64,000 bases of DNA from Candidatus Calditenuaceae archaeon (GTDB taxonomy: Archaea > Thermoproteota > Nitrososphaeria_A > Caldarchaeales > Calditenuaceae), in assembly GCA_025058175.1 (NCBI GenBank), contig JANXED010000001.1, positions 1 to 64,000 on the forward strand, written 5' to 3'. Both the position numbers and the translations under genes were made by a program. Positions within the stretch are counted from its first letter, which is position 1, and the number at the start of each line of letters is the position of its first letter. Below the pieces are notes generated by a model that worked only from the letters and a program-made list of their open reading frames with translations, was not told the origin of the DNA and did no database searches. Below, piece after piece: positions 1-64,000 of this stretch.

Positions 1-153
1 TTGGATCTCCCCAAGTCTTCTGCTTGGAGGAGGGTAAGGAAACTTGAGAGGCTCGGGCTCGTCGAGGTGGAAAGGGTGGGCAGGTCTCTTGCGGTGAGGC
101 CTACCGACAAAGGAAGAGTGCTGAGAAGCATCATGCGCGACCTACACCGCTAA
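1..153 (+). CDS. Winged-helix transcriptional regulator, C-terminal fragment
   Basis: An open frame enters from the left edge and stops with TAA at 151-153, giving the last 50 residues of a protein. The fragment reads like the recognition helix and wing of a MarR/PadR-type winged-helix domain: a Lys-Ser-Ser-Ala-Trp stretch, then a hinge LERLGLVEVERVGR and a wing ending in a TDKGR motif typical of such regulators. The start lies outside the window, so effector domain and family cannot be assigned. It is convergent with the next gene. Confidence 0.6.
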   Translation: MDLPKSSAWRRVRKLERLGLVEVERVGRSLAVRPTDKGRVLRSIMRDLHR

Positions 154-180
154 CGCTCGGAGTTGAAGACGAGAACCCGC

Positions 181-600
181 TCAATCGAGTTTCTGGACAA
201 CGTCGTGAACGATGATGTTGGTCTTGTCGTCGATGCGCGTTATAGTGGCCTTAGCGATGAAGGCACTCCCACGTTTGATCAGACCCACAGGGCCGTAGTA
301 GTTAGTGGATTCGAGCCTTGCCATGAACCGGTCGTTGACCTTTACCACCGCGAACCCCTTGTAAACACGCTCCACCTCGACCTTTAGGAGCCTCCCTCCA
401 GCGAACCTCGACCTCACCGCGGACGATGCGACGTACCTGCCCCTCACTTTCACCACCCTCCTCGACCTCATTAAGCCCCTGAGGACTGACCGGGCCCTAG
501 AGGGCTCGAGTTCGAGCTCCTGCGCGACGTCCTCCAGCGTCATCCCTGCCCTGCCTGCGGTCAGGAGAAGCATGTACACCTCCTTCGTAAGGGAGGTCAT
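181..600 (-). CDS. Conserved hypothetical protein with N-terminal winged helix
   Basis: 139 residues from an ATG at 600. The first 60 residues look like a winged helix: a helix, then the MTLEDVAQELELEPSRARSVLRGL recognition region (shown by key residues E-D-V, P-S-R-A), then a basic wing RRVVKVRGRYV. The last 70 residues are predicted beta strands (VYKGFAVVKVNDRF, FIAKATITRI) with no cysteines or recognisable catalytic residues; a small barrel is possible. Function not recognised. It faces the regulator fragment at 1-153 tail to tail and is separated from the HsdR-N gene by an AT-rich gap of 129 nt. Confidence 0.55.
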   Translation of the reverse strand: MTSLTKEVYMLLLTAGRAGMTLEDVAQELELEPSRARSVLRGLMRSRRVVKVRGRYVASSAVRSRFAGGRLLKVEVERVYKGFAVVKVNDRFMARLESTNYYGPVGLIKRGSAFIAKATITRIDDKTNIIVHDVVQKLD

Positions 601-729
601 CTCTCAACAAGTGGACTAGTCGTTAAAATAGGTCTACTTCGTCCGGATTTACCGAATGCAACTTTAGAAGACGTATGGAATGTTTTACTATATCCTTACT
701 GGAATAATATGTCTCAACATATAAGCCAT

Positions 730-1500
730 CTACTTTTTTAGGACTACGGAACTTTTTCCATCCCTGTGCTCAGGAGTATCATTGATCAGAACACGGTAGC
801 CACGACGGGATGTCGTCTGTACTGGTAATTTGTCTTTATCCAACCGTTTAGTTTCAAGCAACCACTCTGCACATCTGGTCAATATATCTTTCCACACTCT
901 AATTTCATACTCCTTACCGTCAGGGAATCTTATCGACTTGTAACGTAACGGTTCTCCTTTCTTGGGTTTAAGTTCACTTAGCGGTAGACCTTTCCTGTCA
1001 CGATAAGGAGGCGCAATTACGGTAGGAGGAGGACTGCCTATGCCGGCGTACCTCATTATCGAAAAGGCGTTCCTGATGACTTCGCCCGGCTCCATCTTCC
1101 TTATGTCCCATTCTGCGATCTTCTTTTCATGCAGAGGCTTCTGCACTTGGGTGTCATAGACCTCCCACTTCGCCCCATCGGTCGCGATGAAGTATCTCAC
1201 TCCCTCCGACACGCAGTATGACACCTGCTGAATCAAGTCCTCCTCCTTCCCCAGGCTCTTAGCACCTATGAACGCGATCCTCTGGCCGTTCAGCAGAAGC
1301 GCGTAGTCAGGTCTTCCGGCCTGAGTGGAGACTTCGGGTATGACGAGGTTCGGGTCTTCGGTGTCCCAACCTAGCGCCCTCAGGAAGGGGTCGATGAGCA
1401 CGTACCTTGTCAGGGTCTCGCTTTTCTGTAACATGTCACGGTGACTTTCGATTTTCATTCTAAGCTGCCTGACGAGATCAACGAGTCCTTCAAGCGCCAC
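730..1500 (-). CDS. HsdR N-terminal-like (PD-(D/E)XK superfamily) protein with degenerate active site
   Basis: About 256 residues resembling the nuclease domain of type I restriction subunit HsdR (HSDR_N_2 type). The family pattern is LTRYxLIDPFLRALGWD, then RPDYALL with the metal-binding Asp (residue about 65), then normally E-x-K; here the third motif reads FIGAK, so the catalytic Glu is Gly (codon GGT at 1264-1266) while Lys is kept. No HsdM, HsdS or helicase partner lies nearby. Start chosen as GTG at 1500 because a TATA-like box (1521-1529) sits 25 nt upstream; ATG at 1458 is an alternative. The frame continues upstream into the helicase gene, but that part is not family-like. Likely a catalytically dead or relic protein. 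Confidence 0.65.
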   Translation of the reverse strand: MALEGLVDLVRQLRMKIESHRDMLQKSETLTRYVLIDPFLRALGWDTEDPNLVIPEVSTQAGRPDYALLLNGQRIAFIGAKSLGKEEDLIQQVSYCVSEGVRYFIATDGAKWEVYDTQVQKPLHEKKIAEWDIRKMEPGEVIRNAFSIMRYAGIGSPPPTVIAPPYRDRKGLPLSELKPKKGEPLRYKSIRFPDGKEYEIRVWKDILTRCAEWLLETKRLDKDKLPVQTTSRRGYRVLINDTPEHRDGKSSVVLKK

Positions 1501-1520
1501 AATCCTAATTTTAAAATCAT

Positions 1521-1529
1521 AAATATATA
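1521..1529 (-). promoter_or_regulatory. TATA box of the HsdR-N gene
   Basis: Minus strand reads TATATATTT, centred 25 nt before the GTG at 1500, implying a leaderless transcript. It lies at the very 3' end of the helicase gene. Confidence 0.5.
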
Positions 1530-1531
1530 CT

Positions 1532-3211
1532 TTATGGGAAATAATTTGTAGGACCGACTGTCGATGTGCGAAACCTAAGTTTACGCTCCTCAATTGAGGC
1601 TGCTTTACCGCTACGCGACCCTCCAACATTGGTCCACGGCCAAGGATGACCCACCACGGGTTCAGGCCCCCTTCGCGGAACCAGAACTCCCGGCAAGTCC
1701 CTCGAGGCGAGCTTCAGGACCCTCTCGACCCGCCGGGCCCTCCTATACCCCTCCCTGAAGTAGTACTCGTCTATCGTCCCCTTGGTCACCAGAATAACGA
1801 CCCTGCCGGGTAACCTCCTCCCCGTCCTACCCCTCCTCTGGATGTACCTGATCCCGGACACGGTCGGCTCGTAGAAGACGACCAGCCCACACTCGGGGAC
1901 GTCGAGCCCCTCCTCACCGATAGACGTGGCCACCAATACGCTGAACTTCCCCGCCCTGAACTCCTTCAGGATCCTGACCTGCTCGTCCTGGGTCATCCTC
2001 GGGCCCGACTTGCCCTCCGCCTTCCCCACGAAGAGGTGGGCTCTGATACCCCTAGAGCTCATCCTCTCGACGAGGAGCTCAGCCGTAGACCTGAGGTTGG
2101 CGAAGACCAGGACCCTGTCGCCAGGGTTGGAGGAGAGGTGTTCGCTCAGGACCCTGAGGAGGACCTCGACCTTCGGGTGCTCGGCCTCGCATCCCTTCAC
2201 GAGCTCCACCAGCTCGCGGAAGTCTGGGCTCGATGACAGGACCCTGTGGCTCCTGCGCCTAGACCTCCTCACCTCGTCGAGGTATCTGAGGAGGAGTGAA
2301 GCGTGCTGACTCTCCACGAGCTCCAGGGCGTAGAAGAGGCTGAGGACTTCGGAGAGGACTACGAGGGAGTGGGCGACCAACCCCCTCGCACCGGACCCGA
2401 GCTCCGCCTTCAGCCGCTCCATCACCGCGAGCAGCGACCTCCGGTTGAACTCGATCCCCTCGAGGGCGACGTAACCCGTTGACCGGAGCCTCTCAAGCCT
2501 CGACTCGATCATCTCCTTGATCTTCGACCTGATTCTTTCGTACTGCTCGGGGAGGGAGACGGTGACCCAGCTGACGTCGGTGCCGGGCACGTAAGCCTTC
2601 ACGTCCTCGTCCTCCTCGGTCCTCCATTCGATCCTCTCTATCCAGAGGTTCCTGACCAGCTCCTTCACCCTCTCGGGGTCCGAACCTGGAGAGGCTGTGA
2701 GCGCGAGGATCAGGGGCCATGGGCAGGCCTTGACGTACTCGTTCGCGATCCGCGTGTACGCGTAACGCTCCCTGGACCTGTGGCACTCGTCCATCACGAC
2801 GACCGCGAACTCCTCGAGGTTCACGAGGCCCCTGGAGATGTCGTTCCAGACCGTCTGGGGCGTGGCGAGGACTAGCCTTACGCTCGGGTCGAGCCAATAC
2901 CGTTCCCTGTCGGGGACGTCGCCGGTCAGCGCCGCGACCTCCCTCCTCTCGAGCCTCAGGTGGGCGAGGACGCTGGAGGTGTGCTGTAGGACGAGGGGCT
3001 TGGTCGGGGCCATGACTAGGGCCCTGCACCCGGGATACCTGTGGAGGACCTCCGCGACGACGAGCTCCGCGATTACGGTCTTCCCGAGCGCGGTCGGGAG
3101 GACGACCAGCGTGTTGCCCCTCAGCGCGGCCTCCGCGATCCTGACCTGGTACTCGCGCCTCAGCAGGGTCCTCTCCCTCACCATCGGGTGCTCGATGAAC
3201 TGGACCTCCAT
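1532..3211 (-). CDS. hef: Hef/FANCM-type superfamily 2 DNA helicase (no nuclease domain)
   Basis: 559 residues from ATG at 3211. Archaeal Hef helicases process stalled replication forks. Motif I is PTALGKT (39-45), motif II DECH (141-144), motif III TAS (172-174), an alpha-helical insert lies between the two RecA lobes (about 225-330), and motif VI is QRRGRTGR (458-465). Euryarchaeal Hef carries an XPF-type nuclease after the helicase; here there is none, as in crenarchaeal stand-alone forms. The last 30 or so residues come from DNA of AT-rich, different composition shared with the HsdR-N promoter, so the native C-terminus may have been replaced. Confidence 0.85.
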   Translation of the reverse strand: MEVQFIEHPMVRERTLLRREYQVRIAEAALRGNTLVVLPTALGKTVIAELVVAEVLHRYPGCRALVMAPTKPLVLQHTSSVLAHLRLERREVAALTGDVPDRERYWLDPSVRLVLATPQTVWNDISRGLVNLEEFAVVVMDECHRSRERYAYTRIANEYVKACPWPLILALTASPGSDPERVKELVRNLWIERIEWRTEEDEDVKAYVPGTDVSWVTVSLPEQYERIRSKIKEMIESRLERLRSTGYVALEGIEFNRRSLLAVMERLKAELGSGARGLVAHSLVVLSEVLSLFYALELVESQHASLLLRYLDEVRRSRRRSHRVLSSSPDFRELVELVKGCEAEHPKVEVLLRVLSEHLSSNPGDRVLVFANLRSTAELLVERMSSRGIRAHLFVGKAEGKSGPRMTQDEQVRILKEFRAGKFSVLVATSIGEEGLDVPECGLVVFYEPTVSGIRYIQRRGRTGRRLPGRVVILVTKGTIDEYYFREGYRRARRVERVLKLASRDLPGVLVPRRGPEPVVGHPWPWTNVGGSRSGKAASIEERKLRFRTSTVGPTNYFP

Positions 3212-3300
3212 CCCTTAGGACGCGGCCGGCTCCGCCTAATTTGCCATCGCGTGCTCGACCGTTCTAGTGCCCAACAGACCGAGGACTTAACGCGGCAGAC

Positions 3301-3307
3301 CTTTTTA
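3301..3307 (+). promoter_or_regulatory. TATA box of the NAC gene
   Basis: CTTTTTA about 28 nt before the ATG at 3333, preceded by purine-rich GGCAGA; spacing fits an archaeal promoter with a very short leader. Confidence 0.4.
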
Positions 3308-3332
3308 CCAGTCCGAGTCCGGAACGTTTGGG

Positions 3333-3716
3333 ATGAAGCGGGTCTCGCCGAGGGCGCTGAGGAGGATGCAGGAGAGGCTCCTGTCGTCGTCGGGGATATC
3401 GATGAACGAGCTTGGCGAGGCGAGGGTCCTGATCGAGCTGGGTGAAAGGAGGATAAGGCTCGAGGGCGTGACGGTCGTCGAGCTCGAGGGCCCGATGGGG
3501 AAGGTCTACCAGCTGGTGGGGGGTAGAGAGGTCGAGGAGGTAGCGGTGAGCGAGGAGGTTCAGGCTACGGCCGCGAGCGTTCCGGAGGTCAGCGATGAGG
3601 ACGTAGCCCTGGTGGCCGCACAAGCGGGGGTCTCTGAGGAGGAGGCGAGGAGGGCCCTGATCGAGGCCGGAGGCGACCTCGCGAGGGCCATACTCTCGCT
3701 CAGGTCCAGGAAGTAG
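3333..3716 (+). CDS. nac: Nascent polypeptide-associated complex protein
   Basis: 127 residues, the usual size of archaeal NAC. The protein binds nascent chains at the ribosomal exit tunnel, as a homodimer in archaea. The N-terminal half carries the NAC beta-barrel core (residues about 25-75, with VTVVELEGPMGKVYQLVG), and the C-terminal 45 residues form a UBA domain (EDVALVAAQAGVSEEEAR, then GGDLARAI). Monocistronic; it is convergent with the zinc-finger gene that follows, two bases away. Confidence 0.9.
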   Translation: MKRVSPRALRRMQERLLSSSGISMNELGEARVLIELGERRIRLEGVTVVELEGPMGKVYQLVGGREVEEVAVSEEVQATAASVPEVSDEDVALVAAQAGVSEEEARRALIEAGGDLARAILSLRSRK

Positions 3717-3717
3717 T

Positions 3718-4122
3718 TCAGAGGCCGACGTAGTGCAGCTTCACGTGCTCCCTCATCAGCTCCCCGTAGGGCGTGGCATAGCCACAGTGGGGACAGACGT
3801 GAAGACCAGGGTCGGCCGGACCTGCCGTGCTCAGCGCGAGCCTGACCTCTTCAGGGTTGAGCACGACCACCCTCAGCCTCTCGCCGTCGGACTCCACCTT
3901 GCAGTGCTCCGAGACGCTCAACTCCCCTAGGGCGTCCCGAACGAGGCCGAGGAGGGCGGCCTGGCTCGGCCTCGACCAGCTGACCGAGAGGTCTATCGCG
4001 ACCGACCCCTCCCTGGGGACCGCGATCCCGCCCAACTCAACAAGGCGCTCGGTGAGCCTCGCCGCGAGGGGGACCTCGAGCCCCCTGAAGCCCACGACGA
4101 CGACGTAGACGACGTCCCTCAA
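3718..4122 (-). CDS. Archaeal conserved protein with C-terminal C2H2-like zinc finger
   Basis: 134 residues. The TTG start at 4122 overlaps the stop of the NMN adenylyltransferase gene (TTGA), so the two are probably translationally coupled. Residues 1-95 are alternating strands and helices with no known motif. The C-terminal 30 residues hold a CPHCGYxTxY knuckle followed by H-V-K-L-H, a classic C2-H2 zinc-finger arrangement (C-x2-C-x12-H-x3-H). The role is unknown; a nucleic-acid or protein-binding function is inference. Confidence 0.65.
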   Translation of the reverse strand: MRDVVYVVVVGFRGLEVPLAARLTERLVELGGIAVPREGSVAIDLSVSWSRPSQAALLGLVRDALGELSVSEHCKVESDGERLRVVVLNPEEVRLALSTAGPADPGLHVCPHCGYATPYGELMREHVKLHYVGL

Positions 4123-4673
4123 GTCCCGGTCACCCGCGGAGCTGAAGTCTTCATTTGGGAGAAGATCACCCTCAGCCTTTCGACGCCGCCGATGCTCCTG
4201 ATGTACTCCGCGACCTCGGGCTGGACGTAGTCCTCCCAGGGCCCTCCCTCGACCATCAGCCTCCTGATCTCGGTCCCGTTGAACCTCTCCCTCTCGAAGA
4301 GCTGGGGCTCCCTCACCCTGATCCCCGAGGACTCCGCCAACAGCTTTACGAAGGGGTTGTTGGTGTAGAGCGCCTCGAACTTGGGCACCGTGGCTACCAC
4401 CCTGCTGATCCAGAGATGGTGCTCTCCGATGTCCGGCACCGGGACCGGAATCACCCTCGAGAGGTCGTGTCCCGCGCTCTTCAGGCCTATGCGGATCATC
4501 TCGATCCTCTCACCCGCGGTGAAGGGGTTGTCGGGCGTGTAGCTGAACTGGGAGCTCCCTATAGCGACTATGAGCTCGTCGTTCTCCGATAGTGCTTGTT
4601 CAGCGGCCCTGAGGTGTCCGAGGTGAAACGGCTGGAACCTCCCGACCAGCAGCCCCCGCTTCGGTATCGCCAA
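4119..4673 (-). CDS. nadM: Nicotinamide-nucleotide adenylyltransferase
   Basis: 184 residues. Transfers AMP from ATP to nicotinamide mononucleotide, the last step to NAD in archaea. The nucleotidyltransferase signature GRFQPFHLGH is at residues 12-21, followed by the archaeal family pattern SSQFSYTPDNPFTAGER and a C-terminal FNGTEIRR that binds ATP phosphates. The chosen start is TTG at 4673, which leaves the usual short N-terminus before the first strand. Forms a two-gene unit with the downstream zinc-finger gene. Confidence 0.92.
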   Translation of the reverse strand: MAIPKRGLLVGRFQPFHLGHLRAAEQALSENDELIVAIGSSQFSYTPDNPFTAGERIEMIRIGLKSAGHDLSRVIPVPVPDIGEHHLWISRVVATVPKFEALYTNNPFVKLLAESSGIRVREPQLFERERFNGTEIRRLMVEGGPWEDYVQPEVAEYIRSIGGVERLRVIFSQMKTSAPRVTGT

Positions 4674-4746
4674 CCCGTGCCGTCGTAGCGGCGACTCTCT
4701 AATTAACGGAACACCGGTCCTTCCTTCGACCGATCCGGGACCACAA

Positions 4747-4754
4747 AACTATTA
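4747..4754 (+). promoter_or_regulatory. TATA box of the GcvH-like gene
   Basis: AACTATTA, 30 nt before the ATG at 4784. Confidence 0.4.
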
Positions 4755-4783
4755 ACGCCCCCCAAATCGCGTGCTAGAGGCGC

Positions 4784-5203
4784 ATGTCGACCACTTACGA
4801 GGTGCCCAGCGGGCTGAGCTACTCTAGGAACCACGAGTGGGTCAGGCAGAAGGGCAAGTACGCGGTGATCGGGGTCACGGACTACGTCCAGAAGAAGCTG
4901 CGGGAGATACTCTACGTGGAGCTCCCGAACATCAACACCAAGCTCACCAGAGGCCAGCACCTCGCGACGATCGAGTCGGTCGGGGGGAGCCACGAGGTGA
5001 GGGCCCCGGTCAGCGGGAAGATAGTTGAGGTGAACGCGAGGCTCATCGACAGCCCCGAGCTGATCAACGAGTACCCCTACGAGGACGGTTGGATCTGCAG
5101 GATGGAGGTCTCGGACCCGACGGAGCTAGAGGACCTGATGCAGCCCGACGAGTACACTAGATACATCGAGGAGCTTGAGCTGGAGGCTAGCGAGACCGAG
5201 TGA
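4784..5203 (+). CDS. GcvH-like protein lacking the lipoyl lysine
   Basis: 139 residues, full length for glycine-cleavage H protein, whose job is to carry a lipoyl-bound aminomethyl group. The fold markers are all there: NHEWV (16-20), a VGVTDYVQ-like strand, PVSGKIVEVN (75-84), DSPELIN and a C-terminal PYEDGWI. But the modification site, normally ESVK, reads ESVG (64-67; codon GGG at 4982-4984), followed by GSHEV. It therefore cannot be lipoylated at the usual place. No other glycine-cleavage gene is nearby. Possibly a structural or regulatory paralogue; function unknown. Convergent with the aldo/keto reductase. Confidence 0.8.
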   Translation: MSTTYEVPSGLSYSRNHEWVRQKGKYAVIGVTDYVQKKLREILYVELPNINTKLTRGQHLATIESVGGSHEVRAPVSGKIVEVNARLIDSPELINEYPYEDGWICRMEVSDPTELEDLMQPDEYTRYIEELELEASETE

Positions 5204-5218
5204 GCGCCGTTCACTCTC

Positions 5219-6199
5219 TCACGCCGTTAAAGCAGAGATCACCCTCAGCGGCGTCCTCATTATCGAGACGAAGCCCTCGAGCTTGATGCCCCTCGCGATC
5301 CCGAAGAGCTCCTCCACCTCTCCTGGAGTCAGAGGCACGTCGGCGGAGTGCGCGTTGAGCTCGGCCTGTTGGGGCGTCTTCACGCCCGCGATCGCGACGA
5401 CCTTGTCCCTCTCCACGAGGGCCCTCAGCGCGATCTGTGAGACCTCGCACCCGTACTTCCTCGCCAGCTCCCTCATCCTCTCCAGCAACGGCTCGACCCT
5501 GCGGAGGTTGGTCCCGTCGAAGAGCCTGTTGATGCTCCTCACTAGGTCCCTGGGCCTGTTGACGGCCGAGTACTTCCCCGTCAGGAGGCCCTGCGCCAGG
5601 GGACTGTAGGCGAGGACCGTCACCCTCTCGCCGAAGGCCCTGAAGTTGCTCTCCGCCGCTCCCCTCTCCAATAAATTGTACTTCACCTGGTTCGAGACGA
5701 TCTCCGCAGACCTCAGGTGCTCCTGGGCCTTTGCGAGCAGTCGCGGTGGGAAGTTGCTGACGCCGACGTACCTGATCTTCCCCTCCCTCAACAGCCTGTC
5801 CATCGCCCTCATCGTCGACGATATCGGGACGAACGGGTTCGGCCAGTGGACCTGATAGAGGTCTATGACGTCCACCCCGAGCCTCTTCAGGCTCCGCTCG
5901 CAGGCCTTGATCGTCCCGTCGTAGGTGGCATGGGTCGGCCAGACCTTCGTCGCTATGAGGACCGAGTCCCTCATCCCCTTGATCGCCCTCCCGACCACCT
6001 CCTCTGACCTTCCGCCGCCGTAGATCTCCGCGGTGTCGATCAGGTTGACCCCGAGCTCGATCGACCTCCTTATGGCCTGGATCACCTCCTCCTCTCCGTA
6101 GCCCCTCCCCCAGCCCCACTCCCTGCTCCCGATCTGCCAAGTCCCGACGGCGATCACCGAGACCCTCTCGGACGACCTCCCGAGAGTCGTGTACCTCAC
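5219..6199 (-). CDS. Aldo/keto reductase
   Basis: 326 residues of the AKR (beta/alpha)8 barrel, NAD(P)H-dependent reductases of aldehydes and ketones. Catalytic Asp-Tyr lie in NLIDTAEIYG, Lys in VLIATKVW, His in YQVHWPNP; the cofactor region SNFPP, SNQVKYNLL and AYSPLAQGLLTGKY are typical. The GTG start at 6199 overlaps the stop of the small membrane protein gene (GTGA), making it the third gene of a coupled unit behind penicillin acylase. Physiological substrate not predictable. Confidence 0.88.
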   Translation of the reverse strand: MRYTTLGRSSERVSVIAVGTWQIGSREWGWGRGYGEEEVIQAIRRSIELGVNLIDTAEIYGGGRSEEVVGRAIKGMRDSVLIATKVWPTHATYDGTIKACERSLKRLGVDVIDLYQVHWPNPFVPISSTMRAMDRLLREGKIRYVGVSNFPPRLLAKAQEHLRSAEIVSNQVKYNLLERGAAESNFRAFGERVTVLAYSPLAQGLLTGKYSAVNRPRDLVRSINRLFDGTNLRRVEPLLERMRELARKYGCEVSQIALRALVERDKVVAIAGVKTPQQAELNAHSADVPLTPGEVEELFGIARGIKLEGFVSIMRTPLRVISALTA

Positions 6200-6576
6200 G
6201 CACCCCCCGACCTCCTCAGGACGAGCCTCAACGCGGTGCTCAAAGATATCGCGGCTGCGGCCGTCACGGCGAAGTAGACGACCGCGGGAAGCGAGACGAG
6301 GACGACAGTCGGCAGCCCAACGACTGCAGAGAGCAGCTCGGCGAGCCTGAAAGACTTCGGGTGCGAGAGGGTGGAGAGGAGCGCGACGACGTAAGGCAAC
6401 GTCCCGACGGCCGCGAACGGGATCGCGTGAGCCCTCCTCTCGAGCAGCGACCCGCCGATCAGTCCGGTGATCAGGGCCGCGACCGCCCAGAGGCCGGAAG
6501 GCAAGATGATCAGAGCCAAGGCGCCGACTGGAACGCCGATCATCGGAAGGATGCTCCTCGCCCTCAACCCGGTCAC
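6196..6576 (-). CDS. Small integral membrane protein
   Basis: 126 residues with about four hydrophobic helices (SILPMIGVPVGALALIILP, then WAVAALITGLIGG, then FAAVGTLPYVVALL, then TVVLVSLPAVVYFAVTAAAA as separate segments). No family recognised. GTG at 6576 overlaps the TGA of penicillin acylase (GTGA), and its own TGA overlaps the GTG of the aldo/keto reductase, so the three genes are likely translated as a coupled series. Confidence 0.6.
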   Translation of the reverse strand: MTGLRARSILPMIGVPVGALALIILPSGLWAVAALITGLIGGSLLERRAHAIPFAAVGTLPYVVALLSTLSHPKSFRLAELLSAVVGLPTVVLVSLPAVVYFAVTAAAAISLSTALRLVLRRSGGA

Positions 6577-9113
6577 CCGCTGATCGTGAGGACCATGAGC
6601 CTCTCCCTGACCTCCTCCGGCCTCCTCGGGACCTCCAGCAGGTGATACCTGTAACCGTACCACTCGTCAAATGAGTCGGAGTAGAATTCCGAGACCGGGC
6701 TCTCGCTCTGGCCTCCAGGATAGACTCCGTACGCGATCGGCCTCCCGTCTACGAAGGTCACGACCATCTTCCAGCTCGGGCCCGTGGTGACGTAGACCTT
6801 CCTCTCGAGTACACGGAGGTCGTACGGGAACCCGGCGTTCATCAAGGTTCCCGAGGCTCCGTCGTGGGACAGTGGCCCGATCGAGAACGCGTCGAGCGAG
6901 CTCAGGTGTCCGACGCGGAGCCTGTGTATCCTTCCCCAAGTCCACCCTCCCGGGTCCGGCCCGAGGTTCGCCCTCAACCACTCGACCGCCCTCGAGAGCG
7001 CGGACCTCGCGACCCTCCTCAGGTCTCCCCCGAACCAATAACTCTGGGGCTCGTTGTGGATCAGCCAGACCATCGTCGACTCCAGGGGCAGGTAGCTGCT
7101 CGAGAGCCCCAGCTCCCTGAACCTGGCCGCGAAGGACTCCTCGTAGAGCGCTGAGAACCAGGCCCACCATATCGCCGGTGCGACCGAGTCCCTCCTCATT
7201 TTGTAGTCCCATCGCCGGAGCTCCTCAAGCGCGCGCCTCTCGGGATCCGTCAGCCCCTCGAAGCCTGCCGAGAGCTCGAGCAGCTTGGGGACCATCGAGG
7301 CCGCGAACCAGAGGTGGACGTCGTTCTGGTAGGCCATGAAGTCCTCAATTGAATGGGAGCCCTTCGATGCTAGGAGAGCGTGTATCCGCTGGGCCCTAGC
7401 GCCGGGGTCGTACCATCCCGCCAAGATATAATACGGATAGAGTCTCCCCGCGGTCTGCTGGTTCGGTGCGGCCGCGAAGCCCCTCGCCGGGTTGATCGTC
7501 ATCGGGACGTGCTCGTAGGGCACGAAGCCCTCCCACTCGTGCGCGCCGGTTCCGTTCAGAATCGACCTGGAGCCTATCACCTTGATCGACTCGCCGGTCG
7601 GAAGCCTCACGGTCCTGTAGGGGAAGAGCCCGGGGACGACGATGCCGTAGTTCCCATGCTTGTCGATCACAGCCCAGTTCTGCGACGGCACGTCCCAGTA
7701 CCTCAGCGCTTCAACGACCTCGGCGAGCGATCTGGCTCTCATCACCCTGTAGGCTGCGACCGACTCGCGCGTCACTCCGGAGCCGTCGTCGTTGAACCCG
7801 GAGATCGCGGTCCACTTCATCGAGACGTACACCCCGTTGTGGTGGAAGACCGGCCCGTGGACCGTTAGGTTGACGGTTATGACCCTCTCGCCTCCTCCCC
7901 TGACCCTGATCGTCTCCTCGAGTCTCCTCATCTCCCTCCACTCGCCCTTGAAGGAGTACTGGTTGCCCCTGACTTTCTCGAGGTAGAAGTCTGTGACCCC
8001 GATCTGCGAGTTGGTGAGGCCCCACGCGACGTGCTCGTTGAACCCGATGATCACGAACGGCACCCCTGGGAGAGTGACTCCCCTTACGTTCAGCTCACCG
8101 GTCACGAGGTGAACCTCGTACCAGACCGAGGGGAGGTTCAGCGATAGGTGGGGGTCATCTGCGAGCATCGGCCCGCCAGTCGCGGAGAGCCTCGGCGAGA
8201 CGACCCAGTTGTTGCTACCGACGTCGAGCCTTCCGAAACCCGCGAGGCCCGAGATTGAGTTGATGAACTCGAAGAGCCTACCCGCGAGCTCCTTATCTGT
8301 GAGGTCTACGCCGGTCGCCCACTCCTCGAACCAGTTGAGCCTTTCGAGGAGGTCCGGGTCCGCGCCGAGCCTGAGCCTCCCGATCGAGCCGTCCCCGGGG
8401 ACGACGGTGACGTTCTCGATGTAGTAGTGCCTTACTGGGTAGAGCTTCATCGCCTCAGAGGGTCCCAGCTTGACCGCGAGGGCCGTTAACAGCAAGGGGT
8501 ACCAGAAGCCCGTGAGCGTCCAAGCCATGAACCTTGCCCATACGAGGGAGTCCTCAGGCCTCCACGGCTCGGGCTCGTAGTTGAGGAGCTTGAACATCAG
8601 GGGCAACTTCCCCGAAGTCCTCATCTCCTCGATCGCGGCGTTCACGCCCTCCGAATACGCGACCAGGACCGAGTGGACCTCAGGGTGGTTCGCCCTGAGC
8701 CACTCCGCGGTCGCCTTCGCGGACCTGTGAAGGCCTATGACCCTCATCAGCGCGTCGGTCCTCAGGCCGGCCTCCCCGACGATCTCGGAGAGCCTCCCTG
8801 AGGCCAGCCTCCTCTGCACGTCCATCTGCCAGAGCCTGTCCCTCGCGTGGACGTAACCTAGGGCCCTGAAAGCGTCGAGCTCGTCGGCGGCGTAGACGTG
8901 TGGAACAAGCCTGCCGTCGTAGACGACCTTCACCTGCGACCTCAGGCCGGGGAGCCTCACGATCGCGTCCGAGACCCCAACCCTCTCGAGCTCGGTCCAG
9001 ACGCCCTTGATCGGATGGAGGACCGCGAAGGGCCCAGACACCAGGATCAGCAAGACGGCTATCGTCGCGGACAAGACGGCTATCGATAGATCTCCGAGGA
9101 CGCGCCTGACCAT
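6573..9113 (-). CDS. Penicillin acylase family (S45) Ntn hydrolase, membrane anchored
   Basis: 846 residues, usual length for the family. These enzymes hydrolyse amide bonds (beta-lactam side chains, acyl-homoserine lactones or others) and are made as a precursor cut before the nucleophile. A membrane or signal segment covers residues 9-32. The cleavage site is G299-S300 in DVGSNNWVV; Ser300 becomes the N-terminal nucleophile of the beta chain. Supporting motifs are YVHARDRLWQMD near the N-terminus, DDPHLSL and GFNEHVAWGLTN in the beta chain. Likely active outside the membrane. Related enzymes are common in thermoacidophilic archaea; the natural substrate is unknown. Confidence 0.9.
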   Translation of the reverse strand: MVRRVLGDLSIAVLSATIAVLLILVSGPFAVLHPIKGVWTELERVGVSDAIVRLPGLRSQVKVVYDGRLVPHVYAADELDAFRALGYVHARDRLWQMDVQRRLASGRLSEIVGEAGLRTDALMRVIGLHRSAKATAEWLRANHPEVHSVLVAYSEGVNAAIEEMRTSGKLPLMFKLLNYEPEPWRPEDSLVWARFMAWTLTGFWYPLLLTALAVKLGPSEAMKLYPVRHYYIENVTVVPGDGSIGRLRLGADPDLLERLNWFEEWATGVDLTDKELAGRLFEFINSISGLAGFGRLDVGSNNWVVSPRLSATGGPMLADDPHLSLNLPSVWYEVHLVTGELNVRGVTLPGVPFVIIGFNEHVAWGLTNSQIGVTDFYLEKVRGNQYSFKGEWREMRRLEETIRVRGGGERVITVNLTVHGPVFHHNGVYVSMKWTAISGFNDDGSGVTRESVAAYRVMRARSLAEVVEALRYWDVPSQNWAVIDKHGNYGIVVPGLFPYRTVRLPTGESIKVIGSRSILNGTGAHEWEGFVPYEHVPMTINPARGFAAAPNQQTAGRLYPYYILAGWYDPGARAQRIHALLASKGSHSIEDFMAYQNDVHLWFAASMVPKLLELSAGFEGLTDPERRALEELRRWDYKMRRDSVAPAIWWAWFSALYEESFAARFRELGLSSSYLPLESTMVWLIHNEPQSYWFGGDLRRVARSALSRAVEWLRANLGPDPGGWTWGRIHRLRVGHLSSLDAFSIGPLSHDGASGTLMNAGFPYDLRVLERKVYVTTGPSWKMVVTFVDGRPIAYGVYPGGQSESPVSEFYSDSFDEWYGYRYHLLEVPRRPEEVRERLMVLTISG

Positions 9114-9137
9114 CGAATACGGGAGGAGCGTTCTTGG

Positions 9138-9145
9138 AAATAAAG
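9138..9145 (-). promoter_or_regulatory. TATA box of the penicillin acylase operon
   Basis: Minus strand CTTTATTT, centred 28 nt before the ATG at 9113. Confidence 0.45.
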
Positions 9146-9161
9146 GGGATTGATTGGTGCC

Positions 9162-9749
9162 TCAGAGGGGCGTGGTCGCGGTCGGTTGGGCGGGCTGCGG
9201 AGGCGACTCAGGTATCGAGAAGAACGCGACTATCTGCAGGATCTCTGCGATCAGAATCAGAATGAACCCCACTAGAATTATGCTGAGGAGCGCGCCGTAG
9301 AAGTACAGCTTTCCCACGGTCCCGAACATGGGAACATTAAGCCTGGAGTTGATCGCGTCGTAGCCGCGCCGTAGAAATCTGGCTGAGAAGATCATGACGA
9401 GCCAGAACGCGACGAGGCCCACGATGAACACCCCGAGCAGCTGCGAGAAGAACGCAAAAGGATCAGCCGGCGCTCCCGGACCTAGTCCTCCCCCGAGGAT
9501 CGTGAAGAACAAACCAAAGCCGAGGAGCAGCCCCGCGACTACCGACCCGATGATTGCTAAGATCACCGCTGTCAGGACGTTGTTGAAGATTGTCCTATCG
9601 TTCACGGCCTTGGAGACCCTGTCGACCGCGATCAGTATGAGGACCCACCCCACTATCGCCAGCACAAACCCGACCGAGGGCACGAGACCCAGGACGACTA
9701 GTATCGCTCCGATCCCACCAAGCGTCTTTGCCTCCGAGAGACTTTGCAC
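9162..9749 (-). CDS. DUF996 family membrane protein
   Basis: 195 residues. The opening LSEAKTLGGIGAILVVL and the following VGFVLAIVGWVLILIAV match the DUF996 family of archaeal four- to five-helix membrane proteins of unknown role. Four to five hydrophobic segments cover most of the length; the C-terminus is a Pro/Gln-rich tail. I choose GTG at 9749 because a TATA-like TTAATAAT (minus strand, 9768-9775) sits about 23 nt upstream; a TTG at 9761 would place the start within the promoter spacing. Confidence 0.7.
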   Translation of the reverse strand: MQSLSEAKTLGGIGAILVVLGLVPSVGFVLAIVGWVLILIAVDRVSKAVNDRTIFNNVLTAVILAIIGSVVAGLLLGFGLFFTILGGGLGPGAPADPFAFFSQLLGVFIVGLVAFWLVMIFSARFLRRGYDAINSRLNVPMFGTVGKLYFYGALLSIILVGFILILIAEILQIVAFFSIPESPPQPAQPTATTPL

Positions 9750-9818
9750 GGCTGGCCTCAATTCCGTTGATTATTAACTGTTTAGCAAAAACGCGTTCGA
9801 CTATGAGGGTTAACACCG

Positions 9819-10157
9819 TCAACCTCGGGCGCTGCCCAATAGCCTCGCGAGCTCCTGAGCCTCGAGGACGTTCCCTTGGACCCTGAGCTTGCCCGCGAAG
9901 AAGAGCTTGAACGGGTCGGCCTTTCCCGTGAAGACGTCGACGAGGTCCTGCGAGGACGCTATTATGGTCGCGACAGGGTTCGGCCCTTCTCCCGCTGCGG
10001 CCTCGAGCGATCCGGGCTTGACGTGGAGGTAGAACGGACCTCCGTCCGTGGGCTTGAACTGGAAGACCTTCTCCGCCTTAGCGAGGCTCGCCATCAGACT
10101 CGGGTTGGCAGAGACCCTGGAGACGAGGTCGCGGAGGGAGTCTAGAGGCGCGCTCAC
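9819..10157 (-). CDS. SCP2 sterol-binding domain protein
   Basis: 112 residues made of one SCP2-type lipid-binding domain: a helical start, FQFKPTDGGPFYLHVKPG, an ATIIASSQDLVDVFTGKADPFKLFFAGKLRVQG core, then helix EAQELARLL (all single-domain hallmarks; FFAGKLRVQG is the family signature). Bacterial and archaeal members probably bind acyl chains or similar hydrophobic ligands in the cytoplasm. GTG start at 10157 with a TATA box 25 nt upstream, so probably leaderless. Confidence 0.85.
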   Translation of the reverse strand: MSAPLDSLRDLVSRVSANPSLMASLAKAEKVFQFKPTDGGPFYLHVKPGSLEAAAGEGPNPVATIIASSQDLVDVFTGKADPFKLFFAGKLRVQGNVLEAQELARLLGSARG

Positions 10158-10178
10158 GTTATAACACGTAGGTAGTGA

Positions 10179-10186
10179 TTATTAAA
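10179..10186 (-). promoter_or_regulatory. TATA box of the SCP2 gene
   Basis: Minus strand TTTAATAA, 25 nt before the GTG at 10157. The rest of the 139-nt gap to the RtcA gene end shows nothing recognisable. Confidence 0.5.
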
Positions 10187-10296
10187 TCGTTCAGCCGAGC
10201 GACTACACGGAGCGGCCTTACCCGTTTGGGTCAGATCTCCCTCGATCGCACAGTCACGATCGATGGACACCGGTGTGGCCGTCACGCATCCTGCGG

Positions 10297-11370
10297 TCAC
10301 CTCGAGAACCCGATTCCGTCGCAGGTTATCCTCGCGCCCCGGTCGCCGAGGGACTCGACGTCGAACCTCGCGCCTATGACCCTCTCCGCGATGAAGACCG
10401 CTGTCTCCGTGTGGCCTGTCAGCTCGGTCACCCTGTAAGTCGACCTGCCGTCCGCGAGGGCGACCCAGATCACGAGCTGGTCCCCGAGGTGGCTGTCGAC
10501 CGGCGCGCCTGTCCTCAGCTGCCTCGCGCACTCCTCGACCGCCCTGTCCGCGACCCTCTCCGCAGGAACCCCCCTCTCTCCCAACGAGTCGAACCCCATC
10601 GCGAGGCCGTTGTCGAGCTCGAGGACGACGATCACTCCCGTGCCGGGGTCGAGGGAGCACTTGGGGTGAGGGCTTAGGAGCGCCTCGGTCTCAACGGCGA
10701 CCTCAGGTACTTTCAGCCTTTTCAGGCCCTCGGACGCCCTCCTCGCCATCCTCTCGACGATGTGCTCGGGGAGGTTGCAGCTGTACGCAAAGACCTTCGC
10801 CCTTACGACCCTCCCCGTCTCGACATCGATCGGCCGTAGCCTCCTCACGGGCTCGACCCTCGCCCTAACGATCCCACCTCCCCTAGGATAGAAGCCCCTC
10901 CTGACCAGCTCGATCTCGGCCCTCACGCCCATCCTCCTCAGCGCGGGCATCAGGACCCAGTTCAGGTACTCTACGGGCGGTGCCATAGGGTTGTTCGTCC
11001 CTCCCCGGAGCTCGAGCTCGACGGGGCCGGTCGCGAACGCCGTTACCGGGAGGAGCGACTGGAGCATCAACGTGGTGCTACCGGCGGTTCCCGCGTCGAC
11101 GACGAACCTCCCCGACCTGGGCGCGGAGGGATAGAACGCGACCTCCATCGACCCGACCCTGAGGCCCTCGACCCTGCCCCCGGTCAGCTCCGCGACGCCC
11201 CTCACCGCCACCAGGTGCTGCGGCCTGAGCCCCGGCGGGTTCCTCTTCGCCCTGACGTTCACGACCCTGATCGGCCTCGAGAGCAGCGCCGCGGCCGAGA
11301 CCGCCATCCTGAGGATCTGGCCGCCCCCCTCACCGACCGATCCGTCGATGACGATGGGCTCCACGACCAC
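10297..11370 (-). CDS. rtcA: RNA 3'-terminal phosphate cyclase
   Basis: 357 residues, close to the family's usual 340. RtcA uses ATP to convert RNA 3'-phosphate ends to 2',3'-cyclic phosphates. Seen: the N-terminal GSVGEGGGQILRMA signature, RAKRNPPGLRPQHL, GGTNNPMAPP, RRGFYPRGGG and, near the C-terminus, TELTGHTETAVF, whose His is the adenylylated residue. GTG start at 11370, one base after the stop of the YchF-type GTPase gene, so the two form an operon. Confidence 0.93.
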   Translation of the reverse strand: MVVEPIVIDGSVGEGGGQILRMAVSAAALLSRPIRVVNVRAKRNPPGLRPQHLVAVRGVAELTGGRVEGLRVGSMEVAFYPSAPRSGRFVVDAGTAGSTTLMLQSLLPVTAFATGPVELELRGGTNNPMAPPVEYLNWVLMPALRRMGVRAEIELVRRGFYPRGGGIVRARVEPVRRLRPIDVETGRVVRAKVFAYSCNLPEHIVERMARRASEGLKRLKVPEVAVETEALLSPHPKCSLDPGTGVIVVLELDNGLAMGFDSLGERGVPAERVADRAVEECARQLRTGAPVDSHLGDQLVIWVALADGRSTYRVTELTGHTETAVFIAERVIGARFDVESLGDRGARITCDGIGFSR

Positions 11371-11371
11371 C

Positions 11372-12574
11372 TCACCTCCGAGCGGCGCTGACGATCGAGA
11401 CGACGTCCCTCGGCCTCAGCCTGTAGTCCGCCGGGAGCCTCATCTTGCTCCTCGCGTCGATGGCGTAGAGGAAGTTCTCCCCCAGCTCTGTGTGGACCTT
11501 GTATGCCAAATCCCTGGGGGTCGAGCCCTCCTTCACCAAGTAGACGTCGGGGAGGACGCGACCGTTCGAGTCCGCGAAGGTGCTCGGGTCCTCGACCGGG
11601 AAGACCGGGATGTACCTCAGGACTTCGAGGTAGACCTTGTCGATCAGCCTCTGGACGCCGGTCCCACCGTTCCGCGCCATGAACTCCGCGACCCTCTCCA
11701 GCGCCCTTCGCTGCTCCGACGTGAGCCTCGCCTGCTCGGTGACCTCGAAGCTCGGGTCGCCGGGCAGGTACTTCACGACGCCCCTCCTCGCCGCGAGCCT
11801 CAGGAGCTTCTCGGCCTCGGCGCTGCAGGCGACGACGTCGTACCCGGCCTCGACCAGCCTACTGATCCCCTCCCTAGCCGTAGGGACGTCGGCCTTGTTG
11901 GCCGCTACGATCATCGGTTTCGTGAGCCTCCTGAGCGCCCTGACGTAACGCAGCACGTCCTCCCTGGTCCACTTGGAGGGCCTGGAACCGTCGAGGCCCG
12001 CGGACTCGAGCGCCTGCTCGGCGGCCTGCTCGGTAACCCTCAGCCCCGACATCTTCCTCGCGACCTCAGCGGCCATCGTCGACTGCTTCGTCTCCACGAC
12101 CCTCACGACCCTGTTCCAGTCCCTCGCGAGGAGCTCGGCCATCCAGAGGTCCATTTCGTCCTCGACCATCCTCACGTCCTCGACGGGGTCGTGCGTCCCC
12201 GGCTGGACCGGGTTGCCGTCGTCGTCGGTCCCTCCAGAGGCGTCCGCGACCACTATCAGCGCGTCGGCCTGCCTTATCTCGTCCAGGAACTGGAGGCCCA
12301 TCCCCCTCCCCGCGTGGGCGCCCCTGACGATCCCGGGGCAGTCGATCACCGCGATCGGAACGAACCTGGTCCCGTCGACGCAAAGGGAGTTGTTCGGGTC
12401 GTCTTTCACGCCCAGCTCCCTGCAGACGCAGCTCACCCTTAGGTAGGTGATGCCCCTGTTCGGCTTAGTGGTGGTGAAGGGGAAGTTCGCGGCCGGCACC
12501 TCGACCATCGTGAGCGCGGTGAAGAGCGTGCTCTTGCCGACGTTGGCCTTCCCGACGATGCCGGCCAGCTCCAA
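11372..12574 (-). CDS. ychF: YchF/OLA1-type GTP-binding protein with TGS domain
   Basis: 400 residues of the archaeal branch of the Obg/YchF translation-factor GTPases. G1 is GKANVGKST (about 8-16), G2 region NFPFTTTKPNRG, G3 DCPGI, G4 NKAD; the C-terminal 70 residues are a TGS domain (VYLVKEGSTPRDLAYKVHTEL). Associates with ribosomes in relatives. The start is TTG at 12574, immediately before the first beta strand. First gene of a unit with RtcA. Confidence 0.92.
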   Translation of the reverse strand: MELAGIVGKANVGKSTLFTALTMVEVPAANFPFTTTKPNRGITYLRVSCVCRELGVKDDPNNSLCVDGTRFVPIAVIDCPGIVRGAHAGRGMGLQFLDEIRQADALIVVADASGGTDDDGNPVQPGTHDPVEDVRMVEDEMDLWMAELLARDWNRVVRVVETKQSTMAAEVARKMSGLRVTEQAAEQALESAGLDGSRPSKWTREDVLRYVRALRRLTKPMIVAANKADVPTAREGISRLVEAGYDVVACSAEAEKLLRLAARRGVVKYLPGDPSFEVTEQARLTSEQRRALERVAEFMARNGGTGVQRLIDKVYLEVLRYIPVFPVEDPSTFADSNGRVLPDVYLVKEGSTPRDLAYKVHTELGENFLYAIDARSKMRLPADYRLRPRDVVSIVSAARR

Positions 12575-12643
12575 TCCGACTGACGTGGTCCTCGCCGCTA
12601 TTAGGGGATCCCCTTTATCAATGGGGCGGGCAGAGGGTGCGCG

Positions 12644-12832
12644 TTGAGCCCGAAGGCCCTGGTGCTGCTGACGGCTGCGGTCGTCACCGTCCTCTCGCTG
12701 CTCGGGACCTTCCTCTACGGCGTCGTTGCGGGCCTCAGGGTAGCCCTCCGGTTCCTCCTGCCCCTGTTGGTGATCGCTGTGGCCCTGATGCTCCTGGTCG
12801 CGCTCCTCTCGAGGCCGAGGGAGGAGGACTAG
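12644..12832 (+). CDS. Small two-helix membrane protein
   Basis: 62 residues from a TTG at 12644 with GAGGGTG 8 nt upstream. Two hydrophobic helices (about 5-30 and 36-56) and an acidic tail EED. No family recognised. Its stop overlaps by 4 nt the stop of the convergent TiaS gene. Expressed opposite to the GTPase gene from the short gap at 12575-12643. Confidence 0.45.
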   Translation: MSPKALVLLTAAVVTVLSLLGTFLYGVVAGLRVALRFLLPLLVIAVALMLLVALLSRPREED

Positions 12833-14118
12833 ACCGCGCAGGCGTCTGACCCGCTAGATGCCTGCAGCCAGAGAGGCCTGACCAGGTGCCGCCTCGCCGA
12901 GACCGCGACCTCGTAGACCCCCTCCCTGACCTCCCTCTCGACCCTCACCCTGACCTTCGTCGCGTTAGGGTCGACCCTGCCGCAACCCTTGCACCTGTAT
13001 CCCTTCCCGGAGCCCACGGACTTCATCGCCCTCCCGCAGTCCTGACACCTAGGAGCGCGCTCCGCGTACACATCCCTCAGCCTGATGACCTCGAGCTTCT
13101 CGAGGTTCAGCGTGAGGCCCTCCGGCTTCGGCTTGACGGCGCCGTAGACCGCGACCTCGTCCCCGACCTCGAGCCTCTCCACGACCCTCCTGAACTCACC
13201 AGTCGGCTCGTAGGCCGCGACCGTGATCTCGCCGGTCCCGTCAGAGACCTCCAGCAGGACGTGCCCTCCTGGGATGACCCTGGGCCTCCCCGCGACTAGG
13301 CCCCTCACGACGACTGACTCGAGGGGCCTGACCGACTGGACCTGCCGCTCGACGTAGTGGATGTCGGTTGCCTGGTTAGTCCTGTAGACCTCGAAGAACT
13401 CGATCGGCTCGTTGACCCTCAGCAGGGTGAGCGCGCCAGTGAGGACGTCAGCGCGAACCGACCTGATCCCGAGGAGGACCGGACACGGCGTGTGGGGCGT
13501 GACCCTGACTTCGCCCTTCTCGTAGTCGTAGTTGTCGAAGGTGACGCCGCGGTAGGCCCTGTCCATCTCCTTCACCGACTCGGGGTCGACCAGCCTCTCC
13601 TTCCCCCACATCTCCCTGGTCCGGTAGGCTAGAAGCTCGAACGTCGAGAGGGTCTCCTTCACCGCCCCCGCGGCCGCCGTCGCACCGATCAACCCCCTCA
13701 TCTCGCCGTAGCCCCAGTGCGCGATCGCAAAAGTCCGGACGAGCTCCATCGCCTCCTCGAGCTCAACGATCTCCCTGACCGCCCTGAAGTAAAACCGCCG
13801 GAGCCCGGGCCTAGCGTCCTCCCCGAACGCCACGACCCCAGGGTCGGCCCCGCTCTCCAGGTCCGCGAGCTCCTCAACAGTCTCGATAACGGCCCTCCAG
13901 ACGTCCCCGAACACGGAAGGGTCGACCTCGAGGGGCAGGCAGACGGCCGCGTTCCCCCTCGTCTTGTAGGGGCAGTTCGGGTTGAGCCTGACCAGCCAAG
14001 GGTGGTCCAGCCTCCTCGCCCCGAGGGACTCGGCCCTCCTCAGCGCCACCGCTCCGACGTAGGTCGTGCACATCGACCTCTTGGAGTCGGTGTCGTCGAT
14101 CCCGACGTAGACCCTCAC
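12829..14118 (-). CDS. tiaS: tRNA(Ile2) 2-agmatinylcytidine synthetase TiaS
   Basis: 429 residues. TiaS attaches agmatine to C34 of the tRNA-Ile CAU anticodon so that it reads AUA, an archaea-specific modification. The N-terminal VGIDDTDS (5-12) is the family hallmark; the ferredoxin-like and catalytic regions follow (TRGNAAVCLP, GLIGATAAAGA), then an OB fold (about 275-345, GGHVLLEVSDGTG) and a zinc ribbon with CQDCG and CKGCG (about 375-395). GTG start at 14118. It supplies a decoding function that is essential in archaea. Confidence 0.94.
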   Translation of the reverse strand: MRVYVGIDDTDSKRSMCTTYVGAVALRRAESLGARRLDHPWLVRLNPNCPYKTRGNAAVCLPLEVDPSVFGDVWRAVIETVEELADLESGADPGVVAFGEDARPGLRRFYFRAVREIVELEEAMELVRTFAIAHWGYGEMRGLIGATAAAGAVKETLSTFELLAYRTREMWGKERLVDPESVKEMDRAYRGVTFDNYDYEKGEVRVTPHTPCPVLLGIRSVRADVLTGALTLLRVNEPIEFFEVYRTNQATDIHYVERQVQSVRPLESVVVRGLVAGRPRVIPGGHVLLEVSDGTGEITVAAYEPTGEFRRVVERLEVGDEVAVYGAVKPKPEGLTLNLEKLEVIRLRDVYAERAPRCQDCGRAMKSVGSGKGYRCKGCGRVDPNATKVRVRVEREVREGVYEVAVSARRHLVRPLWLQASSGSDACAV

Positions 14119-14233
14119 TCCCGAACCTGAGTCCGCCGGCCCGAATTTCAGCCTTCACAGGTCGACGGCTACCCGCTTTCGGCGAGGACCTGCACGGCTT
14201 AAAGCGAGCTTCCGGCCGTGAGGTCAGGAGCGG

Positions 14234-14923
14234 ATGAGCGTCCCGGAGAAGCAGGAGGTGCTGGTCGTGAACGGCTGCGCTCTGCCGAGGATGGCCCTCT
14301 ACGACCTCGAGAACGAGAGCTGGTACCTCGAGGAGGACGACGTCATCAGGGTTGGGGTGCTCCCCACCACGCAGACGAAGTGGGGCAAAGTTACCTCCGT
14401 GAGGCCCAAGACCCCAGGGACCGTCGTTGAGGAGGGGAGGTCGCTGGCGTTCGTCGAGGCTAAGAAGTTCGTGGGACGCGTCAACGCGAGGTTCAAGGTC
14501 GAGGTCTTGGAGGCGAACCGAGAGCTCCTCGAGGTCCCGCACCTCTGCCAGTCCGATCCCTACGGACGTGGATGGATCGTCGAGGTTAGGCCGCTCGAGG
14601 CAGGGTACAGGGAGAGGCTCAGGACGTTCGACGAGGCAGCGGACGTCCTCCGCGAGGAGATCAGGAGCAGGGGGATCATGTGCTTCAGGGAGGTCCCGGA
14701 CGTCGTGATGGCGGCCCTGGGGGTCGAGTGCAGCCAGGCGCTGCTAGTCCTGGCCGACGCGATAAGGCATGTCCCTCCGGGGCAGGTGATCCACTTGGTC
14801 GCTGAGGCCGACGAGAACGCTGAGCGGGAGGTCAGGGCCTGGGCGAGGGTCACCGGCAACGAGCTCCTCGAGTTCGCGCTGGAGGGCAGGCTGGCTCACG
14901 CGTTGATCAAGAGGCGTGGGTGA
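14234..14923 (+). CDS. GcvH-like lipoyl-carrier domain fused to a TusA-like sulfurtransferase domain
   Basis: 229 residues. Residues about 28-120 align with glycine-cleavage H protein: NESWYL for HEW, RVGVLPTTQ, PGTVVEEG, then EAKK (75-78) in the place of ESVK, with Lys78 at the lipoylation position, and DPYGRGWIVEV near the end of the domain. Residues about 155-229 align with TusA/SirA sulfurtransferases: ALGVEC (C166 at the persulfide-carrying Cys), PPGQVIHLVAEAD and a C-terminal ALIKR. The Cys-Pro of TusA is Cys-Ser here. A linker (about 121-153) joins them. Lipoyl carriers and TusA meet in the sHdr sulfur-oxidation pathway, so intramolecular sulfur transfer is a reasonable inference. Monocistronic between TiaS and an ABC exporter. 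Confidence 0.72.
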   Translation: MSVPEKQEVLVVNGCALPRMALYDLENESWYLEEDDVIRVGVLPTTQTKWGKVTSVRPKTPGTVVEEGRSLAFVEAKKFVGRVNARFKVEVLEANRELLEVPHLCQSDPYGRGWIVEVRPLEAGYRERLRTFDEAADVLREEIRSRGIMCFREVPDVVMAALGVECSQALLVLADAIRHVPPGQVIHLVAEADENAEREVRAWARVTGNELLEFALEGRLAHALIKRRG

Positions 14924-14949
14924 GTCCCTTTCATTAGGGACCGAACGCG

Positions 14950-15876
14950 GTGATCTCTCGGATGGGCGCGGCGGTCGAGTCGGAGGACCTCTGGAAGACC
15001 TACGACGGCCAGAACTGGGTCCTGAAGGGCGCGACCCTCACGGTCAACGAGGGCGAGGTCTTCGCGCTCCTCGGGAGGAACGGAGCCGGGAAGACGACCT
15101 TCATCAGGATAGCCTGCACGCTCCTCAAGCCCAGCAGGGGGACGGTCAGGGTGCTTGGGCGCGACGTCATCGCGGACGCTGGGTGGATCAGGAGGAGGAT
15201 CGCGGTGGTGCCGCAGGAGGGGAGGCCGTCGAACCTCTCGACGCCATGGGCCCACGTCTACTACTACCTGATCGCTAGGGGGATGCCCAGGAGCGAGGCC
15301 GCGAGGAGGGCGAGTGAGTACCTCGAGGCGATGGAGCTTTGGGAGGTCAAGGACGTGATCTGCGGCAACCTCTCAGGAGGGATGAGGCAGAGGGTCTACG
15401 TCGCGATGGCGATGGCGACCGAGGCCGACGTCCTCTTCCTCGACGAGCCAACGATCGGGCTGGACCCCATCTCGAAGACGACGATGTGGTCCCAGATCAG
15501 GAGGGCCTCCGAGGAGGGGAGAACCGTCATAGTCACCACCCACAACATGGAGGAGGCCGAGACGATCTCCGACAGGGTCTCGATCATCAACGCCGGGAGG
15601 ATCGTCGTGACCGGGAGCGTCGAGGAGGTGATGAGTGCCGTCGAGTACGATTACAGGGTCGACGTCGAGGGGATGGCTGACCCGCAGGAGCTCAACGCCT
15701 ACGGTCCCGTCAGGCGGATCGGTGACCGGTTTAGGGTCCTAACGACCGCGTCCGGCGCGAGGGAGCTCGCGGAGGTCGCGGTCGAGAGGGGTTGGAGGGT
15801 GAACGTCTCCAAGACCTCGCTCGAGGACGCCTTCATCTTATTGGCGGGTGGTCACGTTGAGGATGAGGCTCGCTGA
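14950..15876 (+). CDS. ABC-2 type exporter, ATP-binding protein
   Basis: 308 residues. Walker A GRNGAGKTT, Q-loop VVPQEG, signature LSGGMRQR, Walker B VLFLDEPT, H-loop TTHNMEE are all present. The C-terminal 80 residues form the accessory domain of DrrA/NatA-like subunits. GTG at 14950 is used; ATG at 14962 is equally possible. Its end overlaps the permease gene by 29 nt, so the pair forms one exporter, substrate unknown. Confidence 0.9.
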   Translation: MISRMGAAVESEDLWKTYDGQNWVLKGATLTVNEGEVFALLGRNGAGKTTFIRIACTLLKPSRGTVRVLGRDVIADAGWIRRRIAVVPQEGRPSNLSTPWAHVYYYLIARGMPRSEAARRASEYLEAMELWEVKDVICGNLSGGMRQRVYVAMAMATEADVLFLDEPTIGLDPISKTTMWSQIRRASEEGRTVIVTTHNMEEAETISDRVSIINAGRIVVTGSVEEVMSAVEYDYRVDVEGMADPQELNAYGPVRRIGDRFRVLTTASGARELAEVAVERGWRVNVSKTSLEDAFILLAGGHVEDEAR

Positions 15877-16624
15877 GGGCTTAGTCCACTTCGTGAAGTC
15901 GGTTTACGCCTCGACGATGCTCTTCGGGGTGATCCCGTTCAAGCAGAACCCACTCTGGTCGCTCTCGCCGATGCTGGCGCCGATGGCCTTCCTCCTCTTC
16001 CTCTCGGTCTACGGGATACGTGAGATCGTGCCTTACGCGCTGATAGGTGGGATGACCTCGATCGTCGTCGCGAACTCGATCACGATGGAGTCGGACGCGG
16101 CCTTCAACAGGCTGATCCTGAAGATAGAGTCGATGTTCGTCCTAACGAGAGGCGGCCTGATACCCTACGCGGTGGGGTTGGCGCTCGGGAACCTGATCAA
16201 CGCGCTGCCGGGGATGCTGGTCTTCGGGGCGTTACTCTGGACCCTCGCAGGGGTGAACCAGCTCTGGAGCTGGGCGGTGTTCCTAGGAGCGCTGGCGGCG
16301 ACGTGGGCGATCGTCTCCATGGTGGGCTACTACATCAGCACGTTCGCACGGGACATCAGGGACCTCTGGGTCTACTCGCCGATCTTCACCGGCGTCTTCT
16401 CCTACCTGCCACCGGTCTTCTACCCGCTCGAGAGGATCCCGTGGACTGAGCTGAAGTATTTCGCGTACGTCTCCCCGACCACCGCGCCCGCGAGGCTGAT
16501 GCAGGCGGCCGCTGGCCTCGTGAGTATCACTTGGACCGAAGCCCTCCTCCTCTGGCTGTTGCTCCTGGTCCACGGCTCGATCGTCTTCGTTCTGCTCCAC
16601 CGCAGGCTAAGGAGGCCCATCTGA
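15848..16624 (+). CDS. ABC-2 type exporter, permease protein
   Basis: 258 residues with about six transmembrane helices (for example around 37-55, 60-75, 105-130, 150-170, 185-200 and 230-250), the ABC2_membrane layout, and the conserved SPIFTGVFSYLPPVFYPLERIP region between helices 5 and 6 (in shortened form PPVFYPLERIP). Start GTG at 15848 lies inside the ATPase gene; ATG at 15863 is an alternative. Partner of the preceding ATPase. Confidence 0.85.
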   Translation: MVTLRMRLAEGLVHFVKSVYASTMLFGVIPFKQNPLWSLSPMLAPMAFLLFLSVYGIREIVPYALIGGMTSIVVANSITMESDAAFNRLILKIESMFVLTRGGLIPYAVGLALGNLINALPGMLVFGALLWTLAGVNQLWSWAVFLGALAATWAIVSMVGYYISTFARDIRDLWVYSPIFTGVFSYLPPVFYPLERIPWTELKYFAYVSPTTAPARLMQAAAGLVSITWTEALLLWLLLLVHGSIVFVLLHRRLRRPI

Positions 16625-16669
16625 CAGGTCGGGGCTCACGGTGATAAGAGGGCTCCGCGGAGGGCCGGC

Positions 16670-17137
16670 GTGGAGTTCACCCTTAGGGCGGTCGGCGTCG
16701 TGAGGGTCGAGGCCTCGGAGGAGGAGGTGAGGGAGAGGTCCGGGGAGCTGCGGGGGACCGTAGAAGTCTTCCCGGAGTTCGAGGAGGCCCTCGAGGGGAT
16801 CGAGGGGTACACGCACCTATTCCTGATCGCCTACCTGGACAGGGTCCAGCAGAGGCTGCTCAAGGTCAAGCCGAGGAGGCTCCTCAGGAAGGGCTTCAGG
16901 GAGGAGGACCTCCCGGAGCTCGGGGCCTTCGCGACCGACTCGCCGGTGAGACCGAACCCGATCGCGCTGACCCTCGTCAAGCTGGTGAGGAGGGAGGGGA
17001 GGTTCCTCCACGTCGAGGGCCTCGACCTCTTCGACGGCACGCCGGTGCTCGACATCAAGCCCTACAGGTCCGACTACAGGGCTAGGGAGTTCAGGGTCCC
17101 CGAGTGGGTGAAGTTCAACTCGCGCCCCGAGATCTGA
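16670..17137 (+). CDS. trmO: TrmO/TsaA-type tRNA (N6-threonylcarbamoyladenosine37) methyltransferase
   Basis: 155 residues from GTG at 16670. SAM-dependent N6-methylation of t6A37 in tRNA is known for the family. Seen: VGVVRVE start, GLEGIEGYTHLF-type motif (here LEGIEGYTHLFLIAYL), GAFATDSPVRPNPIALT, the GLDLFDGTPVLDIKPY signature that builds the SAM site. Compact archaeal version without the C-terminal extension of bacterial TrmO. Convergent with the ATPase E-subunit gene, 4 nt apart. Confidence 0.88.
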   Translation: MEFTLRAVGVVRVEASEEEVRERSGELRGTVEVFPEFEEALEGIEGYTHLFLIAYLDRVQQRLLKVKPRRLLRKGFREEDLPELGAFATDSPVRPNPIALTLVKLVRREGRFLHVEGLDLFDGTPVLDIKPYRSDYRAREFRVPEWVKFNSRPEI

Positions 17138-17141
17138 ACTG

Positions 17142-17753
17142 CTACTGCCCGGTCAGCGCCCTGACGACGATCGATCTCAGCTGCTCCTCGGCCCTCTTCA
17201 ACCTATAGTCCAGCGTCGAGTCTATCACCATGCTGCCGTCCGGCCTCGAGGCCCTCACGCCCCCGATCACGGGTATCGGTCTAACAGAGACGTTCACCTT
17301 CACGCCCCTCTCCTTTGAGAGCTCCTTCGCGATCGACCTGACCGCCTCCATGTCCTCCGCGCAGGTCTCAACGACGACCTCCTCGGTCCCGAGGTACTCT
17401 ACGGCGTCGGAGAGGCTCCTCCTCAGGAACTCCCTGTACTCCTTCGAGCCCCTCATCGACTTAACCCGCTCCACCGCGTCCCTGATCGCCGCGTCGACCA
17501 TCCTCTCCATCTCCTCAAGGTAGGCCCTCCTCGCCTCGAGCTCCAGCTGGCCGGTCCTCCGCATCCTCTCGGACTCCACCTCCCTGATGACCCGCTCCAT
17601 CTCCGACCTCAGCTCCTCGAGGAGCCTCGCGCCCTCCCTCTCGAGCCTCTCAAGGACCCTCTTCCCGGCCTCGTCGAGCTTGGACTCGTAGACGATCAGG
17701 GCCTCCGAGACTACCTCCTCGATCAGGCGCTCTAGCGTAACGGGCGCCGACAT
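17142..17753 (-). CDS. atpE: A/V-type ATP synthase subunit E
   Basis: 203 residues, the family's usual size. The first 110 residues are a long charged coiled coil (heptads rich in E, R and L) forming the peripheral stalk; the C-terminal globular part has VRPIPVIGGVRASRPDGSMVIDSTLDYRL (shortened key: GGV, DGSMVIDST), the conserved subunit-E signature. Other ATPase subunits are not adjacent, which is unusual for archaea but seen in scattered operons. TATA box on the minus strand at 17775-17783. Confidence 0.9.
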   Translation of the reverse strand: MSAPVTLERLIEEVVSEALIVYESKLDEAGKRVLERLEREGARLLEELRSEMERVIREVESERMRRTGQLELEARRAYLEEMERMVDAAIRDAVERVKSMRGSKEYREFLRRSLSDAVEYLGTEEVVVETCAEDMEAVRSIAKELSKERGVKVNVSVRPIPVIGGVRASRPDGSMVIDSTLDYRLKRAEEQLRSIVVRALTGQ

Positions 17754-17774
17754 CGCGGACCCTCCTCTCGCCGT

Positions 17775-17783
17775 GGATATAAC
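17775..17783 (-). promoter_or_regulatory. TATA box of atpE
   Basis: Minus strand GTTATATCC, 26 nt before the ATG at 17753; a TTTAAG on the plus strand near 17832-17837 is the likely box for the opposite gene. Confidence 0.4.
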
Positions 17784-17863
17784 CTGATACCCGGCGTCGG
17801 AGCCCCTCTCGACCCATCTGGTCGGGGACCACGTTTAAGAGCCCGAGGGGACGAATCGGGACG

Positions 17864-18307
17864 TTGAGGACGAGGCTGTTCCGGTGCACGGACTGCGACC
17901 TCGAGGTCAGGCTCCAGGCGTGGAAGGCCGTCTGCCCTAGGTGCGGCAAGCAGTACACGCTCGTGCCGGTGGAGGAGAGGCTCCCGAAGGCCTCGCCTGC
18001 GTTCGCGTACGCCTCCGCCGCGCTCCTCATCGCGTCTGGCCTCGCGGCCGCGTCGTCCTCGGTCCCCTATTGGGGCGTTGCGGTCGCGTCGGCACTCCTC
18101 GCCTCGGTCGCGGTGCTCACGAGGTCGCTCGGGGGCCACCTGATCGGGGCCTCGGTCGGCCTCGCTCTGGGGCTCCTGTTCGGGGTCTTGATCTCCACGA
18201 ACCCGGTAGTCCTCGTCGCGGGCCTCGCCTCGTCGGCGCTCTCGGTCTACGATGAGATCGCGGTCTCGGGCTCCAAGAGGAGGCTGTTGGAGCTCAGGAG
18301 CCACTGA
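17864..18307 (+). CDS. Membrane protein with N-terminal zinc ribbon
   Basis: 147 residues from a TTG at 17864. Residues 8-29 carry C-T-D-C and C-P-R-C knuckles, a rubredoxin-like zinc ribbon; residues about 46-125 form three to four hydrophobic helices, and the tail SGSKRRLLELRSH is basic. No family is recognised; zinc-ribbon plus helices is common in archaeal housekeeping membrane proteins. Its stop is 2 nt from the convergent PIN-KH ATPase gene end. Confidence 0.6.
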   Translation: MRTRLFRCTDCDLEVRLQAWKAVCPRCGKQYTLVPVEERLPKASPAFAYASAALLIASGLAAASSSVPYWGVAVASALLASVAVLTRSLGGHLIGASVGLALGLLFGVLISTNPVVLVAGLASSALSVYDEIAVSGSKRRLLELRSH

Positions 18308-18309
18308 AC

Positions 18310-20175
18310 TCATTTAGGCAGAAAGGCCCTGATCCTCTTGCCCTCCGCCAGGGCCGAAAGGAGCGCCTTGCCGGCCTCGGTCCCTTTCGAGACCTTGACC
18401 TTCCCCCTCCTTCCGACGGTCGCCGTGAGGAGGTATTCGCCCTCGACGTAGACGCTCACGGGCCTGCCTACCTCGACGTCCTTCACCGTCAGGACGATGG
18501 AGGGGCCCGCGTCGCTGACCGAGCACTCGACCTCCTCTCCGATCGCGTCCGGGTACGGGACGACCTTCACCCTCACGCCGTGGACCCTCTCCACCTCCTT
18601 CAGGGCCCTCCCGAGGGACTTGCCAGCCGCCCTGAGCTGAGACCTGTCGACCATCACGGCTATCGTGCCTTCGGGAGAGGCCTCGAGCCTGAAGCCCTCG
18701 ACGCCCGCGCCCCTCATGAGCTCCTCGACCTTGGAGACGGCCTCCTCCACTCCCCTCGGCTTGAGGGAGACTACCACCCGCTCCTCGCCGAAAGTGTAGA
18801 TCTCATACTCGAGCTCACCGGTCTCGAAGTCCCTGACCTCGACCAGCGGCCTGACGAGGTCCTCGTTCCTCATCCCCTTCGGGAGCCTGACGGTCAGCGA
18901 CAGCTCCAGGACCTTCTGGACTTTTCCGTCCCTGAGGAAGATCACCGTGTCGACGATGTGCGGCAGCATCCCGAGCTCGGTCCGCTCGAGGAGCCGCTGG
19001 ATCGCGTCGATCGGGTCGCTGGCGTGTATCACGCCGACCATCCCAACCCCAGCGAGCCTCATGTCGATGAAGACTTGGAAGTCCTTGGGCCTCCGCATCT
19101 CGTCGAAGATCGTGTAGTCCGGCCTCACGAGCAACAGCACCTCCGCGGTCTTCTCGAAGTCGCCCTCCAGGGGGCCGTACTGGGTGATCTCAGGCCCGAC
19201 GAGGAGGTCCCTCGGCGACTCGAGGGTCTTGACGACCTTCCCCAGCCTGGAGTAGAACTCCGCAAGCGAGGAGGCGAAGGTGGTTTTGCCGGACCCGGGC
19301 GGGCCCGCGATCAGAATCCCTTCCGCCCTCTTCGAGAGCCTCGCGATCAGCCTCTCGCTCAGGTTGTAGTCCTCGAGCCTCATCCTGACCAGGGGCCTGA
19401 CGACCGTCAGCTCCAATTCGTCGCTGAAGGGGGGCCTCGCGACCGCGATCCTCAGGTCCCCGAGCTGCGCGACCATCGCGCCCTGCCTGACGATCTCGAC
19501 GTAGCCGTCTTTAGAGTTCCTCAAGGCCCACATCAGCTCGTCGACGTAGGCCTGGACCTCCTCCTGCGAGAGCGGCTCCTCCCTCAACCTGACCAGCGTG
19601 ACCGAGCCCGGCCTCCCCCTCTTCGCTGTCGGGGGCGCGCCGACCTTGAGGTGCAGACTGATCGTGTCGTGCGTCATCAACCTCGTCACCGAGAGCTCGC
19701 CAACTTCAGGCCTCCAGGGGACGTACACCGCCTTCACGCCCTCGGCCTCCGCGACCAGCGCCTGGACGTAGTCCGAGGTGTACAGGACAGCGCCTTCACG
19801 CTTCGCGACGTCCCTGATCAGCGCGTCGATCCTCCCTCCCCTCGCGAGCCTGATCTCCTCGAGCGTCGGCCTCTCTCCCGCGAACCTCAAGGCGACCGAG
19901 GCCGACTGCCCCAGCTCCCTGATCCTCTTGATCTCCTCAAGCCCGACGAGCCCCTCTCCCCTGCCCCTTGAGGCCTGGGCCTGGAGCTCGTCGAGGGCAG
20001 GGACCGGAACGATGACCTCTGCGTCCCTCAGTTCCCCGGACTCGATCATCCTCGAGAGGACCCTGTTGATCAGGACGCTCGTGTCGGGGACGATCCTCTT
20101 CGGCTCCCCGCTCATCTCCAGCCTCCTGAGCTTCAGCCCTCGTGCGTGGTAATAAGACAGAGCTTCCGGAGTCAC
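18310..20175 (-). CDS. PIN-domain and KH-domain ATPase (PINc/VapC family ATPase)
   Basis: 621 residues, as usual for this archaeal family. An N-terminal PIN domain (about 27-160, IVPDTSVLI with metal-binding Asp, later YTSDYVQA) precedes an RecA-like secretion-type ATPase core with Walker A AGPPGSGKTT, Walker B region YTIFDEMRRPKDF and HASDPIDAIQR; a KH-like RNA-binding region and a beta-rich tail follow. Likely an RNA-binding nuclease-ATPase. The GTG at 20175 overlaps the stop of the ROK gene (GTGA); ATG at 20115, just before the PIN domain, is an alternative. Confidence 0.85.
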   Translation of the reverse strand: MTPEALSYYHARGLKLRRLEMSGEPKRIVPDTSVLINRVLSRMIESGELRDAEVIVPVPALDELQAQASRGRGEGLVGLEEIKRIRELGQSASVALRFAGERPTLEEIRLARGGRIDALIRDVAKREGAVLYTSDYVQALVAEAEGVKAVYVPWRPEVGELSVTRLMTHDTISLHLKVGAPPTAKRGRPGSVTLVRLREEPLSQEEVQAYVDELMWALRNSKDGYVEIVRQGAMVAQLGDLRIAVARPPFSDELELTVVRPLVRMRLEDYNLSERLIARLSKRAEGILIAGPPGSGKTTFASSLAEFYSRLGKVVKTLESPRDLLVGPEITQYGPLEGDFEKTAEVLLLVRPDYTIFDEMRRPKDFQVFIDMRLAGVGMVGVIHASDPIDAIQRLLERTELGMLPHIVDTVIFLRDGKVQKVLELSLTVRLPKGMRNEDLVRPLVEVRDFETGELEYEIYTFGEERVVVSLKPRGVEEAVSKVEELMRGAGVEGFRLEASPEGTIAVMVDRSQLRAAGKSLGRALKEVERVHGVRVKVVPYPDAIGEEVECSVSDAGPSIVLTVKDVEVGRPVSVYVEGEYLLTATVGRRGKVKVSKGTEAGKALLSALAEGKRIRAFLPK

Positions 20176-21164
20176 CCTCCCGGCCTCGCCCTCGCCTCCC
20201 GGATCCCGAGCACAGCCGCGACGGCCGCCCCGACTACCGGTGAGTGCTCCCCGAAGGCAGGGTCCTCGACTGAAGGGGCCTCGAGGATCAGGTAGGAGCT
20301 CATCCTCGGGATCACCGAGCCCGCGAAGAAGTCCTTGTTCGAGAGGTATACCGAGCCGCCCAGGACGAGGACCTCGGGGTCGAGCGCGTTGACCGCTGAG
20401 GCGAGTCCAGCCGCGTGGACCTCCGCGAGCCTCGCGAAGAGCTGAGCTGCTCCCTCGTCGCCGGCGCGGTAGAGCCTGAAGGCCTCTGAGGGGTCCTGAC
20501 CGCCGGAGGTGAGGTACTCGGCTAGCTCAGACGAACTCGGGATCAGCCCGTCCTCGAGGAGCCTCCTCGCAAAGGAGAGCATGTTGCCTCCGGACGCGTA
20601 GGCCTCCCAGTGTCCTCTCCCTCCGCAACCGCAGCCCATGTAGCCCGATGGGTCGACGACGACGTGACCCAGCTCGATCGCGTTCCCCCTCCTCCCTAGG
20701 AGCGGCCTCGAGGAGAGGACGCAGCCCGCGCCGATTCCGGTGCTTACGGTGACGTAGAGCAGGTCCTCGATCCCCCTTGACCTCCTCGCCCACCACTCCG
20801 CGATCGCCGCCGCGTTGCAGTCGTTCAGGACGAAGACCTCCTCGACGCCCCCGACCTCGACCACCGGCCCGACCACGTCGACCATCTCCGGCCTCCCGGC
20901 GACGTTGGGCGCCCTCAGTACCACGCCCCTCCTCGCGTCCAGAGGCCCGATCGTCGCGACGCCAGCCTCCCTCCTCACCCTCTCCCCCGCGACGACCTCC
21001 CTCACCACTTCCCTCAGAGCCTCAGGGATCGCCTCCCTCCTCCCCGACTGAGGAGTGGGCGCCCTCACGAGCTTCAGGACCCTCAGGGCCTCTGGGTCGA
21101 CCAGCGCGGCCCTCAGCCACGTCGCGCCCACGTCGACCGAGAGGACGGCCTCCAACGCCTCCAC
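20172..21164 (-). CDS. ROK family sugar kinase (glucokinase-like)
   Basis: 330 residues. The N-terminal phosphate loop is DVGATWLRAAL, the catalytic Asp is in VLNDCNAAAIAEW, and the zinc-binding ROK motif is CGCGGRGHWEAYASG. ATP-dependent hexose kinase, most likely glucose, although ROK kinases vary in substrate. GTG start directly follows the stop of the 107-residue gene upstream; downstream overlap with the PIN-KH ATPase makes a three-gene unit. Confidence 0.88.
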   Translation of the reverse strand: MEALEAVLSVDVGATWLRAALVDPEALRVLKLVRAPTPQSGRREAIPEALREVVREVVAGERVRREAGVATIGPLDARRGVVLRAPNVAGRPEMVDVVGPVVEVGGVEEVFVLNDCNAAAIAEWWARRSRGIEDLLYVTVSTGIGAGCVLSSRPLLGRRGNAIELGHVVVDPSGYMGCGCGGRGHWEAYASGGNMLSFARRLLEDGLIPSSSELAEYLTSGGQDPSEAFRLYRAGDEGAAQLFARLAEVHAAGLASAVNALDPEVLVLGGSVYLSNKDFFAGSVIPRMSSYLILEAPSVEDPAFGEHSPVVGAAVAAVLGIREARARPGG

Positions 21165-21488
21165 CTAGTCCGGCCAGCTCCACGACTTGTACAAGGAGTA
21201 GACTTCGCCTCGCCTGAAGAAGTGGTGCCTCAGCTCGGAGAAGGTCTCGGGGGCCTTCATATCCTCAGCGCTGCACTCGCCCTCCTCCTCGACGACCTTG
21301 AAGGCGACGAAGTCGCCTGCCCTCGAGCCGTAAGGCCACTGAGAGGACCTCGCGGCCGAGACGATCAGCCACGCCGCGTAGTCTACCGCAGCCTCCCTCT
21401 CCCTGAAGCACTCCGGCACACCGGCTCGCTCACCCCCCGGGACCCATCCCTTGCCTTGGACGAAGAGGAGGACCCTGTACCTCGCCAT
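21165..21488 (-). CDS. Hypothetical protein upstream of the ROK kinase
   Basis: 107 residues from ATG at 21488. Begins with a strand YRVLLFVQGKGWVPG, contains a CFRERE and an ECSAEDM region, and ends Trp-rich (SLYKSWSWPD). No family recognised. Its stop abuts the kinase start, so it is probably co-transcribed with it. Confidence 0.5.
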   Translation of the reverse strand: MARYRVLLFVQGKGWVPGGERAGVPECFREREAAVDYAAWLIVSAARSSQWPYGSRAGDFVAFKVVEEEGECSAEDMKAPETFSELRHHFFRRGEVYSLYKSWSWPD

Positions 21489-21564
21489 CGGGGCCTGAAG
21501 ACCTCGGCCTCTGATATCGCTTAGCCCGCGATACCGTTTTTACGCCGAAGACCGCGATCCGCCC

Positions 21565-22731
21565 GTGACCGTCGCCGACGGCCTCGACTCCGTGGGCACC
21601 TCGAGGATAGAGGAACTCTTCGAGCTGGCGATGAAGATGGAGGACGCCATCAACCTCGGCGTGGGCGAACCCGACTACGACGCGCCCGAACCCCTCGTCG
21701 AGGCCGCTTGCAGGCAGATCAGGGCCGGAAAGAACAAGTACGGTCCGGTGGCAGGGATCCCTGAGCTCAGGGAGAGGATAGCTGAGAGCTACGCGGAGCG
21801 GGGGGTCGACTTGAGCCCGGAGAACGTCTTCGTCACGCTGGGCGCTCAGAATGCGATCTTCGCAGCGATGGCATCGATACTCGAGCGGGGCGACGAGGTC
21901 GCGGTCTTCTCGCCTGCCTTCCCGACTTATGCCGCGGTCGCGACGATGCTGGGGGCGAGGGTCAAGTTCGTGAGGACTTCGCCCTCGAGGAGGTACGTCC
22001 CGGACCCTGAGGAGGTGAGGTCCGCCGTAACGAGGTCTACGAAGGTCGTCGTGGTCAACTCGCCCTCGAACCCGACGGGCGCGGTCTACGGGAGGAGGGA
22101 GATGGCTGAGGTGTTCGAGGCCGCGAGGAGGGCGGGGGCATACGTCATCTCCGACGAGGTCTACGAGGAGTTCGTCTATGACGGAGAGTTCGTCAGCGCC
22201 GCCGAGTTCCTCGACGTCCACGACAGGGTCCTGATCGCCAACAGCTTCTCGAAGACGCTAGCAGTGACCGGGTGGAGGCTCGGGTACCTGATCGCGCCCC
22301 CTGACCTCTCCGAGAGGATCGGCAAGGTCCTCCTCTACGGGCACACCTGCCCCCCGACCTTCGCGCAGCACGCGGTCCTCGAGGTCCTCGGAAGCGAGGA
22401 GGTGAAGGGGTTCGTCAGGAGGATAAGGGAGGAGTACCGGAGGAGGAGGGACGCGTCCGTTGGGGTTCTTAACGAGCACGGGATCGAGGTAGTGCCGCCG
22501 TCCGGATCGCTCTACCTCTTCCCCAAGCTGCCAGGCCCGCTCGACGACAACGCCTTCTGCCTGAGGCTGCTCGAGCGCGAGAGAGTCGTCGCTGTCCCGG
22601 GCAGCACCTTCGGTCCGGGAGGAGAGCGCCACGTCAGGTTGAGCATCACCAGACCGCTGGACGTCCTCGTCGAGGGAGTCAGGAGGTTCGCGAGGCTCGC
22701 GAGGGCCCTGTCGGACCTAGGCGACCCGTGA
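21565..22731 (+). CDS. Class I/II aminotransferase (aspartate aminotransferase type)
   Basis: 388 residues from GTG at 21565. PLP enzyme that moves amino groups between amino acids and 2-oxo acids. Seen: NLGVGEPDYDAP, the NKYGPVAGIPELRERIA segment, NSPSNPTGAVY (Asn contacting PLP), SDEVYEEF, and SFSKTLAVTGWRLGY with the PLP-binding Lys, then a C-terminal VRLSIT with the Arg for substrate carboxylate. Specificity cannot be read from sequence. Convergent with the MBL hydrolase, overlapping 15 nt. Confidence 0.9.
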   Translation: MTVADGLDSVGTSRIEELFELAMKMEDAINLGVGEPDYDAPEPLVEAACRQIRAGKNKYGPVAGIPELRERIAESYAERGVDLSPENVFVTLGAQNAIFAAMASILERGDEVAVFSPAFPTYAAVATMLGARVKFVRTSPSRRYVPDPEEVRSAVTRSTKVVVVNSPSNPTGAVYGRREMAEVFEAARRAGAYVISDEVYEEFVYDGEFVSAAEFLDVHDRVLIANSFSKTLAVTGWRLGYLIAPPDLSERIGKVLLYGHTCPPTFAQHAVLEVLGSEEVKGFVRRIREEYRRRRDASVGVLNEHGIEVVPPSGSLYLFPKLPGPLDDNAFCLRLLERERVVAVPGSTFGPGGERHVRLSITRPLDVLVEGVRRFARLARALSDLGDP

Positions 22732-23751
22732 GTGCCTCAGCCTATCGAGCTCCTCCTCGATCGCCCCGAAGTCCCGAGAGACTGCCCTGTAAGAGAGCCT
22801 GCCCCTGGTGGCGCGCTCCGCCAGGCCGATCTCGACCAAGAACTCGGCGTGGGATAAGGCCTCGAGGACAGCTAGCCAAGTGTCGACCGGGCCGAGCTCC
22901 TCGAACCTCCCCCTGGACCACGTGAGGCTTGCCGCGAGGCCGATCGCGTCCATCCAGCCGCCCATCGCCTCGAGCGCCTCCCTAAGCCTCTTCACGTGGT
23001 GCTCGAAGAGGAAGTCGACCCTCGCGCTGACGTCAGAGAACGGCTCGCCGTGGGCCGGGAGGACGACCGAGGGCCTGAGCGTCTCGGCCTTCACGAGGGA
23101 CATTAGGTATGATCGGAGCGAGTTGTAACCCGGGATCGGGTAGAACGGGACGTTCGAGGTCTCCCTCGGGAGCAGGTGGTCGCCTGAGATAAGGGCCCTG
23201 GTCTCCGAGTTGAGCACGCACACGTGCCCCGGCGTGTGGCCCGGCGTGTGGACGACCACCCACGGGCTCCCCTCGCCGCCCAACCTCTCGCCCTCGCTCA
23301 CGGGACCTAAGTCCTCCGGCAGGAGCTTGACGTTCCGCTCGAAGAAGGACCTGATCAGCTCCTTCACCCTCCCCTCGACGCCGAGCAGGTCGAAGAATCC
23401 CAGCTCGCTCCGAACCGCCCCCTTCACCATCTCCAGCACGCCGATGTCGCCTGGGTGCATGCGGACACCGCACCCGAAGACCTCTGCGACCGCCCTCGAG
23501 CCTCCCGAGTGGTCGTAATGGATGTGCGTCAGGACGACATCATAGGGACCGGAGCCGCCCGCGACCCTCTTGACCTCCCCGATCAGCAGCGAGGAACTGT
23601 CCGGGAAGCCAGTGTCGACCAGCGTCCACCTGCCGCCGGCCTTTAGGAGGTAGGCGTTGACGTGGTCGACGTACTCGGAGCTCGACCACATCCTCAGCCT
23701 CCAGACTCCTGGGAGGACCTCGGAGCTCTCCGCCTCCAACCGACCCCCCAA
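22717..23751 (-). CDS. Metallo-beta-lactamase fold hydrolase
   Basis: 344 residues. Zinc ligands: THIHYDHSGG (HxHxDH), HTPGHTPGHV, LISGDHLL, and a late His in VLPAHGEPF. This set is typical of glyoxalase-II-like and LACTB2-like hydrolases; the C-terminal 100 residues are helical and may form a winged-helix cap as in LACTB2. Start TTG at 23751; a TTG at 23739 is possible. Separated by 21 nt from ThrRS, same strand, so perhaps co-transcribed. Confidence 0.88.
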   Translation of the reverse strand: MGGRLEAESSEVLPGVWRLRMWSSSEYVDHVNAYLLKAGGRWTLVDTGFPDSSSLLIGEVKRVAGGSGPYDVVLTHIHYDHSGGSRAVAEVFGCGVRMHPGDIGVLEMVKGAVRSELGFFDLLGVEGRVKELIRSFFERNVKLLPEDLGPVSEGERLGGEGSPWVVVHTPGHTPGHVCVLNSETRALISGDHLLPRETSNVPFYPIPGYNSLRSYLMSLVKAETLRPSVVLPAHGEPFSDVSARVDFLFEHHVKRLREALEAMGGWMDAIGLAASLTWSRGRFEELGPVDTWLAVLEALSHAEFLVEIGLAERATRGRLSYRAVSRDFGAIEEELDRLRHSRVA

Positions 23752-23772
23752 GACCAGCCCCTCTAAAAACGG

Positions 23773-25497
23773 TTAGCCCAGGAGAGGAGGCCCGAGCTCG
23801 CCGACGTTCCTGACCCTCGACGCGATCAACGACCCGATCCACTCGGCGAGCTCCCCGACCTTGATGCCCCTCACTACCGTGCCCCTGTGGTCCCTGAGCG
23901 AGACTGTCCCCTCGCTCGCCTCTGCCTTCCCGACGATCGCGACGAAGGAGACCCTCTGCCTGTGGGCCTCCCTGATCCTCCTCTCGAGCGTCCCCTCCGT
24001 CCAGACCTCTGTCCTGACTCCGTGCCCCTCGAGGAGCTCAGCGACCCTCCGCGCGTAGTCCGACTCGCCCTCGGTGACGGGCAGCACCGCCACCTGGACC
24101 GGTGTGAGCCAGACCGGAAGCCTACCGTTGTAGTGCTCGAGGAGAACGCCGATGAACCTCTCGAGGCTCCCGAGGATCGCCCTGTGTATCATCACCGGCC
24201 TCCGCCTGACGTTGTCCTGGTCGACGTACTCGAGCCCCAGCCTCTCGGGCATGAAGAAGTCCAGCTGGACGGTCGTACACTGCCATCTCCTCCCCATCGA
24301 GTCCTCGACGTCGACGTCTATCTTCGGGCCGTAAAAGGCCCCCTCGCCGTGCTTGATCTGATAGCTCGCTCCGACCGCTTCCAGCGCCGACTTGAGGTCG
24401 GACTCGGCGACCTCCCAGAGCTCCGGGGTGCCGATGAACTTATCCGGCCTCGTCGAGAGGTTGACGTAGAGCCTGGCGCCGAGCGTCCTCTCCAGCACGT
24501 CGAACGCCGCCTCGAGTATCTCGGTGACTACCCGCTCGACCTGGTCGGGCCTCGCGAAGACGTGCCCGTCGTCCTGGGTGATGCTCCTGACCCTCAACAG
24601 GCCCGTCAGCTCGCCGGCCTGCTCGTTCCTGTAGACGGTCCCGAACTCCGAGAGCTTCACCGGGAGGTCCCTGTAACTCCTCGGCTTACTGGCGTAGATC
24701 ATCGCGTGCCCTGGGCAGTTCATCGGCTTCAGGACGTACTCCTCGTCGCCGAGCGTGAAGTGGAACATCCTGTCCCTGAAGGTCTCGTAGTGTCCAGTCC
24801 TGTACCAGAGCGTCGACTTGAAGAGGTGGGGCGTCCAGACCTCCTGAAAACCCAACCTTCTGTTAACCTCCCTGATCAGCCTGATCAGCTCGTCCCTGAT
24901 GACGAACCCCCTCGGGTGGAAGAGGATCAGCCCAGGCCCCACGTTCTCGTTAACGCTGAAGACGTCAAGCTCCCTCCCGAGCGATATGTGGACCGGCTCA
25001 GCCTGCTTGACCTCGACCGCGGCGACCGCACCGCTCTCCTGCTCGGCCCGTCGGACCTGCGCCCGCTCGGCCCCCCTCCTCGCGACCTCCTTGGTCACGA
25101 CCCTCAGCTGCTCCGCGAGCGGGTGGCCCTTCACCGAGACCGAGAACCTCTTGTTCCACCCGAAGGGAGCCCTGTGGACCTCAATCCCGAGACCCGCCGC
25201 GCGGTCGGCCATGAACCTGATCAGCTCGAGGGCCTTCGAAGGCGGAGCGAGGTCCGGGCTCAGGTGGGCATAGGGGTAGATCAGGAGCCTCTTGGCCCCA
25301 AGCCGGTCCATCGCTTCCTTCACCTGCCTCACCATCTCCTCAGCGACCTCCTCTCCGTCGTCACGCTCGACGGTCGTAAAGAGCACAAGGAGGTCCTCGT
25401 GCCTCTTGACGCGCCTCTCGGCCTCCTCGTGGACCGGCCCCTCGACCGCGATCGGCTCGTACTCGATCGAGTCGACGTGGAGCTGCAGCGCCCTCAT
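23773..25497 (-). CDS. thrS: Threonyl-tRNA synthetase (archaeal type)
   Basis: 574 residues. Residues 1-140 are the archaeal editing domain related to D-aminoacyl-tRNA deacylase (MRALQLHVDSIEY, YPYAHLSPDLA). The class II catalytic core follows, with zinc ligands in MNCPGHAMIY, the His of DDGHVF and of MIHRAILGSLERF, motif 2 YRNEQAGELTGLLRVR, and a C-terminal anticodon-binding domain (VAVLPVTEGESDYA). One chain holds editing and catalysis, unlike crenarchaea with split genes. A TATA-like GTTTAAGT is on the minus strand at 25528-25535. Confidence 0.95.
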   Translation of the reverse strand: MRALQLHVDSIEYEPIAVEGPVHEEAERRVKRHEDLLVLFTTVERDDGEEVAEEMVRQVKEAMDRLGAKRLLIYPYAHLSPDLAPPSKALELIRFMADRAAGLGIEVHRAPFGWNKRFSVSVKGHPLAEQLRVVTKEVARRGAERAQVRRAEQESGAVAAVEVKQAEPVHISLGRELDVFSVNENVGPGLILFHPRGFVIRDELIRLIREVNRRLGFQEVWTPHLFKSTLWYRTGHYETFRDRMFHFTLGDEEYVLKPMNCPGHAMIYASKPRSYRDLPVKLSEFGTVYRNEQAGELTGLLRVRSITQDDGHVFARPDQVERVVTEILEAAFDVLERTLGARLYVNLSTRPDKFIGTPELWEVAESDLKSALEAVGASYQIKHGEGAFYGPKIDVDVEDSMGRRWQCTTVQLDFFMPERLGLEYVDQDNVRRRPVMIHRAILGSLERFIGVLLEHYNGRLPVWLTPVQVAVLPVTEGESDYARRVAELLEGHGVRTEVWTEGTLERRIREAHRQRVSFVAIVGKAEASEGTVSLRDHRGTVVRGIKVGELAEWIGSLIASRVRNVGELGPPLLG

Positions 25498-25594
25498 TCC
25501 CCCGCAGAGGGCCCCCGGTCGACCATAACTTAAACGGGTACCGTTCGGGACCGCGCGGTTCAGGGTTATCTACTTGGGGCTCGAGGGGCGCGGC

Positions 25595-25891
25595 GTGAGC
25601 TCGATCGATGACGTGAGGATCGAATCGGTCGAAACCGAGGGGAAGGTCAGCCTCTTCAAGGGCAGGGCGAGGGTCTCGGGGGTCGAGGTGCGGTTCAGCG
25701 GGATAGCAGTCTACACGATCGGAGGTCCGACGGTCGGGATTGAGCTCGACGAGGACTCGAGGCTGAGCCTCGCTGCGATGGGGGTCTCCGGAGAGGCAAT
25801 CGACGAGCTCCTCGGCGAGCTGACGAGGCGCATAGTTGAGGGGGATTTGATCCTCGCGGGAGAGAAGAGGGTCAGGGGTCAGCCCCTTTGA
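25595..25891 (+). CDS. Small conserved archaeal hypothetical protein
   Basis: 98 residues from GTG at 25595, preceded by GAGGGGC and by a GGTTATCTA box at 25564-25572, about 27 nt upstream; a TTG at 25574 in the same frame is less likely. Predicted strands (KVSLFKGRARVSGVEVRFSGI) are followed by a helix. No family recognised. Its stop overlaps the TTG of the next gene (TTGA). Confidence 0.5.
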   Translation: MSSIDDVRIESVETEGKVSLFKGRARVSGVEVRFSGIAVYTIGGPTVGIELDEDSRLSLAAMGVSGEAIDELLGELTRRIVEGDLILAGEKRVRGQPL

Positions 25892-26319
25892 CGGAGCGAG
25901 GGCCTCAGGACCCGTTCGAGGCGGTGGTCTCGGCCTACGAGTCGATCGGGCGCGGAGACGTCGAGTCGCTCATCGAGGCCTACGCAGAGGGATACACGCT
26001 GGTCAGCGAGCTGAACCCCGGGGAGCTCCTCGAGCCCGAGAGGGCGATCGCGACGAGGAGGTCGATGCCTGCTCAGATCGCCGACCTCGAGTTCAAGCTT
26101 GAGGAGGTTCACACAAGGCGGATCGGGAACGACGCGGCGCTGGTCGTCTACAGGCTGAGGTACAAGGGGATCCTCGTCTACCAGTATAGGTTCGAAGGAG
26201 CTTATCTCGAGGTCGAGGCGATTGGGACCGCGCTCCTAGTGAGGGAGGGAGAGAGGTGGAAGATCGTCCACGAACACCTCACGCCGCTAACGCGCCCCTT
26301 AGACGTCACCTCTCGGTGA
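25888..26319 (+). CDS. NTF2/SnoaL-like domain protein
   Basis: 143 residues from TTG at 25888, coupled to the preceding gene. Fits the cone-shaped NTF2-like fold: helix FEAVVSAYESIGRGDVESLIEAYAE (key: Y-x-x-I-x-x-G-D), strands DLEFKLEEVHTRRI and ALVVYRLRYKG, ending WKIVHEHLTPL, the typical final strand of SnoaL-type proteins. Catalytic residues are not evident; ligand unknown. Convergent 14-nt overlap with the UPF0201 gene. Confidence 0.7.
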   Translation: MTERGPQDPFEAVVSAYESIGRGDVESLIEAYAEGYTLVSELNPGELLEPERAIATRRSMPAQIADLEFKLEEVHTRRIGNDAALVVYRLRYKGILVYQYRFEGAYLEVEAIGTALLVREGERWKIVHEHLTPLTRPLDVTSR

Positions 26320-26692
26320 GCCAGCCGATCACGCCCTCTGGGTCCTCGGTCTCGACGTAGACGTCGATCCACCCGATCTCAGGTATCTCGTCCTCCTCGA
26401 GGAAGGAGACCGTCCCGACGTAGGCGGCCTGCTTGCTCAGGACCAGCCTCACGTAGCCCGTGCCGGAGTAGGACCTGATGATCCGCTCGGCCGCAGCCCT
26501 CACCTTCCTCCTCCTCAAGTTCTCCTTTAGGTACTTGAGAGAGGAGAGCTGGTCGGACTCGCCGTAGACCTCGACAGACCCTCCCCTCTCCCTCACCTCG
26601 AATTTCACCTCGGGGAACAACCTCGAGACCGCGGCCAAGACCTTCCTCTGGTCCTCGGTCGGCTTGACCTCCGCTACGATCCTCACCCTCAC
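26306..26692 (-). CDS. UPF0201 family protein
   Basis: 128 residues from GTG at 26692. Matches the archaeal UPF0201 pattern: AEVKPTEDQRKVLAAVSRLFP at the start, a middle LKYLKENLRRRKVRAAAERI, then LSKQAAYVGTVSFLEE and a final VETEDPEGVIGWL (key residues quoted). Family function is unknown; the alpha/beta layout with basic helices suggests an RNA-binding role, which is inference. Confidence 0.82.
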   Translation of the reverse strand: MRVRIVAEVKPTEDQRKVLAAVSRLFPEVKFEVRERGGSVEVYGESDQLSSLKYLKENLRRRKVRAAAERIIRSYSGTGYVRLVLSKQAAYVGTVSFLEEDEIPEIGWIDVYVETEDPEGVIGWLTER

Positions 26693-26754
26693 GCGGCCTC
26701 CACGTGAAGCCCGCGACTAAAAGTCAAATGAGCGGTCTGGCCCAGCGGTGGCCG

Positions 26755-27159
26755 ATGGCGAAGTTCTCCGTCACGTTGAAAGGAAGGAGCGCGGACGCGA
26801 CGGTCCACGCGGACAGCCTCGAAGAGCTCAGGTCGTTGGTAGCGGAGGTTAAGGCCCTCCTCGACGAGCTCGACGGTCACGGTGCCGAGCCCGAGGCTCG
26901 AGCGTTGCTGGGGAAGAGGAGGGGGTCGTCGGAGGCGGCGCTAGCGCTCGAGGCGATCGGGTCGCTGCTCGTGCCGAGGGGCTTCTTCGCAAAGCCCAGG
27001 AAGACCTCGGAGGTCAGGGATGAGATCGAGCGGCTTACCGGGCTGAAGCTTCAGAGCAGGAAGGTGAGTCAAGCCCTGGGATACCTCTACAAGAGGGGCC
27101 GGCTCCGGAGGTTGGGCTCGAAGGGCGAGGACTCCTATGTCTCGGCTCAAACTAACTAA
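26755..27159 (+). CDS. Hypothetical protein with C-terminal winged-helix-like region
   Basis: 134 residues from ATG at 26755; earlier in-frame starts exist but the strand MAKFSVTLKG gives a sensible N-terminus. A small alpha/beta part (1-45) and a charged linker precede a helical region GLKLQSRKVSQALGYLYKRGRLRRLGSK that resembles a winged helix with a basic wing (key: R-K-V-S-Q-A-L-G-Y-L). Could bind DNA. No family name. Confidence 0.5.
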   Translation: MAKFSVTLKGRSADATVHADSLEELRSLVAEVKALLDELDGHGAEPEARALLGKRRGSSEAALALEAIGSLLVPRGFFAKPRKTSEVRDEIERLTGLKLQSRKVSQALGYLYKRGRLRRLGSKGEDSYVSAQTN

Positions 27160-27251
27160 CCGGCACCCTCGGAGAGGGACGCGGGCAGGCGATGACTGGT
27201 TTGACCAGGTCCGAGCGGTGAGGTCCCACGGGACAGGTCGAGCCTGCCATC

Positions 27252-27258
27252 CTTTATA
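27252..27258 (+). promoter_or_regulatory. TATA box before the 27280 gene
   Basis: TTTATAC, 25-28 nt before the start codon at 27280/27283. The remaining 120-nt gap from 27160 holds no recognisable RNA gene. Confidence 0.5.
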
Positions 27259-27279
27259 CGGGCGCTCGTTGACCTTGGA

Positions 27280-27660
27280 GTGATGTCGGAGGGCGATGAC
27301 ATCGAGCTGAGGCTGATCAGGTTGAGGAGGCTGAGTAGGCTGATGGCCTCGAGGGTGGCCCAGGAAGCGAAGACCGTCGATGACAAGAGGTCGGCCGTCG
27401 AGGAGCTGAAGGCTCATTTGGACGAGAGGGGGATCGAGGTGTTGGAGGAGGCCCGAGAGCTGAACCCGACTTTGGCCGAAAGAGTCGCGGAAGCGCTGCT
27501 GAACGCCGTGAGGGGCGGGAGGCTCGAGTCGCCCATCGATGCCGGCGCTCTCCTAAGGCTCTTCAGGTCATTAGGCCTCCCGGTCAGGCCATCGACGTCC
27601 GTTAAGGTCCTCAAGGACGGAGAGGTCAAGGACCTCAGCAAGTACCTCGCGGAGCGCTAA
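27280..27660 (+). CDS. Hypothetical helical protein
   Basis: 126 residues from GTG at 27280, or ATG at 27283. N-terminal two thirds are charged helices (IELRLIRLRRLSRLMASRVAQEA), followed by a short beta-like end VKVLKDGEVKDLSKYL. The opening recalls small archaeal DNA-binding helical proteins, but I do not recognise a family. Its promoter suggests a leaderless message; it precedes the FAD oxidase gene by 43 nt. Confidence 0.5.
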   Translation: MMSEGDDIELRLIRLRRLSRLMASRVAQEAKTVDDKRSAVEELKAHLDERGIEVLEEARELNPTLAERVAEALLNAVRGGRLESPIDAGALLRLFRSLGLPVRPSTSVKVLKDGEVKDLSKYLAER

Positions 27661-27703
27661 TCGTCAACCCGCTCGAAAACGCTTAATCGCGCTCGGGACG
27701 TCG

Positions 27704-29101
27704 ATGACCGGTTTGGAGGGCTACAGCTCGCCTTCGAGCACAGACCTCGAGAGGCTCAGAAGGGTCCTGGGGCCGGAGGACGTCTCGACCGACCGGTACG
27801 ACCTCATCACGAACTCGCTGGACGCCTTTCCCGGGGAGGTCCACTTACCCGACGCGGTCGTCTGGCCCGAGACCCCTGCGGAGGTCTCAGAGGTGCTGAG
27901 GCTCGCGAACGAGCGACGAATTCCGGTCTACGTCAGGGGCGCGGGCACCGGGCTCGCGGGCGCCTGCGTCCCGGTCTACGGGGGGATCGTGATGAACACG
28001 ATGAAGATGAACAGGGTCCTCGAAGTCAGGCCCCTGGACTTCCAGGTCGACGTTCAGCCAGGCGTGATCTACGACCAGCTCAACGCCCACCTCGCGCCCT
28101 ACGGGCTCTTCTTCCCCCCTGACCCTGGAAGCAGCAGGTCCTGCACGATCGGCGGGATGATTGCGAACAACGCCTCGGGGCTGAGGGCGGTGAGGTACGG
28201 CGTCACGAGGGACTACGTCCTCTCGGTGGAGGTGGTGCTGCCCACGGGAAAGCAGATGCGTGTCGGGGTGAACGTCTTCAAGTCATCGATCGGGTACGAC
28301 CTGGTCAGGCTGCTAGTCGGTTCGGAGGGGACGCTGGGGGTGATAACCGGCTCTACGCTGAGGCTGAGGAGGCTCCCGAGGCACAGGATGACCGTCGCGG
28401 CCTACTTCGACTCGATCGAAGGTGGAGTGTCGGCGATCGGCTCGATCAGGCAGGAGGGCCTTGAGCCGGCGGCGATCGAGTTCCTCGACAGGGTCCACCT
28501 CGAGCTGATCTCGGCGCACTCGAGCGTGCTCCTCCCGTCCCACGAGTGCATGCTGATCCTCGAGTTCCACGGGTACTCGGCCAGCGGCGTGGGTGACGAG
28601 GTGAGGGCCGCCGCAGCCATACTCGGCGAGAGCGGCGCGGTCCTGGTCGACCTCCCGAGGGACCCGGAGGAGGAGCAGCGGATTTGGGAGGCGAGGAAGG
28701 CGCTTTACCCCTCGGTGACTAGGGCCTGCAGGGCGCCGATAACTGGGGACGTAATCGTCCCGCTCTCGAGGCTGATGGAGACGGTGATGAAGGCGTACGA
28801 GCTCGGCAGGAGATACGGCGTGAGGGTCGGAGTCGCAGGACACCTCGGCGACGGGAACATTCACGCGAACTGGCTCACCGAAGGCCGCGACACCGATTCG
28901 TGGAAAAGGGCCTGGAGGGCTAACGCGGAGCTTGTGAGCTACGCGATCTCGGTGGGGGGCGCGGCCTCCGCGGAGCACGGCATAGGGATCGAGAAGAAGG
29001 AGTTCATGAGGGAGCAGCACGGCGACACCCTCGAGCTGATGCGGCGGATCAAGGAGCTCTTCGACCCCAACTGGATCCTCAACCCGGGAATAATGCTCTG
29101 A
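27704..29101 (+). CDS. FAD-linked oxidase (GlcD / D-lactate dehydrogenase type)
   Basis: 465 residues. FAD-binding type 4 domain: PVYVRGAGTGLAGACVP binds the pyrophosphate, IGGMIANNASGLRAVRYG and VGSEGTLGVITG follow; the C-terminal cap carries the metal-site His in GHLGDGNIH and the SAEHGIGIEKK motif. Oxidises 2-hydroxy acids such as glycolate or D-lactate with an electron carrier. No GlcE/GlcF partners nearby, so it may act alone. Confidence 0.88.
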   Translation: MTGLEGYSSPSSTDLERLRRVLGPEDVSTDRYDLITNSLDAFPGEVHLPDAVVWPETPAEVSEVLRLANERRIPVYVRGAGTGLAGACVPVYGGIVMNTMKMNRVLEVRPLDFQVDVQPGVIYDQLNAHLAPYGLFFPPDPGSSRSCTIGGMIANNASGLRAVRYGVTRDYVLSVEVVLPTGKQMRVGVNVFKSSIGYDLVRLLVGSEGTLGVITGSTLRLRRLPRHRMTVAAYFDSIEGGVSAIGSIRQEGLEPAAIEFLDRVHLELISAHSSVLLPSHECMLILEFHGYSASGVGDEVRAAAAILGESGAVLVDLPRDPEEEQRIWEARKALYPSVTRACRAPITGDVIVPLSRLMETVMKAYELGRRYGVRVGVAGHLGDGNIHANWLTEGRDTDSWKRAWRANAELVSYAISVGGAASAEHGIGIEKKEFMREQHGDTLELMRRIKELFDPNWILNPGIML

Positions 29102-29171
29102 GGACCATCCACGACAAGCCTGTTTATGTTCGCATACCGTTAAATCGCCGACGTGCTGTTAAGTCTCAGAC

Positions 29172-30044
29172 ATGCTTTCAGCCCTGAAGTCCGGATGGGC
29201 CTGGGCTTCGGTCTTCGCCGCGGCACTAGTCCTGTCCTCGGTTCTGACCGTGGGCCTCAGCGAGCAGTCCTACTTCGTCTACGAGTACCGGCTTGAGCGC
29301 GCTGACGGACCGTCCGTCTCAGGGAAGCTGAGGGTCACCGCGACCGAGGTAGGCGAGGGGACGGTCAGGCTTAGGGTTGACTTCACCTTCAACGACGGCG
29401 TCGCGTCGCTCGAGAAGAACGTCCCCGCATCGGCCTTCATCGTCCCTACGCTGCCCGCTGACTTCTCGCCGGGCACCTTCAGCTACTCAAGGGGGAACTA
29501 CTCGCTCCTCGTGACCGTCGAGGAGGTCGGAAGGGCCCAGAGACAGGTCGGAGGTAGGACTTACCAGACCGTGAGCTACTCGGTCAGGGCGGTCTCTGCA
29601 GTCGGCGGCGACCGGCGCACCGAGTTCACAGCGACGGTCGAGGCGATCGAGCCGTCTAGGGTGATCTACGCCCACTCGGCCTCGCTCGCGTCGGATGGCC
29701 GATGGTTGAAGTCCCTTGAGCTCAAGCTCACCGACTCGAACATCGACCTCGCTTCTGTCAGGCCTGCTGCTACCTCGTTCGCGGTCGAGAGGCTGCTGAC
29801 CGTCCCCTACGCGTCCGGCGTCATCGAGGCGGGCTCGGGCATCGCGTCCTCTGGGTCTAACCCCTTGAAGCCTGTGGGTCCGGGAGCCTCGGTCGAGCAG
29901 GCCTCCCAGGACCAGGGCCTCAGGGTCGCAGCGGTCGGCGTCGCTGGCCTCGCAGCAGTAGCGGCGGTCGCGGTCCTCTCGCTGAGGGCCTCCAGGAGGA
30001 CGGGTCCCGCTGACGCGGCTCTGGGGAAGCCTCATTACGTCTGA
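29172..30044 (+). CDS. Secreted or membrane-anchored protein associated with an ABC exporter
   Basis: 290 residues. A signal or anchor helix at about 9-28, a beta-rich extracellular part (about 33-240, strands such as SYFVYEYRLERA and VRLRVDFTF), then a C-terminal helix LRVAAVGVAGLAAVAAVAVLSL followed by an Arg-rich tail. The two-ended membrane attachment puts the body outside. Followed after 12 nt by ABC ATPase and permease genes, so likely part of the same system. No domain name found. Confidence 0.6.
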   Translation: MLSALKSGWAWASVFAAALVLSSVLTVGLSEQSYFVYEYRLERADGPSVSGKLRVTATEVGEGTVRLRVDFTFNDGVASLEKNVPASAFIVPTLPADFSPGTFSYSRGNYSLLVTVEEVGRAQRQVGGRTYQTVSYSVRAVSAVGGDRRTEFTATVEAIEPSRVIYAHSASLASDGRWLKSLELKLTDSNIDLASVRPAATSFAVERLLTVPYASGVIEAGSGIASSGSNPLKPVGPGASVEQASQDQGLRVAAVGVAGLAAVAAVAVLSLRASRRTGPADAALGKPHYV

Positions 30045-30056
30045 GGGCCCGAGGGC

Positions 30057-30995
30057 TTGGGAGCGGTCATAAGGGTCGAGTCTCTGGTCAAGGAGTACCG
30101 GGACGGAGGGAGGGTTGGGCCTATAACTCTCACCGTGGGTCAGTCGGAGGTCTACGGGCTCGTTGGCCCGAACGGCTCCGGGAAGACTACCACGCTGAGG
30201 GCGGTCCTGGGGCTCCTCAGGCCTACGTCAGGACGCGTCGAGGTCCTCGGCGCCGACCCTTTCGAGGACCCCAAGAGGGTCAACTCCCGCGTCGGTTACT
30301 CCCCGGAGCTCCCGACCTTCCCGGCCTTCTTCACCGCAAGGAAGCTGCTCGAGGTGACCTGCAGGCTGAAGGGCATGAGCCTCCAGGAGACGAAGAGGGA
30401 GGTCGAGAGGGTGCTCGACCTGACCGGGCTGGTCAGGCACGCCGACAGGAGGGTCGCTGGCTTCTCGAAGGGGATGATACAGAGGCTCTCAATCGGCCAG
30501 GCCCTCGTCGGCGACCCGGATCTCCTGATCCTCGACGAGCCGATGCTCGGGGTCGACCCGGTCGGGAGGGTCCACATCAGGGAAGTCCTGCAGGAGGAGA
30601 GGAGGCAGGGCAAGACGATCGTCTTCTCCTCCCACGAGCTGTACGAGGTCGAGAGGGTCTCCGACAGGGTTGCGATGGTCTACATGGGGAGGACCGTGCT
30701 CGAGGGGTCGGTCGCGGACCTGCTGAGACCGAGCGAGGACGTCGTCCTCGAGGTCAGGGTGAAGAGGCCGCCGGCCGACGGCGTGAGGAACGCCATTCTG
30801 AGGACTGAAGGGGTGAGGTCGCTGGAGATCGACGGCCAGGCCCTGAGGGTCGTATTCGATGGGTCGAGGGACCCGAGGGAGGAGATCGCGGACCTGCTGG
30901 TCAGGTCGGGTTGCGGGCTGCTCGAGATGAGGACGGCCCCGCCTTCGCTCGAGGACGTCTTCGTCAAGGTGGTCAGGGATGGCGTCCACTCTTAG
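30057..30995 (+). CDS. ABC-2 type exporter, ATP-binding protein
   Basis: 312 residues from TTG at 30057. Walker A GPNGSGKTT, Q-loop region GYSPELPTFP (no Gln in the usual place), signature FSKGMIQRL, Walker B LLILDEPM, H-loop FSSHELYE. The signature LSGGQ is changed to FSKGM, as in many NatA/CcmA-like archaeal ATPases. C-terminal accessory domain about 220-312. Overlaps its permease gene by 17 nt. Confidence 0.9.
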   Translation: MGAVIRVESLVKEYRDGGRVGPITLTVGQSEVYGLVGPNGSGKTTTLRAVLGLLRPTSGRVEVLGADPFEDPKRVNSRVGYSPELPTFPAFFTARKLLEVTCRLKGMSLQETKREVERVLDLTGLVRHADRRVAGFSKGMIQRLSIGQALVGDPDLLILDEPMLGVDPVGRVHIREVLQEERRQGKTIVFSSHELYEVERVSDRVAMVYMGRTVLEGSVADLLRPSEDVVLEVRVKRPPADGVRNAILRTEGVRSLEIDGQALRVVFDGSRDPREEIADLLVRSGCGLLEMRTAPPSLEDVFVKVVRDGVHS

Positions 30996-31830
30996 GGCCC
31001 TGACGGTGCTCGTCGAGTACGAGTTATTGCGCAGTTTAGCGAGGCGCCGCGTGCTCCTCCTGCTGACAGCGACCCTGCTCCTCGAGGTCGCGATCTACTT
31101 CGTCCTCACGAGGCTCCCGCCCCTCTTCGTGAACCCGATAAGGCAGTATGCGTGGTCGGTCGGGCTGATCGCGCCCTCCACGGCCCTCCTTCACGTCCTC
31201 GCGATCACGATCGGCGCCTCGGCGTCCTCGGAGGAGTACGAGACCGGCACGGCGGACTTCTGGTTCACGAGGCCGATCTCGAGGCTCGAGTATTTCGCGG
31301 GCAAGACGCTGGGAGGCCTGCTACTCCTCGGGTCCATCATAGCCCTATACTCTTCGTTGGCCCTGGTCCTGTCCTGGTACGCCTTCGGCCCTCAGTCGAG
31401 GCTCGACGCCCTCGTCCTGGGCATCGCGGCCTCTCTCGCCTCCGCGGCGCCCTCGTTCGCGCTGGGCGTGGCGCTCGGCGAGCTGACCAGGAGGAGCATG
31501 ATCGCGATACTCCTCGGCGGAATCCTCTTCTTCGGGTCGGTGCTGTTCCAGAGCTACGCGAACGTCGTCGCGGTCCTCAACAATGACAGGTCGCTCCTCG
31601 AGATCGCCTCCTACCTTCCCAGCTGGGGCGCGGTGGGCTACACGGTCACCGTGGTCTCTGAACTCCTGAACCTGCGCGGCTTCGCGGCAAGCTTCTTCGC
31701 GGCCGCTTCCGGGCTCACGCTCGTTGACGTCGGGAGGGCCCACCTCAGCATCCTCGCGTACTCGGTCGCGCCCTTCCTCGCGGCCTGGTTCAGGCTCAGG
31801 TACGGCGACGTCACGAGGCGGTCTGCCTGA
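30979..31830 (+). CDS. ABC-2 type exporter, permease protein
   Basis: 283 residues with six hydrophobic helices (about 24-44, 60-85, 110-135, 145-170, 172-190, 235-270), matching ABC2_membrane_2/NosY-like permeases; SSEEYETGTADFWFTRPISRLEYFAGK is the conserved cytoplasmic loop between helices 2 and 3 (key: EEYETGT, TRPISR). ATG at 30979 lies inside the ATPase gene, indicating coupling. Confidence 0.85.
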   Translation: MASTLRALTVLVEYELLRSLARRRVLLLLTATLLLEVAIYFVLTRLPPLFVNPIRQYAWSVGLIAPSTALLHVLAITIGASASSEEYETGTADFWFTRPISRLEYFAGKTLGGLLLLGSIIALYSSLALVLSWYAFGPQSRLDALVLGIAASLASAAPSFALGVALGELTRRSMIAILLGGILFFGSVLFQSYANVVAVLNNDRSLLEIASYLPSWGAVGYTVTVVSELLNLRGFAASFFAAASGLTLVDVGRAHLSILAYSVAPFLAAWFRLRYGDVTRRSA

Positions 31831-31841
31831 CCGGAATTTGG

Positions 31842-31849
31842 CTTAAATT
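31842..31849 (+). promoter_or_regulatory. TATA box of the eL39-eL31-aIF6 operon
   Basis: CTTAAATT, about 28 nt before the ATG of eL39 at 31874. Confidence 0.5.
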
Positions 31850-31873
31850 CAGCTGATCCCTAGGGGCGTAGAG

Positions 31874-32029
31874 ATGTCGAAGAAGACCCTGCCCAAGAAG
31901 AAGAGGCTGGCCGCGGCGACGAAGAGGGCGAAGCCGGTCCCGGCGTGGATAAGGCTGAGGACCGGGAACGAGGTGACGGTCAGCAGGAGGCAGAGGAACT
32001 GGAGGCGGTCCGCAAGCGTGAAGCCGTGA
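31874..32029 (+). CDS. rpl39e: Large-subunit ribosomal protein eL39
   Basis: 51 residues. Lys/Arg-rich with MSKKTLPKKKRLA, PVPAWIRLRTG and the family's end RRQRNWRRS, which lines the nascent-chain exit tunnel. It is short, so easily missed. First gene of the classic archaeal eL39-eL31-aIF6 order, 5 nt before eL31. Confidence 0.95.
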   Translation: MSKKTLPKKKRLAAATKRAKPVPAWIRLRTGNEVTVSRRQRNWRRSASVKP

Positions 32030-32034
32030 GGTGA

Positions 32035-32304
32035 GTGAGGGTGACCGAGAGGAAGTGGGAGGTCACGCTGAACCTTAGGGACGCGTACGAGTCCAAGCGG
32101 TTGAGGAGGGCGAAGAGGGCGATCACCCTACTGAAGGAGAAGGCGAGGAGGATCGCGAAGGCGAAGAGCGTCGTGATCGACCAGTCCCTGAACGAGGTCT
32201 TCTGGAGCAGATCCGCATCAAGGCCGCCGAGGAGGCTCAAGGTCGTGATCGAGAAGGTCGACGACGAGACTGCTGAGGTCAAGCTGTCCGGTTCGGAGGG
32301 GTGA
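32035..32304 (+). CDS. rpl31e: Large-subunit ribosomal protein eL31
   Basis: 89 residues. WEVTLNLRDAYESKRLRRAKRAI and NEVFWSRSASRPPRRLKV are the conserved family regions (key residues quoted); binds near the polypeptide exit with NAC and SRP partners. GTG at 32035, or GTG at 32041. Stop overlaps the GTG of aIF6. Confidence 0.95.
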   Translation: MRVTERKWEVTLNLRDAYESKRLRRAKRAITLLKEKARRIAKAKSVVIDQSLNEVFWSRSASRPPRRLKVVIEKVDDETAEVKLSGSEG

Positions 32305-32999
32305 ACCCCCTGGAGCGGGCCAGCGAGGCCCCTAGGGTCAGGGTCCTGGACGTCTTCGGGACGCCATACGTCGGCCTCTTCGCCTCTTGCACGGAGAGGT
32401 TCGTCGTCGTCCCTTCGATCATGACCGAGAAAGACGCGGTGCTCCTCGGGGAGACGTTGGACGTCAGGGCTGTCAGGGGGTCCGTCGCTTCGAGCTTCCT
32501 GATCGGAGTGATGGTGGCCGGGAACTCGAACGGCCTGCTGCTCCCGTCGATCGCGCTCGAGGAGGAGGTCGCGGGGATCCGGCGAGAGCTGCCTGAAGTC
32601 AGGGTTGATGTCCTGAGGAGCAGACTCACGGCCCTCGGGAACCTGATCGCTGTTAACAACAAGGGCGCGGTCGTCTCGCCGGACTTCACGCAGAGGGAGA
32701 TCAGGGCGATCGAGGACGTCCTATCCGTCGAGGTCGTGAGGGGAACCGTGGCCGGGATGAAGACGGTCGGTTCGCTCACGGTCGTGACCGACCGGGTTGG
32801 GTTCGTCACCGTAGACGCCTCTGACTCCGACGTGGAGGTCCTCGAGGAGGCGCTCAGGGTCGAGTTCACGCGGGTGACGGTCAACGACGGTAGCAAGTTC
32901 ATCAGGAGCGGGATGCTAGCGAACGGGAGGGCTGCTGTCGTGGGTAACAGGACCAGAGGACCCGAGCTGATGTTGATCTCCTCTGCGCTCGCCAGGTGA
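32301..32999 (+). CDS. eif6: Translation initiation factor aIF6 (ribosome anti-association factor)
   Basis: 232 residues. Binds the 50S subunit and prevents premature joining. Five-fold pseudo-repeats are visible: VGLFASCTERFVVVP, GLLLPSIALEEE, NLIAVNNKGAVVSP, TVVTDRVGFVTVD, ending GMLANGRAAVVGNRTRGPE. GTG at 32301 overlaps the eL31 stop (GTGA), third gene of the operon. Convergent with the CWC gene. Confidence 0.94.
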   Translation: MNPLERASEAPRVRVLDVFGTPYVGLFASCTERFVVVPSIMTEKDAVLLGETLDVRAVRGSVASSFLIGVMVAGNSNGLLLPSIALEEEVAGIRRELPEVRVDVLRSRLTALGNLIAVNNKGAVVSPDFTQREIRAIEDVLSVEVVRGTVAGMKTVGSLTVVTDRVGFVTVDASDSDVEVLEEALRVEFTRVTVNDGSKFIRSGMLANGRAAVVGNRTRGPELMLISSALAR

Positions 33000-33005
33000 A
33001 GTTAG

Positions 33006-33173
33006 TCAGTCCCCGCCGGTGAGGCACTTCCTGCAGACGCAGTCCTTCGCGAGCCTCGAGAGGAGCTCCAACCTCTCCGGGGGCACGAAGACCGACCCGC
33101 ACCAGCAGTCCCCGTCCTCTAAGCCACACTCGAACATCTCACCACAGATCTCGCACCGCTTGGTCCTCGTCAA
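33006..33173 (-). CDS. Cysteine-rich CWC-type zinc protein
   Basis: 55 residues, easily missed. Eight cysteines at 7, 10, 16, 23, 25, 45, 47 and 50: C-E-I-C, then GDCWC (the CWC motif), then CVCRKC. This matches small cysteine-rich CWC proteins that bind metal. TTG start at 33173 chosen because AGGAGG lies 5 nt upstream (33179-33184 on the minus strand). The start overlaps the stop of eL13, so it ends a PDCD5-eL13-CWC operon. Confidence 0.75.
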   Translation of the reverse strand: MTRTKRCEICGEMFECGLEDGDCWCGSVFVPPERLELLSRLAKDCVCRKCLTGGD

Positions 33174-33373
33174 GCTTGCCTCCTTCCCCCCGAGACTAAC
33201 CTCCTCAAGAGCTCAACGTTCTCCGGGTGGACCGTCCTCCTCCTCACGTCTACCGTGATGCCGGCCTTACGTGCCTCTGAGACCGTCATCCCCGCGAGCT
33301 TGAGCTCGCCCCTCGAGAAGCCCCTCCCGACCCGCTCTTTGCGCCCGCCCGGGACGAGGACCCTTGCCCCCAA
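33170..33373 (-). CDS. rpl13e: Large-subunit ribosomal protein eL13
   Basis: 67 residues. Matches the archaeal short form of eL13: RVGRGFSRGELKLAGMTVSEARKAGI followed by VDVRRRTVHPENVELLRRL (key GRGFS, ELKLAG, VDxRR, NVELL). Occurs mainly in TACK archaea, so it is a useful lineage marker. Second gene behind PDCD5, 10 nt gap, with overlap to the CWC gene. Confidence 0.85.
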   Translation of the reverse strand: MGARVLVPGGRKERVGRGFSRGELKLAGMTVSEARKAGITVDVRRRTVHPENVELLRRLVSGGRRQA

Positions 33374-33383
33374 GTCCCGACCC

Positions 33384-33731
33384 TCACTCGAGGAGGTCGT
33401 CCTTGCTGAGCCTCACGATCTTGGTCTCCCTCTTCTTTGGCGTTAGCCGCTCGAGGAGCTCCCTCAGGACGTCGTCGGTCACCTGGCCCCTCAGCCTCCC
33501 GCTCTGGGCGAGCTGGATCAGGTACCGCTCGACCGCCTCCGCGAGGTCCGGCCGCGCCACCTTCACGTTCGCGAGCCTCTGCCTCGCCTCGGGCGTGAGT
33601 ATCGCCCTCATGACCGCTGCCCTCTCGGCCTCCTCCTTCCTCTTCGCCTCCTCCGCGGCTATCCTCTGCTGTAGCTCGGCCATCTTCCTCCTCCTGATCT
33701 CCTCGAGCTCGGCGTCTTCCGGCGAAGCCAT
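33384..33731 (-). CDS. PDCD5/TFAR19-family DNA-binding protein
   Basis: 115 residues from ATG at 33731. N-terminal helix DAELEEIRRRKMAELQQRIA, then LTPEARQRLANVKVARPDLAEAVERYLIQLAQSGRL (key: LTPEAR, ANV, P-A) and a tail PKKRETKIVRLSK, all typical of archaeal PDCD5 homologues. Role in archaea is unclear. A TATA box (minus strand, 33758-33765) lies 30 nt upstream, back to back with the aspartokinase promoter. Confidence 0.9.
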   Translation of the reverse strand: MASPEDAELEEIRRRKMAELQQRIAAEEAKRKEEAERAAVMRAILTPEARQRLANVKVARPDLAEAVERYLIQLAQSGRLRGQVTDDVLRELLERLTPKKRETKIVRLSKDDLLE

Positions 33732-33757
33732 CCCAGATCCCGACCCAGTCCGGTCCA

Positions 33758-33798
33758 TTAAAGCTTTGACACCCCATCGGAGCGCGCTTAAGTTAAAA
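33758..33798. promoter_or_regulatory. Divergent promoters for the PDCD5 operon and aspartokinase
   Basis: Minus-strand box AGCTTTAAT at 33758-33765 serves PDCD5 (ATG 33731). Plus-strand TTAAGTTAAAA at 33788-33798 serves aspartokinase (ATG 33823). Both lie about 25-30 nt from the start codon. Confidence 0.5.
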
Positions 33799-33822
33799 GG
33801 ACACGGGCCCGCGCCGACCCAG

Positions 33823-35223
33823 ATGCCGGGCGACCTGCTGGTCTGGAAGTTCGGAGGGACCTCGCTGGGCGACGGCGAGAGGGTCCTCCGGGTCAGGTCG
33901 CTGATCGTGGACGGGTTGCGGTGGCACAGGCTTGTGGTGGTCTGCTCCGCGATGGGTGAGACGACCGACGTCCTCCTCAGCTCCCTCGAGAGGGCTGAGG
34001 CAGGGGACGTCGAGAGGGCAGAGGAGCTTCTCAGGGGACTAGAGAGGTCGCACCTCGAGGCGACCAGGAGGGCCGTGGAGGACAACGCGGTCAGGTCGGA
34101 GGTCGAGGGCTTCGTCAGGGAGAGGGTCGCGGAGCTCAGCAAGTTGGTCGGGAGCGTCGCGCTCCTGAGGGAGAGCACCCCGAGGACGAGGGACCTGATA
34201 GCCTCGTACGGCGAGAGGCTCTCAACCAAGATCGTTTGGGGCTCGCTGAGGAGCGCTGGAGTGAGGTCGGTCTACCTCGAGGGCCACGAAGCCGGCATAG
34301 TCACGGACTCGAACTTCGGGAACGCTTCGCCCCTGATGGACGTCACCTACGAGAGGGTCAGGGAGAGGCTCGGTGGTCTGATTGGATCCGGATCGGTCCC
34401 AGTCGTGACCGGCTACATCGCTTCCACGCCGGAAGGCATCGTCACCACCCTCGGGAGGGGAGGCTCCGACCTCACGGCTACCGTCTTGGCATACTGCCTC
34501 GACGCGAAGGAGGTCTGGCTCTGGACGGACGTCGACGGCATGATGTCCGCGGATCCGAGGGTCGTCCCCACCGCGAAGGTCCTCAACAGGATCTCCTACG
34601 ACGAGGCCGTCGAGATGGCCTACTTCGGCGCGAAGGGACTTCAGATCAAGACGATCCTCCCCGCGAGGGAGAAGGGGATACCCATAAGGGTGAAGAACAC
34701 TTTTAACCCGGACTCCGATGGGACGCTGATCTCGGGCTCTTCGGACCCCAGGGGTTCGGTAACCAAGGCAGTCCTGATGACGAAGAGGGTAGCCTCTGTG
34801 ACGGTGAAGGGCGAGGTCCTCTCTGGCGGAGGCCTGGCCGCGAAGGTGCTATCGGTCATAGACTCGATGGGGATCGAGGCGCTGATGGTCTCCCAGAGCG
34901 TCTCCAGCTCGTCGATCTCAGTCGTCGTGCCGAGGAGCCTCTCGAGGAAGGTCGCCGGGGAGATAAGGAGGGTCGTGATCTCCCAGTTGGGTGGCGGCGA
35001 GGTCGAGGTCGAGGACGACGTAGCGGCGATCGCGGTGATCGGCGAGGGGATGAAGGGGACCCCTGGAGTGGCCAGCAGGGTCTTCGGCGCGGTCGCGTCG
35101 AGGGGAATCAACGTCAGGATGATCGCGCAGGGGTCCTCGGAGCTGAACATATCGTTCGTGGTCAAGGAATCCGACGCCGAGGAGGCGGTGAGGGCCGTCC
35201 ACTCCGCCTTCTTCGGCCCCTGA
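33823..35223 (+). CDS. lysC: Aspartate kinase with C-terminal ACT domains
   Basis: 466 residues. First enzyme of the aspartate pathway to Lys, Thr and Met. Kinase start WKFGGTSLGDG, then VVVCSAMGETTD, TYERVRERL, TLGRGGSDLTATVLA and the LWTDVDGMMSADPR metal-nucleotide loop. Two ACT repeats at about 310-466 (VASVTVKGEVL, then AAIAVIGEGMKGTPGVASRVF and QGSSELNISFVV) point to feedback regulation. ATG at 33823 gives the usual short lead before the kinase strand. Confidence 0.94.
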   Translation: MPGDLLVWKFGGTSLGDGERVLRVRSLIVDGLRWHRLVVVCSAMGETTDVLLSSLERAEAGDVERAEELLRGLERSHLEATRRAVEDNAVRSEVEGFVRERVAELSKLVGSVALLRESTPRTRDLIASYGERLSTKIVWGSLRSAGVRSVYLEGHEAGIVTDSNFGNASPLMDVTYERVRERLGGLIGSGSVPVVTGYIASTPEGIVTTLGRGGSDLTATVLAYCLDAKEVWLWTDVDGMMSADPRVVPTAKVLNRISYDEAVEMAYFGAKGLQIKTILPAREKGIPIRVKNTFNPDSDGTLISGSSDPRGSVTKAVLMTKRVASVTVKGEVLSGGGLAAKVLSVIDSMGIEALMVSQSVSSSSISVVVPRSLSRKVAGEIRRVVISQLGGGEVEVEDDVAAIAVIGEGMKGTPGVASRVFGAVASRGINVRMIAQGSSELNISFVVKESDAEEAVRAVHSAFFGP

Positions 35224-35226
35224 GCC

Positions 35227-35817
35227 TCATTTGGTGTTAGGCGAGACCATTATCTTGATCAGACCTCGGGAGAGCGTGTGGTTAAACACCTTAACTCCGT
35301 AGCTGTTGAGGATCTCCTTCACCGCCTCGAAGACCGCCTCTGTCGACTCGATGGTCCCTCCGGCGCCCACGATCGTGATCTCCTTCGCGTTGTTACCGGA
35401 GTCCTTCAACTCTATTCTCTTGAGAGGGAAGAAGTAGACGAACAGCGTCGAGAGCGAGATGAGCTCGTCGAAGGTCTTCGCGTAGTCACGGGCGAGCGTC
35501 CCTACGTCCCTGCCGAGCTGCGCGAAGAGCGAGAGGAGCCTCTCCCTGTCGAGCCTGTAGAGCTCCGAGATTAGCATGTCCATGAAGTAGGAGGGCACGA
35601 CGACCGCGTCGAAGTCCCTCAGGATCTTCTGGACCCTCCAGAGGTTCACGATCACCCTGTCGCTCCCGCTCTCCCTGATCACCTGGATCGCCTGCTCGAG
35701 GACGCTGTTGCTGAGGGCGTAGACGCTCATCTTCCGCTCCTTCGCGAGGGAGGAGAGCTGCTCAAGGATGTCCCTCCGAACGGCGATCGTCGTCCGCCGG
35801 TTGAGAGACCCCCCCAC
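35227..35817 (-). CDS. Ribbon-helix-helix DNA-binding protein
   Basis: 196 residues from GTG at 35817. The first 45 residues, RRTTIAVRRDILEQLSSLAKERKMSVYAL, form a ribbon-helix-helix (key T-T-I-A-V-R, then helix). The rest is alpha/beta with no catalytic motif; a GAGGTIEST turn near residue 150 may be a small-molecule loop. A palindrome just upstream (35831-35848) overlaps its promoter, suggesting autoregulation. Also faces a divergent gene at 35933. Confidence 0.65.
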   Translation of the reverse strand: MGGSLNRRTTIAVRRDILEQLSSLAKERKMSVYALSNSVLEQAIQVIRESGSDRVIVNLWRVQKILRDFDAVVVPSYFMDMLISELYRLDRERLLSLFAQLGRDVGTLARDYAKTFDELISLSTLFVYFFPLKRIELKDSGNNAKEITIVGAGGTIESTEAVFEAVKEILNSYGVKVFNHTLSRGLIKIMVSPNTK

Positions 35818-35830
35818 GCCATTAAGAACG

Positions 35831-35848
35831 TGTATAGCAGGTTATACA
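35831..35848. promoter_or_regulatory. Palindromic operator candidate for the ribbon-helix-helix regulator
   Basis: Perfect inverted repeat TGTATA-N6-TATACA, 14 nt before the GTG at 35817. Its left-hand arm on the minus strand, TGTATAAC, sits at the TATA-box position for that gene (24-31 nt upstream), so a bound regulator would block TBP. The site lies 85 nt from the divergent gene start. Confidence 0.55.
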
Positions 35849-35894
35849 TCTTACCTCAGGTCTTATGCACGTCTCTGCAGTTCTTCGGAAACAT

Positions 35895-35903
35895 CAATAT
35901 ATT
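35895..35903 (+). promoter_or_regulatory. TATA box of the 35933 gene
   Basis: CAATATATT, 30-38 nt before the ATG at 35933. Confidence 0.45.
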
Positions 35904-35932
35904 CCTCGGTGATGGAGTTTTGTCGGCGCTAG

Positions 35933-36247
35933 ATGGTCGTCGACCAGAAGACCATTAGGGACCTGGTCCACGAGGTCAGGGAAGGGATGAAGTTATGGTC
36001 CGCGCTCAGCGAGTCCGGCTCGCGGTTGGACTACGTCTTCTCCCAGCTGACTGAGGCCGAGTCGACGCTCTGGTCCGCGCTGAACGAACCCTCGCTGCCG
36101 CAAGAGCTGAGGGTCGAGCTCCAGGACCTCCTGGGAAGGGTAAGGGCGCTCCTCGAGAGGGTAAAGAGGAAGATCGAGGAGAGCGGCGAGGAATGGGGCG
36201 ACGCGGGGAGGAGCGCGGCTTGGAAGGGGCTCAAGAGGACGTACTGA
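35933..36247 (+). CDS. Hypothetical helical protein upstream of TldD
   Basis: 104 residues, almost entirely charged helices (IRDLVHEVREGMKLWSALSES; LPQELRVELQDLLGRVRALLERVKRKIEE), which suggests a coiled coil or helical bundle. No family recognised. Its 3' end overlaps the earliest TldD start, so the two are probably co-expressed. Confidence 0.5.
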   Translation: MVVDQKTIRDLVHEVREGMKLWSALSESGSRLDYVFSQLTEAESTLWSALNEPSLPQELRVELQDLLGRVRALLERVKRKIEESGEEWGDAGRSAAWKGLKRTY

Positions 36248-37662
36248 GAAGGGCGCTCGAGCTGGCCCTGCAGCGCGGCGCCAATTACGCCGAGGTCAGG
36301 TACCAGGGTGAGGTCAGGGAGTCCGTGGTTCTCAGGAACGGTTTCCCGGTGGCCGGCGGCACGACCGTCTCTAAGGGGGTCGGGGTCAGGGTCCTGGTCG
36401 AGGGCGCCCTCGGGTTCTCTTCGACGAACGTCCTTAGGCCAGCAGCCCTGAGGGAGGCGGTCGAGGAGGCCGTCAACCTGGCGAGGGCTTCAGCGAGGAC
36501 GAGGAAGAGGCCGATCGAGATGGCTCCGGCGGAGATGGGGAGGGAGAAGGTCGTGGTGAAGCCCAGGGTGAAGCACGAGGATGTTGACGTCTCCGACAAG
36601 ACCGAGCTCCTGAAGTCGGCCGACGCTGCAGTCGTTCAGGGCGCTAGGAGGCTCGGAGCTGAAGCGCCCTCGAGGTTCTTCAGCCTGTCCTGCGGCTACA
36701 CGGTCAAGCACGTCATCAACTCGGACGGCGCCGACGTCTTCACCAGCATTCCTCGAGTGGCCCTGAGCCTCGTGTACCACGTCCACCATCAGGGCAGGTC
36801 GCAGATGCGGCACAAGGATCTCGGCGAAACTAGGGGCTGGGAGGGGGTGGAGCGGTGGAGGCTCGACGAAGAGCTCCTTGAGGACGCGGAGGGCGTCGCG
36901 GGAGCGGTGGTCAAGGGCGTGGCTCCGCCGGAGGGAGCGGTAGACGTCGTCCTCGGGCCAGAAGTCGTGGGGCTGATCTGCCACGAGTCAGCTGGTCATC
37001 CTGGCGAGGCCGACAGGATGCTCGGCCGGGAGGCGGCTCAGGCTGGCGAGACCTACATCAAGCGGGAGCTGGTGGGCATGAGGATAGGATCCGAGCACGT
37101 CACAATCGCCGACGACCCGACCCTGCCCGGGTCCTACGGGTTCTACCTCTATGACGACGAGGGCGTCAGGGCGAGGGAGAGGCTGCTGATCGAGAGGGGC
37201 GTGATCAAGGAGCTCCTCCAGAATAGGGAGACTGCGGCCGAGCTGGGGACGAGCAGCAACGGGTCCTCAAGGGCCTCGAGCTACGACAGGGAGCCGATCG
37301 TCAGGATGGCTAATACCTACATGAAGCCCGGCAACTTCGGCTTCGACGAGCTGATCGAGGACGTGAAGCTCGGCGTTTACATCAAGACCTATTCCGAGTG
37401 GAACATCGACGACAAACGGTGGAACCAGCGTTACGTAGGGGTTGAGGCCTACGCGATCCGGGATGGCGAGCTCGCGGAGCCGGTCTTCAGGCCGATCCTC
37501 GAGGTGACCACGAGGACGCTCTACTCGTCGGTCGACGCGGTCGGGAAGGACCTCCAGATGACCGCGGGCTACTGCGGAAAGGGAGACCCGATGCAGGCGA
37601 TCCCGGTCTGGTTCGGAGGACCCCACATTAGGCTCAGGTCGGTGAGGCTACTCAAGGGTTAG
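36193..37662 (+). CDS. tldD: TldD/PmbA family metalloprotease, TldD subunit
   Basis: 489 residues. TldD and TldE form a barrel that unwinds and cleaves peptides. The zinc motif HESAGH (H264, E265, H269) and the downstream GMRIGSEHVTIADDPTLPGSYGFYLYDDEG region (key: DDPTLPGSYG) identify TldD rather than PmbA. Start uncertain: ATG at 36193 overlaps the previous gene by 55 nt, while TTG at 36220 has GGGGAGGAG just upstream. No TldE gene in the window. Confidence 0.9.
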   Translation: MGRRGEERGLEGAQEDVLRRALELALQRGANYAEVRYQGEVRESVVLRNGFPVAGGTTVSKGVGVRVLVEGALGFSSTNVLRPAALREAVEEAVNLARASARTRKRPIEMAPAEMGREKVVVKPRVKHEDVDVSDKTELLKSADAAVVQGARRLGAEAPSRFFSLSCGYTVKHVINSDGADVFTSIPRVALSLVYHVHHQGRSQMRHKDLGETRGWEGVERWRLDEELLEDAEGVAGAVVKGVAPPEGAVDVVLGPEVVGLICHESAGHPGEADRMLGREAAQAGETYIKRELVGMRIGSEHVTIADDPTLPGSYGFYLYDDEGVRARERLLIERGVIKELLQNRETAAELGTSSNGSSRASSYDREPIVRMANTYMKPGNFGFDELIEDVKLGVYIKTYSEWNIDDKRWNQRYVGVEAYAIRDGELAEPVFRPILEVTTRTLYSSVDAVGKDLQMTAGYCGKGDPMQAIPVWFGGPHIRLRSVRLLKG

Positions 37663-38305
37663 GGCAATCGTACTCAGTCGGGTCCTGGTATCCTACCCTC
37701 GCGAACGTCTCCCTCCTCTTCCTGCATCCGGGACAAGTGCCGCACTGCCTCTCGCCCTCGAGCCAGCAGCTCCAGGTCAGCTCCAGCGGGACCCCCAGCT
37801 CTATAGCGGTCCTCACCACCTCCTCCTTCTTCATCCCGAGCAGTGGCGCTACGACCCTCAGCCTCCTCCAGGGGACCATCCTCTCGACGATGCCGTTCAG
37901 GGCCGCGATGTTCCGCTCCCCTACGTCCGGGAAGAGCGACGCGTCCTCGAAGACGTGCCCTACCACCGCCCTCTCTAGCCTTAGGACGTACGCATAGTAC
38001 AGACCAACGGAGTAGAAGACGAGGTTCCTGAATGGGATGAAGGTGAGCGGGACGCCGAGCTCGGTCACCTCCCGCTTTATCCCCTCGTCTAGGTCCATCG
38101 CTTCCCGGATGAACTGGAGGTCCACTTCCAGGTGCTCGACGACGCCTGCGGCCCTCGCGATCCTCCTCGCGGCCTCCGCCTCCCTCTTGTTCCTCTTGTG
38201 GTAGTTCACCGAGAGCGTGACGACCCGGTCCGAGGACCTAGCCTCCATGAAGAGTGCCGTCGCGGAGTCTATGCCCCCCGAGAGCAGGACGAGGGAACCC
38301 GTCAA
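37652..38305 (-). CDS. queC: 7-cyano-7-deazaguanine synthase QueC
   Basis: 217 residues. Makes preQ0 from 7-carboxy-7-deazaguanine; in archaea preQ0 feeds archaeosine in tRNA. The PP-loop LLSGGIDSAT (7-16) binds ATP; the C-terminal CWLEGERQCGTCPGC binds zinc with four Cys. TTG at 38305 overlaps the stop of the QueD-like gene (TTGA). Convergent with TldD, overlapping 11 nt. Confidence 0.93.
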   Translation of the reverse strand: MTGSLVLLSGGIDSATALFMEARSSDRVVTLSVNYHKRNKREAEAARRIARAAGVVEHLEVDLQFIREAMDLDEGIKREVTELGVPLTFIPFRNLVFYSVGLYYAYVLRLERAVVGHVFEDASLFPDVGERNIAALNGIVERMVPWRRLRVVAPLLGMKKEEVVRTAIELGVPLELTWSCWLEGERQCGTCPGCRKRRETFARVGYQDPTEYDCPNP

Positions 38306-38982
38306 GGCCCGGAAGTCCTCCCTGAAACGAGGACCTCTGAGACCGCTGACTTCCCCATCCCCTCGCTCATCTCCACCCTGACGAGGAGAGGCGCCACGCC
38401 CAGGAGCTCCGCGACCCTCTTCGCGATGTGCATGGAGATGTTCTCGGCGGTCGACTCACCCTCGAGGAGCACGACCCTATCGGCTGGCAGGGTTAGTTCG
38501 TACTCCCCGCCCTTCCCAACGAACCTCAGCGTCACCCGGCCGTCGGCGGACTCCGCGACGTACCTGACGGAGGCTATCAGCTTATGGTCGAGCTCGTTCA
38601 GGACGGACTTCAAGGCCCTCTTCAGCTCGCCGAAGTCGATCAGATACCCGCTAGTCCCCAGCCGTCCTAGGACCTCCAACGAGACGGTGGCAGTGTGGCC
38701 GTGGAGGGTCGAGCACTTCTCGATGTGCGGTAGGAAGTGCGAGTAGTCGAAGTTGAGGGACCCGTCCCTCAGCCTCAAGCCCACGAAGCCATCCGCGGAG
38801 AGTAGGGCGTGCCCCGAGATGCGTTCGCCCAGCCCCGTCACCGCCTCGAACCTCCCTGAGTGCTCAATCCTGATCACGACGTTCGCGGTCTCGATCACGC
38901 TCGCACCATCCACCGTCTTGATCTCGTATCTCACCCCCTCCGACCTGAGGATCAACCCTATCAGCTCCCGGAGCCCGAACAT
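38302..38982 (-). CDS. queD: 6-carboxy-tetrahydropterin synthase-like protein (QueD family)
   Basis: 226 residues, longer than the usual 120-150. QueD-family zinc site is NFDYSHFLPHIEKCSTLHGHTATV (key: H, then C-x3-HGH), with LDHK and a late EGESTAENISMHIA; the active-site Cys is in KCSTLHGH. The first 75 residues are an extra alpha/beta region not seen in short QueD. Directly coupled to QueC, so a role before it in preQ0 synthesis is probable. Confidence 0.85.
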   Translation of the reverse strand: MFGLRELIGLILRSEGVRYEIKTVDGASVIETANVVIRIEHSGRFEAVTGLGERISGHALLSADGFVGLRLRDGSLNFDYSHFLPHIEKCSTLHGHTATVSLEVLGRLGTSGYLIDFGELKRALKSVLNELDHKLIASVRYVAESADGRVTLRFVGKGGEYELTLPADRVVLLEGESTAENISMHIAKRVAELLGVAPLLVRVEMSEGMGKSAVSEVLVSGRTSGP

Positions 38983-39021
38983 CGGGCCTCCCCAACTCCT
39001 CCAGTTAAAAAGTGGAGGCGG

Positions 39022-40605
39022 TCACCCGCAGAGGGATGGGCCCCAGACCCCAGCTACGTATCCCTCGCCGAACCTGCTCATCGTTACCGGGTTCATGAGG
39101 TTCTCGACGGGCGCGAAGCCGTCGGTGATCAGGACCGCGTCAGGCGGCGGGGATCTCACGACGAACGCCCTCGAGACGGCGCCCTCAATGCGGAGCGAAG
39201 ATGCGACCGGGTCGGACCTCACTGCCTCAACCAGCGTCCGGGGTTCAGGGAGCGGCCTCTTCCCGAAGACCACGATCACGTTCTGGACGTCGAGCGGGTT
39301 GCCGGAGGATACGGGCACCACCAGCACCTCGCCCTTGAATACGTCCATCGCGGTCCTGACGTAGGCCCAGAGAATCGCGGACGCGGGACCCGAGAGCGAG
39401 GCGATGACGTTCGAGACCACGACACCTCCCTCGTTCAACCTCGAGCTGAGGACCTCGAAGAACTCCCTGGTCACCATGTGGAACGGAATGTAGTTCTTGG
39501 AGTAGGCGTCGAGGACCACCACGTCGAACAGCTCCTCGGTCAGGGCGAGGTACCTCCTCCCGTCCATCACGACGACCCGGATCTCCCGCTCGAACTCGTC
39601 GAGGTGGAAGTACCTCCTCGCGACCTCCACGACCTTCCCGTCGATCTCGACCACCGTGACGAAGAGCCCCTCGTACCATTTAGCGAAGAACTTCGGGCCG
39701 GAGAAGCCGCCCCCTCCGACGAAGAGCGCATCCCTCGCGTTTGGATTGAGCAAGGGCCCTAGCACGAAGAGCCTCGTGTACTCGAAGGGCAGGGAAGCGG
39801 AGTCACCGAGCTCCATCCCGCTGTGGAGGAGCCCGTTGATGAAGAGGTGCCTAATCCCGGCGCTGTCGACCACGACTATCCTGGAGTACTCGGAGTCCGT
39901 GACGAGCCTTACCTCTCCGGCGAACGCGGCGGTACACGACAGCAGCGTCGGAGACGCCACGAGCACCACGAGGACCGCGGCCGCTGTCAGCGCGTTCACG
40001 GCCCTTCCCCTACCCCCTCCGATGAGCGCCAGGACGACCGTCATCAGACCCGTGGCGAGGAAGATCGCGTTGATCTCGGCGTGCTGAAGGAGGATGAAGG
40101 TGGTCGCGAAGGACCCGACGATGCTGCCCGCAGTCGATAAGGCGTAGACGTTTCCCGAGACCGACCCGATCCCTGATAGGCCCTCGGAGAGCAACCTCAC
40201 CGCTGAGGGGACGACGCCGCCGAGGAAGACGCTGGGCACGCCGACCACGACCGACCCCATTACGACCGATCCCAGCCGCTCGTCTAATCGGATCAGCACG
40301 GGAGAAGAGCCCACGACTGCGATCACGACGGGCAGCGCGGTGACGTATGCCCCCGCGGAGGTCATCATCGCGGCCATGACGGTCCTCGGGTCGAAGCGGT
40401 CCGCGAGCCTTCCGCCAACATAGTAACCCGCCGCGAGCGCGGACAACACCACCCCTATCACCCCTCCCCAGACGACCGCGGAGCTCCCGTAGACCGCGTT
40501 CACGACCCTTCCGCCCGCTATCTCGACGATCATCACCGCTGCCCCCGACGCGAAGACCCTGACGTCCGTCAGTGCCCTGAGCGCGGCCAACCTGTCCTCC
40601 GTCAC
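39022..40605 (-). CDS. Membrane spermidine-synthase-like protein
   Basis: 527 residues from GTG at 40605. Residues 1-205 hold about six to seven helices, with the MFS-like GYYVGGRLADRFDPR loop; the C-terminal part is a spermidine-synthase-type Rossmann fold: ALFVGGGGFSGPKFF, VTVVEIDGKVVEVA, VVVLDAYSKNYIPFHM. The aminopropyl-donor site is loosely kept (DAYS in place of D-x-x-D). A TATA-like GATAAAAA (minus strand, 40614-40621) would favour a start at TTG 40590. Its substrate is unknown; spermidine production is not certain. Confidence 0.8.
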   Translation of the reverse strand: MTEDRLAALRALTDVRVFASGAAVMIVEIAGGRVVNAVYGSSAVVWGGVIGVVLSALAAGYYVGGRLADRFDPRTVMAAMMTSAGAYVTALPVVIAVVGSSPVLIRLDERLGSVVMGSVVVGVPSVFLGGVVPSAVRLLSEGLSGIGSVSGNVYALSTAGSIVGSFATTFILLQHAEINAIFLATGLMTVVLALIGGGRGRAVNALTAAAVLVVLVASPTLLSCTAAFAGEVRLVTDSEYSRIVVVDSAGIRHLFINGLLHSGMELGDSASLPFEYTRLFVLGPLLNPNARDALFVGGGGFSGPKFFAKWYEGLFVTVVEIDGKVVEVARRYFHLDEFEREIRVVVMDGRRYLALTEELFDVVVLDAYSKNYIPFHMVTREFFEVLSSRLNEGGVVVSNVIASLSGPASAILWAYVRTAMDVFKGEVLVVPVSSGNPLDVQNVIVVFGKRPLPEPRTLVEAVRSDPVASSLRIEGAVSRAFVVRSPPPDAVLITDGFAPVENLMNPVTMSRFGEGYVAGVWGPSLCG

Positions 40606-40705
40606 CGAGCCCAGATAAAAATGGGGTCTCCGAATCCGCGTGGAGGGGAAGCGCCAGCTCGCAACTACTAATTGACGGGCTGACGGCGATCCGCGGTAGG
40701 ACCCG

Positions 40706-41362
40706 ATGAAGGGGGTCGAGAACAGGTTCGCCGAGGACATAAGGGCCCTGATGGACGCGATTGGGTCAAGGTACGGCAGTCGGGCCAAGGACAAGCTCGT
40801 GGGGGTCGCGGAGAAGCTGATCGACCTCTACTCGAAGGGCGTGGTGAAGATCAACCACTCGGTGATGGAGATGGTCTGTGCGGCCTACCTGGTCTCGAAG
40901 GGGTACGATGTCGACGTCGAGCACCCGCTCGCGGAGCCGCTGGTATGCGACGTCTACGGCAAGAAGGGCGACGGGACGTTCATCGTCGAGATCGAGACAG
41001 GTTTCACTCCACCCGAGCACGCCCTTGACCCGCTCACCTACCTGAGGGCGAGGATCGTGAGCAAGGTGGCGAGGTACAGCGCCTACGCAGACCGGTTCGC
41101 CCTCGCGACCCCCCGGTACAACCTCCTCGAGATCCACCGGGCCATCGTCAAGCCGCCCTCCAAGAGGACCGAGGACGAGCTGGAGGAGATGAGATCCCTC
41201 TGCGACCTCTACTACTCGAGGCCACCGGTCTCGCTGGAGGAGCTGAGGAACGCGAGGCTCCACTCGGTGATGGTGATCGAGGTCGACAGCCTCAGCGTCT
41301 ACGAGTTCGACCCGGTCGAGTACAGGGATGGCGTGATCCGGAGCGGACTGTCGGGCTGGTGA
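40706..41362 (+). CDS. Archaeal conserved protein, possible PD-(D/E)XK-like nuclease fold
   Basis: 218 residues. A helical start precedes MEMVCAAYLVSKGYDVDVEHPL, then VCDVYGKKGDGTFIVEIETGF, where Asp and E-x-E line up like the PD-(D/E)XK metal site with Lys replaced by Glu. The rest, TPRYNLLEIHRAIV with the DLYYSRPPVSL end, is family-like in TACK archaea but uncharacterised. Monocistronic. The nuclease reading is inference from fold pattern only. Confidence 0.55.
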   Translation: MKGVENRFAEDIRALMDAIGSRYGSRAKDKLVGVAEKLIDLYSKGVVKINHSVMEMVCAAYLVSKGYDVDVEHPLAEPLVCDVYGKKGDGTFIVEIETGFTPPEHALDPLTYLRARIVSKVARYSAYADRFALATPRYNLLEIHRAIVKPPSKRTEDELEEMRSLCDLYYSRPPVSLEELRNARLHSVMVIEVDSLSVYEFDPVEYRDGVIRSGLSGW

Positions 41363-41366
41363 GCCC

Positions 41367-42182
41367 TCAGGCGGCCAGGAAGTAGGCGACGCCCACAACC
41401 GCACCAGTCAGCGCACAGATCGCGTTGACGACGTGGTTGTCCACGAACTTGAGCCCGGAAACGTGGACGGCCGTCTGGCCGCAGTGCTCGGGGTGCTCGA
41501 CCACCGTGTTGCACGCGCTGCACCTGTATCTGCCCTGCAGGAGCTGACCCACGACGCTGTCGACCGTAGTCCCGGCGATCGCGGAGAGCATCGTGGCCAC
41601 CAAAAGCTTGAACGGATGGAGGGGGTTCGGGAAGCCGAACGCGTAGACGGTCCAGGTCAGGAAACCCGCGAGTGCCGCGCCGCCGTATCCGTAGAGCGTG
41701 ACGCCGCCAGGCTCTCCAGGCCTGACTTCCCTGAACCCGACGATCGAGAGTACCTTGCCCCTGCTGAGGAGGCCGACCTCCGTGGCCAACGTGTCTGCGA
41801 AGACCGCGGCTACCGAGCAGACCATCGCCACCGAGTAGACATGGGACCTCGCCGGGTCGATGTGGTAGAGGATGGCAGCCCCGGCCGCGACGGACCCGTT
41901 CCCGAGCACGTTCCTCCAGCCCCTCACCCCGCCCTTCAGCTCCGCCGCGCCCAGCGCCCTCTTCCTCTCGTAACCGATCCTGGTGAAGACCGCGGAGACC
42001 GCGAGGAAGATGAGCAGCACCACGACCCCTCCCCTGCCGATCGTCAGGTAGACGGCGGCGCCCACGGCGAGCGCGGCCACGGTGCCCTCGAGGTCGAGGA
42101 CCTTGGTCCTCCAGATCAGAACCCCGAGGAACGCGAGGACCGCGGCGGCCTCGAGGATCAGATACGGGTCAACGGGCGCCAA
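41367..42182 (-). CDS. DUF92 family membrane protein
   Basis: 271 residues with about six helices (for example 10-25, 35-52, 55-72, 100-125, 160-180, 190-205, 250-270). DUF92 proteins include the plant phytyl-phosphate kinase VTE6 and human TMEM19. Seen: VTLYGYGGAALAGFL, ATMLSAIAGTTVDSVVGQLLQ and a CSACNTVVEHPEHCG zinc-like loop. Archaeal function may concern polyprenyl-phosphate turnover, which is inference. TTG start overlaps HisRS by 14 nt. Confidence 0.85.
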   Translation of the reverse strand: MAPVDPYLILEAAAVLAFLGVLIWRTKVLDLEGTVAALAVGAAVYLTIGRGGVVVLLIFLAVSAVFTRIGYERKRALGAAELKGGVRGWRNVLGNGSVAAGAAILYHIDPARSHVYSVAMVCSVAAVFADTLATEVGLLSRGKVLSIVGFREVRPGEPGGVTLYGYGGAALAGFLTWTVYAFGFPNPLHPFKLLVATMLSAIAGTTVDSVVGQLLQGRYRCSACNTVVEHPEHCGQTAVHVSGLKFVDNHVVNAICALTGAVVGVAYFLAA

Positions 42183-43464
42183 CCCTGCTCACCACCTCTG
42201 ACGTCAGCGACTCCAGCTCGAATTCCAGCTGCTCGCCGGTCCGCAGGTCCTTCACGGAGACCGTCCCACTCTCCCTCTCCCGGGGGCCGATCAACGCGAC
42301 GAACCTCACGCCCCGCTCCGACGCTAGCCCCAGCTCCTCCCCGACCGGCCTGCCCGGGAAGGCTAGCTCGGCCTCTATCCCGGCCCTCCTCAGCAAGCCG
42401 GCCACCCTGACCGCGTAGAGCCTCTCCTGAGGCGTGACTGGCTTCACCAACGCCGTGGGGCCCGAGGACGCGGCCTTGACTCCAGCCCTGTCGGTCAAGT
42501 ATTGCATCACCCTCGTTATCCCGATCGCGACCCCCACTGCCGGGAAGTCCCTACCGCCGAAGAGACCTATCAGCCCGTCGTACCTCCCCCCTCCGGCCAG
42601 CGCCACGTTGGCTAGGGGGCCGTAGACCTCGAAGATCGTTCCGGTGTAGTAGCTGAGCCCCCTCGCGAAGCCCGGGACGAACCGGACTCTCGCTTCGCCG
42701 AGGAGCTCCCTAAGGGCGCCGTAGACCTCGATCAGCTCCTCAAGCTGCACTCCCGCGCCCTCGACCCCGCTCAGTACCTCAGCGAGCTCACCGGGGTGCT
42801 CAACATCGCTCCGCACCAGCTCCCCGTAGACCTCGGCCGCGTCCGCAGAGTCCGACCTCGACCTCACTAGCTCGATCGCCTCCTCGGCCCTCCCTCTGTC
42901 GATCAGCGAGAGGACATCGTCCGCGCTGTCGCCCTCGATCCCGCACGCCCTCAAGACAGCCCTATGGACCCCGACGTGTCCCAGCTTAACCGAGAAGTCC
43001 GGTATGCCAACGGCCTCCATGAAGTCCCTGCAGATGAGGACTTGCTCGACGTCGGCGTAGGGGTCCCTGACGCCTATGAGCTCGAACCCGGCGTGATAGA
43101 ACCTCCTCCTCCTGCCCCACTGGGGCTCGTCGAGCCTGTAGCAGTCTGCGATGTAGGAGAGCCTCTGCGGGAGGGGCCTCCTGCTGAGCCTCGAAGCGAA
43201 GAGCCTCGCGACGGCCGCGGTCATCTCGGGCCTCAGCACCAGCTTCCGCCCGTGCTGGTCCTCGAAAGCGTACATGTGGCTAAGGATCTCCTCGCCGCTC
43301 TTCGCCGCGAAGACCTCGAAGTGCTCGACGGGCGGCGTCTCTACGGGATTGTAGCCGTACAGCCTCATCACCGACCTCGCGACGCCTATCAGCCTCTCGT
43401 GGAGCGCGTACTCCTCCGGGCCGAAGTCGTCCATCCCCTTCGGGGGCTCCAGTGGTAACCTCAA
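42169..43464 (-). CDS. hisS: Histidyl-tRNA synthetase
   Basis: 431 residues, normal length. Class II motifs: PPKGMDDFGPEEYALHERL at the N-terminus, motif 2 with PEMTAAVARLFAS and YRLDEPQWGRRRRFYHAGFE, His-binding ARGLSYYTGTIFEVYG and GGGRYDGLIGLFGG, then an anticodon-binding domain (LYAVRVAGLLRRAG). TTG at 43464 with the family start MRLPLEPPKG. Overlapped by DUF92 downstream, hinting at one transcript. Confidence 0.95.
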   Translation of the reverse strand: MRLPLEPPKGMDDFGPEEYALHERLIGVARSVMRLYGYNPVETPPVEHFEVFAAKSGEEILSHMYAFEDQHGRKLVLRPEMTAAVARLFASRLSRRPLPQRLSYIADCYRLDEPQWGRRRRFYHAGFELIGVRDPYADVEQVLICRDFMEAVGIPDFSVKLGHVGVHRAVLRACGIEGDSADDVLSLIDRGRAEEAIELVRSRSDSADAAEVYGELVRSDVEHPGELAEVLSGVEGAGVQLEELIEVYGALRELLGEARVRFVPGFARGLSYYTGTIFEVYGPLANVALAGGGRYDGLIGLFGGRDFPAVGVAIGITRVMQYLTDRAGVKAASSGPTALVKPVTPQERLYAVRVAGLLRRAGIEAELAFPGRPVGEELGLASERGVRFVALIGPRERESGTVSVKDLRTGEQLEFELESLTSEVVSRVGAR

Positions 43465-43541
43465 CCCGCCGCGACTCCTCTGAGTCCCTATATGAGCCCT
43501 TACGGTTCGCGACCTCGCCTACTCCGCTGACGTCCACTGCC

Positions 43542-44378
43542 TCACCTCGAGGGGTGGAGGCCCATCGCCTCCCTGCCCTCGGGAGGGCGCGCGCCCTCGA
43601 CCATCGCCGCGACCGCCTCGGGCGAGAGGTCCTTGAGGGCGCCACACCAGGGGCAGTGGAACCTGAAGACCGAGCCGGACCTCGCGGCCTCCTCGCACTC
43701 CTCCTTGGGGGGCAGGCCGACGTGTACCGCCTCCTTGCAGTGCTCGCACCTCAACGAGGAGATGAGGCCCGAAGGCCTGACGGGGACCTCCTCGATCAGC
43801 AACCCGGTGACCAAGTAAAGCCTCGCGACAGGGATCCCCAGCCCGCCCTCCTTCACCGCCCTCCTGAGCCTCTCGTTCTCGAGCTCCACCTCCCTCAGGA
43901 GCTCCCTTGCCTCCCTGAGACTTCTCTCGAGCATCGAGAACATCCAGACCGGAACGAACTTCTCCCTCACGGACTTCGCGATCAACTCCGCGAGCAGCGT
44001 CTTCACCCTCTCGAGCGTCCGGTCGTCGACGCGGACCGCGCCCGTCTCCATCGACGTCCCCAGCTTCGCCAACAACATCCCCATCCTCTTGAGCGACTCG
44101 GGGCTGACCTCCCGGGAGTTGGAGAAGAAGAGGGCCAGCGCGTTGAACTGCTCCTCGACCTCCCTGAGCCTCTCGACCTCCTCGCGCTCCCTCCCCAACC
44201 TCCTCCTCACCTCCTCCTCTACTAGTGCGCTCAGCGAGCCAGAGGGTCCTCCCTTCAACTCGGCCCTGAGCCTGCTATACTCGAGGAGCACCTCCGCGGC
44301 CTCCTCTGCACTCAGCCCGGCCTCCTCGACCGCCTCCAGCAGCCTCCCGCATCTCGAGTATGGAACGAACGCCTCCAT
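43542..44378 (-). CDS. Coiled-coil protein with C-terminal zinc ribbon
   Basis: 278 residues. Residues about 15-75 and 145-165 are charged helices (heptads in EVERLREVEEQFNALALFF and EARELLREVELENERLRRAV). The C-terminal 70 residues carry CEHCKEAVH and CPWCGALKDL, two Cys-x2-Cys knuckles of a zinc ribbon. No family recognised. Lies 77 nt upstream of HisRS on the same strand; TATA-like CATTTTACC on the minus strand near 44410-44418. Confidence 0.55.
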   Translation of the reverse strand: MEAFVPYSRCGRLLEAVEEAGLSAEEAAEVLLEYSRLRAELKGGPSGSLSALVEEEVRRRLGREREEVERLREVEEQFNALALFFSNSREVSPESLKRMGMLLAKLGTSMETGAVRVDDRTLERVKTLLAELIAKSVREKFVPVWMFSMLERSLREARELLREVELENERLRRAVKEGGLGIPVARLYLVTGLLIEEVPVRPSGLISSLRCEHCKEAVHVGLPPKEECEEAARSGSVFRFHCPWCGALKDLSPEAVAAMVEGARPPEGREAMGLHPSR

Positions 44379-44461
44379 CCGTCAGCCCCCGCCCTCCCGC
44401 CGAGACCCGGTAAAATGCGCGACAACTCGTCCTGGTCTTTAGAGATCCGCAGGCCATTCCA

Positions 44462-44479
44462 GGGTATTACGCGGGTATT
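44462..44479 (+). promoter_or_regulatory. Direct repeat GGGTATT-N4-GGGTATT upstream of the V4R gene
   Basis: Two identical heptamers 11 bp apart, one helical turn, 60 nt before the V4R start at 44539, in the divergent gap. Possible activator or repressor site. Confidence 0.35.
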
Positions 44480-44538
44480 CTGGGCGCGACGGCGCGAGGA
44501 GCGCGAACCCTTTTCTCTAACTCTTCCGACGATTGATA

Positions 44539-45369
44539 ATGTCCTACGAGTTCCCGCTGGTCTTCTACCACCCGGAGAGGAGGCTCGTAACGATCTCGGC
44601 GATCGTTGAGGGCGGGACCGGAGGACTGGCGGGACTTTTGGGGTTCTACGCTGCCAAGGGCGTCAAGGTCCTAGGGTTGGTGACCTGGGTCACCCTCTAT
44701 CCGGAGCGGTCGGTGGGCCTCAACATAGTGGCCGACGTGACGGACGTGGAGGGGGATTTGAGCGACATCTTCGCGGAGATGGGACAGATCAGGGAAGTGG
44801 CTGCTATGACAGTCTACGAGTCCGGCGTCAAGGGCCTCGCGACCTGCCTCAAAGGGGGCTTCCCGACCTTCCTCGGCGAGAGGCTATTCGTGATGCCCCA
44901 CGCGCTCTTCGAAGGCCTCTATCACACGATCTTCGAGTCGCTGGGCGGATCGGCCTTCGCGATCCTGCGCCGAGCGGGCCGGAAGGTCGGGGAGTTCGCA
45001 AGGGCCTTTAGGGCAATAGTCGGAGAGCCGGTCGACCTGCTCCGCGTCATGAACGAGATCTCGAGCACACTCGGACTCGCGCAGGAGATCAAGGTCATCT
45101 CCGTGGAGGACAACTCACTGAAGGTGTCCGTGAGGGAATTGGCCGACTGCGTGAGCATCTCGGACCTCAAGCCAGGAACCAAAACCGGCCACTTCTTCAC
45201 GGGGGTCCTCGAGGGGCTCTTCGAGGGCGTGGAGGGCGTAGAGTACGAAGTCGAAGAGGTCGAATGCATCAACGCAGGCGGCGTCGCGTGCGTCTTCGAG
45301 GTGAGGAGGACTACGGGTGGCCCTCATAGAGGGCGAGACGCCTGGGGCGCTGCCCGAGGAGGGACCTGA
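44539..45369 (+). CDS. V4R-domain protein with N-terminal ACT-like region
   Basis: 276 residues from ATG at 44539 (ATTGATAATG leader; no Shine-Dalgarno needed). Residues 1-85 are beta-rich, like a small sensory domain (LVTISAIVEGGTGGLAGLLGFYAAKG; key: ACT-like strand-helix). Residues about 110-260 are a V4R domain: YHTIFESLGGSAFAILRR, ADCVSISDLKPGTKTGHFFTGVLEGLFEG, and the Cys-containing ECINAGGVACVFEV. V4R domains bind small ligands and often act in signalling or ferredoxin-linked roles. Target unknown. Confidence 0.7.
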   Translation: MSYEFPLVFYHPERRLVTISAIVEGGTGGLAGLLGFYAAKGVKVLGLVTWVTLYPERSVGLNIVADVTDVEGDLSDIFAEMGQIREVAAMTVYESGVKGLATCLKGGFPTFLGERLFVMPHALFEGLYHTIFESLGGSAFAILRRAGRKVGEFARAFRAIVGEPVDLLRVMNEISSTLGLAQEIKVISVEDNSLKVSVRELADCVSISDLKPGTKTGHFFTGVLEGLFEGVEGVEYEVEEVECINAGGVACVFEVRRTTGGPHRGRDAWGAARGGT

Positions 45370-45377
45370 CGCCGAGA

Positions 45378-46850
45378 TCAGAACTGATACCTCTCCCGCA
45401 ACCATTCGTAAAGCTCTAGGTCGCTGACGACATCCTCGACCGGATACAGCTCGTAGGCCCTCGGGTCAGCGAACCTCCCCTCAATCGCGGTAGCTGCGGC
45501 CGTCAAAGGACTGACGAGGTGCGTCCTCGCGCCGGGGCCCTGGCGGTTCTCGAAGTTCCTGTTGGAGGTCGAGGCGCACCTCTTCCCGGGCTCGACGTAG
45601 TCGCCGGGAGCCATAGCGATGCAGTAGCTGCAGCCCGAGTTCCTCCACTCGAACCCCGCCTCGATAAGGGCCCTGTGGACCCCGAGCCTCTCAGCCCACC
45701 GCTTCGTCAGCATCGACCCCGGGACGACGACGGCCTTCACGCCATCCGCGACCTTCCTCCCCTTGACCAACCTCGCGACCTGAACGAGGTCGGAGAGCCT
45801 TGCGTTGGTGCAGGACCCGATGAAGACGACGTCGACCGGGACATCCCTGATCCTCTGGCCAGGCCTCAGGCCCATGTACTTCAGCGCCCTCTCGGCGGCG
45901 GCCCGCTTAGCTGGGTCCTCGAACTCCTCAGGAGACGGGACCTCGTCCGTGACCCCAGCCACCTGAGCAGGGTTCGTGCCCCAGGTTACCTGCGGCTCGA
46001 GACCGTCGACGTCCAACCTGACCGTCTTGTCGTAACGGGCACCAGCGTCGGACCTGAGGGTACTCCAGAACCTAAAGGCCTCCTCGAGGTCCTCGCCCTC
46101 CGGGGCGAAGGGCCTGCCCTCCACAAACCTGAAGACCTTCTCGTCGGGAGCGATTATCGCGGTCCTCGCGCCCCCCTCGATCGACATGTTGCATAGGGTC
46201 ATCCGATCGTCGATGCCCATCCGCTCGACCGTCTCGCCAGCGAACTCCATCACGTGTCCTATCCCGCCGCCGGTCCCGATCTCGCCTATCAGCTTGAGGA
46301 TGACGTCCTTCGAGGTCACGCCTTCGTCCAGCTCGCCCCTCACCTCGACGAGCATCTCCTTCGGTCTCTTGATCCAGAGGGTCTGGGTCGCGAACACGTG
46401 CTCGCCCTCGCTGGTCCCGATCCCGAACGCGGCCGCCCCGAAGGCTCCGTGGGTGCTGGTGTGGGAGTCCCCGCAAGCTATCGTGAGGCCGGGCAGCGTC
46501 AACCCGAGCTCCGGCATTATCACGTGTACGATGCCCTGGAAAGGGCTGAAGTAGTCGAAGAGCGCGATCCCGAACTCCCTCGCGTTCCTCTTCAGAGCCT
46601 CCATCTGGGCCGCGGACATCTCGTCGGTGACCGGTAGCGTCCTGTCATGAGTCGGGACGTTGTGGTCCATGACCGCGAATGTCAGGTCGGGCCTCCTAAC
46701 CCTCCTCCCGGCGGACCTCAGGTTCTCGAAGGCGACCGGCGAGGTGACCTCGTGGGTGTAGTGCCTGTCGATGTAGATCAGGGAGGTACCGTCATCGCGC
46801 TCGGCGATCACGTGCTCTAGCCAGATCTTCGAGAAGACCGTCTTCGCCAT
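45378..46850 (-). CDS. leuC: 3-isopropylmalate dehydratase large subunit, LeuC type
   Basis: 490 residues, bacterial-like in size and layout; archaeal-type LeuC is about 420. 4Fe-4S ligands: GSCTNAR and NSGCSYC, the latter giving two Cys; also ACGDSHTSTHGAFGAAAFGIGTSEGEHV. Isomerises 2- to 3-isopropylmalate in leucine synthesis together with LeuD. No LeuD gene lies nearby, and the enzyme could serve homoaconitase or another aconitase-type step instead. Convergent with the V4R gene. Confidence 0.85.
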   Translation of the reverse strand: MAKTVFSKIWLEHVIAERDDGTSLIYIDRHYTHEVTSPVAFENLRSAGRRVRRPDLTFAVMDHNVPTHDRTLPVTDEMSAAQMEALKRNAREFGIALFDYFSPFQGIVHVIMPELGLTLPGLTIACGDSHTSTHGAFGAAAFGIGTSEGEHVFATQTLWIKRPKEMLVEVRGELDEGVTSKDVILKLIGEIGTGGGIGHVMEFAGETVERMGIDDRMTLCNMSIEGGARTAIIAPDEKVFRFVEGRPFAPEGEDLEEAFRFWSTLRSDAGARYDKTVRLDVDGLEPQVTWGTNPAQVAGVTDEVPSPEEFEDPAKRAAAERALKYMGLRPGQRIRDVPVDVVFIGSCTNARLSDLVQVARLVKGRKVADGVKAVVVPGSMLTKRWAERLGVHRALIEAGFEWRNSGCSYCIAMAPGDYVEPGKRCASTSNRNFENRQGPGARTHLVSPLTAAATAIEGRFADPRAYELYPVEDVVSDLELYEWLRERYQF

Positions 46851-46895
46851 CGCGGACGCGTGGAGGCGACCTCTGATAAACCTTCGGGCCCACGC

Positions 46896-47321
46896 TCAGA
46901 CCTTCCTGACCGGGGTCCTGGCGCCGCAGGCCTCGCACACGAGGTACCTGAACTTCTTCTCCCTCTGGATCTGGGTGTCAATGCCGCCGCAGACCGGGCA
47001 CTTGACGAACTCCTTGAAGTAGAGCTGGAGTAACTTCGCGAACTCTGGGTCGCCGATCTTGCCGTTGAGGATGAGCCTGTCGCCCTCCAGGGACCCGGGC
47101 TTCCCGCTCTCCTTGAAGATGAACCTCGCGACGTGCTCAGGCTCCCTGCTGAGCGAGTCGGCGAGCTGCCTGAAGTTCAGGACGATGGTCCTGCGCTCGT
47201 CGTGGTATAGCGACGGCCGGAGCGCTATCTCCCTCTCCCCGGAGGCTGAGGACTTGGCCCTGAGCTGGGCCCTCACCCTCTCGAGCAGCATCTCGTATGA
47301 AGCGCGGCCGCGCAGCTCCAC
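46896..47321 (-). CDS. eif2b: Translation initiation factor aIF2 subunit beta
   Basis: 141 residues. Part of the archaeal aIF2 heterotrimer that brings initiator tRNA to the 30S subunit. LVLNFRQLADSL-type region (TIVLNFRQLADSLSRE), EHVARFIFKE, then KIGDPEFAKLLQLYFKEFVKCPVCGG and CEACGAR, the zinc ribbon. Start GTG at 47321. Monocistronic between LeuC and the P-loop gene. Confidence 0.93.
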   Translation of the reverse strand: MELRGRASYEMLLERVRAQLRAKSSASGEREIALRPSLYHDERRTIVLNFRQLADSLSREPEHVARFIFKESGKPGSLEGDRLILNGKIGDPEFAKLLQLYFKEFVKCPVCGGIDTQIQREKKFRYLVCEACGARTPVRKV

Positions 47322-47368
47322 GGCGATGTCCTGCGGAGCCTCGGGATAAAGGTGCCCGACAGGAGGGG

Positions 47369-47965
47369 TCAGAACCTGAGGACCACGTCGACCCTAGCCT
47401 TCAAAGCGTCCAACCGCTCGCGCTCCACCGCAGTCAACCCGGAGCCCTTGTCGTCAGCGAGCTTCGTGCCCTCGTAGGCCGTCCCGACGAAGGTCTGGGA
47501 AGCATCGATCACTCTCGTCAGGACTTCAGGGTCTCCCGCGTGGAGGTAGATGGTGACGTCGTTGACGAAGAGGACCGGCGTAGGGGACGAGAGGTAATCG
47601 AGGAGCAGGGGCCCGATCAGCTCCGCGTTCCTCCTCGCGACCGAGAGGACCTCGTCCGCGTCCCGTCCAGTTAGCCTCGGACCCCTTACGCCATCCGACG
47701 TGAGGTACCTCACTCCGGAGACCCTTGGGTCGATCTCCCTTAGCTTGCCCCCGAAGCCTCCCGACCGCTCCGGCGCCATGTCGATCACCGTCACCTCCGT
47801 CCCGATCCCCATGACGAGGGCCTCGACGACCAGGCCCGCGAGAATCCTGGACTTCCCGGACCCGGCCTCGCCGACGATCAGCACCTTCCTCCCCAGGACC
47901 GATCTCAGGCTCAGGCCCTCGGCTCGAAGAACCTCTCCGGAAGGGCCCTGCTCAGCGCGAGGCAT
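47369..47965 (-). CDS. P-loop NTPase overlapping ThiW
   Basis: 198 residues from ATG at 47965, starting 54 nt inside the ThiW gene. Walker A GEAGSGKS (about 28-35), a Walker B-like PVLFVNDVTIYL, and an AAA/RecA-like layout (VTVIDMAPERSGG). There is no ABC signature, so it is not a usual ECF ATPase. May power, regulate or localise the ThiW transporter, or be unrelated. The family is unknown to me. Confidence 0.6.
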   Translation of the reverse strand: MPRAEQGPSGEVLRAEGLSLRSVLGRKVLIVGEAGSGKSRILAGLVVEALVMGIGTEVTVIDMAPERSGGFGGKLREIDPRVSGVRYLTSDGVRGPRLTGRDADEVLSVARRNAELIGPLLLDYLSSPTPVLFVNDVTIYLHAGDPEVLTRVIDASQTFVGTAYEGTKLADDKGSGLTAVERERLDALKARVDVVLRF

Positions 47966-48471
47966 AGCACGTACCCCAAAAGAGCTCCGGGGACCGAGCT
48001 GACAGCCCACCCTGACCAGAAGACGAGGAGCGCACCGACCGGGCCTCTGCCCCGCAAGAGGTTCATCAGCGGCTCCGACCCAATCAGGGGCCCTATAACG
48101 AGCAGCGAGACGGTCCCGCCGATTAGGACCGTCCCGACGGGCTCCGCGAGCGCGGAGAGGAACCTGAGCTCAGGCCTACTGAACCTCGAGGTGAGGTACC
48201 GGTGGAACAAGCCCACCATGAGCGCTCCGGGCAGACCTCCAGGGTAGGCGAAGACCGTGCCCAACCCCAGGGCTATCCTGACCGTTCCTACGACGAAGGG
48301 CACCACGAGCGAGCTGAGAGGCCCGAGCATCACGCCCGCGAGGACGTTCACCATGTGCTGGCCCGGGTAGGCCCTCGTACCCAGGAACGGGAACCAGAGT
48401 ATCGGCGCCAGCGCTATTCCCATGGCCGAGAGCGCGATCCAGACCGCCACGGTTCTGGTAGCCCTCTCCAT
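47911..48471 (-). CDS. thiW: ECF transporter S component ThiW (thiazole uptake)
   Basis: 186 residues, six helices. The stretch APILWFPFLGTRAYPGQHMVNVLAGVMLGP and FAYPGGLPGALMVGL match the ThiW family (key: PGQHMVN, PGGLPGA), proposed to import the thiazole moiety of thiamine as substrate-binding S component of an energy-coupling factor transporter. No EcfA or EcfT genes nearby; an overlapping P-loop NTPase follows. No TPP riboswitch is visible in the short gap upstream. Confidence 0.85.
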   Translation of the reverse strand: MERATRTVAVWIALSAMGIALAPILWFPFLGTRAYPGQHMVNVLAGVMLGPLSSLVVPFVVGTVRIALGLGTVFAYPGGLPGALMVGLFHRYLTSRFSRPELRFLSALAEPVGTVLIGGTVSLLVIGPLIGSEPLMNLLRGRGPVGALLVFWSGWAVSSVPGALLGYVLCLALSRALPERFFEPRA

Positions 48472-48496
48472 CGGCTTAGAACCCGGAGCCTTGAGG

Positions 48497-48871
48497 TTAT
48501 GAATTATGTGTTAAGCCACTTATGGCCCGTTCGACGTCATCGAGGAGTCGCTGAAGCTCGGAGGGGAGCGAGTACCTTTTCCCCTCTAGGACCGCGAAGA
48601 CGCCCTTGGCCCGCCAGTGGAGCGCCGAGAGCGCGAGCCCCTTCAGGCTCATCGCGCTGACCACCTCGACCACCACGTCGGGCCAATATCTTAGGAGGGA
48701 GCGGACCGCGTTCAGGACGACCTCGACGTTCGATCTGACCTCCTCGGGGTACTCGGAGAACTGCTGAGCGGTCGCGCTGATGCCCGCCAAGCTGGCCGGG
48801 TTACAGACGGCCTTGCAGCTGGTGGAGAAGACCGTCGGAAACACCCCGACCAGCGTCACCTTGACCGCCAC
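48497..48871 (-). CDS. Small thioredoxin-fold-like protein with CX3C motif
   Basis: 124 residues. The first strand VKVTLVGVFPTVFSTSCKAVCNP carries Cys19 and Cys23 spaced C-x3-C; beta-alpha pattern with VVVEVVSAMSLKGLALSALHW then KGVFAVLEGKRY resembles a thioredoxin fold without a cis-Pro motif that I can name. No family recognised. ATG at 48871 with a TATA box (minus CATATAAG, 48891-48898) 24 nt away: leaderless. Confidence 0.55.
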   Translation of the reverse strand: MAVKVTLVGVFPTVFSTSCKAVCNPASLAGISATAQQFSEYPEEVRSNVEVVLNAVRSLLRYWPDVVVEVVSAMSLKGLALSALHWRAKGVFAVLEGKRYSLPSELQRLLDDVERAISGLTHNS

Positions 48872-48890
48872 GCATTGCGATGATCCCGAT

Positions 48891-48898
48891 CTTATATG
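48891..48898 (-). promoter_or_regulatory. TATA box of the CX3C gene
   Basis: Minus strand CATATAAG, about 24 nt before the ATG at 48871. Confidence 0.5.
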
Positions 48899-49015
48899 AC
48901 CGTTACCCCAACGCGTAGAGATGACGTTCAGGACCCGCTGAGCCGAGAGCGTCGAATCACCCGGGGTGGTCCTTCGCGGTCACCGTTATGAGCTACTGCG
49001 GTTATGTGATTTCGA

Positions 49016-50734
49016 ATGGGCCTGGAGGTCATCGACTCAGACGTAGTGATAGTTGGGTCGGGACTCGCCGGCCTAAGGGCGGCCATCGAGGCCGCGAGGA
49101 CCGGCGGTGAGCGGCTCAGGGTCTCCGTGGTCACCAAGACCCAGCCGATGAGGTCCCACAGCGTCTCTGCGGAGGGAGGGACGGCCGCGGTCCTCTACCC
49201 TGAGGAGGGCGACTCCCTCGAGTCACACGAGTGGGACACCGTAAAGGGCAGCGACTTCCTGGCGGATCAGGACGCGGTAGAGGTCTTCGTGAGGGAGGCT
49301 CCGAAGGAGATCGTCCAGCTGGAGCACTGGGGCATGCCGTGGGCGAGGAGGGAGGACGGAAGGGTCGCCCAGAGGTACTTCGGTGGCCAGAGCTATCCGA
49401 GGGCCTGCTTCGCGGAGGACAGGGTTGGGTTCTTCGAGATGAGCACGCTCTACAGCACCTGCCTAAAGTACGACAACGTCGCCTTCTACGACGAGTGGTT
49501 CGCGTTCGCGGTCGTCAAGGACGACGGATCCTTCGCGGGTTTCATGGCGCTGGACGTGAAGAGGGGGAACGTGGCATACTTCAAGGCGAAGGCTGGGATC
49601 ATCGCGACGGGCGGCGCCGGGAGGCTCTACCCGTTCGCGAGCTTCGGGCACAGCTCGACACCTGACGGGATCGTGATGGCGTACAGGGCCGGCGTGCCGC
49701 TGAAGGACATGGAGTTCGTCCAGTTCCACCCGACGGGCCTAGTGCCCAGCGGGATACTCATCACCGAGGCCTCGAGGGGCGAAGGAGGGGTCCTCAGGAA
49801 CTCGAAGGGTGAGAGGTTCATGGAGAAGTACGCCCCGAAGATGAAGGACCTCGCTCCGAGGGACATCGTCTCAAGGTCCATAATGACCGAGATCAAGGAG
49901 GGCAGGGGCTTCAGGGACGAGGAGAGCGGGTACGAGTACGTCAACCTGGACCTCACCGTCATCGAGCCGGAGAAGCTCGTGAAGAGGCTCACCAGCATCA
50001 GGGAGATCTGCCTGAAGCTGAGGGGGATAGACCCGCTCCACGAGCCGATCCCGGTCAGGCCAGTCGCGCACTATTACATGGGGGGTATCGATGTCGACAT
50101 CAACGGCGCCACGTCGCTCCCAGGTCTATGGGCTGCGGGCGAGGCCGCGTGCGTGACGATCAATGGCGCTAACAGGCTAGGGTCCAACTCGACGACCGAG
50201 TGCCTCGTCTGGGGGAAGATCACCGGCAGGGAGGCGGCAAAGTTCGCGTTGAGCAGGAAGGAGCCGAACGCACCGAAGGAGGCGATCCAGGCCGAGGAGA
50301 GGAGGGTCTTCGACGTCCTCCTGGGGCCTGCGCCGAGGGTCGACCCGTACGACGTGAAGTCCGAGCTCCAGGAGACGATGGAGAAGCACTTCCACGTCTT
50401 CAGGGAGGGGACGTCGATGGAGGAGGGGCTAAGGAAGTTGAGGAAGCTGATGTCGGAGTTCCAGATGGGCGTCACCGACAAGAGCAGGGCCTACAACACG
50501 AACCTCGTTCACGTAATGGAGGTGGACGCGATGCTCGAGGCGAGCCACGCCATCGCGGTCTCTGCCCTCCACAGGACCGAGAGCAGGGGAGCCCACTATA
50601 GGCTTGATTTCCCGAAGAGGGACGACGAGGCCTGGCTCAAGCACATCCTCCTGAGGTGGACCGCGGACGGTTTCGAGATCGAGTATAAACCGGTAGTGAT
50701 CACGAAGTACAAGCCCGCGGAAAGGGTCTACTGA
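49016..50734 (+). CDS. sdhA: Succinate dehydrogenase / fumarate reductase flavoprotein subunit
   Basis: 572 residues. FAD-binding start VVIVGSGLAGLRAA; covalent-FAD His48 in RSHSVSAEGG; IIATGGAGRLYPF; substrate site with FVQFHPTG, LITEASRGEGG and the catalytic-Arg region APRDIVSRSI; HYYMGGIDVD and GEAACVTINGANRLGSNSTTECL near the end. Electron carriers SdhB, C and D are not in the window. ATG at 49016. Confidence 0.92.
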   Translation: MGLEVIDSDVVIVGSGLAGLRAAIEAARTGGERLRVSVVTKTQPMRSHSVSAEGGTAAVLYPEEGDSLESHEWDTVKGSDFLADQDAVEVFVREAPKEIVQLEHWGMPWARREDGRVAQRYFGGQSYPRACFAEDRVGFFEMSTLYSTCLKYDNVAFYDEWFAFAVVKDDGSFAGFMALDVKRGNVAYFKAKAGIIATGGAGRLYPFASFGHSSTPDGIVMAYRAGVPLKDMEFVQFHPTGLVPSGILITEASRGEGGVLRNSKGERFMEKYAPKMKDLAPRDIVSRSIMTEIKEGRGFRDEESGYEYVNLDLTVIEPEKLVKRLTSIREICLKLRGIDPLHEPIPVRPVAHYYMGGIDVDINGATSLPGLWAAGEAACVTINGANRLGSNSTTECLVWGKITGREAAKFALSRKEPNAPKEAIQAEERRVFDVLLGPAPRVDPYDVKSELQETMEKHFHVFREGTSMEEGLRKLRKLMSEFQMGVTDKSRAYNTNLVHVMEVDAMLEASHAIAVSALHRTESRGAHYRLDFPKRDDEAWLKHILLRWTADGFEIEYKPVVITKYKPAERVY

Positions 50735-50735
50735 C

Positions 50736-51866
50736 TCAGGAGCCCTTGCTCCAGAAGACCGGGATGAACCTCTTGGTCCTGCCGTAGTCCTTGGGAGGCG
50801 AGCCGACGATCGCGACCTTGTAGCCGCAGCTCGGGCACCTGTTGTCCTTGGTCAACCTCCAGTCGACGATGTCGAAGCCGTACCTCTCCACGACCATCTC
50901 GCCGCAGCCCGGGCAGTATGTGCTCTCGTAGGGGTGACCGGGGACGTTCCCAATGTAGACGTAGTTCATCCCCTCCTCCTTCGCGACCCTGTAGTGCCTC
51001 TCAAGGGTCTCAACCGGCGTCCAGGGTAGGTGCATCAGCTTGTAGTCTGGGTGGAACCTAAGGAAGTGGATCGGCGTGTCGGGGCCTAGGTTGTCGTGGA
51101 CCCACCTGACTAGCTTCCTCGCGGCGTTCAGGTCGTCCCCGATCTCTGGCACGACGAGGTCCGTGATCTCGACGTGGATTTTGGTCCTCTCCTTGATCTC
51201 TAGGAGGGTCTGGAAGATCGGCTCGGGGCTCGGTATCCCGACGTACTTCCTGAGGAAGTTCACCTCCCCGTTCCCCTTGAAGTCGACGGTAGCGGCGTCG
51301 AGGAACTCCGCGGCCATGCTCACGGACTCGGGAGTCCAGTAACCGTTTGTGACGAAGACGTTGATCAGCCCCCTTTGCCTCGCGTTCACGCCGACGTCGT
51401 GGGCGAACTCCATGAAGATCGTCGGCTCGTTGTAGGTGTAGGCTATGCCGTGGGAGCCGTACCGCACCGCGGCCTCCACGACCTCCTCGGGCGTGACCTC
51501 GATCCCTTCGACCTTCCTCCGCTGGCTGATGTCGAAGTTCTGGCAGTAGGCGCAGAGCCAGTTGCACCCGGTAGTGGCGATGCTGAAGATCTTTGTCCCG
51601 GGCATGTAGTGGGTCACGGGCTTCTTCTCGATCGGGTCGACATGGCTCGCGATGACCCTCCCGTAGACGAAGAGGTAAAGCTTCCCTCCCACAACGCCCC
51701 TGATCCCGCAGAGGCCGACCTGTCCCTCGCCGATCTGACAGTACCTAGCGCAGGCGGTGCACTTCACCCGGCCGGGCACCCCCTCGGTCCAGAGCCTAGC
51801 CGGAGCTCCTGGGACCTCCTCGAGCCTGAACGTCGCCACCGGAGTTAGACGTTTTGAGGCGCTCAT
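50736..51866 (-). CDS. AmmeMemoRadiSam system radical SAM enzyme
   Basis: 376 residues from ATG at 51866 (TTG at 51878 is an alternative). The iron-sulfur motif is the C-x3-C-x2-C variant [10 protein letters not shown], with an N-terminal [19 protein letters not shown] knuckle and [10 protein letters not shown] and CPSCG at the end. Radical SAM enzymes of this family occur with AMMECR1 and Memo proteins; neither is in the window. Chemistry unknown in detail. Confidence 0.88.
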
Positions 51867-51878
51867 AGGTTTTGCCAA

Positions 51879-53018
51879 TCAACCCCCTTTCCGCTCGGGG
51901 GAGACCGCGACCCTAAGGAACCACAGCGAGAGGAGCTGGGCCGCGAGGGAGTAGGCGACGAGTCCGGCCGGTCCTACCCCTGCGTCCACCATCAACCCGA
52001 AGGCCAGTCCGGCTACCGAGTAACCGATCCCCACGCCGAGGCCGAAGACGCCATACGCGGTGCCGAGGCGGCCCGACCCCGCGAGCTCCGCGACCACCGC
52101 CCTGAAGATCGACTCTTGGGCACCGATCACGACACCGACCAAGCCCGCGCAGACAAGGAGGAGGTTGAGGTCGTTGGTGAGCAGCGCCGCGGGGACCGCG
52201 CTGACCAGCACCGTGAGCGAGACCACCCTCGCGCCGTACCGGTCGAGGGCCCTTCCCAGCGGGATCGCAGCGACGGCGTCGGTGACCATCGCGACCGAGT
52301 AGGCCAGCGGGACCATCCACTCGGCTCCCTCCGCGACAACCGAGACCTTGTAGAGTACGATCGATATCGGGAGGAGCCCCGCGACGTTGAGCGACGCAGC
52401 AGCGGTGTAAGCGATCACCCTCCGCTGGGGACCTCTTACAGGTGGATCCCGTTCCACCCTTGCGCTCACCTTCGGTACCCTCCAGACGAGGAGCAGCAGC
52501 GCCGCATAGGGGAGAAGGGTGTAGAGGACGGCCGTCCTGATTTCGCCGTGGGCAGCTGCAGCGGCCGCTATCATCAGAGGCCCCGCCATCGCGCCGAACT
52601 GGTCGAGGAACTCGTGGAGGCCGAAGGCAGACCCGAGGCCCATCTCGCCCCTCAGCCTCGCGAGCATCGCGTCCCTCGCGGGGACCCTGAGGCCCCTCGC
52701 GACCCGCTCGACGAAGACGATCGCCGCGAGCGCGGCCCAGCTCTGGGCGAAGGCCATCAGGGGGACCACGAAGAGCATCCCGTAGCCGATCCTGACCAAG
52801 AGGTCGTACCTCCCGGACCTGTCTGCGACCGCTCCGCCGATCGGCCTCGCAGCCCAGCCCGCGAGCTCCGCGGCACCCATCACCAACCCTACGCCAGCAG
52901 CCGTGAGCCCCAACTGCCTGAAGAGGTCCGGCGCGACGGCCCTCCCACCTTCGTAGACGAAGTCGCCGAAGAGGCTCAGGAGCCCCAAGAGGAGGACCGT
53001 TCTGAGGCCGGCGCGCAT
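51879..53018 (-). CDS. Major facilitator superfamily transporter
   Basis: 379 residues from ATG at 53018, twelve hydrophobic helices. GYxxLFVVP, ADRSGRYDLLVRIGYG and GRALDRYGARVV are MFS loop-2 and loop-8 type (D-R-x-G-R). LHEFLDQFGAMAGPLM and QESIFRAVVAELA resemble the MFS branch with YbcL/YfmO-like permeases. Substrate cannot be predicted. Downstream of the radical SAM gene start by 12 nt, same strand. Confidence 0.85.
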   Translation of the reverse strand: MRAGLRTVLLLGLLSLFGDFVYEGGRAVAPDLFRQLGLTAAGVGLVMGAAELAGWAARPIGGAVADRSGRYDLLVRIGYGMLFVVPLMAFAQSWAALAAIVFVERVARGLRVPARDAMLARLRGEMGLGSAFGLHEFLDQFGAMAGPLMIAAAAAAHGEIRTAVLYTLLPYAALLLLVWRVPKVSARVERDPPVRGPQRRVIAYTAAASLNVAGLLPISIVLYKVSVVAEGAEWMVPLAYSVAMVTDAVAAIPLGRALDRYGARVVSLTVLVSAVPAALLTNDLNLLLVCAGLVGVVIGAQESIFRAVVAELAGSGRLGTAYGVFGLGVGIGYSVAGLAFGLMVDAGVGPAGLVAYSLAAQLLSLWFLRVAVSPERKGG

Positions 53019-53079
53019 CGCGCCTCTTGACCCAGCCCGCGCGATAAACTTCGGTCTCGGCGCGGTCCCGCGCAACTCA

Positions 53080-53085
53080 TTAATA
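53080..53085 (+). promoter_or_regulatory. TATA box of the SRP RNA gene
   Basis: TTAATA, about 26 nt before the inferred 5' end of the SRP RNA (near 53108). Confidence 0.4.
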
Positions 53086-53107
53086 CGGAGCGGCCGAAGC
53101 TCGATCG

Positions 53108-53367
53108 GGGGCGGTGGGTAGGGCCGGGGGGCCAGCCCTCCCCCTCCCAGAGGGGACCCGAAACGGGCTAGACGCGGGGGCCAGCAACCGAGCGGGGAGG
53201 CGACCGCGAAGGGACGGGCGCGGGCAGGGAGAGGGGTGAACGCGCGTCCTGGTGGAGGCGGGTAGGGCTCCATGCCCTCCGTAGGGAGGGCCCCTGGGGC
53301 CCGCGCGCGCCGAACCGTGTCAGGCCCGGGAGGGAGCAGCACTAAGGCGCGGCCCGTCTGCTGCCGG
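53108..53367 (+). ncRNA. ffs: Signal recognition particle 7S RNA
   Basis: The helix-8 SRP54 site is clear: CCGTGTCAGGCCCGGGAGG followed by GAGCAGC and ACTAAGG at 53315-53347, with a GGGA (GNRA) tetraloop. The ends pair: GGCGGTGGGTAGGGCC at 53110-53125 with GGCCCGTCTGCTGCC at 53351-53365 forms helix 1, which archaea keep. Helices 3-5 and the Alu-like end lie between. About 260 nt, short for archaea (usually about 300), so the exact ends are approximate. It lies in the 386-nt gap between the MFS and dihydroorotase genes. Confidence 0.85.
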
Positions 53368-53404
53368 GGTGACGTGCGCGACCGATCCGCCCTCCGTCCG
53401 TCCC

Positions 53405-54793
53405 TCAACGGCCGCTGAACCGCCCGGGTCCACCGCCCCCTCTCCTCTCGGGCACGATCAGCCGTCCGTGTCCAGGCCTTCCGACGACATCACCCCTCTC
53501 TGCGACGACCTCGCCCCGCACGACCGTGTAGACGGGCCAGCCCCTCACCGTCACCCCCTCGAACGGCGTGACCTTGCTCCTGCTGTGGAGCGCCTCCGAC
53601 GAGATCCTCCGCTCGGCACTTAGGTCGACGATTGTGAGGTCCGCGTCCGATCCGACGGCGATCGCGCCCTTCCGTGGATGGAGCCCCCAGATCTTAGCGG
53701 GTTTCACAGAGACGAGCCGCACCAGCCTCCTCAGCGTCAGTTCTCCCCTGTTGACTAGGTTCAGCAGGAGCGGGAGCATCGTCTCGACGCCGGGGAAGCC
53801 CGAGGGAGCCACCCAGACTTCCTCGGCCCGCTTCTCCTCCGGGAGATGGGGGGCGTGGTCCGATCCGACCGCGTCGATCAGGCCGCGCCTGATTCCGTCC
53901 CACAGGGCCTCCGCGTGACCACGGTCCCTGATCGGCGGGTTGACCTTCGCGACGTTACCCATCTTCCTCAGCGCCTCCTCTCCGTCGAGGAGGAGGTAGT
54001 GGGGGCAGGTCTCGAGGGTGACGTCGACGCCCATCGCCCTGAACCTCTCCGCGAGCTCGAGGCACTGGGAAGAGGTGACGTGAAAGACGTGGACCTTCGC
54101 GCCAGTTAGCCAAGCGGCAGTCAGTACCCTCGCGACCGCGACGACCTCAGCCTCGACCGGCCTCGCCTCGAGGTGCGCCATCGGGTCGCTCCTCCCAGCC
54201 GCCCTGAGCGCCTCCCTGAGCGCAGCTATCATCTTGCCGTCCTCCGCGTGGAACCCGACCCTTACGCCGGCCCTCGCGCACCTCCGCATCAGCTCGATGA
54301 CCTCGTGGTCTTCTGGGAAATCGGAGATCCCTGTCGTCTCGGAGAGGTAGACCTTCAGCCCGACGATGCCTCTCAACGTCAACTCCTCGAGGGACCAGCG
54401 CCCCCTCCTGTAACCGCCGTAGAGCCCGAAGTCTACGACCGATTTGGCCGACGCCCTCTCGAGCTTCAGGTCGAACGACTCGCCGTCGACGGTCGGGGGG
54501 ATCGTGTTGGGCATCTCGAGGACCGTCGTCACTCCCCCAGCGGCCGCAGCCGCCGAACCGGTCCCGAAGTCCTCCTTGTGCTCCATCCCCGGCTCCCTGA
54601 AGTGAACGTGCTCGTCGATGACGCCCGGCAGGACCACCAGCCCTGATGCGTCGACCTCGACCTCTCCTCGGGGGACTGTCGCGTCCGTGCCGATCGCGCT
54701 GATCCTCCCGTCCTCGACGCCGATCGTCGCCCTGAAGACGTCATCCGGGGTGACGACGGTCGCGTTCCTGACGACCAGGTCGGGCCTAGCCAT
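53405..54793 (-). CDS. pyrC: Dihydroorotase (class I type)
   Basis: 462 residues. Cyclises carbamoyl-aspartate in UMP synthesis. Metal ligands: DEHVHFREPGMEHKEDF, carboxylated Lys in VGLKVYLSE, FHAEDGKM, VFHVTSS, and GSDHAPH. Allantoinases are similar; the neighbour PyrF-PyrE favours dihydroorotase. ATG at 54793 overlaps the fused gene's stop by 8 nt, so the two are translated together. Confidence 0.88.
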   Translation of the reverse strand: MARPDLVVRNATVVTPDDVFRATIGVEDGRISAIGTDATVPRGEVEVDASGLVVLPGVIDEHVHFREPGMEHKEDFGTGSAAAAAGGVTTVLEMPNTIPPTVDGESFDLKLERASAKSVVDFGLYGGYRRGRWSLEELTLRGIVGLKVYLSETTGISDFPEDHEVIELMRRCARAGVRVGFHAEDGKMIAALREALRAAGRSDPMAHLEARPVEAEVVAVARVLTAAWLTGAKVHVFHVTSSQCLELAERFRAMGVDVTLETCPHYLLLDGEEALRKMGNVAKVNPPIRDRGHAEALWDGIRRGLIDAVGSDHAPHLPEEKRAEEVWVAPSGFPGVETMLPLLLNLVNRGELTLRRLVRLVSVKPAKIWGLHPRKGAIAVGSDADLTIVDLSAERRISSEALHSRSKVTPFEGVTVRGWPVYTVVRGEVVAERGDVVGRPGHGRLIVPERRGGGGPGRFSGR

Positions 54794-56117
54794 CCCGCTG
54801 CGACCTGAGCTCCCTCACGACCTCCCAGAACTCATCATCGATTGTGCAGAGCGGGTGGAGGCTCATCCTCTCGGAGGCCAGCGCCTCGCTCGCGCCCTCC
54901 TGCCTGTCCACGACGACGAAGTAGTGCGAAATCCTGCCTCCCGAATCCCGCAGCGCCCTCGCGCACTCGGCAGCGGTCCTTCCGGTCGTCGTGAGGTCGT
55001 CGACCCCTATGAACTCCTCTCCCGGGGAGACGACGCCCTCAATCCTCTTCCCGAGGCCGTGGTCCTTCGACCCAGACCTGTAATAGACGAGCCCCGTGCC
55101 GAGCCTGTCCGCGACCAACGCCGCGATCGGGATGCCCGCGGTCGCAGTGGTGGCCACCTTGAACCCTCCCCGGCCGACGACCCTGCTGACCGTGGCCACC
55201 ATCAACCTCACGATCCTGTCCCTCGCCCTAGGATAGGAGTAGATGGCCCTCGTGTCGATGTAGTAGTGGGAGAGCTTCCCCGAGGAGAGCCTGATCGGCT
55301 GCTCAGACTCCACCACAGCGCCCTCGCAGGACGCGAGCGCCTCGATCACCGAGTACCTCGCCCTCAGCCGCTCGGCCTCGTCCCTCAGCTCCCTCGCCCT
55401 CTCCGCTGGCGAGGCGGCCTCGAGGACCGACCTCCCGAAGTTCAAGAGGACCCTCTCGCCGCCGTACCTCGCCGCTACCTTTAGCTCCCCTCCCTGCGCG
55501 CCAAGCCCCGGTATCAGGAGGACCGCGTCGTCCCCGACCCTCCTCCTCACCCTCCTGAGCGTCGGTCCGTCCACGAAGGGCCCGAGCCCGACCACGAAGC
55601 CCTCCGAGCCAGCCCTCGCCGCGTCGTCGAGGAGCCTCTCGAAGAACCTCTCCCCGGTCGAGAGCGTCGCGAGGTAGGTCGCGGCCGCGTGGGGCGAGGA
55701 GGGTATGACAAGCGCGAAGGTCCAGAGCCCCTTCGAGGACGCCTCCCTGACCACGTGCTCCGAGTTGCCGATCACGGGGTTGAAGGTGAACCCGTCGAAC
55801 CCGAGCTCCGAGACCGTCCTCACGCCGGCGGAGACCGTGTGCTCGACGTCATTCATCTTGCAGTCGAGGACCGTGATGCACTCCTTGGACCTCGCCAGGT
55901 CGTTCAGCTCCCTCAGGCCGTCGCCCGGGACGCCCCTTACGAAGTTCTCGTTCAGCTTGACCGCGACGACGTACGCCGAAAGCTCCTCGATCGCCCTCCT
56001 GCAGAACTCGAGCCTCGACTTCGGGTCCGGGAACCTCTCGGGCGGGGGATCCAGGCTCAGCGAGATCGACGTTCCCTTCCTCTGGACGATGTCGTCGTAG
56101 GCCCTCTGGAGCCGCAT
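54786..56117 (-). CDS. pyrFE: PyrF-PyrE fusion: OMP decarboxylase and orotate phosphoribosyltransferase
   Basis: 443 residues from ATG at 56117. Residues 1-260 are a type 2 OMP decarboxylase: SLSLDPPPERFP and the catalytic DCKMND (85-90), then LLIPGLGAQGGE. Residues about 265-443 are the phosphoribosyltransferase: SSGKLSHYYID, the PRPP loop GVDDLTTTGRTA (372-382). Eukaryotic UMP synthase has the opposite order (PyrE first). Together the two final steps of UMP synthesis sit in one chain, followed by dihydroorotase. Confidence 0.9.
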   Translation of the reverse strand: MRLQRAYDDIVQRKGTSISLSLDPPPERFPDPKSRLEFCRRAIEELSAYVVAVKLNENFVRGVPGDGLRELNDLARSKECITVLDCKMNDVEHTVSAGVRTVSELGFDGFTFNPVIGNSEHVVREASSKGLWTFALVIPSSPHAAATYLATLSTGERFFERLLDDAARAGSEGFVVGLGPFVDGPTLRRVRRRVGDDAVLLIPGLGAQGGELKVAARYGGERVLLNFGRSVLEAASPAERARELRDEAERLRARYSVIEALASCEGAVVESEQPIRLSSGKLSHYYIDTRAIYSYPRARDRIVRLMVATVSRVVGRGGFKVATTATAGIPIAALVADRLGTGLVYYRSGSKDHGLGKRIEGVVSPGEEFIGVDDLTTTGRTAAECARALRDSGGRISHYFVVVDRQEGASEALASERMSLHPLCTIDDEFWEVVRELRSQRDG

Positions 56118-56199
56118 TCGGTCCGATTCGCCTCTCCGGGACTTTAAGGGTTGGCGACGCAGGTGAAGCGCTAAAAGGCGAGTAACGCCGCGCTCGCCG

Positions 56200-57057
56200 G
56201 TGTCAAGGGTCGCCAAGATCGGGAGGGTCGAGGTCGGAGAGGGCAGGCCGGTCGCGGTGATGGGGATCATCAACGTCAGCCCCGAGTCCTTCCACAAGTC
56301 CTCGGTGAGGAGGACGCCGGAGGAGGTCTCGGAGGCCGCGGTGAGGATGGTCGAGGAGGGAGCCGACGTGATCGACGTCGGAGGGATGTCCTCGGCGCCC
56401 TACCTCGATACCACGGTGCCCGAGGAGGTCGAGTCCGAGAGGGTCAGGATGGCGATCAGAGCCGTGAGGGACGCGGTCGACGTGCCCATCTCCCTTGACA
56501 CCTATAGGGTCAGGCCCGCGCTGGAGGGCCTGAGGCTGGGCGTCGAGGCGATCAACGACGTCTACGGCCTCGCCCACCTCGAGGCGATCCTGAAGGAGAT
56601 CGCGGACTCAGGTGTCTCGCTCGTCCTCATGGCGAGGGACGTCAGGGAGGGCGACGTGATCGAGGGGATCAGGTCGAGGCTGAGGTCCGCGATGAGAAAG
56701 GCGCTTTCAGCCGGAATCGGGGAGGAGAGGATAGTCCTCGACCCGGGCGTGGGGTTCCACAGGGAGCACGAGTCGCTGAAGTGGTACCAGGTGGACGTCG
56801 AGATCCTCCGGAGGCTCGGGGAGCTCAGGGACCTCGCGAGGCCGCTCCTGGTCGGGTGCTCAATGAAGAGCTTCATCGGGAAGCTGACCGGGAGGCAGGC
56901 CACCGACGAGAGGATCTTCGGCTCGATCGCGTCCGAGGCGGTCGCGGTGTTGAGCGGCGCCGATGTGATAAGGACCCACAACCCGAGGCTGACCCTCGAC
57001 GCGGTCAGGGTGGCATCGGCGGTGATCGGGAGGCCCGCGAAGCCCCTCATGGTCTGA
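56200..57057 (+). CDS. Dihydropteroate synthase-like protein
   Basis: 285 residues from GTG at 56200. Pterin-binding TIM barrel: MGIINVSPESFHKSS for the usual N-V-T-P-D-S-F, DVIDVGGMSSAPY, SLDTYRVRPALEGLRLGVEAINDVYG, DPGVGFH, VGCSMKSFIGKLTG and DVIRTHNPR. Several substrate residues differ from bacterial FolP (Ser/Glu in the first loop, Met in the S-R-K motif), so it may act in tetrahydromethanopterin-type carriers rather than folate. Convergent with the CitG-like gene, 11 nt overlap. Confidence 0.82.
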   Translation: MSRVAKIGRVEVGEGRPVAVMGIINVSPESFHKSSVRRTPEEVSEAAVRMVEEGADVIDVGGMSSAPYLDTTVPEEVESERVRMAIRAVRDAVDVPISLDTYRVRPALEGLRLGVEAINDVYGLAHLEAILKEIADSGVSLVLMARDVREGDVIEGIRSRLRSAMRKALSAGIGEERIVLDPGVGFHREHESLKWYQVDVEILRRLGELRDLARPLLVGCSMKSFIGKLTGRQATDERIFGSIASEAVAVLSGADVIRTHNPRLTLDAVRVASAVIGRPAKPLMV

Positions 57058-57976
57058 CCCTGTCGACCAGAAGCAGGACCGTAAGGGCCGCGTCGAGGAC
57101 GTCGGCAGATGACCCTGGCCTGATGTCCCTCTCCCTGAAGCGCCTGTCCATCTCCTTGAGGATCCTCCTCCCCTCAGCGGTCGTCGCGCCCCCTGCCCTC
57201 AGGGCCCGTGCGGCCACCTCCTTCACTGATAGCGCCGCGTGGAGTCCGTTCCTCCTGACCACGTGTGTGTCGGGTCTCTCGGCCATCACCGCGAGGAGGC
57301 CGTTGACCGCGGCCGCGTTCAGGTCGCCACCGTTCCTCAAGACTCTCCTCAGCTCGCGCAGACACGTGCCGAACGAGAGGGGATAACCGCCGACGAGCTC
57401 GTCGGCCACGAGGTCCCGGCCCGGGTACGCCCTCAGCGCGTCGAGCAGCCCGATCCTGCGCCTCCTCACCTCCTCGTACGTCCTCTCGTCGTTGACGTCG
57501 AGATACGGCACCGACCCGAGCCCTCCGGGCCTCGAGAGCCTGATCGCCCTGAAAACTCCCAGTGTGTCGCGCCAGTCGGTGCCCACGAGCACCACCCTCG
57601 CAGCCCTCCTCAGCGCGACCTCGCTCAGACCCTTGCCCTTCCCTATCGACGCTCCCGCGGCGGCGCAGAGCGGCACCACCAGCAGCACCGCTCCGAGGTG
57701 GGCGTTCCCTCCCCTTTGGGACGAGAGGGAAGACTCTACGGCCCGGAGGACCAGCTCGCCGAGCTCGCCGGGCCTCAACCCCCTCATCCCCCTTCTCGCG
57801 GCCTCGTAGAACCACCTGTACAGCGAGACCGCGCTCGCCTGCATCCTTATCGCGCTGAGCTCCCTGAGGTCGCTCCGGCGGTCGACGAGCCCGGGCTTCG
57901 GGGTCGCGAGCAGCTCGACGAGGAGGGCCGAGGTCGCAGAGTAGGCCACGGTGTGAAGCGCGTCGTCCCTTGTCAA
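57047..57976 (-). CDS. CitG/MdcB-like triphosphoribosyl-dephospho-CoA synthase family protein
   Basis: 309 residues. The family patterns are all visible: ELLATPKPGLVDRRSD near residue 20, SQRGGNAHLGAVLLVVPLCAA near 90-110, GYPLSFG, and RPGSSADVLDAAL near the end. Bacterial members make the citrate- or malonate-lyase prosthetic group; no lyase is in the window and archaeal homologues are of unknown role. TTG start at 57976. It faces the pteroate-synthase-like gene tail to tail. Confidence 0.82.
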   Translation of the reverse strand: MTRDDALHTVAYSATSALLVELLATPKPGLVDRRSDLRELSAIRMQASAVSLYRWFYEAARRGMRGLRPGELGELVLRAVESSLSSQRGGNAHLGAVLLVVPLCAAAGASIGKGKGLSEVALRRAARVVLVGTDWRDTLGVFRAIRLSRPGGLGSVPYLDVNDERTYEEVRRRRIGLLDALRAYPGRDLVADELVGGYPLSFGTCLRELRRVLRNGGDLNAAAVNGLLAVMAERPDTHVVRRNGLHAALSVKEVAARALRAGGATTAEGRRILKEMDRRFRERDIRPGSSADVLDAALTVLLLVDRVRP

Positions 57977-57978
57977 GG

Positions 57979-58827
57979 CTAGAGCTCCGAGAGCAGCTTG
58001 TGAAACTCCCTCCTGTGTACCCGGAAGGAGCTGAACCTCCTAGCCCTGGAGTTCTCCCCGAGGTCGACGTCGCAGACCACCATGTCCTCTTCGAAGAGCT
58101 TGCCCTCGCCGAGGACTGAGCCGTCGGGGCCCACGACCATCGACCCTCCCCAGAAGTACTCCTCGTCCTCAGGGCCGACGAGGTTCGCGAACGCGACGTG
58201 GACGGTATTGGTGATCGCGGTGGCCATCAGGATCGCCCGCCAGGCCTCCCTGATCCAGACGCCGTCGCGCCCTCGGTGCCCAGTGCCGATCCCTCTGGCG
58301 GGGGAAGCGGCGATGCACGCGATCAGCTCGGCGCCCATCCTCGAGAGGGCCTCGGCGGGCTCCGGGTGCCAGAGGTCCTCGCAGATCGCGACACCGAGGC
58401 TCCACTTCCCCAACCCGACGGTCCTGACGTCCTTCAAGGGGTCTCCCTGCTCGAAGTACCTGGCCTCCTCGAAGAGGCCGTAGGTGGGCAGGTAGAACTT
58501 GGGAACGCGGGCCGCCAGCCTCCCGTCGCTCACGACGAAGGCCGTGTTCCTCAAGACCCCAGGCCTGACCTCATCGACCCCTCCCAGGACCACCGTACAC
58601 CCCTTCGAGGCCTCCCTGAGTCTCGAGACTGCGGCCCTACACGCCCCGACCACCTCGTAGGCGAGGTCCCTCAGGACGTAGCCCGTGAGCGAGAGTTCCG
58701 GGAAGACCAATAGGTCGACGCCTCTCGATCTGGCCTCCTCGATGGCCGCGAGGTGTCTTCTCAAGTTCCACCCGACGTCACCGATCCTGCTCTGGACCTG
58801 CGCGAGCCCGACCCTGAGCTTCTCCAT
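57979..58827 (-). CDS. Carbon-nitrogen hydrolase (nitrilase superfamily)
   Basis: 282 residues. Catalytic triad: Glu in LLVFPELSLTGY, Lys in RVPKFYLPTYG, Cys in LGVAICEDLWHP. The GDVGWNLRRHLAAI start and the FYLPTYGLFEEARYF segment resemble the glutaminase domain of NAD synthetase, so ammonia release for NAD or an amidase role is possible, but the NAD synthetase domain is absent. ATG at 58827; ends 2 nt before the CitG-like gene. Confidence 0.85.
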   Translation of the reverse strand: MEKLRVGLAQVQSRIGDVGWNLRRHLAAIEEARSRGVDLLVFPELSLTGYVLRDLAYEVVGACRAAVSRLREASKGCTVVLGGVDEVRPGVLRNTAFVVSDGRLAARVPKFYLPTYGLFEEARYFEQGDPLKDVRTVGLGKWSLGVAICEDLWHPEPAEALSRMGAELIACIAASPARGIGTGHRGRDGVWIREAWRAILMATAITNTVHVAFANLVGPEDEEYFWGGSMVVGPDGSVLGEGKLFEEDMVVCDVDLGENSRARRFSSFRVHRREFHKLLSEL

Positions 58828-58843
58828 CTCTGTCCTCCCCGAC

Positions 58844-59371
58844 TCAGCCGTAACCCTCGACCTCCGGCCTCCTAACGGGGCCCCTCTTCGCCGCCGGGAC
58901 CTCGCTCAGCGTCCCGATGATTCCCCTGAAGTCCTCCTTGACGACCGTTAGAGCGATGTGGGTGTTGGTCCTCTCGACGTACGGGATGCTCAGTATCCTC
59001 TTCGTGAAGTCGCTCAGCTCCTGCCTGTTCCTGAACTTCGAGACGACGATGCTGTCCACGACCCCCGTCACGTCGTAGACCGCGACCGTGTTCGGGAGCG
59101 AGGCGATCTCCCTCTGGACCTCCAGCAGCTTCCCCCTCGAGACCGTGACCGCGGTGATCGCGGTGAGCTCGAACCCCAGCTTCTCGGGGTCGACCAGCGC
59201 GGTGTAGCCCCTTATCACGCCCGCCGTCTCCATCCTCTTCACCCTGCTCGCGACCGTGCCTACGGAAGTGTTCAGCTTCTTCGCTATCTCCCTGAACGAA
59301 CTTCTCCCATTTTCCACCAATTCCCTCAAAATGGCCACGTCAAGTTCGTCCAGCTCTACACCTTCACTCAT
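58844..59371 (-). CDS. Lrp/AsnC family transcriptional regulator
   Basis: 175 residues from ATG at 59371. Helix-turn-helix LDVAILRELVENGRSSFREIAKKLNTSVGTVASRVKRME (key: F-R-E-I-A, T-V-A-S-R), then a RAM ligand-binding domain (TAITAVTVSRGKL, AVYDVTGVVDSIVV, THIALTVVKE). Shares a 98-nt divergent promoter region with glutamine synthetase, so control of nitrogen assimilation is a fair inference. Confidence 0.9.
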   Translation of the reverse strand: MSEGVELDELDVAILRELVENGRSSFREIAKKLNTSVGTVASRVKRMETAGVIRGYTALVDPEKLGFELTAITAVTVSRGKLLEVQREIASLPNTVAVYDVTGVVDSIVVSKFRNRQELSDFTKRILSIPYVERTNTHIALTVVKEDFRGIIGTLSEVPAAKRGPVRRPEVEGYG

Positions 59372-59436
59372 ACCCTCTGTACAATTAAACAGCAAATTTA
59401 CCTTTTCTATAGACAAACGTACCGCAGGCGCGGAAA

Positions 59437-59444
59437 GCTTATAG
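59437..59444 (+). promoter_or_regulatory. TATA box of glnA in the Lrp/glnA divergent region
   Basis: GCTTATAG, about 29 nt before the ATG at 59470. The gap 59372-59469 is AT-rich next to Lrp (TGTACAATTAAACAGCAAA), a likely Lrp binding area. Confidence 0.5.
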
Positions 59445-59469
59445 CCGAAGTCTTAGCGGAGGCCGCGAA

Positions 59470-60948
59470 ATGGTGTTGGCGGCGTACGAGAGGGCCAGAG
59501 CGAAGCCCTGGGAGACGACCGCGGAGCAGGTGATGGAGCTGATTAAGCAGGAGAACGTCAGGTTCGTCGACCTGCAGTTCACCGACCTGCCCGGGAAGCT
59601 CCAGCACGTGACCGTCACAGCGGAGTACTTCGACATAGAGCACTTCGAGGAGGGCGTCCCGAAGCTCGACGGCTCCTCGATCAGGGGCTTCGCGGAGATC
59701 TACGAGTCCGACATGGTCCTGAGGCCTGACCCTGCGACGTTCGCACTGCTGCCGTGGGGGCCGGAGAGCTCTAAGACGGCCAGGATGATCGCCGACGTCT
59801 ACAAGGGCTTCGGAGAGGGCAGGTTCTCGAGGGACCCGAGGTACGTCGCGCAGAGGGCCGAGCAGTACCTGAAGGAGCAGGGCTTCGACGTCTCCTACTG
59901 GGGCCCGGAGATAGAGTTCTTCGTCTTCGACCGGGTCCACTGGGACGTCTCGACACCGCAGCGGGGCATGGCCTATAAGATCGAGTCGAGGGAGGGAGCA
60001 TGGAACTCCTCTGCGGACGGTCACGGATACCCGATCAGGTACAAGGAGGGCTACTTCCCGGCCCCACCTCAAGACACGCTGATGGAGTTCAGGAACGAGA
60101 TGAGTAGGGTTCTCCTCGACTACTTCGGGATCCAAGTCGACGCCCACCACCACGAGGTCGCGACCGCCGGACAGTGCGAGATCGACATGAAGTTCGACGC
60201 GCTCGTCAGGATGGCCGATAAGGCCCAGACCTACAAGTACGTCGCGAGGAACGTCGCGAACCAGATGGGCCTGATAGCGACCTTCATGCCGAAGCCGATA
60301 TATGGTGACAACGCCTCGGGGATGCACGTCCACGTCAGCCTCTGGAGGGACGGCGTGAACCTCTTCTTCGACCCGAACGACGGCTACGCTGAGCTCAGCC
60401 AGCTCGCGAGATACTTCGTCGGAGGACTCCTCGAGCACAGCAGGGCCCTGGCTGCGATCGTGGCTCCGACCACCAACTCCTACAAGAGACTGGTCCCGGG
60501 CTACGAGGCTCCGATCTTCATCGCTTGGAGCAGGTCCAACAGGTCCGCCAACGTAAGGATCCCGGTGTACGTCAGGGGGACGAAGAAGGCCGCGAAGTCG
60601 AAGAGGGTCGAGTTCAGGACGCCCGACCCGTCAGCGAACCCGTACCTCTGCTTCTCCGCGATGTTGATGGCCGGACTCGACGGCATTAAGAGGAAGATCG
60701 ACCCCGGCTCGCCGGTCGACGAGAACATCTACCACCTGACGCCCCAGAGAAGGAGGGAGCTGGGGATCAGGGAGCTCCCGGGGAGCCTGAAGGAGGCGGT
60801 GGAATCCCTCCTCTCGGACAGGGAGTTCCTCAAGCCGGTCTTCACCGACGACGTCGTCGAGGCGCTGGTCGAGTGGGAGATGTCGCAGTACAAGGCGGTC
60901 AGCGCGCTTCCGCATCCATACGAGTTCTACCTGTACTTCGACAGCTGA
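59470..60948 (+). CDS. glnA: Type I glutamine synthetase
   Basis: 492 residues. Joins ammonia to glutamate with ATP. Seen: FVDLQFTDLPGKLQH, the DGSSIRGF loop (Arg for Glu), EIEFFVFD metal ligands, ASGMHVHVSLW, the NRSANVRIPVY and RVEFRTPDPSANPYL regions. A NIYHLTPQ segment takes the place of the NLYDLP adenylylation loop, but the Tyr is not obviously an adenylylation site. Divergent from the Lrp gene; a stem follows at 60989-61014. Confidence 0.95.
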   Translation: MVLAAYERARAKPWETTAEQVMELIKQENVRFVDLQFTDLPGKLQHVTVTAEYFDIEHFEEGVPKLDGSSIRGFAEIYESDMVLRPDPATFALLPWGPESSKTARMIADVYKGFGEGRFSRDPRYVAQRAEQYLKEQGFDVSYWGPEIEFFVFDRVHWDVSTPQRGMAYKIESREGAWNSSADGHGYPIRYKEGYFPAPPQDTLMEFRNEMSRVLLDYFGIQVDAHHHEVATAGQCEIDMKFDALVRMADKAQTYKYVARNVANQMGLIATFMPKPIYGDNASGMHVHVSLWRDGVNLFFDPNDGYAELSQLARYFVGGLLEHSRALAAIVAPTTNSYKRLVPGYEAPIFIAWSRSNRSANVRIPVYVRGTKKAAKSKRVEFRTPDPSANPYLCFSAMLMAGLDGIKRKIDPGSPVDENIYHLTPQRRRELGIRELPGSLKEAVESLLSDREFLKPVFTDDVVEALVEWEMSQYKAVSALPHPYEFYLYFDS

Positions 60949-60988
60949 CCCTCACAGGCGTTGAACCGCAGCTTTTTCGTTCATGCCG

Positions 60989-61014
60989 TGCGAGAATTCA
61001 ATTGCTCCCTCGCA
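60989..61014. terminator. Inverted repeat downstream of glnA
   Basis: TGCGAG at 60989-60994 pairs with CTCGCA at 61009-61014 around a 14-nt loop that contains AATTCAATT. It lies in the 209-nt gap between glnA and the convergent permease gene; the rest of that gap has no recognised gene. A termination or stability role is inference. Confidence 0.3.
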
Positions 61015-61157
61015 ATCCCATACTCGCTGAGACTGATCGCGGATCGGCCTTCATAGAGGAGCTCGGCGCTCAAGATCGCTCTCATCTCCAGAGGATCGAC
61101 CTGGCCAGACCCCTCATCGCACTTAAGACTAACGCCGACTGACTCATAAACGGTGAC

Positions 61158-62534
61158 TCAGTTGAGGAGCGACCAGACGACCGCGACGACCGAAGCGGGC
61201 ATCGATCCTATCAGGCCTGGCTTGAGCCACTCCTTGAACGTCATGTGACCCAACCTCTGCCTCTCGATCATCCCGATCGCAACGATGTTCGCCGTGCTAC
61301 CGATCATGGTGAGGTTGCCGATGTAGGTCCCTGCGAAGAGCATGAGCCACCAGACGATCGGACCGACGGTCCCCGTGGCGAGGAGCTCCTGCACCACGGG
61401 AATCCAGAAGGCCACCGCGAGCACGTTGTCCATGAACGCGCTCATGAACCCGACGACGAGGTAGAACGCGGGTATCCAGAAGTGCTCGGGGAGCGCGAAG
61501 AAGGGCGACAGGACCCCAGAGATGAACTCGGTCACGCCCGTGTACCTCAGCGTGCCCACCGAGGCGAAGAAGAGCATGAAGAACGTCAGAGTCCACCAGT
61601 CGACCCTCCTCTCTATCAGCTCCCTCGCCTTCTCCCTCTCGATCAGAAGGACCGCGCCTGCGCCGACCATCGCGACGCCTATCAACATAGTGTTCTTCTT
61701 CAAACCTAGGAGCTCCTCGATCGGCGTGTGGAGCACGAGCCCTCCTATCACGCCCAGGAAGACGATCAGGGCGGTCCTGTCGATGCCGTGTACGCCGTTC
61801 GCGTGCGGTGTCGCGACCTGCCTCACCTCAGCGGCCCTCGCCCCCCTCAGCTTCGCGTCGAGTTCCCTCATGAACCCCCTGAAGTAGGACCTGCACGCGA
61901 AGTAAGTCACGAACGTCGCGACGATCGCCGGTGGTGTCGCCCACCTGAGGAAGTCGAGGAACCCATAACCCGAGTTCAGTGCGATCAGCACGCCTATCGG
62001 GTTCCCGACGACCGTGGCGCTGCTGCCGATGTTGGTGGCGAAGACCGTCATCAGCATCAGCGGTATCAGGGGGACTTGGAACCTGCTCGCTAGCGTAATG
62101 GCCGAGGACATCATGAAGAGTATCGAGGTCACTTCGTCCACGAGGGCCGCTGAGAGAGCGGACATCAGCATGAGTATGAGTATCAACCGGTCCGCGCTGC
62201 TCCCCCCAACCTCTAAAACTCTGTCGACCACTACCTCGAAGAACCTCCTCTCCTCGAGGAACCCGATCACGGTCATCATGCAGAGGAGGAAGACGATCAC
62301 GTCGAGGCTCGCGAACTCTATGAACGTGGGGACGTCGAGCAGCCTTGTCGCCATCAGGACGAAGACGCCGACGAGTGCGAAGGCGAGCCTGAACTTCCAG
62401 AAGAGGAGTGTCCCGCCGATGATCGCGGTGAAGATGGCCGTCGCTATCGCCTGGCTGGCCGAGAGTCCCGCGACTAGCGCCAAGACCCCGAACGTTATCG
62501 GTATCAGCGGGTAGGCTGCTCCCTTCGCGCGCAT
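61158..62534 (-). CDS. SLC13/ArsB-type anion permease
   Basis: 458 residues, about eleven to twelve helices. DVIVFLLCMMTVIGFLEERRFFE, FATNIGSSATVVGNPIGVL and the C-terminal TYIGNLTMIGSTANIV belong to the citrate/arsenite/NhaD-type ion transporter superfamily (key: SSATVVGNP, GSTANIV; helical hairpin). Substrate (dicarboxylate, arsenite or other anion) not determinable. ATG at 62534 with a GTATATCT box on the minus strand at 62566-62573 and GGTGAT before the start. Confidence 0.85.
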   Translation of the reverse strand: MRAKGAAYPLIPITFGVLALVAGLSASQAIATAIFTAIIGGTLLFWKFRLAFALVGVFVLMATRLLDVPTFIEFASLDVIVFLLCMMTVIGFLEERRFFEVVVDRVLEVGGSSADRLILILMLMSALSAALVDEVTSILFMMSSAITLASRFQVPLIPLMLMTVFATNIGSSATVVGNPIGVLIALNSGYGFLDFLRWATPPAIVATFVTYFACRSYFRGFMRELDAKLRGARAAEVRQVATPHANGVHGIDRTALIVFLGVIGGLVLHTPIEELLGLKKNTMLIGVAMVGAGAVLLIEREKARELIERRVDWWTLTFFMLFFASVGTLRYTGVTEFISGVLSPFFALPEHFWIPAFYLVVGFMSAFMDNVLAVAFWIPVVQELLATGTVGPIVWWLMLFAGTYIGNLTMIGSTANIVAIGMIERQRLGHMTFKEWLKPGLIGSMPASVVAVVWSLLN

Positions 62535-62588
62535 GGGATCACCTGGCGCTCTTCTGTGTGCCTTAAGATATACTAGAGACCGGCGCGC

Positions 62589-64000
62589 TTAGGCGAAGAA
62601 CTGCTCCAAGCTCCCGACCCCGACGATCACGTCGAAGTCCATGTCGAGGCTGTCGAGGACCTGCTCGAAGGTCGACCTCATGTACTCGATGTACTTCTCG
62701 ACGTCCACCTGGTCTTTCGATATCTTGACGCTCGGGTGGAGGGGCGCGACGCCGACCTTGTCCTTGGTCTTCACGTACCTGATGATATCGCCCGAGGTCA
62801 CCTGAACGCCGTGTTGCTGCAGAATCTTCGCGGCCTTCACGTGGGGAGGCGTAGTCTCGGTGTAGCTCTCAGGCTGCTTGGAGAGCATCACGCTGAACGC
62901 GAGCTCGCTCAGCTCGAACTCCCTCTTCCTCAGCTTCCTGTGCCACGTCTTGATCAGGTCCGCGATGTGCCTCTTCACGGTCTCGAGGTCCTCGGGCGTC
63001 CTAACGTTGGCCAGCTCCTGGAGCATCGAGTTGAAGGCCTCCCTGATGAAGTCGGGGATGTGCCTCTTCTTCCCCGTCAAGCCCTTCACGTCGACCACGC
63101 CCTTCGACGTCAGGCCGAGGTAGTTCTTCTTCCTCGACGAGAAGACGATGTAGACGTACTCCTTGTCAGGCTCGAGGTCGAGTCCTAGCTCCGTCGCGGC
63201 CCACCTGATGAGTTTCTCGAGGATCGCGCCGTCTGCGCCCTTGAGGAAGAGCGAGTCGGTGTCTCCGTAGACCACGGTCGCGCCGAGCTCCCTTACCTTC
63301 TCGATCGCAGACTTGAAGACGTACCTGCCGATCGCCGCGGTGCTCTCGGCGAGGGGCGGGCAGTAGAGCGGAAACTCCTCGAACCCGAAGACGCCGTACG
63401 AAGCGTTGAGGAAGACCTTCGTCGCCTTCTGGACCACGTCGTACCACCTCCTCTGGCCCTCGGGGAGGCTCTTGTCGGAGCTCCGGGGCTTGTAGAGTCC
63501 GACCCTCACTTCCTTCAGGGCCCCTATGATCGAGCTCTGGAGGCCTCTGTTCTTGGTGCAGACCCAGTGGGGCGTCTCCGGGACTAGGTTCCTCCTGCAC
63601 TCCTCATGCGGGCACCTGATGGTCTCGTAGCTGAGGTTCCACCGGGCGAGGACGGATGGGTACAGCGACGCGAAGTCGACGACCTTCACGTCGAAGTGGA
63701 TCCCGGGCGCCGGGTCGACGACGATCGCTCCCCTGTACTTCTTCCCCTCGATGACGGCCTTCGTGACCGTCCCTCCCTTGACCTCAAGGATCTCCTCCTT
63801 CCTCGGGATCAGCCAGCCCCTCCTCCTGTGCTCGAAGTAGAGGAGGTTCTTGATCCATCCCGATACGCCGTGCCTGCAGAGGTCCTCGACGGGGAGCCTG
63901 CTGATCCTGCAGAGGACCATCATCAGCCTCAGGACCAGCCTGTCCTCGAATGTGAGGAGGTTGTAGACGAGCTCGGCGTCGTTCATGCAGTACTCCGCGA
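62589..64000 (-). CDS. polB: Family B DNA polymerase, C-terminal part (runs off the window)
   Basis: The frame is open to the right edge, so the beginning is missing; the ATG at 63986 is internal. At the very edge AEYCMNDAEL is the exonuclease III motif (Y-x3-D). Polymerase motif A is VDFASLYPS, motif B KVFLNASYGVFGF, motif C VYGDTDSL. The thumb region ends with KISKDQVDVEKYIEYMRS. Replicative or repair polymerase; which one cannot be told without the N-terminus. Confidence 0.94.
   Translation of the reverse strand, partial: AEYCMNDAELVYNLLTFEDRLVLRLMMVLCRISRLPVEDLCRHGVSGWIKNLLYFEHRRRGWLIPRKEEILEVKGGTVTKAVIEGKKYRGAIVVDPAPGIHFDVKVVDFASLYPSVLARWNLSYETIRCPHEECRRNLVPETPHWVCTKNRGLQSSIIGALKEVRVGLYKPRSSDKSLPEGQRRWYDVVQKATKVFLNASYGVFGFEEFPLYCPPLAESTAAIGRYVFKSAIEKVRELGATVVYGDTDSLFLKGADGAILEKLIRWAATELGLDLEPDKEYVYIVFSSRKKNYLGLTSKGVVDVKGLTGKKRHIPDFIREAFNSMLQELANVRTPEDLETVKRHIADLIKTWHRKLRKREFELSELAFSVMLSKQPESYTETTPPHVKAAKILQQHGVQVTSGDIIRYVKTKDKVGVAPLHPSVKISKDQVDVEKYIEYMRSTFEQVLDSLDMDFDVIVGVGSLEQFFA

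Follow-up and report, generated by a model that had tools for sequence, protein, structure and literature searches.

A conserved fusion of an LbpA-like domain and TusA in Calditenuaceae and Nitrososphaeria-type archaea: a candidate three-cysteine sulfur carrier able to work without lipoate

A gene in the DNA that we analysed (the window, 64,000 nucleotides from a Candidatus Calditenuaceae archaeon) encodes a 229-residue protein in which an H-fold domain related to the lipoate-binding protein LbpA is joined to a TusA domain. The fusion belongs to a family of 33 full-length proteins from 32 genomes, found in Calditenuaceae, in one further family of its order and in archaea of the Nitrososphaeria type. 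With a probability that we put at about 60%, it is a sulfur carrier with three cysteines, fed by a rhodanese and able to work without lipoate.

Results

The open reading frame (14234–14923, + strand) holds an H-fold, LbpA-like domain at residues 9–150 (14258–14683, + strand), followed by a TusA domain at residues 157–226 (14702–14911, + strand). Pfam GCV_H (PF01597) matched residues 23–141 with an E value of 9.6e-21, above the cut-off, and TusA (PF01206) matched residues 162–226 with an E value of 2.2e-6, its 27.9 bits lying just below the curated cut-off of 28.6. Both families were matched at E < 0.01 by all 19 homologues of the order. A sequence search of solved structures with the fusion protein as the query returned H-proteins best and TusA (3LVJ) at an E value of 0.002. 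An AlphaFold2 model, for which the input alignment consisted of 11 Calditenuaceae-type sequences, had a mean pLDDT of 93.5 and a pTM of 0.87; Foldseek matched its first half to the H-protein 1ONL (TMt of 0.89) and its second half to chain C of 3LVJ, Escherichia coli TusA in complex with IscS (TMt of 0.81). The original prediction had read the protein as an H-protein fold followed by TusA with its cysteine in place, and this assignment is borne out, with both profiles matching and a C-terminal half that is TusA-like in structure. The presence of the two domains in a single chain is confirmed, and the 33 full-length homologues rule out a chimera or frameshift artefact.

Full-length fusions were found in relatives in a search of 101 genomes. 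When the window protein alone was used as the query against genome contigs no relative was found; the scan of the contigs gave matches with an alignment of Calditenuaceae sequences only. Among 44 genomes of the order, a profile search found the fusion in 19, comprising 11 of the 12 genomes of the window's own family (all but G004), identified as Calditenuaceae from named records, and all eight of family f4, and it found none in families f2 or f3. A set of 398 genomes across the phylum added fusions in families f41, f45, f47 and f58. Members of f41 and f45 contain archaeal AmoA and are therefore ammonia oxidisers; AmoA was not found in the searched members of f47 and f58. Partly from these AmoA results, we provisionally take f45 to be Nitrososphaeraceae and f41, f47 and f58 to be Nitrososphaeria; G014 is presumably Ca. 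Caldarchaeum. Two diverged copies of the fusion (L063 and L064) are present in G299, one with a rhodanese gene beside it and the other near a contig end.

Eight residues are invariant in the alignment of the 33 fusions (C15, Y23, G41, G51, N95, W114, C150 and C166), and three of these are cysteines, in a family with a median pairwise identity of 29% and a minimum of 19%. Cys15 (14276–14278, + strand), which also occurs in eight two-cysteine LbpA copies, and Cys150 (14681–14683, + strand), which lies at the domain junction, correspond to the N- and C-terminal signature cysteines of LbpA, and Cys166 (14729–14731, + strand) is the predicted persulfide cysteine of TusA. The spacing between Cys150 and Cys166 is fixed at 16 residues in all 33 proteins. 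According to Cao et al. (2018, PMC6067878), LbpA from sHdr clusters has a strictly conserved lysine and, except in some archaea, two cysteines, one near each end, that GcvH does not have; the authors compare the C-terminal one to the sulfur-binding cysteine of SoxY. Cys15 and Cys150 align with the LbpA cysteines of six Sulfolobaceae-type genomes and of two genomes of the window's order (G003 and G025). Because the second LbpA cysteine lies near the C terminus, the fusion reads as an LbpA running directly into TusA.

A tree of H domains was built with position 78 omitted and with a degenerate paralogue from G018, which has neither W30 nor the lysine, excluded. LbpA-like proteins, the fusions among them, are separated from GcvH in this tree at 100/100, and the fusions form one group (95/74, not starred) within the LbpA-like proteins. 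The first half of the fusion is kin of LbpA, which binds lipoate in sHdr sulfur oxidation; the tree and the cysteines together rule out a GcvH identity.

The residue that follows the TusA cysteine is serine in 18 of the fusions, glutamate in seven, alanine in six and asparagine or proline in one each. The window protein has CSQA in place of the CPxP motif. The serine after Cys166 had been singled out in the original prediction as a possible means of tuning the thiol; it is present, but it is not special to this protein, since the position is variable and the loss of Cys-Pro is a mark of the whole fusion family. That prediction contained neither the invariant Cys15 and Cys150 with their match to the LbpA signature nor the lack of conservation of Lys78 among the homologues.

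Invariant cysteine pairs are structural in many protein families, and the H-like half might serve only for structure or docking, its cysteines binding a metal or forming a structural disulfide while the TusA half alone carries sulfur. The pattern of conservation fits such a role, in that the lysine at position 78 varies freely while the fold residues Y23, G41, G51, N95 and W114 are fixed. Against it, the same two cysteines occur in sHdr LbpA, where the C-terminal one has been likened to the SoxY cysteine (PMC6067878), and we regard this explanation as unlikely.

Lys78 (14465–14467, + strand) does align with the lipoylation lysine, as originally predicted, and in the window protein it is accompanied by Glu75 and Gly81. 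The position is unconserved in the family, with 12 lysines, 17 arginines, two asparagines, one valine and one isoleucine (n = 33), and it has undergone at least nine changes on the tree among 28 fusion rows. Lysine is kept in all 20 stand-alone LbpA-like rows of the tree. Lysine and arginine alternate even inside single genera, namely the window's genus and g92 of f41. In 14 of the 32 fusion genomes, AmoA-positive single-contig ones among them, no LplA/LipB catalytic domain (PF21948) scored above the cut-off; six of these 14 belong to genus g4 and four each to f41 and f45. A survey from 2014 reported no lipoylation genes in the Thaumarchaeota known at that time (PMC3904984).

The original prediction placed the persulfide cysteine and the lipoyl arm in one chain, where sulfur could change hands inside the molecule. 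As a mechanism, this would have a lipoylated Lys78 accept the sulfur of the TusA cysteine and make the fusion an all-in-one sHdr carrier. The lysine with its Glu75 and Gly81, a single LplA/LipB-family gene in the window's genome and the kinship of the first half with lipoylated LbpA all speak for such an arm. Lysine is also commoner alongside a ligase, which was found in 9 of the 11 genomes with a lysine-bearing fusion versus 9 of the 21 without. Some members may therefore be lipoylated, possibly including the window protein, with both Lys78 and a ligase-family gene in its genome. However, the lysine is substituted in 21 of the 33 homologues, and the lysine-bearing fusions of G261 and G274 come from genomes in which no ligase was found. 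Judged from the sequences, a lipoyl arm does not hold as a trait of the whole family. Given that most members have lost the lysine, sulfur is probably passed on through cysteines and not through a lipoyl arm.

The relation to the sHdr pathway bears on the same question. A search with HdrB from G003 detected homologues only in three Sulfolobaceae-type genomes, G003 and G025, and thus none in 30 of the 32 fusion genomes, several of which are incomplete. No shdr core gene was found near the fusion gene, and HdrB of G003 lies on a different contig from the fusion. Both of the HdrB-positive fusion genomes also have a separate LbpA and a ligase. In G003, which belongs to the window's genus, an sHdr-like cluster that is apart from the fusion (L067:3040-9397, G003:C13) encodes TusA, DsrE, an ArsR-type regulator, LplA, an LbpA with two cysteines and the lysine, a further DsrE, and ferredoxin-like (Fer4), CCG and FAD proteins. 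Since G003 has this full cluster plus the fusion, the separate sHdr proteins are not replaced by the fusion, and a role as a stand-in for sHdr components is ruled out. The predicted link to sHdr thus survives as kinship of the first half with LbpA and fails as co-occurrence with HdrB; a survey of the 32 fusion genomes did find an LplA/LipB-family gene in 18. The rarity of HdrB and the separate LbpA, TusA and ligase of G003 count further against the lipoyl arm as an sHdr carrier, which we consider improbable. The window's genome has a stand-alone TusA of its own (L102:5958-8317, G000:C70), around which the open reading frames resemble the DsrE and ArsR-type genes of the G003 cluster.

Other H-fold proteins were also seen. 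A GcvH-type gene in the window (4784–5203, + strand) has glycine in place of the lipoylation lysine (ESVGGSHEV), and the same site is glycine in G003 and arginine in G001. The glycine dehydrogenase P-protein (PF02347) was not found in the four genomes of the window's genus, some of them incomplete, or in three of g4, and it was found in G005 and in family f4. Glycine cleavage seems to have been lost while an H-like protein was retained. The fusion-less genomes of genus g6 carry several H-fold paralogues close together (L093, G018:C1:121447-122522), one of them without the lysine (EYGTRVM).

A frequent neighbour of the fusion gene is a two-domain rhodanese (PF00581 in two stretches), whose closest PDB relatives are thiosulfate sulfurtransferases. 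At 15 of the 19 fusion loci of the order it is the next gene upstream, on the same strand. At 13 of 14 loci of the other families it is no more than about 5 kb away, mostly as an adjoining convergent gene, and the fourteenth locus is near a contig end. In raw counts that ignore shared descent, the rhodanese occurs in 31 of the 32 fusion genomes versus 91 of the 366 other genomes sampled from the phylum, and in 18 of 19 versus 1 of 25 in the order. Many fusion-less genomes have it, which rules out an exclusive partnership. Among the genomes of the window's genus, G001–G003 have it, away from the fusion and with no pattern of adjacent genes common to all three, and it was not found in the window's own genome (G000), which is only 57% complete. 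A SIS-domain gene, TiaS and TrmO were rejected as partners, these neighbours being unconserved across the fusion family.

Downstream of the fusion by 26 bp is the gene for an ABC transporter ATPase (14950–15876, + strand; PF00005, E value of 6.5e-30), probably co-transcribed with it, and this gene is overlapped by that for an ABC-2-type permease (15848–16624, + strand; PF01061, E value of 5e-6, just below the cut-off). A fusion that serves this transporter, for example by helping to export a sulfur compound or to sense it, would agree with the presence of both genes directly after it in five genomes only (G000–G003 and G005), but ABC genes are not directly beside it in the other neighbourhoods examined, so the transporter is at most a local addition and such a function is very improbable.

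Discussion

The proposal of a rhodanese-fed carrier builds directly on the fusion itself, on both folds as recognised by profile and model, on the three invariant cysteines and on the loss of the lysine in most members, as well as on the many hosts in which lipoylation enzymes or sHdr HdrB were not found on the linkage and co-occurrence of the rhodanese and on the relationship of the first half to LbpA. We infer the persulfide chemistry, the direction and steps of transfer, the thiosulfate source and the acceptor as follows. The two-domain rhodanese would take up sulfane sulfur, probably from thiosulfate, and transfer it to Cys166 in the TusA domain. Cys150, 16 residues upstream at the domain junction, and/or Cys15 would then hold or receive the sulfur before it leaves the fusion for a downstream acceptor. 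The LbpA-like domain would act as a protein-docking scaffold that supplies two thiols, with no need for lipoate. Several points count against a rhodanese-fed carrier: in the window's genus (G000–G003) the rhodanese is not beside the fusion, and it was not found in the incomplete G000; the co-occurrence counts ignore shared descent; the TusA domain has no CPxP and scores just under the Pfam cut-off, and the window protein has Lys78 together with an LplA/LipB-family gene in its genome.

In a broader version of this proposal, the fused LbpA-TusA would have shed its lipoyl arm on repeated occasions and turned into a relay of three cysteines, fed by rhodanese and independent of lipoate. Ammonia-oxidising archaea as well as Calditenuaceae and relatives would use it for general sulfur supply, e.g. 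for thiolation or Fe-S assembly. We hold this tentatively, at slightly worse than even odds.

LbpA is known for carrying lipoate in the sHdr pathway. We found no description of a fusion of LbpA or GcvH with TusA in the open-access papers searched, and the original prediction likewise knew of no described example. Each domain is known, and what sets this family apart is that the two are fused, outside sHdr, with the LbpA cysteines kept and the lysine discarded. Retention of these cysteines in a conserved fusion that gives up the lysine suggests a separate function for them, with implications for the mechanism of LbpA in sHdr as well. The fusion further points to an undescribed route of sulfur transfer in ammonia-oxidising archaea that is testable in cultured species.

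With LbpA of sHdr, the fusion shares the H-protein fold, the two signature cysteines near both ends, its position in the tree and the motif E-x-x-K/R-x-x-G at the lysine site. It differs in that the lysine, strictly conserved in LbpA, is mostly replaced (lysine in only 12 of 33), in that no lipoate ligase gene lies directly beside it and HdrB was not found in 30 of 32 hosts, and in that a TusA domain comes directly after the second cysteine. The second half has the fold of TusA (PF01206; E. coli TusA, 3LVJ) and, as in TusA, its active cysteine where the first helix begins, but it has no CPxP, stands behind an H-fold domain and scores just under the Pfam cut-off. The first half shares its overall fold with GcvH (PF01597) of the glycine cleavage system, whereas the fusion falls in a separate clade (100/100) and has extra cysteines, and no P-protein was found in the window's genus. 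The rhodanese/TusA/DsrE cascades of sulfur oxidisers likewise pair a rhodanese gene with a TusA-bearing protein; here, in contrast, an LbpA-like domain precedes TusA in the same chain, and the hosts include ammonia oxidisers without a detected sHdr HdrB.
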